Shown in pieces: positions 1 through 16,444 of a stretch of 16,444 nucleotides of DNA. This DNA is from a bacterium (GTDB lineage Bacteria; CAIJMQ01; JAADFP01): NCBI GenBank assembly GCA_027021085.1, contig JALUVB010000160.1, positions 1 to 16,444 of the forward strand, written 5' to 3'. The notes under the pieces were generated by a model. That model saw nothing but the letters and a program-made list of their open reading frames with translations, ran no database searches and was not told the DNA's origin. Position numbers and translations under genes: made by a program. Numbering within the stretch: position 1 is the first letter of the stretch; every line of letters starts with the position of its first letter.

Positions 1-1260
1 TTCCTTCCTTTTGCCATTGCCGGATGGGGGCTTATCTCCTCCTTCCTGGGTATTTTCATTACCCGGATAATTCCTTTCAAAGACCCGCAGAAAGCGATGA
101 ACACGGGGGTTTATTCGGCGGCGGTAGCCATGGTGATTGGCGCCTATTTCCTTATTAAAAACAGCGGTATTTCTTATGTTGCCTATCCTCTTATGGGGCC
201 TTTCTGGGCAGTAGTGGCTGGATTGGCTACCGGGTTGATAATAGGCGGAGTGAGCGAATATTTTACTTCCTATAAGTTCGGGCCGGTAAAAAGACTCTCG
301 GAAGCAGCCTCTCATGGTCCTGCGGTAACTATACTGGGGGGCATTTCCGTGGGGATGCTTTCCACCTTTGTTCCTACCGTTGTAATTGCCGGGGCAACCT
401 TGCTGAGTTTTCATCTGGCTGGTATGTACGGAGTAGCCCTGGGTGCATTGGGCATGCTTTCTATCTTAGGTATTACGCTGGCAGTCGATTCTTATGGGCC
501 GGTGGCAGATAATGCGGCGGGAATAGCAGAGATGGCAGGCCTGGGGAAAGAAGTAAGAAAGATAGCCGATGAGCTCGACGCAGTGGGGAATACCACGGCA
601 GCAATAGGAAAAGGGTTTGCCATAGGTTCGGCAGCTTTTGCTTCCCTGGGTTTAATAACTGCCTATATTGCTACACTGCGATATTTTTCTTCTCAGCCTA
701 TCCAGCTTTTTCTTACGGACCCTCGCCTGATTGCTGGTTTGCTCATAGGAGGAATGGTGCCTTTCCTCTTCTCCTCGCTTCTAGCCGGCGGGGTGGGGAA
801 GGTTGCGAACAGAATTATTGACGAAGTAAGAAGACAATTCAAAGAGATTCCCGGGTTGATGGAAGGAAAGGCAGAAGCAGATTCCACCCGTTGTGTTGAT
901 ATTGCTGCTAAAGGTGCACTGCAAAGTATGATGTTACCGGGAATACTTGCAGTTATCTTCCCGGTGGCTATAGGATTCCTGTTGGGCCCGCTGGCGCTGG
1001 GGGGATTTCTGGTGGGCGCCCTGGTTACGGGGTTACAGCTGGGGATTCAAATGGCAAATAGCGGGGCAGCCCTGGATAATGCAAAGAAATTCATTGAGGC
1101 CGGCAACCTGGGCGGGAAAGGAAGCGAGGCGCATAAATCGGCTGTAATTGGGGATACTTTCGGCGACCCCTTGAAAGATACCATGGGGCCTTCCCTGAAC
1201 ATCCTTATAAAACTCATGTCCGTGGTCTCACTGGTTTTAGCTCCCCTGTTTTTAAGGTAG
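1..1260 (+). CDS. hppA: Membrane-bound ion-translocating pyrophosphatase, C-terminal part (5' truncated by window)
   Basis: Integral membrane enzyme that hydrolyses cytoplasmic pyrophosphate and pumps H+ or Na+ outward. The reading frame is open from base 1, so the ATG at 97 is internal; about 419 residues are present of the roughly 670-720 usual for the family, and the N-terminal third is missing. Conserved blocks are DSYGPVADNAAG (487-522), ALDNAKKFIE (near 1069-1098), GDTFGDPLKD (1150-1179) and GPSLNILIKL close to the C-terminus; these carry Asp/Asn/Lys residues of the Mg-PPi site. The GNTTAAIGKG motif has Ala at codon 598-600, where K+-independent enzymes have Lys, so this is predicted to be K+-dependent (established subfamily rule). 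The membrane glutamate that helps separate Na+ from H+ pumps lies upstream of the window, so the ion cannot be called. It is followed by a stem-loop and bacA. Confidence 0.97.
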   Translation, partial: FLPFAIAGWGLISSFLGIFITRIIPFKDPQKAMNTGVYSAAVAMVIGAYFLIKNSGISYVAYPLMGPFWAVVAGLATGLIIGGVSEYFTSYKFGPVKRLSEAASHGPAVTILGGISVGMLSTFVPTVVIAGATLLSFHLAGMYGVALGALGMLSILGITLAVDSYGPVADNAAGIAEMAGLGKEVRKIADELDAVGNTTAAIGKGFAIGSAAFASLGLITAYIATLRYFSSQPIQLFLTDPRLIAGLLIGGMVPFLFSSLLAGGVGKVANRIIDEVRRQFKEIPGLMEGKAEADSTRCVDIAAKGALQSMMLPGILAVIFPVAIGFLLGPLALGGFLVGALVTGLQLGIQMANSGAALDNAKKFIEAGNLGGKGSEAHKSAVIGDTFGDPLKDTMGPSLNILIKLMSVVSLVLAPLFLR

Positions 1261-1278
1261 CAGGGGAAGGAGTTGTTT

Positions 1279-1306
1279 CGGAGGAGCCATTTTTGTGGCT
1301 CCTCCG
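1279..1306 (+). terminator. Stem-loop between hppA and bacA (possible terminator, no U-tract)
   Basis: Perfect 11-bp inverted repeat (cggaggagcca / tggctcctccg) with a 6-nt T-rich loop, starting 19 nt after the hppA stop. The strong GC-rich stem suggests a transcript-end or processing hairpin. No run of T follows it on either strand, so it is not a classic intrinsic terminator. bacA starts only 24 nt later. Confidence 0.4.
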
Positions 1307-1329
1307 GGAGATTGGGGTAAAGGATTATT

Positions 1330-2115
1330 TTGGGGATAGTCAATGCAATAATCTTAGGTGTAACCCAGGGGGTTACGGAATTCTTACCCATTTCTTCTTC
1401 CGGCCATTTAGTCTTAATAGGCAAATTCATAAAAATTCCTACCTCTGCCTCCTTCGTTGTCTTTCTCCATGCAGGAAGCCTCCTGGCTATCCTGCTTTAT
1501 TTTTATAAAGATATAAAAAAGATAGCTCTTTCTCTGATTTTTTATAAAAATAAGTCCCTTCACAATGCAAGAAGATTATTTGCCTTTATTGTGCTGGGGA
1601 CATTTCCCATAGCCTTAATAGGGGGTATATGGGAACAGAAGATTGAAGCCGTGTTCCAGAATACATTTTTTCTTTCCTTCGCCTTTTTCTTTACAGGAGT
1701 GCTCCTGTTTTTTTCGGAGAGGTTTCCCTACCGGAAAATTAAGTATATTCAGTATCGTCGTGCCTTTATTATAGGAATTGCCCAGGCTTTTGCCCTTTTG
1801 CCCGGTATTTCCCGTTCAGGAATAACCATTTCTGCCGGGCTTTTTCTTGGTATTAAGAGAAAAGAAAGTTTTCGCTTTGCTTTTCTCCTGGTTATACCTG
1901 CTATCCTGGGAGCTTTGATTAAAACCGGTAGTGTGCGGGAATTCCTGGTGGGGCCGGAAGAAGTAATCGCTTTCCTCTTTGCCTTCCTTTCCGGCTGTGC
2001 TTCTCTGGTTTTGTTAAAGAAGGTCATTTCCCTGCGCAAACTCGCCTATTTTTCCTTTTACCTCTGGGGTATAAGCTTGTTTACCCTGTTCTTAGCTCTG
2101 CGCCATTTTCAGTAG
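1330..2115 (+). CDS. uppP: Undecaprenyl-diphosphatase (UppP/BacA family)
   Basis: Integral membrane phosphatase that dephosphorylates undecaprenyl diphosphate, recycling the lipid carrier for peptidoglycan and polysaccharide synthesis. The 261 residues fit the family (about 255-280). Both signature regions are present: EFLPISSSGHLVLI near residues 17-30 and PGISRSGITISAG near 157-169, carrying the Glu/Ser/His and Arg residues linked to catalysis. Several hydrophobic helices span the protein. The start is TTG at 1330: an in-frame stop lies at 1318-1320, AAAGG at 1319-1323 gives good spacing, and the N-terminus then matches the family (short lead-in to AIILGVTQG). No ATG fits. The stop codon lies inside the first unit of a 7-bp repeat array (2112-2132). 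It may be co-transcribed with hppA or have its own promoter; none is obvious. Confidence 0.95.
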   Translation: MGIVNAIILGVTQGVTEFLPISSSGHLVLIGKFIKIPTSASFVVFLHAGSLLAILLYFYKDIKKIALSLIFYKNKSLHNARRLFAFIVLGTFPIALIGGIWEQKIEAVFQNTFFLSFAFFFTGVLLFFSERFPYRKIKYIQYRRAFIIGIAQAFALLPGISRSGITISAGLFLGIKRKESFRFAFLLVIPAILGALIKTGSVREFLVGPEEVIAFLFAFLSGCASLVLLKKVISLRKLAYFSFYLWGISLFTLFLALRHFQ

Positions 2116-2132
2116 TGAGTAGTTAGTAGCGA
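2112..2132 (+). repeat. Heptamer array GTAGTNA (3 units) overlapping the bacA stop
   Basis: Three consecutive 7-bp units, GTAGTGA, GTAGTTA and GTAGCGA. The first unit supplies the TAG stop codon of bacA (2113-2115). This opens the 393-bp non-coding region between bacA and the Na/Pi cotransporter. A similar remnant (gtagtgag) occurs again near 2420. Confidence 0.75.
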
Positions 2133-2141
2133 GGGGGATTT

Positions 2142-2218
2142 TAGACTATAGACCTTAGACTGTAGACTATAGACTGGGGGGGTAGTGAACAGTGAACAGT
2201 AAACAGTGAACAGTGAAT
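2142..2218 (+). repeat. Composite heptamer array, copy A (TAGACNN x5 then AGTGAAC x5)
   Basis: Five TAGACNN units start at 2142, 2149, 2156, 2163 and 2170, exactly 7 bp apart. A 7-nt G-rich linker follows, then five AGTGAAC-type units start at 2184, 2191, 2198, 2205 and 2212. After it, 2229-2262 holds a looser tandem of tcctggt-like units 7-9 bp apart. It resembles the short tandemly repeated heptanucleotides described from cyanobacteria in form; relationship is not implied. Confidence 0.85.
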
Positions 2219-2305
2219 AGATGGGCGGTATCCTGGTATCTTGGTAATCCTGGTTTCTCGGTAAAGGGATAGATTTCGCAAGAATGACAATAAAACAGCT
2301 CTACC

Positions 2306-2333
2306 TGTCATGCCTGCGGAAGCAGGCATCCAG
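2306..2333. repeat. Palindromic dispersed-repeat element
   Basis: Core inverted repeat atgcctgc-ggaa-gcaggcat at 2310-2329, flanked by ctgtc and ccag. The layout matches the widespread small repeat seen in many genomes as a tgtcat...GCGGAAGC...atccag palindrome (similar in form to Neisseria dRS3). An upstream aatgacaa (2283-2290) may be the remnant of the other end. It lies directly before heptamer array copy B. Function unknown. Confidence 0.7.
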
Positions 2334-2338
2334 GATTT

Positions 2339-2407
2339 TAGACCTTAGACCATAGACTGTAGACTGGGAGATAGTAAGCAGTAAATAGTGAACAGTAAGC
2401 AGTAATT
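2339..2407 (+). repeat. Composite heptamer array, copy B (TAGACNN x4 then AGTRANN x5)
   Basis: Four TAGACNN units start at 2339, 2346, 2353 and 2360, followed by a 6-nt linker and five AGTRANN units starting at 2373, 2380, 2387, 2394 and 2401. Same order and strand as copies A and C, but the second half is more degenerate and the linker is one base shorter. Confidence 0.85.
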
Positions 2408-2483
2408 AAGCGAGTAGATAGTAGTGAGAGGAAGGGGTATCGGGCTTCAGGGAGCAATTCTTCCCCTGGGAGTAAATTTCAGG

Positions 2484-2489
2484 TATAAT
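2484..2489 (+). promoter_or_regulatory. Putative -10 box (TATAAT) for the Na/Pi cotransporter gene
   Basis: A perfect TATAAT lies 19 nt before the ATG at 2509. At 17-nt spacing the -35 position reads ttcccc, a poor match. The expected transcript would start near 2496, giving a leader of about a dozen bases with no clear Shine-Dalgarno. Confidence 0.5.
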
Positions 2490-2508
2490 CACTACGATTT
2501 CTTGAATA

Positions 2509-3600
2509 ATGGAAGAAACCAGAAAATCAGAGGTTATTTTACAGACTCTCCTTGCGTTTATTTATCTCTATCTTTTCTTAACCGGGATAAAACTGCTGGG
2601 AGTATCCCTCAAGGGGTTGGGGAAGGGATTTGCCGAGTCGCTTATTCAGACCACTGCTAATCCCCTGGTGGGACTTTTTATAGGTATCGTTTCCACTGCG
2701 ATTATCCAGTCTTCTTCAGCTACCACTTCTCTTGTGGTAGGGTTCGTTGCTTCCGGCATGTTGCCTCTTTCCCATGCTATCCCTATTATCATGGGTGCCA
2801 ATATTGGCACCACTATAACCAATATCCTGGTTTCTCTGGCACATCTAAGATGGAAGGAGGAGTTCAAGCGGGCGTTTTCCGGAGCAATTGTGCATGATAT
2901 CTTTAATTTTCTCACCGTTATTGTTATCTTTCCCCTGCAGATTAAGTTTCATATTCTCACCAGGGTCTCCTATTACCTGACTGTGTCCTTCCAGCACCTG
3001 GGAGGTTTTACCTTTACTTCCCCCCTGAAGGTTGCGGTGGCACCTGCGGTGAAATTTTTCCTCTTTTTAGTGCGTAGTCATTTTGTCCTGGGGATAATTT
3101 TAGCCTTTGTGCTGGTAATTACTTCCCTGATTTTCCTGGTTAAAATAATCAGGAGGGTTTCCGGGAAGAAGTTAGAACTGCTTCTGGACCGTTATTTGTT
3201 TGTCAATCCCCTGGTAATCGGACTGCTTGGTTTTGCTGTGACTGCTTTTATTCAATCCTCTTCCGTGGCCACTTCGCTTGTAGTGCCTTTGATAGGCGCG
3301 GGGCTTTTAAACGTGGAAAAGATTTTTCCCTATACCTTAGGGGCTAACGTGGGAACTACTTTGACGGCGATTTTAGCCTCCCTGGTAACCGGGGATTTTA
3401 CTTCAATACAGGTTGCTTTCTCTCATCTCGCTTTTAATATCCTGGGAATTCTTGTCTGGTACCCGATGAGAAAGGTTCCCATAGGACTGGCTTACAAGCT
3501 GGGAGAAGTGGTGGGGAGAAAGAGGTGGGTAGCTCTGGTGTATATCCTGGGGATTTTCTTCTTTCTTCCTGGTTTGATAATATTATTCTTTAGGAGGTGA
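2509..3600 (+). CDS. Na+/phosphate cotransporter family protein (Na_Pi_cotrans, NptA/YjbB-like, without PhoU tail)
   Basis: Membrane transporter expected to move inorganic phosphate with Na+; bacterial YjbB-type members may instead export phosphate. The family's inverted duplication is clear: QSSSATT at residues 67-73 with GANIGTT at 96-102, repeated as QSSSVATS at 249-256 with GANVGTT at 278-284, each within hydrophobic helices. At 363 residues it has only the transport core; many homologues of about 540 residues carry a fused C-terminal PhoU-like domain, here encoded by the next gene. The ATG at 2509 is chosen because it follows a TATAAT box and gives a short charged N-terminus before the first helix; no good Shine-Dalgarno is seen. 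The gene ends in AGGAGGTGA, which is also the ribosome site of the downstream gene, indicating tight coupling. Confidence 0.93.
   Translation: MEETRKSEVILQTLLAFIYLYLFLTGIKLLGVSLKGLGKGFAESLIQTTANPLVGLFIGIVSTAIIQSSSATTSLVVGFVASGMLPLSHAIPIIMGANIGTTITNILVSLAHLRWKEEFKRAFSGAIVHDIFNFLTVIVIFPLQIKFHILTRVSYYLTVSFQHLGGFTFTSPLKVAVAPAVKFFLFLVRSHFVLGIILAFVLVITSLIFLVKIIRRVSGKKLELLLDRYLFVNPLVIGLLGFAVTAFIQSSSVATSLVVPLIGAGLLNVEKIFPYTLGANVGTTLTAILASLVTGDFTSIQVAFSHLAFNILGILVWYPMRKVPIGLAYKLGEVVGRKRWVALVYILGIFFFLPGLIILFFRR
3592..3597 (+). promoter_or_regulatory. Shine-Dalgarno AGGAGG overlapping the upstream stop codon
   Basis: AGGAGG with the following TGA stop of the cotransporter gene forms AGGAGGTGA at 3592-3600, a full anti-16S match, 9 nt before the ATG at 3607. 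It fixes that start and implies that ribosomes terminating on the transporter gene lie on the next gene's binding site. Confidence 0.8.
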
Positions 3601-3606
3601 TAGGAG

Positions 3607-4284
3607 ATGTTTCGGAGGTTGATAGAGTTATGGAAGACTTCGGACCTTTTGAGTGTTGCGTATGAAAAGGCGGAGGAAATGTTCTCCAAGGCTTATCAGA
3701 TGTTTGACTATGCTTTGAGGGTGTTGATAGAGAAGGAGAAGGAGAAAGAGGATATTTATAAGAAGGACCGGGAATTAAATGCCCTGGAAATTGATATTCG
3801 CAGAAAGATTCTGGAGCATTTGAGCATTAACCCGTCCCAGGATATTAATCCTGCACTTACTCTTATCAGTTTGATAAAGGATATAGAGAGAATAGGCGAT
3901 TACTCCAAGAATGTTATTGAATTATCCCATAGGTATCCTGAACCATTGAGTGGGGAGTACGTAGAGAGTATCCGCAAGATAGAGAAAAAAGTTAAGAAGG
4001 GGTTTGAGTTAACCGAGGAGGCATTGAGGCAGGGGGACAAGGAAAAAGGAAGAGCGGTGATGGAGACGCATGCCTCTATTGCCAGGGAGTGCGAATTATT
4101 GCTGGAAAAGATAATAGCGGATACTGCGCTTTCTACCCACCTTGCTATTATTTATGTGCTTTTAGTGCGCTACTTGAAGCGAATAAGTGCACACGTGAAA
4201 AATGTTGCCTCCAGTGTGGTTAATCCTTTCCCCCGGTTAGATTATAAGCCCGTGGAACTGGAAAAGCAGGAGAGGGAGTCGTAG
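3607..4284 (+). CDS. PhoU-like domain protein
   Basis: A soluble, all-helical protein of 225 residues with two PhoU-like halves. The first half carries ERIGDYSKN at residues 94-102, matching the acidic metal-binding motif of PhoU (E/D-x3-D). The equivalent second motif, KRISAHVKNVAS at 191-202, has Lys and Ala in place of the acidic residues, so metal binding there may be lost. A highly charged helix rich in Lys/Glu lies near 40-60. It sits 6 nt after the Na/Pi cotransporter gene with a perfect Shine-Dalgarno, so the pair looks like a split version of fused NptA-PhoU transporters; a role in gating or regulating phosphate flux is inferred. There are no pstSCAB or phoBR genes nearby. The last 43 bp overlap the pyrD 3' end on the opposite strand. 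Confidence 0.88.
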   Translation: MFRRLIELWKTSDLLSVAYEKAEEMFSKAYQMFDYALRVLIEKEKEKEDIYKKDRELNALEIDIRRKILEHLSINPSQDINPALTLISLIKDIERIGDYSKNVIELSHRYPEPLSGEYVESIRKIEKKVKKGFELTEEALRQGDKEKGRAVMETHASIARECELLLEKIIADTALSTHLAIIYVLLVRYLKRISAHVKNVASSVVNPFPRLDYKPVELEKQERES

Positions 4285-5138
4285 CCGGAAGAAGCAAGTA
4301 TTTCTTTTAGCTCCTTTGCTATTCTTGCCGGTGCGGAGGGTTCGAGAAGCAGTACACTTCCCAGGCTTACGCAGTTTGCTCCTGCCAGGAAGTAGTCAAT
4401 GATGTCTTTCCCTGCATAGATTCCGCCTGTGCCTATGAGGGGAAGGCTGGTAACTTTCCTGGTTTCTTCGATGAGCCGTAAAGATAGGGGTTTCAGCGGC
4501 GGGCCGGATAATCCTCCCCGGAGTTTTTTGCCTGCTGCATAATAGCAGAGAACGGGTAAGCTGTTTATAAGGTTCAGGGCATCTGCTCCGCCTTCTTCAC
4601 AGGCTAAAGCTACCTCTTTTATATCTGTTACCTGGGGGGAGAGTTTTGCTATTAGCGGGAAAGGAGAAACTCTTTTAGTGTTTTTAATTATTTTTAGGCA
4701 TGTTTCCGGTTCCTGGGCAAAGAGTTTTTGCTTTTTTAGGTTGGGGCAGGAGAGGTTTAATTCCAGGAAGTCTATTCCTCTGAATTCGGAAAGCATCCGG
4801 GCAAGGAGAGGAAATTCTTCTTCTTTAGCTCCTCCTATGCTTACTATCTTTTTCATGGGAAGTTTCAGGAGAGAGGCAAGTTTCTCCTTTATAAAGGCTG
4901 CAACGCCCATATTTGCCAGACCGATAGAGTTTATAATCCCGCCGGGCACCTCGATTATGCGGGGAGGAGGGTTCCCTTCCCGGGGCTGCAGGGTGATGGT
5001 TTTTGTGGTTATGGCTCCCACAGAGTTAGGGTCCAGAAAGGGTATAAGTTCATCGGAGTATCCGGATACTCCGGAAGCAAGTATTACAGGAGTGGTTAAT
5101 TTCTTGCCCAAAAAGTTTACGCTTAAGTTTATTCCCAT
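4242..5138 (-). CDS. pyrD: Dihydroorotate dehydrogenase, class 1B catalytic subunit
   Basis: FMN enzyme that oxidises dihydroorotate to orotate in UMP synthesis, passing electrons to PyrK. The 298 residues fit class 1B (about 300). The motif ELNLSCPN at residues 126-133 contains the class 1 catalytic base Cys131. SGVSGYSDE near 22-30, a lysine-bearing TTKTITLQPREGNPPPR stretch near 44-60, NSIGLANMG at 70-78 and GTGGI with GANCVSLGS near the C-terminus are typical substrate and FMN phosphate contacts. The ATG at 5138 overlaps the 3' end of pyrK by 10 bp, matching the usual pyrK-pyrD pairing and coupled translation. The final 43 bp overlap the convergent PhoU-like gene. No terminator hairpin was seen at the convergent junction. 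Confidence 0.96.
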   Translation of the reverse strand: MGINLSVNFLGKKLTTPVILASGVSGYSDELIPFLDPNSVGAITTKTITLQPREGNPPPRIIEVPGGIINSIGLANMGVAAFIKEKLASLLKLPMKKIVSIGGAKEEEFPLLARMLSEFRGIDFLELNLSCPNLKKQKLFAQEPETCLKIIKNTKRVSPFPLIAKLSPQVTDIKEVALACEEGGADALNLINSLPVLCYYAAGKKLRGGLSGPPLKPLSLRLIEETRKVTSLPLIGTGGIYAGKDIIDYFLAGANCVSLGSVLLLEPSAPARIAKELKEILASSGYDSLSCFSSSTGL

Positions 5139-5896
5139 GCTATCTCATCCGCGTTAAATACCGGGCCTTCCCGGCAGATTCTCTTATAGCCCTGTTTTGT
5201 TTTTACCACGCATCCCTGGCAGATTCCTATCCCGCATCCCATGAACTGTTCGAAAGATACCTCGCAGGCAAATTTTTCCTTCTTTGCGATTAAGTGTATT
5301 TCCTGCAGCATCTCCTTGGCACCGCAAGAGAATATTTTGTTTATTTTTCCCTGGAAATAAGGGATGTGTTTTTTAAGCACATCAGTTACTTTTCCCTTTT
5401 CTCCTGCGCTTCCGTCTTCTGTGGATAGTAAAAACTTTTCCGGGGAGAATCTCTCCCGGAAAACTGTATCCTCGGCGTTTTTAAAACCGAATAAAACGTA
5501 GGGTTCTATGCCGGTTTTTTTCATCTCCTGGTACAGAAAGTGGAGAGGAGCTATTCCTCTCCCTCCTCCTACAAGCAGGGGGACGGTACCGGTATCCCAG
5601 TTAAAAGGAGTGCCTAAGGGGCCCAGCAGGTTGATTTTCTCTTCCTTCTTTTTTTGTGAGAGGGCTTTGGTCCCTCTTCCCACTATTCTGTAAAATACTT
5701 CAATTCTTCTTTTTTTGCTTTGAAAGGAGAAAATAGAGAAGGGACGCCGCAGGAGAAAACAGGGCGGCTCTCCTATCCGAATGTGAACAAATTGCCCGGG
5801 ACGGGGGGGAGGGAATGAGGAGGGAACCTGTAGTTCCAGGAGAAAGTGGGAGGGATTAAGAGGGGTATTCCCGGTTATGGTAAGATTCCATTCCAT
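5129..5896 (-). CDS. pyrK: Dihydroorotate dehydrogenase electron-transfer subunit (FAD, 2Fe-2S)
   Basis: Partner of class 1B PyrD: takes electrons from FMN through a 2Fe-2S cluster and FAD to NAD+. The 255 residues follow the ferredoxin-reductase fold: the FAD motif RPFS at 51-54, a second FAD region around YRIVGRGTKALS at 69-80, nucleotide-binding GGGRGIAP at 110-117, SCGAKEML near 190-197, and a C-terminal cluster motif with C221, C226, C229 and C241 (C-x4-C-x2-C-x11-C), as in PyrK. The ATG at 5896 is 7 nt after the lipoprotein stop; the upstream sequence is purine-rich but has no strong Shine-Dalgarno. The gene overlaps pyrD by 10 bp. Lying downstream of a BatA-like gene and a lipoprotein gene rather than other pyr genes is unusual. 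Confidence 0.95.
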   Translation of the reverse strand: MEWNLTITGNTPLNPSHFLLELQVPSSFPPPRPGQFVHIRIGEPPCFLLRRPFSIFSFQSKKRRIEVFYRIVGRGTKALSQKKKEEKINLLGPLGTPFNWDTGTVPLLVGGGRGIAPLHFLYQEMKKTGIEPYVLFGFKNAEDTVFRERFSPEKFLLSTEDGSAGEKGKVTDVLKKHIPYFQGKINKIFSCGAKEMLQEIHLIAKKEKFACEVSFEQFMGCGIGICQGCVVKTKQGYKRICREGPVFNADEIAWE

Positions 5897-5903
5897 AAGT
5901 TGT

Positions 5904-6077
5904 TTACTTTTTCTCTCTACCCGGTATTTTTGTTTCCACTTCCACGCCTACCCGGTAACTTTTTCCTATTTCTCCTTTCACCTTTATTCTACCCCTGGGT
6001 ACAGTGACACAGCCACTGAGGGTGAATAGCCATCCTGCCATAATTATACCGTAGATTATAATTTTATATCTTTTCAT
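5904..6077 (-). CDS. Small predicted lipoprotein (57 aa), family not recognised
   Basis: A short protein with a basic N-terminus (MKRYK), a hydrophobic segment, and the lipobox LSGC with Cys23 as the predicted lipidation site. This leaves a mature peptide of about 35 residues rich in Lys, Arg, Gly and Val, probably anchored to a membrane on the periplasmic side. The reading frame extends upstream to 6239, but the ATG at 6077 is preferred: it overlaps the BatA-like gene stop as ATGA, has AGGGGAAG just upstream, and places the signal sequence at the true N-terminus. Translational coupling to the BatA-like gene suggests the two products work together. No known family is recognised; small entericidin-like lipoproteins share only the general layout. 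Confidence 0.75.
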   Translation of the reverse strand: MKRYKIIIYGIIMAGWLFTLSGCVTVPRGRIKVKGEIGKSYRVGVEVETKIPGREKK

Positions 6078-8005
6078 TTCTTCCCCTGTCTGAGAAAAAA
6101 CTGCCTCTTTGCTTTTTCCGAGGGTAGGAAGGAATTGGAGAGGATACTTTCCATCCCCAGGATAAAGAGCCCTGCCAAGAGTAAAAGGTTGCCCCAGCCC
6201 TCTGGCTGGAGAGCTTCTTTTTTTTCTTCGCCTCTCCATATAACACTATTGCCCATCTCTTTTTTTGCCTTTTCCCTGCTTATTTTTTGCAGGTCGGATT
6301 CTGCCCGGTTGGAGTTTACCGCAAATGTTTCTCCCTTTATCCCTTTTAAGCGGTAAATTCCCGGTATAAGAGGAGTAAAGTAGCCTTTTGCCCTTATTGT
6401 TTTCCCCCGCGGGTCTACGATGGTAAACATTTTTTGGGAAGAGGGTAAGGTTACCCGGGTGTGGGTGAAAATTGGCTTGAGGGAGTGAGCAGGGGAAAGT
6501 ACCCGGGTAAGAGATGTATAGATAAAGGGGAGGTAATAGGGGGTTAAGGGAAAGTCAGTGCTGGAGAGGGAAAGCGAGGAAGTAAAGAGATAAACCTTGC
6601 CCTTGCCCAGTCTGTTTTCTATGAGTGCGGGGTATCCGCCGGAGAAGTAGAGAAGGATATGGGCGTCTTTTTTTGCTTTTGCGGATATTATATGGCGGAA
6701 GGTGACCCTTTCTTTTAATTCTTTTAAGAGGGGGAAATCAGGGGTGTCTTTCAGGTAGTAGGTGCCCTCCCGGGGGGAAATCAGGTCTGCGGGCAGGAGA
6801 GAAGAAAGAGATGAGTTATAAGCGGGAAGGGATGTGTTTTTGCCCGGCACTATCCAGAGTATCCCACCCTTGTTTACATAATCTGCCAGTATATCCGCTT
6901 CCCGGGGAGTGAACTTTTGCCATTCTAAGAGAAAGACCACGGGATAAGGGGAAAGATTCGCGGGGATTCTGTCTGCCACCACCGGCTGAAGGTAAAAGTT
7001 TTTGTCCTTGGCGGGATTGAGGGCCAGGGAAAGGTAGTAGGCACTATCCGTGTATTTTACCGGAGAGGGGCGTCCGTTCAGGCAGAGTATTTTAACCGGG
7101 GAAAAAGTGGAAAAGGATAGGAACCACAGGTTGTCTTCTTTCAGGTCGTCTTCCGTCACGAGTTTTATTGTTCCTTCATAGTGTCCGGGAGCAAGGTTGG
7201 CGGAAAAGAGGAGAGGAATAGTGGATTCAGGAGGTATCTGGATGTTTTCTTCCCGGAGAAGTTTACCCCCTATGCGCAGCTGTATTTTCCCCTCTTTCGT
7301 GCGCGGGGAGTAATTGTGTAAGGTAAGCTCGAAGGTAACCTTTGTCCCCCGGATGCTTAACTCAGCATTCTCTATACTTGCATTCTCGCCTCCTCTGCCG
7401 TCCACCTCTTCGAAAACGATGGGGAGGGGATAGGAGCTTTTTACCCCGGAGAAGTTTATTTTTTGCATGTCGGAAATGATTATTATTCGCTTTTTCCCCC
7501 GGGGAAATTTGCCCAGAAATTCTACGGACTTATCCAGGAGCTGGTTCAGGGGCAAGGGGGCGTAGAGAACAGGCAGGGAAGAAAGGGTTTTTTCTATGTC
7601 CTTCTTGTAAATATTTTTTCCGTATCCGGTCAAAAGAAAGTAACTCCCGCCTTTTTTAAGGTATTCCTTCACTTTTTCCCCGGCTTTTTCCCGGGGTTCT
7701 CCTTGTTTGGCTTGCATGGAATAAGAATTATCCAGTATGAGCACGGAACGAATATTGGGAGAAAGAGTTTTGCTCACCGGCTGTGCTATGCCTAAGGTTA
7801 AAAGGAGAAGAGCAAGTATGCGCATGAGCAGCAGTAATAGTTCTTTGAGTCTCAGAAAGAAAGTTCTCCGGGTGGAAGAGGGGATGAGAAACCTTAAGCT
7901 GGAAAAGGGGATTACCCGGGCTCTTCTGCGGGCAAGGAAATGAATAAGCAGGGGCGAAACAATAGAAACCAGCCCCAGGAGATACAAAGGATGAAGAAAA
8001 GGCAT
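6074..8005 (-). CDS. BatA-like membrane protein with VWA-type domain
   Basis: Predicted inner-membrane protein of 643 residues. Residues 1-40 match the BatA/aerotolerance N-terminal anchor (hydrophobic helix at about 5-23, then IHFLARRR and SSLRFL), followed by a second helix at about 55-74. A von Willebrand A-type region begins at 87 with the metal-site motif D92-x-S94-x-S96 (LDNSYSM) and later IIIISDMQK. The middle looks like an Ig-like region followed by a glutamine-amidotransferase-like fold (FLLEWQKFTPREADIL, then GGILWIVPG). A last helix lies at about 606-622. Family members probably act in envelope or periplasmic assembly, often with MoxR ATPase and DUF58 proteins; neither is in this window. 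First gene of a minus-strand operon with a lipoprotein, pyrK and pyrD. Start at 8005 is short-leadered, behind TGT-TAAAAT. Confidence 0.85.
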   Translation of the reverse strand: MPFLHPLYLLGLVSIVSPLLIHFLARRRARVIPFSSLRFLIPSSTRRTFFLRLKELLLLLMRILALLLLTLGIAQPVSKTLSPNIRSVLILDNSYSMQAKQGEPREKAGEKVKEYLKKGGSYFLLTGYGKNIYKKDIEKTLSSLPVLYAPLPLNQLLDKSVEFLGKFPRGKKRIIIISDMQKINFSGVKSSYPLPIVFEEVDGRGGENASIENAELSIRGTKVTFELTLHNYSPRTKEGKIQLRIGGKLLREENIQIPPESTIPLLFSANLAPGHYEGTIKLVTEDDLKEDNLWFLSFSTFSPVKILCLNGRPSPVKYTDSAYYLSLALNPAKDKNFYLQPVVADRIPANLSPYPVVFLLEWQKFTPREADILADYVNKGGILWIVPGKNTSLPAYNSSLSSLLPADLISPREGTYYLKDTPDFPLLKELKERVTFRHIISAKAKKDAHILLYFSGGYPALIENRLGKGKVYLFTSSLSLSSTDFPLTPYYLPFIYTSLTRVLSPAHSLKPIFTHTRVTLPSSQKMFTIVDPRGKTIRAKGYFTPLIPGIYRLKGIKGETFAVNSNRAESDLQKISREKAKKEMGNSVIWRGEEKKEALQPEGWGNLLLLAGLFILGMESILSNSFLPSEKAKRQFFLRQGKK

Positions 8006-8017
8006 AACTTATCTTCT

Positions 8018-8026
8018 ATTTTAACA
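8018..8026 (-). promoter_or_regulatory. Putative extended -10 promoter for the minus-strand BatA-like/pyrKD operon
   Basis: On the minus strand the sequence reads TGT-TAAAAT, an extended -10 element, ending 12 nt before the ATG at 8005. The predicted leader is only about 5 nt. No convincing -35 hexamer at 16-18 nt (agaagt at 17). Confidence 0.45.
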
Positions 8027-8088
8027 CTTACTCCTCTTAAACTTCTGCTCAGGTTAGTAAGGAGCCCTGCATAAGTTCAGAAAGATAA

Positions 8089-8151
8089 TAGACTTTAGAC
8101 CATAGACCTTAGACTATAGACTGGGTGAATAGTGAACAGTGAAGAGTGAAT
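8089..8151 (+). repeat. Composite heptamer array, copy C (TAGACNN x5 then AGTGAAC-type x3-4)
   Basis: Five TAGACNN units start at 8089, 8096, 8103, 8110 and 8117. A degenerate GGTGAAT unit (8124) and three AGTGAAN units (8131, 8138, 8145) follow. The offset between the last TAGAC and the first clear AGTGAAC unit is 14 bp, identical to copy A. Part of the 372-bp gene-free region between the divergent BatA-like and glycosyltransferase genes. Confidence 0.85.
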
Positions 8152-8170
8152 GGGTTTCCTGTCTGCCTTC

Positions 8171-8187
8171 CCCGACCTAAAGTCGGG
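8171..8187. repeat. Short palindrome cccgac-ctaaa-gtcggg
   Basis: A 6-bp perfect inverted repeat with a 5-nt loop, embedded in a longer imperfect palindrome (pyrimidine-rich left arm, gatcgggagcaggc right arm to about 8200). It is similar in character to small REP-like elements and sits between the composite array and the AACTNAC array. Not followed by a T-run. Confidence 0.5.
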
Positions 8188-8252
8188 ATCGGGAGCAGGC
8201 GGGTATGTCGGGACTGACAACTCTTCCAGGATACAGGCGGGGGAACAGGTGG

Positions 8253-8287
8253 AACTAACAACTCACAACTAAGAACTGACAACTTCT
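8253..8287 (+). repeat. Heptamer array AACTNAC (about 5 units)
   Basis: Units start at 8253, 8260, 8267, 8274 and 8281 (AACTAAC, AACTCAC, AACTAAG, AACTGAC, AACTTCT), again exactly 7 bp apart. Two related units (gactgac, aactctt) occur at 8212-8225. From here to the promoter near 8341 nothing else is recognisable. Confidence 0.75.
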
Positions 8288-8340
8288 CCCGGTGAACATG
8301 GGGAAAGGAGCAGGAAGAATTTTTCCAGTATCTTAGAACC

Positions 8341-8369
8341 TCTACAGAGGCTTATTTTTCTGGTAAAAT
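8341..8369 (+). promoter_or_regulatory. Putative promoter of the glycosyltransferase-vor-rfaE1 operon
   Basis: TCTACA (8341-8346, 4 of 6 to the -35 consensus), a 17-nt spacer ending in TGG, then TAAAAT (8364-8369), an extended -10. The -10 ends 8 nt before the GTG at 8378, so transcription would begin at or within two bases of the start codon: a leaderless arrangement. Confidence 0.55.
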
Positions 8370-8377
8370 GTTACACA

Positions 8378-10258
8378 GTGAAAGAGAATAAAGAACTCAA
8401 GCTGCCTTTAATTTTTTTGCTTTTTCTGCTCTTATTTACTTTTATCCTGAGAAGCCAGATAAATAAAGAGTTTTTTCTTTTCTATCTTTTTTACTACCAG
8501 CTCTCGCATCTTTTCATACTCTTTTTTCTCTTTCTTGCCTTTTATGGCACAGGAAGGCTTATCTTGAAACAGGGCAAGTTTCCTTCTCTTTTGGAAGAAA
8601 TCGTTATCTCCTTTTCCCTGGGAGCGGGTGCCTGGGCTATTTTTGTTCTCTTTCTGGGGCTTCTGGGAATAATAAGAAAAGAAGTCTATCTTTTGTTCCT
8701 TATTCCTTTCTCTCTTTACGGCCTCTTTCTTTTATGGAAAAGCAGAAAAGACTTCCATTGTTATCCGCCCCTTCTCATTCTTTCTCCTTTTCTCTACCTC
8801 GCCTTCCTGGGTATTTTTACCCCGCCCCTGAGCTACGATGCATTAGCCTACCACCTTGCCATTCCCAAGTTTTATATTATGCAGGGGAAAATTACCTATC
8901 TTCCCTATCACCTTTACTCTGATTTTCCCTTCAACATGGAGATGCTCTACCTGCTTGCCCTGAGGATTTTTGATGACTACATAGTAAAAGGTTTGCATCT
9001 TTTAATGGGGGTGGTGCTGGGAATGGCTGTATATTCCTGGGCTAGGCGGGAGGGAGGGAAGAAGGGAGGCTTGTGGGCTGCTTTTCTGTATTTCTCTATT
9101 CCCCTTTTTCTCCAGCTGGGCACACTTGCCTACAATGATTTGGCACTTGCATTATTCGTTTTCCTTGCCTTTTATGCGCTCTCTACTTTCTCTAACAGGC
9201 AGGGAGTAATTCTATCCGGTGTATTCTCCGGGCTGGCCATGGGCACGAAGTATACGGGCATACTTTTTACCCTTCCTTTCCTGTTCCTGTATATCCTGTT
9301 TTTCAATAAGGAGGAAAAGGGATGGAAGCCTGCACTTGTATATCTGGTTGTCGCCTTGCTTACCTTCGCCCCCTGGATGATAAAAAATATCCATTTTACC
9401 GGGAATCCGCTCTTCCCCCTCTTTTATCCCCTCCTGGGCGGGAAGAATTTTTCCCTTCTCCTTTACCAGAAATTTCTCTCTGCTCACCGTGCTTCTTCTG
9501 CTTCGCTGACAGGTTTTTTTTCTTATACCTACCACCTGCTGGCGGATTCCCGTTTCGGATTTCATTTCCTGCTTCTTATTCCCCTGCTCTTCTTCCCCCT
9601 GGCTAAAAAGTACCGCTTCCTTTCTTTTTATGCTCTCTATTTGCTTTTAATTCTTTACTTTTTCACTTACCGGGGGACACGCTTTGCCTTTCCTTTGTTT
9701 CCCTTTCTTGCCCTTCTCATGGGAATTTTATTGAACAGGATAAAATTCACACGCCTCACTTTAATTTTTCTGCAAAGTGTAGTAATATTTTCTCTTAGCT
9801 TAAACTGGTTTAAAGACATGGCTTATTTTAATTACTACGATTTCGGGAAGGTTTCTCTACGCCTCACTGGCAGAGATGAATATTTAAGAGAAAAGCTCTA
9901 TTTCTACCCGGCAAATGAATTTATCAACAAGAACCTCCCGGCAAATTCCCGCATTCTCTTTGTGGCAGATAATCAGACCTATTACTGTGATATCCCCTAC
10001 ATCTCATACAGCCCACTGGACAAGAATCCATTTGCCGATTTAATCAGGGAGTCTTCTACTCCGCAGCAGGTAGAGGCGAAGTTGAAAGAATGGGGGGTTA
10101 CTCATATCTTGTTTAATGTCTCGGAATTCAAACGGGTGGAAGAGACCTACCGTCCCTTTGCCTGGAAAGAGAAAGACCTGGAGAAATTCCGGAATTTTCT
10201 TGCTTCCTGTGAAAAAATATACGACCAGAAAGGAGTAAGCGTTTATGCCCTCCCGTAA
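8378..10258 (+). CDS. PMT/ArnT-like GT-C glycosyltransferase (polytopic membrane protein)
   Basis: Predicted polyprenyl-phosphate-sugar-dependent glycosyltransferase acting at the outer face of the inner membrane. The 626 residues hold about ten or more hydrophobic helices, with a soluble C-terminal domain at about 500-626. The first long external loop carries SYDALAYHL at 152-160; D154 is placed like the catalytic Asp of PMT/GT39 enzymes, and FPFNMEML at 183-190 is typical of this group. The sugar and acceptor cannot be predicted. The GTG at 8378 is the only start near the promoter and has no Shine-Dalgarno. The gene overlaps vorB by 14 bp, so the glycosyltransferase heads a long operon. T-rich composition reflects its hydrophobic residues rather than transfer. 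Confidence 0.85.
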   Translation: MKENKELKLPLIFLLFLLLFTFILRSQINKEFFLFYLFYYQLSHLFILFFLFLAFYGTGRLILKQGKFPSLLEEIVISFSLGAGAWAIFVLFLGLLGIIRKEVYLLFLIPFSLYGLFLLWKSRKDFHCYPPLLILSPFLYLAFLGIFTPPLSYDALAYHLAIPKFYIMQGKITYLPYHLYSDFPFNMEMLYLLALRIFDDYIVKGLHLLMGVVLGMAVYSWARREGGKKGGLWAAFLYFSIPLFLQLGTLAYNDLALALFVFLAFYALSTFSNRQGVILSGVFSGLAMGTKYTGILFTLPFLFLYILFFNKEEKGWKPALVYLVVALLTFAPWMIKNIHFTGNPLFPLFYPLLGGKNFSLLLYQKFLSAHRASSASLTGFFSYTYHLLADSRFGFHFLLLIPLLFFPLAKKYRFLSFYALYLLLILYFFTYRGTRFAFPLFPFLALLMGILLNRIKFTRLTLIFLQSVVIFSLSLNWFKDMAYFNYYDFGKVSLRLTGRDEYLREKLYFYPANEFINKNLPANSRILFVADNQTYYCDIPYISYSPLDKNPFADLIRESSTPQQVEAKLKEWGVTHILFNVSEFKRVEETYRPFAWKEKDLEKFRNFLASCEKIYDQKGVSVYALP

Positions 10259-11291
10259 AGTTCTTCTGAGCGGCAATGAAGCAGTGGGAGAGGGGGCAGT
10301 TCTGGCAGGCTGCCGGTTTTATGCCGGCTATCCCATTACTCCTCAGAATGAACTGACTGCCTACATGGCCAGGAGGCTTCCGGAGGTGGGGGGAGTATTT
10401 GTCCAGGCAGAGAGTGAGTTGGCGGCCATAAACATGATAATGGGGGCTTCTTCGGCAGGGGCCCTGGCCATGACCACCTCTTCCTCTCCCGGGATAAGTC
10501 TCATGCAGGAAGCAATCTCTTATATGGCAGGCATGGAGGTGCCGGTAGTGGTTGTTAATGTCATGCGGGGCGGCCCGGGGCTGGGAAATATTGCAGGCAG
10601 TCAGGGAGATTATTTGCAGGCGACGAAAGGAGGGGGACACGGAGATTATCACATGATGGTTTTTGCTCCTTCTAATGTGCAGGAGATGTTTAATTTTACC
10701 CAGGAAGCTTTTCGCCTTTCCCAGAAGTACCGCAATCCGGTAATGGTGCTGGCGGATGGGTACCTGGGGCAAATAATGGAACCACTGGAGATAAAGAAGG
10801 CTGAGTTACCACCTCAAAACCAGGGCTGGATACTTGACGGAGCAAAGGCAAGAGAGCCGCGCTTGCTGAAGAGTCTCTATCTTCCCTCGGAAGACCTGGA
10901 AGGATTTAACCTGCACCTGCAGGATAAATTTCGCCGGATGGAGGAAGAAATCTTATGGGAGGGAAGCGAGGTTGAAGATGCGGAAAAAATCCTGGTTGCT
11001 TATGGCACCTCTGCCCGTATATGCAAGGAAGTGGTGAGGATTGGCAGGAGAGCAGGGAAGAAATGGGGTGTTTTCCGCCCTATCACTCTTTTTCCCTTTC
11101 CTTATCAGGCTTTGCAAAAAATAGGGAAAGGATGTGAGAAAATCCTGGTGGTAGAGATGAGCAGTGGTCAGATGTTGGAAGATGTTTTACTTGCCGTGGA
11201 CGACAAGAATAAGGTGGAGTTCTACGGGAGGATGGGAGGATCCCTGCCGGAGAAGGAAGAGATTATGAAGAGGCTGGGGAGCGGAGTATAG
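10245..11291 (+). CDS. vorB: 2-oxoacid:ferredoxin oxidoreductase, alpha subunit (VorB/KorA type)
   Basis: Large subunit of an anaerobic oxidoreductase that decarboxylates a branched-chain 2-oxoacid (or 2-oxoglutarate) to the acyl-CoA and reduces ferredoxin. The 348 residues match VorB (about 350). Landmarks: GYPITPQNE at 28-36, AESELAAIN at 55-63, TTSSSPGISLMQE at 77-89, NVMRGGPGLG at 105-114, and GGGHGDY at 129-135. Substrate preference within the Vor/Kor group cannot be settled from sequence alone. The ATG at 10245 has AAAGGAG upstream at good spacing, inside the glycosyltransferase 3' end. It is followed by the beta and gamma subunits; the small 4Fe-4S ferredoxin subunit that often precedes this gene is absent here. 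Confidence 0.93.
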   Translation: MPSRKVLLSGNEAVGEGAVLAGCRFYAGYPITPQNELTAYMARRLPEVGGVFVQAESELAAINMIMGASSAGALAMTTSSSPGISLMQEAISYMAGMEVPVVVVNVMRGGPGLGNIAGSQGDYLQATKGGGHGDYHMMVFAPSNVQEMFNFTQEAFRLSQKYRNPVMVLADGYLGQIMEPLEIKKAELPPQNQGWILDGAKAREPRLLKSLYLPSEDLEGFNLHLQDKFRRMEEEILWEGSEVEDAEKILVAYGTSARICKEVVRIGRRAGKKWGVFRPITLFPFPYQALQKIGKGCEKILVVEMSSGQMLEDVLLAVDDKNKVEFYGRMGGSLPEKEEIMKRLGSGV

Positions 11292-11334
11292 TGAGTTTTG
11301 AGTCAGGAAAATTTAATGCGAGTAAGTGATTGAG

Positions 11335-12066
11335 ATGAAGCCTTTATACAAGAGACCGGAATCATTGCGGGATGTTCCCACCCACTACTGTTCCGGTTGT
11401 GGCCACGGAATTATCCACAGAATCATTGCGGAGGTAATAGATGAGCTGGGAATAAGGGAAAAAACAATAGGGATTGCACCTGTGGGTTGTGCGGTCCTGG
11501 CTTATGATTACTTCAATTTTGATGTCATGGAGGCGCCTCACGGACGTCCTCCTGCTGTGGCTACCGGGATTAAAAGAGTTTTGCCTGACCGGATTGTGTT
11601 TACCTACCAGGGAGACGGAGATTTAGCTGCTATAGGAACAGGAGAGATTATCCATGCCGGGTTGCGGGGAGAAAAGCTTACGGTTATCTTTGTAAACAAT
11701 AGCTTGTACGGCATGACCGGGGGGCAAATGGCGCCTACTACCCTCATAGGAGAAAAAACAGCCACTACGCCCAAGGGAAGATGTGCAGAGAGGGAGGGTT
11801 ATCCCTGGAATGTGGTGGAGGTCTTGAAGTTGTTTCCCGGAGTAACCTACGTGGCCAGGGGAGCGGTTACACAACCTAAAAATATTCGCAGAGTAAAGGT
11901 TTTTATAAGGAAAGCTTTTCTTAACCAGGTGGAAAACAAGGGGCTTTCCCTGGTAGAGGTTCTTTCGCCCTGCCCTGTTAACCTGAGAATGGAGCCGTTT
12001 GAGGCAGTGCGTTGGGTGGAGGAGAATTTGGCCGAGGTTTTTCCCCTGGGAGAATTCAAGGGATGA
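11335..12066 (+). CDS. vorA: 2-oxoacid:ferredoxin oxidoreductase, beta subunit (thiamine diphosphate binding)
   Basis: Carries thiamine diphosphate and an iron-sulfur cluster of the Vor/Kor complex. About 243 residues: CSGCGHG at 19-25 supplies cluster cysteines, VGCAVLAYDYF lies near 50-60, GDGDLAAIG at 93-101 is the Mg-ThDP motif, and NNSLYGMTGGQMAPTT at 121-136 is characteristic. Two starts are possible: GTG at 11326 and ATG at 11335. The ATG is preferred because the resulting MKPLYKRPESL start resembles family N-termini. Neither has a clean Shine-Dalgarno; AGGAAA at 11305-11310 instead precedes a five-codon reading frame that ends one base before this ATG. The stop overlaps the vorC start as ATGA. 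Confidence 0.92.
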   Translation: MKPLYKRPESLRDVPTHYCSGCGHGIIHRIIAEVIDELGIREKTIGIAPVGCAVLAYDYFNFDVMEAPHGRPPAVATGIKRVLPDRIVFTYQGDGDLAAIGTGEIIHAGLRGEKLTVIFVNNSLYGMTGGQMAPTTLIGEKTATTPKGRCAEREGYPWNVVEVLKLFPGVTYVARGAVTQPKNIRRVKVFIRKAFLNQVENKGLSLVEVLSPCPVNLRMEPFEAVRWVEENLAEVFPLGEFKG

Positions 12067-12605
12067 AAGAAGAAATTATCATTGCAGGTTTTGGAGGACA
12101 GGGCATTCTTTTTGCCGGCAAACTTTTAACCTGGGCAAGCTTAATAGAAGATAACAAGGTTACCTGTATTCCTTCCTACGGGGCGGAAATGAGGGGAGGA
12201 ACTGCACATTGTCATGTAATTGTTTCCCGGGAAGAGATAGCTTCTCCCATAGTTGAAAAACCAAGTTTGCTGGTGGTATTGAATCGTCAATCCCTGGATA
12301 GATTCGAGAAAAGAGTTTTAAGCGGAGGGAGAATTGTGGTGAATTCGGACCTGGTGGAAAGAAAAGTAGAAAGAAAAGATGTGCGGGTTTATTACGTGCC
12401 GGGTAACGAGCTGGCGGAGAAGCTGGGCTCCTCTCTCTTCACCAATATGGTGATGCTGGGAGCTACTTCTTTTTATACGGGGATAGTGAAGCTGGAAAGC
12501 CTTGTTTCCTCCCTGCCTAATCTGTTGGCCGGGAAGGAAGAACTTATTACTTCCAACCAGCGTGCTTTAAAGGCAGGCTATGAATATGCCCATGCTGCAG
12601 GATAG
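12063..12605 (+). CDS. vorC: 2-oxoacid:ferredoxin oxidoreductase, gamma subunit
   Basis: Small catalytic-domain subunit of the Vor/Kor complex, 180 residues as expected. It begins MKEEIIIAGFGGQGILFAGK, with the family's GFGGQG motif at 9-14, then SYGAEMRGGTAHCHVI near 39-54 and FTNMVMLGA further on. The ATG at 12063 shares bases with the vorA stop (ATGA), with AAGGG just upstream; the longer frame back to 12012 only reads through vorA coding sequence in another frame. The 3' end overlaps rfaE1 by 26 bp. The three vor genes are thus translated as a unit. Confidence 0.93.
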   Translation: MKEEIIIAGFGGQGILFAGKLLTWASLIEDNKVTCIPSYGAEMRGGTAHCHVIVSREEIASPIVEKPSLLVVLNRQSLDRFEKRVLSGGRIVVNSDLVERKVERKDVRVYYVPGNELAEKLGSSLFTNMVMLGATSFYTGIVKLESLVSSLPNLLAGKEELITSNQRALKAGYEYAHAAG

Positions 12606-13578
12606 ATTGACAGAGATTATCAATAAGCTCTGCCGGGGTAAAGTGGTGGTATTGGGAGATATTATTCTGGATAAGTACGTGAAGGGCAGGGTGGAAAGAA
12701 TCTCGCCCGAGGCACCTGTCCCTGTGCTGGAAGTGGAGAAAGAGGAGCTGAGGTTAGGAGGCGCAGCGAATGTGGCGGCAAACATTAAGAGCCTGGGGGG
12801 AGATGTATTTTTATCGGGGGTAATAGGCGGGGACAGAGAAGGGGAGGAGGTAATAAATCTTCTCAACACCTGGGAGATTTCTCCCCGGGGGATACTTACC
12901 GATTCTGCACATTGCACCACGCTTAAAACCAGGCTTATTGCTCATCACCAGCAAATGGTAAGGATGGACAGGGAGTCCAGGAAGCCTGTAGATAAGAAGC
13001 TGATTGATAGGTTACTGGAGAGGATTAAGGAAAATATTGATGCCCATTCCGTACTTATTGTTTCTGACTACTCCAAGGGCTGTGTAACCCCGCATCTTCT
13101 TACTCTTCTGAGAAAAGAGATGCCGGAGATGCGGATTTTAATAGACCCCCAGGTAAAACATGCGTATCTTTACCAGGGGTTTTATCTGCTGACCCCTAAC
13201 TTGAAAGAGGCAATGAATATATTGAAGAAAGAGGAAAAAGATCCATTAAAACTGGCAGAAGGATTGCAAGATAAAATAAAGGCAGAAAATGTCCTGATTA
13301 CCTTAGGCGAAAAGGGGATGTTTCTCTACGAAAATAATACATCCTTTAGCATTCCCGCCTTAGCCCGGGAGGTTTTTGATGTTACGGGGGCAGGTGACAC
13401 CGTGGTGGGAGTGATAGGACTTGCCCTATCCGTAGGAGCCTCTCTTAGAGAAGCAGTTATTCTAAGCAACCTGGCAGCAGGGAGAGTAGTAGGTAAATTA
13501 GGTGCTTCCCAGATAACGAAAGAAGAATTAAAAGAAGCAATGGAGGAATTTGCGCATGAGATACGGGGTTATCTCTGA
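12580..13578 (+). CDS. rfaE1: D-glycero-beta-D-manno-heptose-7-phosphate kinase (PfkB family)
   Basis: Phosphorylates heptose-7-phosphate at C1 in the ADP-heptose pathway, which feeds the LPS inner core and S-layer or other glycans. The 332 residues form a ribokinase/PfkB fold: RISPEAPVPVLEV at 40-52 is diagnostic of RfaE/HldE kinases, GGAANVAANIKSLGG at 60-74 is the substrate-binding motif, VSDYSKG lies mid-protein, and DVTGAGDT at 267-274 carries the catalytic Asp and anion hole. The cytidylyltransferase-like C-terminal domain of bifunctional HldE is absent, so a separate rfaE2 is expected elsewhere. Possible starts are ATG at 12580, 12586 and 12592; the first has AAAGG upstream. It overlaps vorC by 26 bp and the next gene by 23 bp. 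Confidence 0.92.
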   Translation: MNMPMLQDRLTEIINKLCRGKVVVLGDIILDKYVKGRVERISPEAPVPVLEVEKEELRLGGAANVAANIKSLGGDVFLSGVIGGDREGEEVINLLNTWEISPRGILTDSAHCTTLKTRLIAHHQQMVRMDRESRKPVDKKLIDRLLERIKENIDAHSVLIVSDYSKGCVTPHLLTLLRKEMPEMRILIDPQVKHAYLYQGFYLLTPNLKEAMNILKKEEKDPLKLAEGLQDKIKAENVLITLGEKGMFLYENNTSFSIPALAREVFDVTGAGDTVVGVIGLALSVGASLREAVILSNLAAGRVVGKLGASQITKEELKEAMEEFAHEIRGYL

Positions 13579-14278
13579 TATTCATGGCAACTTAGAGGCT
13601 CTGGAAACTATGCTCAAGTTCATGCGCAGGGAAGGCGTGGATAAATACCTCTTCCTGGGCGATATTGTGGGGTATGGTGCAGACCCCGGGGAGTGCATAG
13701 AGATAGTGAGCAATTTGCCGGGTGAAGGAGTGGCGGGAAATCATGACTGGGGAGTATTGGGATTAACTCCCCTGGAATATTTCAACAATTCTGCCGTTAA
13801 AGCAGTGGAATGGACCAGGGAGGTGCTTACAGATACTCAGTTGGGATTCCTGGAAAAACTTCCTCTGGTAGTGGAGAGAGAAGATTTTACCCTGGTGCAT
13901 GCTACACTGGAAATGCCGGAGGAATGGCGTTACATATATTCCACTTACGAAGCGCATCGGAACATAGAAATGATGAAAAGCCCGGTTTGTTTCTGTGGGC
14001 ATACCCATATGCCTATTTACTTTGTGGAAAATAAACATATTACTTTTGGCAAAGAGGAAATTATTGAACTGCAAGAAAAACATAAATACCTGGTAAATGT
14101 GGGAAGCGTGGGACAGCCGAGAGACAATGACTCCCGTGCCTGCGGGGTTATTTACGATACAGAAAAGGGAAGAATAGAGTATATTCGCCAGGAGTACGAT
14201 ATTTCCCGTGCCCAGGAGAAGATATGGAAGGCAGGCTTACCTGAATTTCTGGGGACGAGATTGCAATACGGGGAGTGA
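13556..14278 (+). CDS. Metallophosphoesterase, calcineurin-like superfamily (Metallophos_2)
   Basis: Two-metal phosphohydrolase of 240 residues with the complete signature: D8-x-H10 (SDIHGN), GDIVGYGAD at 35-43, GNHD at 61-64, H115 (LVHATLE), and GHTHMP at 148-153. It resembles YfcE-like and ApaH-like single-domain phosphoesterases; substrate unknown. The ATG at 13556 is preferred over an in-frame TTG at 13550, because GGAGG at 13542-13546 gives 9-nt spacing and the protein then starts directly at the first beta strand (MRYGVISD). It lies inside the rfaE1 3' end (23-bp overlap), so coupled expression with the heptose kinase is likely. A role in the heptose pathway is inference only. Last gene of the operon from 8378. 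Confidence 0.9.
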   Translation: MRYGVISDIHGNLEALETMLKFMRREGVDKYLFLGDIVGYGADPGECIEIVSNLPGEGVAGNHDWGVLGLTPLEYFNNSAVKAVEWTREVLTDTQLGFLEKLPLVVEREDFTLVHATLEMPEEWRYIYSTYEAHRNIEMMKSPVCFCGHTHMPIYFVENKHITFGKEEIIELQEKHKYLVNVGSVGQPRDNDSRACGVIYDTEKGRIEYIRQEYDISRAQEKIWKAGLPEFLGTRLQYGE

Positions 14279-14299
14279 TTTCAGGGGTATAGCAGAGCT

Positions 14300-14318
14300 G
14301 AGATGCCATCTCCTTTTT
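14300..14318 (+). terminator. Weak candidate terminator after the phosphoesterase gene
   Basis: A short stem gagat-gcc-atctc followed by ctttttc. Position is right for ending the operon, but the stem is only 5 bp with a 3-nt loop, so support is thin. Confidence 0.25.
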
Positions 14319-14359
14319 CATGATTATTGCATCCCCCAAATCCGCCAGGTAAATTTGTG

Positions 14360-14365
14360 TATAAT
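14360..14365 (+). promoter_or_regulatory. Putative -10 box (TATAAT) for folE
   Basis: A perfect TATAAT 35 nt before the folE ATG; the -35 position is not well conserved. Unlike the other candidate promoters here, it leaves room for a leader with GGGAG (14388-14392), 8 nt from the ATG. Confidence 0.55.
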
Positions 14366-14400
14366 ATAGAAGTCAGGATAAGTTAATGGGAGAAACATAA

Positions 14401-14958
14401 ATGGACAAAGAAAAAATAAAAAAAATTATCAGGGAGTTGCTCTCTGCCTTAGGTGAAGACCCGGACAGAGAAGGATTAAAAGAGACACCGGATAGAGTGG
14501 CACGCATGTACGAAGAGATACTTTCCGGTTATAAGGAAAATGCCGGTAAATTACTGAAAGTCCTGAAGGGGGAAAATTTTGACGAGATAGTCTTGGTTAA
14601 AGATATCCCGTTTTACTCTGTTTGCGAGCATCACCTTCTCCCCTTTCACGGCCGGGCTAATGTAGGATATATCCCGCAGGATAACAGGATAACGGGAATA
14701 AGCAAGATGGTAAGAGTGGTAGAGGCATTTTCTAAAAGATTGCAGGTACAGGAGAGGTTAACCACCCAGATAGCAGAGGCAGTGGAAAAATCCATTCGTC
14801 CTAAAGGGGTGATTGTAGTTATAGAGGCCGAGCATCTCTGTATGACCATGCGGGGGGTAAAAAAACCGGGCAGCAAGGTGAGAACTTCCGTGGTAAGGGG
14901 AATATTTAGAGAAAACGAGAAAACACGCCTGGAAGCCTTAAAATTAATCGGGGTTTAA
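14401..14958 (+). CDS. folE: GTP cyclohydrolase I
   Basis: Converts GTP to 7,8-dihydroneopterin triphosphate, the first step towards tetrahydrofolate and other pterins; cytoplasmic homodecamer. The 185 residues are full length. Zinc ligands are C75 and H78 (SVCEHHLLPFHG) and C147 (EHLCMTMRGV). TPDRVARMYEEI at 29-40, ISKMVRVVEAFSKRLQVQERLT at about 100-121 (split: GISKMVRVV then FSKRLQVQERLT) and the N-terminal regulatory helix are standard. The ATG at 14401 has GGGAG upstream and a TATAAT box. Sixteen bases separate it from the epimerase gene. The folate link to the cyclohydrolase two genes downstream fits a C1-metabolism context. Confidence 0.97.
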   Translation: MDKEKIKKIIRELLSALGEDPDREGLKETPDRVARMYEEILSGYKENAGKLLKVLKGENFDEIVLVKDIPFYSVCEHHLLPFHGRANVGYIPQDNRITGISKMVRVVEAFSKRLQVQERLTTQIAEAVEKSIRPKGVIVVIEAEHLCMTMRGVKKPGSKVRTSVVRGIFRENEKTRLEALKLIGV

Positions 14959-14974
14959 AAAAAGGAGTTTGCTA

Positions 14975-15940
14975 ATGGAAGTATTTGATAAACTTAAAGG
15001 GAAAAATGTCCTGGTAACAGGAGGCGCGGGGTTTATCGGTTCACATATTGCCGAGAAGTTAGTGAGTATCGGGGCAAAGGTGAAAATCCTGGATAATTTC
15101 TTTGCCGGAAAGCTGGAAAACATAGAAGGATTCAGGGACAGAGTGGAACTAATAGAGGGAGATATAACCGATCTCTCCATAGTTTACAAAGTAATGGAAG
15201 GAGTGGACTATGTCTCCCACCAGGCAGCCCTGAGGTCTGCCCCCAAATCAGTGGGGTTGCCGCTCTCCTATACCAGGGTCAATGTAGAGGGCACAATTAA
15301 CGTGCTTATCGCGGCGCAGGAAAAGGGAGTAAAAAGGGTGGTTTATGCTTCTTCTTCCTCGGTTTACGGTGACAATCTCCAGCTTCCCCAGAAGGAAGAG
15401 CATTTTCCTTCTCCCTTGACTCCCTATGCTACCTCCAAGCTGGCAGGGGAATTTTACTGCAAGATGTTCAGCAAGACCTACGGTTTGTCCACGGTTTCGC
15501 TTAGATACTTCAACGTGTTTGGTCCACGCCAGTCCCTGGAGTCTCAATATGCGGTGGTAATTCCCAAGTTCATCAAATGTATCCTGGACAAGGAGCCTCC
15601 CCCTATCAACGGGGATGGGAAGCAGTCGCGTGATTTTACTTATATTGATAATGTTGTCCAGGTGAACCTTCTGGCCTTGCTGCGGGAAGGTGTAGATGGA
15701 GAAGTTTTCAATACCGGTGAAGGAAAAACAATCTCCATTCTGCAACTGGTGGATGACCTTTCCCGGATAGCCGGAAGAGAGGTGAAGCCAGTGTTTACTC
15801 CTCCGCGGCCGGGAGATCCTCCCTATACCATGGCGGATATTGCAAAGGTATCTTCTCTGCTGGGGTACAAGCCCCTGGTTTCCTTCAGGGAAGGGCTGGA
15901 GAGGACGTTTGCCTGGTTCAAAAACTATTTCGCCGTATAA
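14975..15940 (+). CDS. NAD-dependent sugar-nucleotide epimerase, extended SDR (WbpP/TviC-like)
   Basis: Predicted UDP-N-acetylglucosamine/UDP-glucose 4-epimerase or related enzyme for polysaccharide precursors. The 321 residues show the NAD motif TGGAGFIGSH at 15-24, an Asp-ending strand (ILDNF) at 38-42, HQAALRSAPKSV at 82-93, SSSSVYG at 126-132 and the catalytic pair Y151-x3-K155. RYFNVFGPRQ and GDGKQSRDFTYIDN lie further on and are typical of the WbpP/TviC/GalE group. Exact substrate cannot be fixed. The ATG at 14975 is chosen over the TTG at 14969, because AAAGGAG at 14961-14967 then has 7-nt spacing. It may share the folE transcript. Confidence 0.9.
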   Translation: MEVFDKLKGKNVLVTGGAGFIGSHIAEKLVSIGAKVKILDNFFAGKLENIEGFRDRVELIEGDITDLSIVYKVMEGVDYVSHQAALRSAPKSVGLPLSYTRVNVEGTINVLIAAQEKGVKRVVYASSSSVYGDNLQLPQKEEHFPSPLTPYATSKLAGEFYCKMFSKTYGLSTVSLRYFNVFGPRQSLESQYAVVIPKFIKCILDKEPPPINGDGKQSRDFTYIDNVVQVNLLALLREGVDGEVFNTGEGKTISILQLVDDLSRIAGREVKPVFTPPRPGDPPYTMADIAKVSSLLGYKPLVSFREGLERTFAWFKNYFAV

Positions 15941-15947
15941 GAAACGG

Positions 15948-16444
15948 ATGGAATACGCTGAATTACTCAGACCTTACCTGGAAGACCTTGCTTCTGGAAA
16001 ACCTGCTCCCGGGGGTGGGAGCGCTGCTGCATTAGTGGGAGCGCTGGCTGCCTCGCTTGTCTGCATGGTGGCAAATTTTACCGTGGGAAAAGAGAAGTAT
16101 CGCGAGTTTGAAGAAGAGGCAAGGGATGTTCTCCGGGAGGCAGAGGAAATAAAATATGCCTTGCTGCGACTGGCAGACGAAGATGTAAAGGCTTACCAAT
16201 CCTATGTGCAGGCCAGGAGTCTTCCTAAAAATACTGCCGGGGAAAAGGAAGAGAGGAAACAAGCCATAGGCAAAGCAATACTGAGAGCTACGCAGGTGCC
16301 TTTGCATGTTATGGAAAAGAGCCTCAGGATCCTGGAGTTGAATAAAGCTCTTCTGGGCAGAAGCAACCCCTACCTGGTAAGCGACATAGGAGTCTCTGCG
16401 GAATTTGCCCATGCTTCGCTGAATTCTGCCTGCTTTAACGTGCA
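15948..16444 (+). CDS. fchA: Cyclodeaminase/cyclohydrolase family protein (FTCD_C; FchA-like), 3' truncated by window
   Basis: Reads open from the ATG at 15948 to the window end (about 165 codons of an expected 200-210). The start PAPGGGSAAALVGALAASL (about residues 23-41), followed by MVANFTVGKEKY, is the hallmark of the formimino-THF cyclodeaminase/methenyl-THF cyclohydrolase fold. ADEDVKAYQSYVQARSLPK and NPYLVSDIGVSAEFAHA are further conserved segments. Stand-alone members interconvert methenyl- and formyl-THF (FchA, as in acetogens and purine fermenters) or deaminate formimino-THF; sequence alone does not decide. The start lies 7 nt after the epimerase stop, with only a weak purine stretch upstream. 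A folD or formate-THF ligase gene just downstream would support a C1 role. Confidence 0.9.
   Translation, partial: MEYAELLRPYLEDLASGKPAPGGGSAAALVGALAASLVCMVANFTVGKEKYREFEEEARDVLREAEEIKYALLRLADEDVKAYQSYVQARSLPKNTAGEKEERKQAIGKAILRATQVPLHVMEKSLRILELNKALLGRSNPYLVSDIGVSAEFAHASLNSACFNV

Follow-up and report, generated by a model that had tools for sequence, protein, structure and literature searches.

Three times in a 16,444-nucleotide stretch of bacterial DNA (the window, contig 160 of a 1.93-Mb assembly in 307 contigs, here G000), a run of TAGACNN heptamers is followed on the same strand by a run of AGTRANN heptamers, and the question raised by this locus is whether such a structure represents one dispersed composite element, a coincidence of ordinary microsatellites or part of something larger. 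G001, the one same-genus genome compared, was used to ask how the structure fares in a sister species.

Three composite copies in the window

When the window was re-read, the three two-part copies of the original prediction (A, B and C) proved exact to the base, as did the offsets claimed from the start of the last TAGAC to the start of the first AGT (14, 13 and 14 bp, respectively). The window holds eight matches to a triple TAGAC core and five to an AGTRAAC pair, with none in 200 dinucleotide shuffles, and Rfam models gave no match to the window. Read on the composite's strand, the modules are named T (TAGACNN array), A (AGTRANN array, searched as AGTRARY), S (GTAGNNR array), V (GGTATCCT-type repeat), C (AACTNNC array), D (GATACAG-type array) and P (palindrome GTCATGCCTGCG.AAGCAGGCATCCAGG), and those around the three copies are as follows.

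2111–2138, + strand: GTAGNNR array (S) ahead of copy A, containing the uppP/bacA stop
2142–2174, + strand: copy A TAGACNN array (T), 5 cores (TAGACNN x4 + TAGAC), NN = TA-CT-TG-TA
2175–2183, + strand: copy A spacer TGGGGGGGT, 9 bp
2184–2218, + strand: copy A AGTRANN array (A), 5 units
2226–2264, + strand: module V, a GGTATCCT-type degenerate repeat, the usual successor of module A
2307–2334, + strand: module P, dispersed palindrome GTCATGCCTGCGGAAGCAGGCATCCAGG, separating copies A and B
2339–2364, + strand: copy B TAGACNN array, 4 cores, NN = CT-CA-TG
2365–2372, + strand: copy B spacer TGGGAGAT, 8 bp
2373–2400, + strand: copy B AGTRANN array, 4 units, then a GTAGNNR array to about 2432
8089–8121, + strand: copy C TAGACNN array, 5 cores, NN = TT-CA-CT-TA
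8122–8130, + strand: copy C spacer TGGGTGAAT, 9 bp
8131–8151, + strand: copy C AGTGANN array, 3 units (AGTGAAC, AGTGAAG, AGTGAAT)
8171–8187, no strand assigned: short palindrome CCCGACCTAAAGTCGGG in copy C's gap
8253–8284, + strand: AACTNNC array (module C) in copy C's gap, AACTAAC and AACTCAC alternating

The uppP/bacA gene (1330–2115) has its stop codon, TAG at 2113–2115, supplied by the GTAGNNR array, and ends ALRHFQ-TAG, whereas its G001 orthologue ends ALRHSG-TGA. Copies A and B share the gap between this gene (+) and a Na/Pi cotransporter gene (+), and copy C occupies a divergent gap with a BatA-like gene (−) on one side and a glycosyltransferase gene (+) on the other; the proposed flanking of a convergent gene block is thus incidental. 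Approximately 140 TAGACNN arrays are estimated for G000 (from 88 with at least three cores in 722 kb, scaled to 328 genome-wide core matches), such that several per window are normal.

A mosaic of heptamer arrays and its turnover

The composite belongs, as one of its junctions, to a larger mosaic that also comprises GTAGNNR arrays, GGTATCC repeats, AACTNNC arrays and REP-like palindromes, and intergenic spaces are built from a few heptamer array types in preferred orders, mostly sense to the preceding gene. Genome-wide pattern searches found 328 triple TAGACNN cores in G000, divided evenly between the strands and with no match to the reversed-pattern control, and the TAGACNN-spacer-AGTRANN composite at 78 places in G000, at 6 in G001 and at none in the other 288 genomes, again with 0 for the control, so that the pairing, order and spacing first noticed in the window belong to a genuine recurrent structure. 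The remaining G000 counts come from sampled stretches. In 587 kb of these, 55 of 137 T arrays of at least two cores are followed by an A array within 60 bp on the same strand, and an interval of 8 or 9 bp, in most cases TGGGAGAT-like, separates the two in 47 of these 55 pairs. A preceded T only once, and the two array types were neither mostly apart nor randomly ordered, contrary to what would be expected if the composite were illusory. Upstream of T in G000 there is often S (28) or P (10), and downstream of A, V (35) or S (30); the module after T in G001 is S in 16 cases and A in 6. The modules are therefore common to both species, whereas each favours its own junction.

Unrelated gaps share segments spanning several modules, up to 244 bp long and 90–97% identical, and one of 185 bp (96% identity), common to copy A and contig 159, starts inside the TAGAC array and ends at the palindrome. 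This multi-module copying lends support to the earlier view of a composite dispersed as a unit, but a single fixed element does not emerge, as TAGACNN arrays have further partners in GTAGNNR arrays, palindromes and other modules, and G001 prefers GTAGNNR. We would give an even chance to a model in which these are mosaic intergenic repeats of degenerate heptamer arrays, that is, copied and transcribed 3′-end sequences which are tolerated or favoured behind genes. This model proposes, from the shared segments, that pieces of approximately 60–250 bp, often comprising several modules, may be copied from gap to gap and recombined, and that the TAGACNN-spacer-AGTRANN composite may be the junction that multiplied in the G000 species.

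Genes of G000 and G001 are collinear at approximately 85% DNA identity, and the array-bearing gaps are nearly unalignable. Across 20 orthologous gaps, on contigs partly picked for having arrays so that the rates are not unbiased, T arrays occur in both species in 7, in G000 only in 6 and in neither in 7. At the locus of copies A and B, G001 has S and A arrays with other repeats and lacks an intact T, and at that of copy C it has instead a PIN-domain toxin-like gene preceded by a small ORF. Since arrays also lie at sites where the gene content of the sister species differs, they may aid gene gain and loss. Such high turnover, together with the near-identical dispersed segments, the REP-like palindromes among the modules and two Y1 transposase genes in G000, would also be consistent with a selfish or neutral mosaic, in which functionless MITE- or REP-like copies are spread by a host tyrosine transposase or by gene conversion and their placement merely marks harmless insertion sites. 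However, neither target duplications nor constant element ends were observed, the orthologous gaps being too diverged to show target duplications. No arrays adjoin the two Y1 genes, and the contig stretches carrying them (C45, which has one palindrome, and the first 20 kb of C298) contain no TAGACNN pair. In addition, the 7-bp register, limited NN alphabet and neighbour non-identity considered below would be unexpected of neutral relics, and this explanation is possible but doubtful. An origin by reverse transcriptase was discarded, as there is no RVT_1 match in the genome.

Unit composition and the neighbour rule

Only eight of the 16 dinucleotides occur as NN in the G000 sample (TA, TT, TG, CA, CT, CG, GT and AT), with none ending in C, which would create CTAG, and none purine-purine; G001 has a few AA and AC besides. 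One GA was also seen. Of 202 pairs of adjacent TAGACNN units in G000, 1 is identical, against 34.5 expected by shuffling and 23 by column-wise shuffling, the latter used so that position-specific NN composition cannot explain the rule. The corresponding count in G001 is 0 of 59 (9 expected), and deficits are also seen for AGTRARY (21 of 257; 46 expected) and GTAGNNR (8 of 152; 31 expected). In T, A and S alike the deficit is present at lag 1, gone at lags 2 and 3, and survives the dropping of identical arrays. The suggestion that periodicity is kept while bases drift is only partly right: the TAGAC core hardly drifts, being perfect in 264 of 304 internal units (CAGAC and GAGAC are the commonest imperfect cores; TAAAC and TGAAC never occur), and NN, limited to its eight dinucleotides in G000, avoids copying the adjacent NN.

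With neighbouring units so rarely identical, these arrays cannot be classed as ordinary slipping microsatellites. Among the longer simple repeats of many bacterial genomes heptamers are the most frequent, and a slippage origin has been suggested (Mrazek, 2007, as cited in PMC4679880). However, the possibility that the present arrays are ordinary heptanucleotide microsatellites arising by polymerase slippage is very slight, as identical neighbours are strongly deficient in TAGACNN, AGTRARY and GTAGNNR, TAGAC arrays of at least three cores peak in length at 5 with none longer than 6 in the sample, and two distinct arrays stand in fixed order and spacing. Under the copied 3′-end mosaic preferred here, arrays, once placed, would retain their 7-bp register and fixed core, and runs of identical units may be missing either because slippage removes identical neighbours or because only mixed arrays work. 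The combination of a fixed five-base core, eight of 16 intervals and the same deficit in several heptamer families would point to an undescribed system that builds or reads arrays at gene 3′ ends, and it is conceivable, albeit unlikely, that this genus's heptamer arrays are assembled or maintained by a process forbidding equal neighbours. Alternatively, the arrays could form a multi-site binding platform, on which a putative protein would read the five-base core every seven bases in DNA or RNA, the mixed NN keeping the units distinct. The conserved core, the fixed period and the near-common register of the two arrays (spacer 8 or 9) would suit such a platform, and readers of the S1, Csp or CsrA type have been suggested for TAACTGA arrays (MacGregor, 2015; PMC4679880). 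However, no candidate reader protein emerged, and placement differs strongly between two species of one genus, making this scenario quite improbable.

TAGAC arrays also exist elsewhere: the matches listed include Anaerolineales, Thermoflexus, Nitrospirota, Planctomycetota, Elusimicrobia and other lineages, together with 8 stretches of viral contigs. Those of the TAGACRG type in other phyla resemble the present ones in their TAGAC core and 7-bp period, and often fill the space from a stop codon to the next ribosome-binding site; they differ in an NN that is usually AG or GG and in the many arrays that mirror one another to give hairpins. The arms of these hairpins tend to differ in their R bases: 20 of 60 pairs match, versus 29 expected, with some loci counted from both strands. 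Identical neighbours in TAGACRG arrays number 72 versus 70 expected and, since these arrays are mostly metagenome-assembled too and show no deficit, assembly collapse is an unlikely cause of the neighbour rule. It may be asked whether TAGACNN and AGTRANN form a transcript hairpin, as a decayed form of the TAGACRG hairpins, which are long in Anaerolineales and relatives (mean z −7.5). On the antisense strand, pairing between T and A arrays is stronger than after letter shuffling (−8.98 vs. −5.51 kcal/mol). However, the composites fold only weakly (mean z −0.28 on the sense and −1.06 on the antisense strand), and an array pairs as well with partners from other loci as with its own, arguing against locus-specific co-variation; a hairpin is accordingly highly improbable.

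Placement behind genes and relation to known repeats

With genes called as simple ORFs of at least 150 aa, T arrays of at least three cores lie within genes in 1 of 88 cases in G000 and 3 of 33 in G001. In the 0–60 bp behind gene ends, the ratio of sense to antisense arrays is 29:1 for T, 18:1 for A and 12:2 for S in G000 (12:1, 3:0 and 4:0, respectively, in G001), part of the 29:1 figure arising because S and T occupy the leading end of the mosaic; modules V, P, C and D are nearly absent from this interval. The array contains the gene's stop codon for 11 genes in G000 and 9 in G001. When each co-directional gap is counted once, arrays are sense to the genes in 24 of 32 gaps in G000 and 18 of 24 in G001, or 42 of 56 overall (approximately 3:1), and when arrays less than 60 bp from the stop are ignored the ratios become 17:8 and 8:6, the sum of 25:14 not being significant. 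The orientation bias is therefore real but concentrated near stops.

Arrays settling behind genes, sense to the upstream gene, would be expected to form the start of 3′ untranslated RNA. Each unit of S, T and A carries a stop triplet (TAG, TAG and TRA, respectively) and, as a 7-bp period shifts the reading frame from unit to unit, three units are enough to put a stop in every frame; arrays might thereby be tolerated on a gene's stop codon, and sometimes supply it, without damage, and may also serve for stop or insulation or as an RNA 3′-end element. Other readings of the placement were set aside: an arrangement in the style of terminal inverted repeats would have arrays point inward at every gap edge, but they do so at gene 3′ ends (40:14) and not at 5′ ends (25:33); the number of stopped frames on the antisense strand is near that expected from shuffled NN, against selection for stop codons on that strand; and stop-preserving changes of the TAGAC core are absent, against its constraint purely as a stop codon.

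As 7-bp tandem units at many intergenic places, the present repeats belong among the heptamer arrays of bacteria. To our knowledge, such arrays in distant bacteria have no accepted origin or function, slippage being the usual explanation; for the arrays of this genus, slippage is contradicted by the near-total lack of identical neighbours, a simple statistic that can be tested elsewhere. The cyanobacterial STRR heptanucleotides of Calothrix and Nostoc likewise comprise several heptamer types dispersed intergenically, with different sequences. A CRISPR array was rejected, as the present repeats are a 5-bp core with a 2-bp interval and not long repeats with unique spacers. REP and GTAG-tagged palindromes (PMC3733652) are also short dispersed repeats 3′ of coding regions, and REP-like palindromes are found in the present mosaic; however, the TAGACNN and AGTRANN arrays are non-palindromic and fold no better than shuffled sequence, only the adjoining module P being palindromic. 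The TAACTGA repeats of Beggiatoaceae, Cyanobacteria and Bacteroidetes (MacGregor, 2015; PMC4679880) are intergenic heptamers with three-frame stops that overlap gene ends, are mixed with other heptamers in some genomes and are patchy across phyla, but they consist of one exact heptamer, usually found immediately ahead of start codons in the principal genome studied, with related heptamers rarely repeated and no composite grammar reported.

In placement, the present arrays are similar to the GGGAATC or GGGANTN arrays of Xanthomonas and the GGGGA(T/C)T arrays of Nostoc (Rehm et al., 2015; PMC4692102). The GGGAATC kind are degenerate heptamers with a fixed core and N positions, mostly of approximately 4 units, intergenic, dispersed on both strands and commonly in inverted pairs, and they lie on the coding strand less than 50 bp from stop codons, some overlapping the stop (PMC4692102). 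The same close coding-strand placement behind stops is found here, although more weakly when counted gap by gap. However, the GGGAATC units are G-quadruplex-forming and without a stop triplet, perfect runs reach 14 identical units, no second array type at fixed spacing is reported, and most loci are common to both Xanthomonas species (PMC4692102). As arrays without a stop triplet share this placement, stop codons are unnecessary to explain it and, given also that variants of the TAGAC core do not tend to preserve the stop, a 3′-end role exerted through RNA or through the purine-rich coding-strand sequence is as good a reading as a translational backstop. That unrelated heptamers in Xanthomonas and Nostoc have the same coding-strand bias behind stops suggests a common 3′-end role or spreading route. 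The present repeat system is real and well ordered; its kind is already known in other bacteria, and its sequence, composite grammar and neighbour rule are new.

Gene content at array sites in the sister species

In the same-genus genome G001 (the sister species), the gap equivalent to that of composite copy C holds a PIN-domain toxin-like gene in its place, preceded by a small ORF that may encode an antitoxin. G000, the genome to which the window belongs, also has a stretch of some 2.3 kb that appears to be coding and is absent from the sister. As a TAGACNN array, one of the degenerate 7-bp repeat arrays, sits at the boundary of this stretch, the arrays may be used in gene gain or loss.

L201:3295-3937 (sister species) versus window 8040-8370: copy C gap
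L042:3670-6200 (G000) versus L207:2675-2960 (sister): G000-only stretch

A second dispersed element and Y1 transposase genes

Another dispersed element in G000 is about 135 bp long and almost constant in sequence; it is made up of palindromes, CCCCCATGT-TAGACTATAGACATCAGACTTTAGACATTAGAC-GGGAAAGACACATGATACGGGG, and AGTRANN units in reverse. A count of its core gave 11 copies in 722 kb of sampled G000 sequence and none in 251 kb of G001. G000 also has two Y1 (IS200/IS605/RAYT-type) transposase genes, and on C45 a single copy of the REP-like palindrome lies about 0.6 kb from the transposase gene.

L036:8773-8933; L039:77-253; L040:7598-7739; others: element of about 135 bp
G000:C298:11936-12178: Y1 transposase gene
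G000:C45:839-1075: Y1 transposase gene

TAGAC-core arrays in other lineages

At Anaerolineales/Thermoflexus loci, TAGACRG arrays build long hairpins that span from the stop codon to the ribosome-binding site of the next gene, and the R position tends to differ between paired arms, as if perfect palindromes were avoided.

L105:4688-4760; L107:1204-1260; L129:5045-5110; others: TAGACRG hairpins
L219:12418-12510 (G006): convergent inverted pair of TAGACNN arrays

The inverted pair in G006, a genome from another family of the class, has the same mixed NN letters as the arrays of the window, and is a form intermediate between these and the Anaerolineales hairpins.
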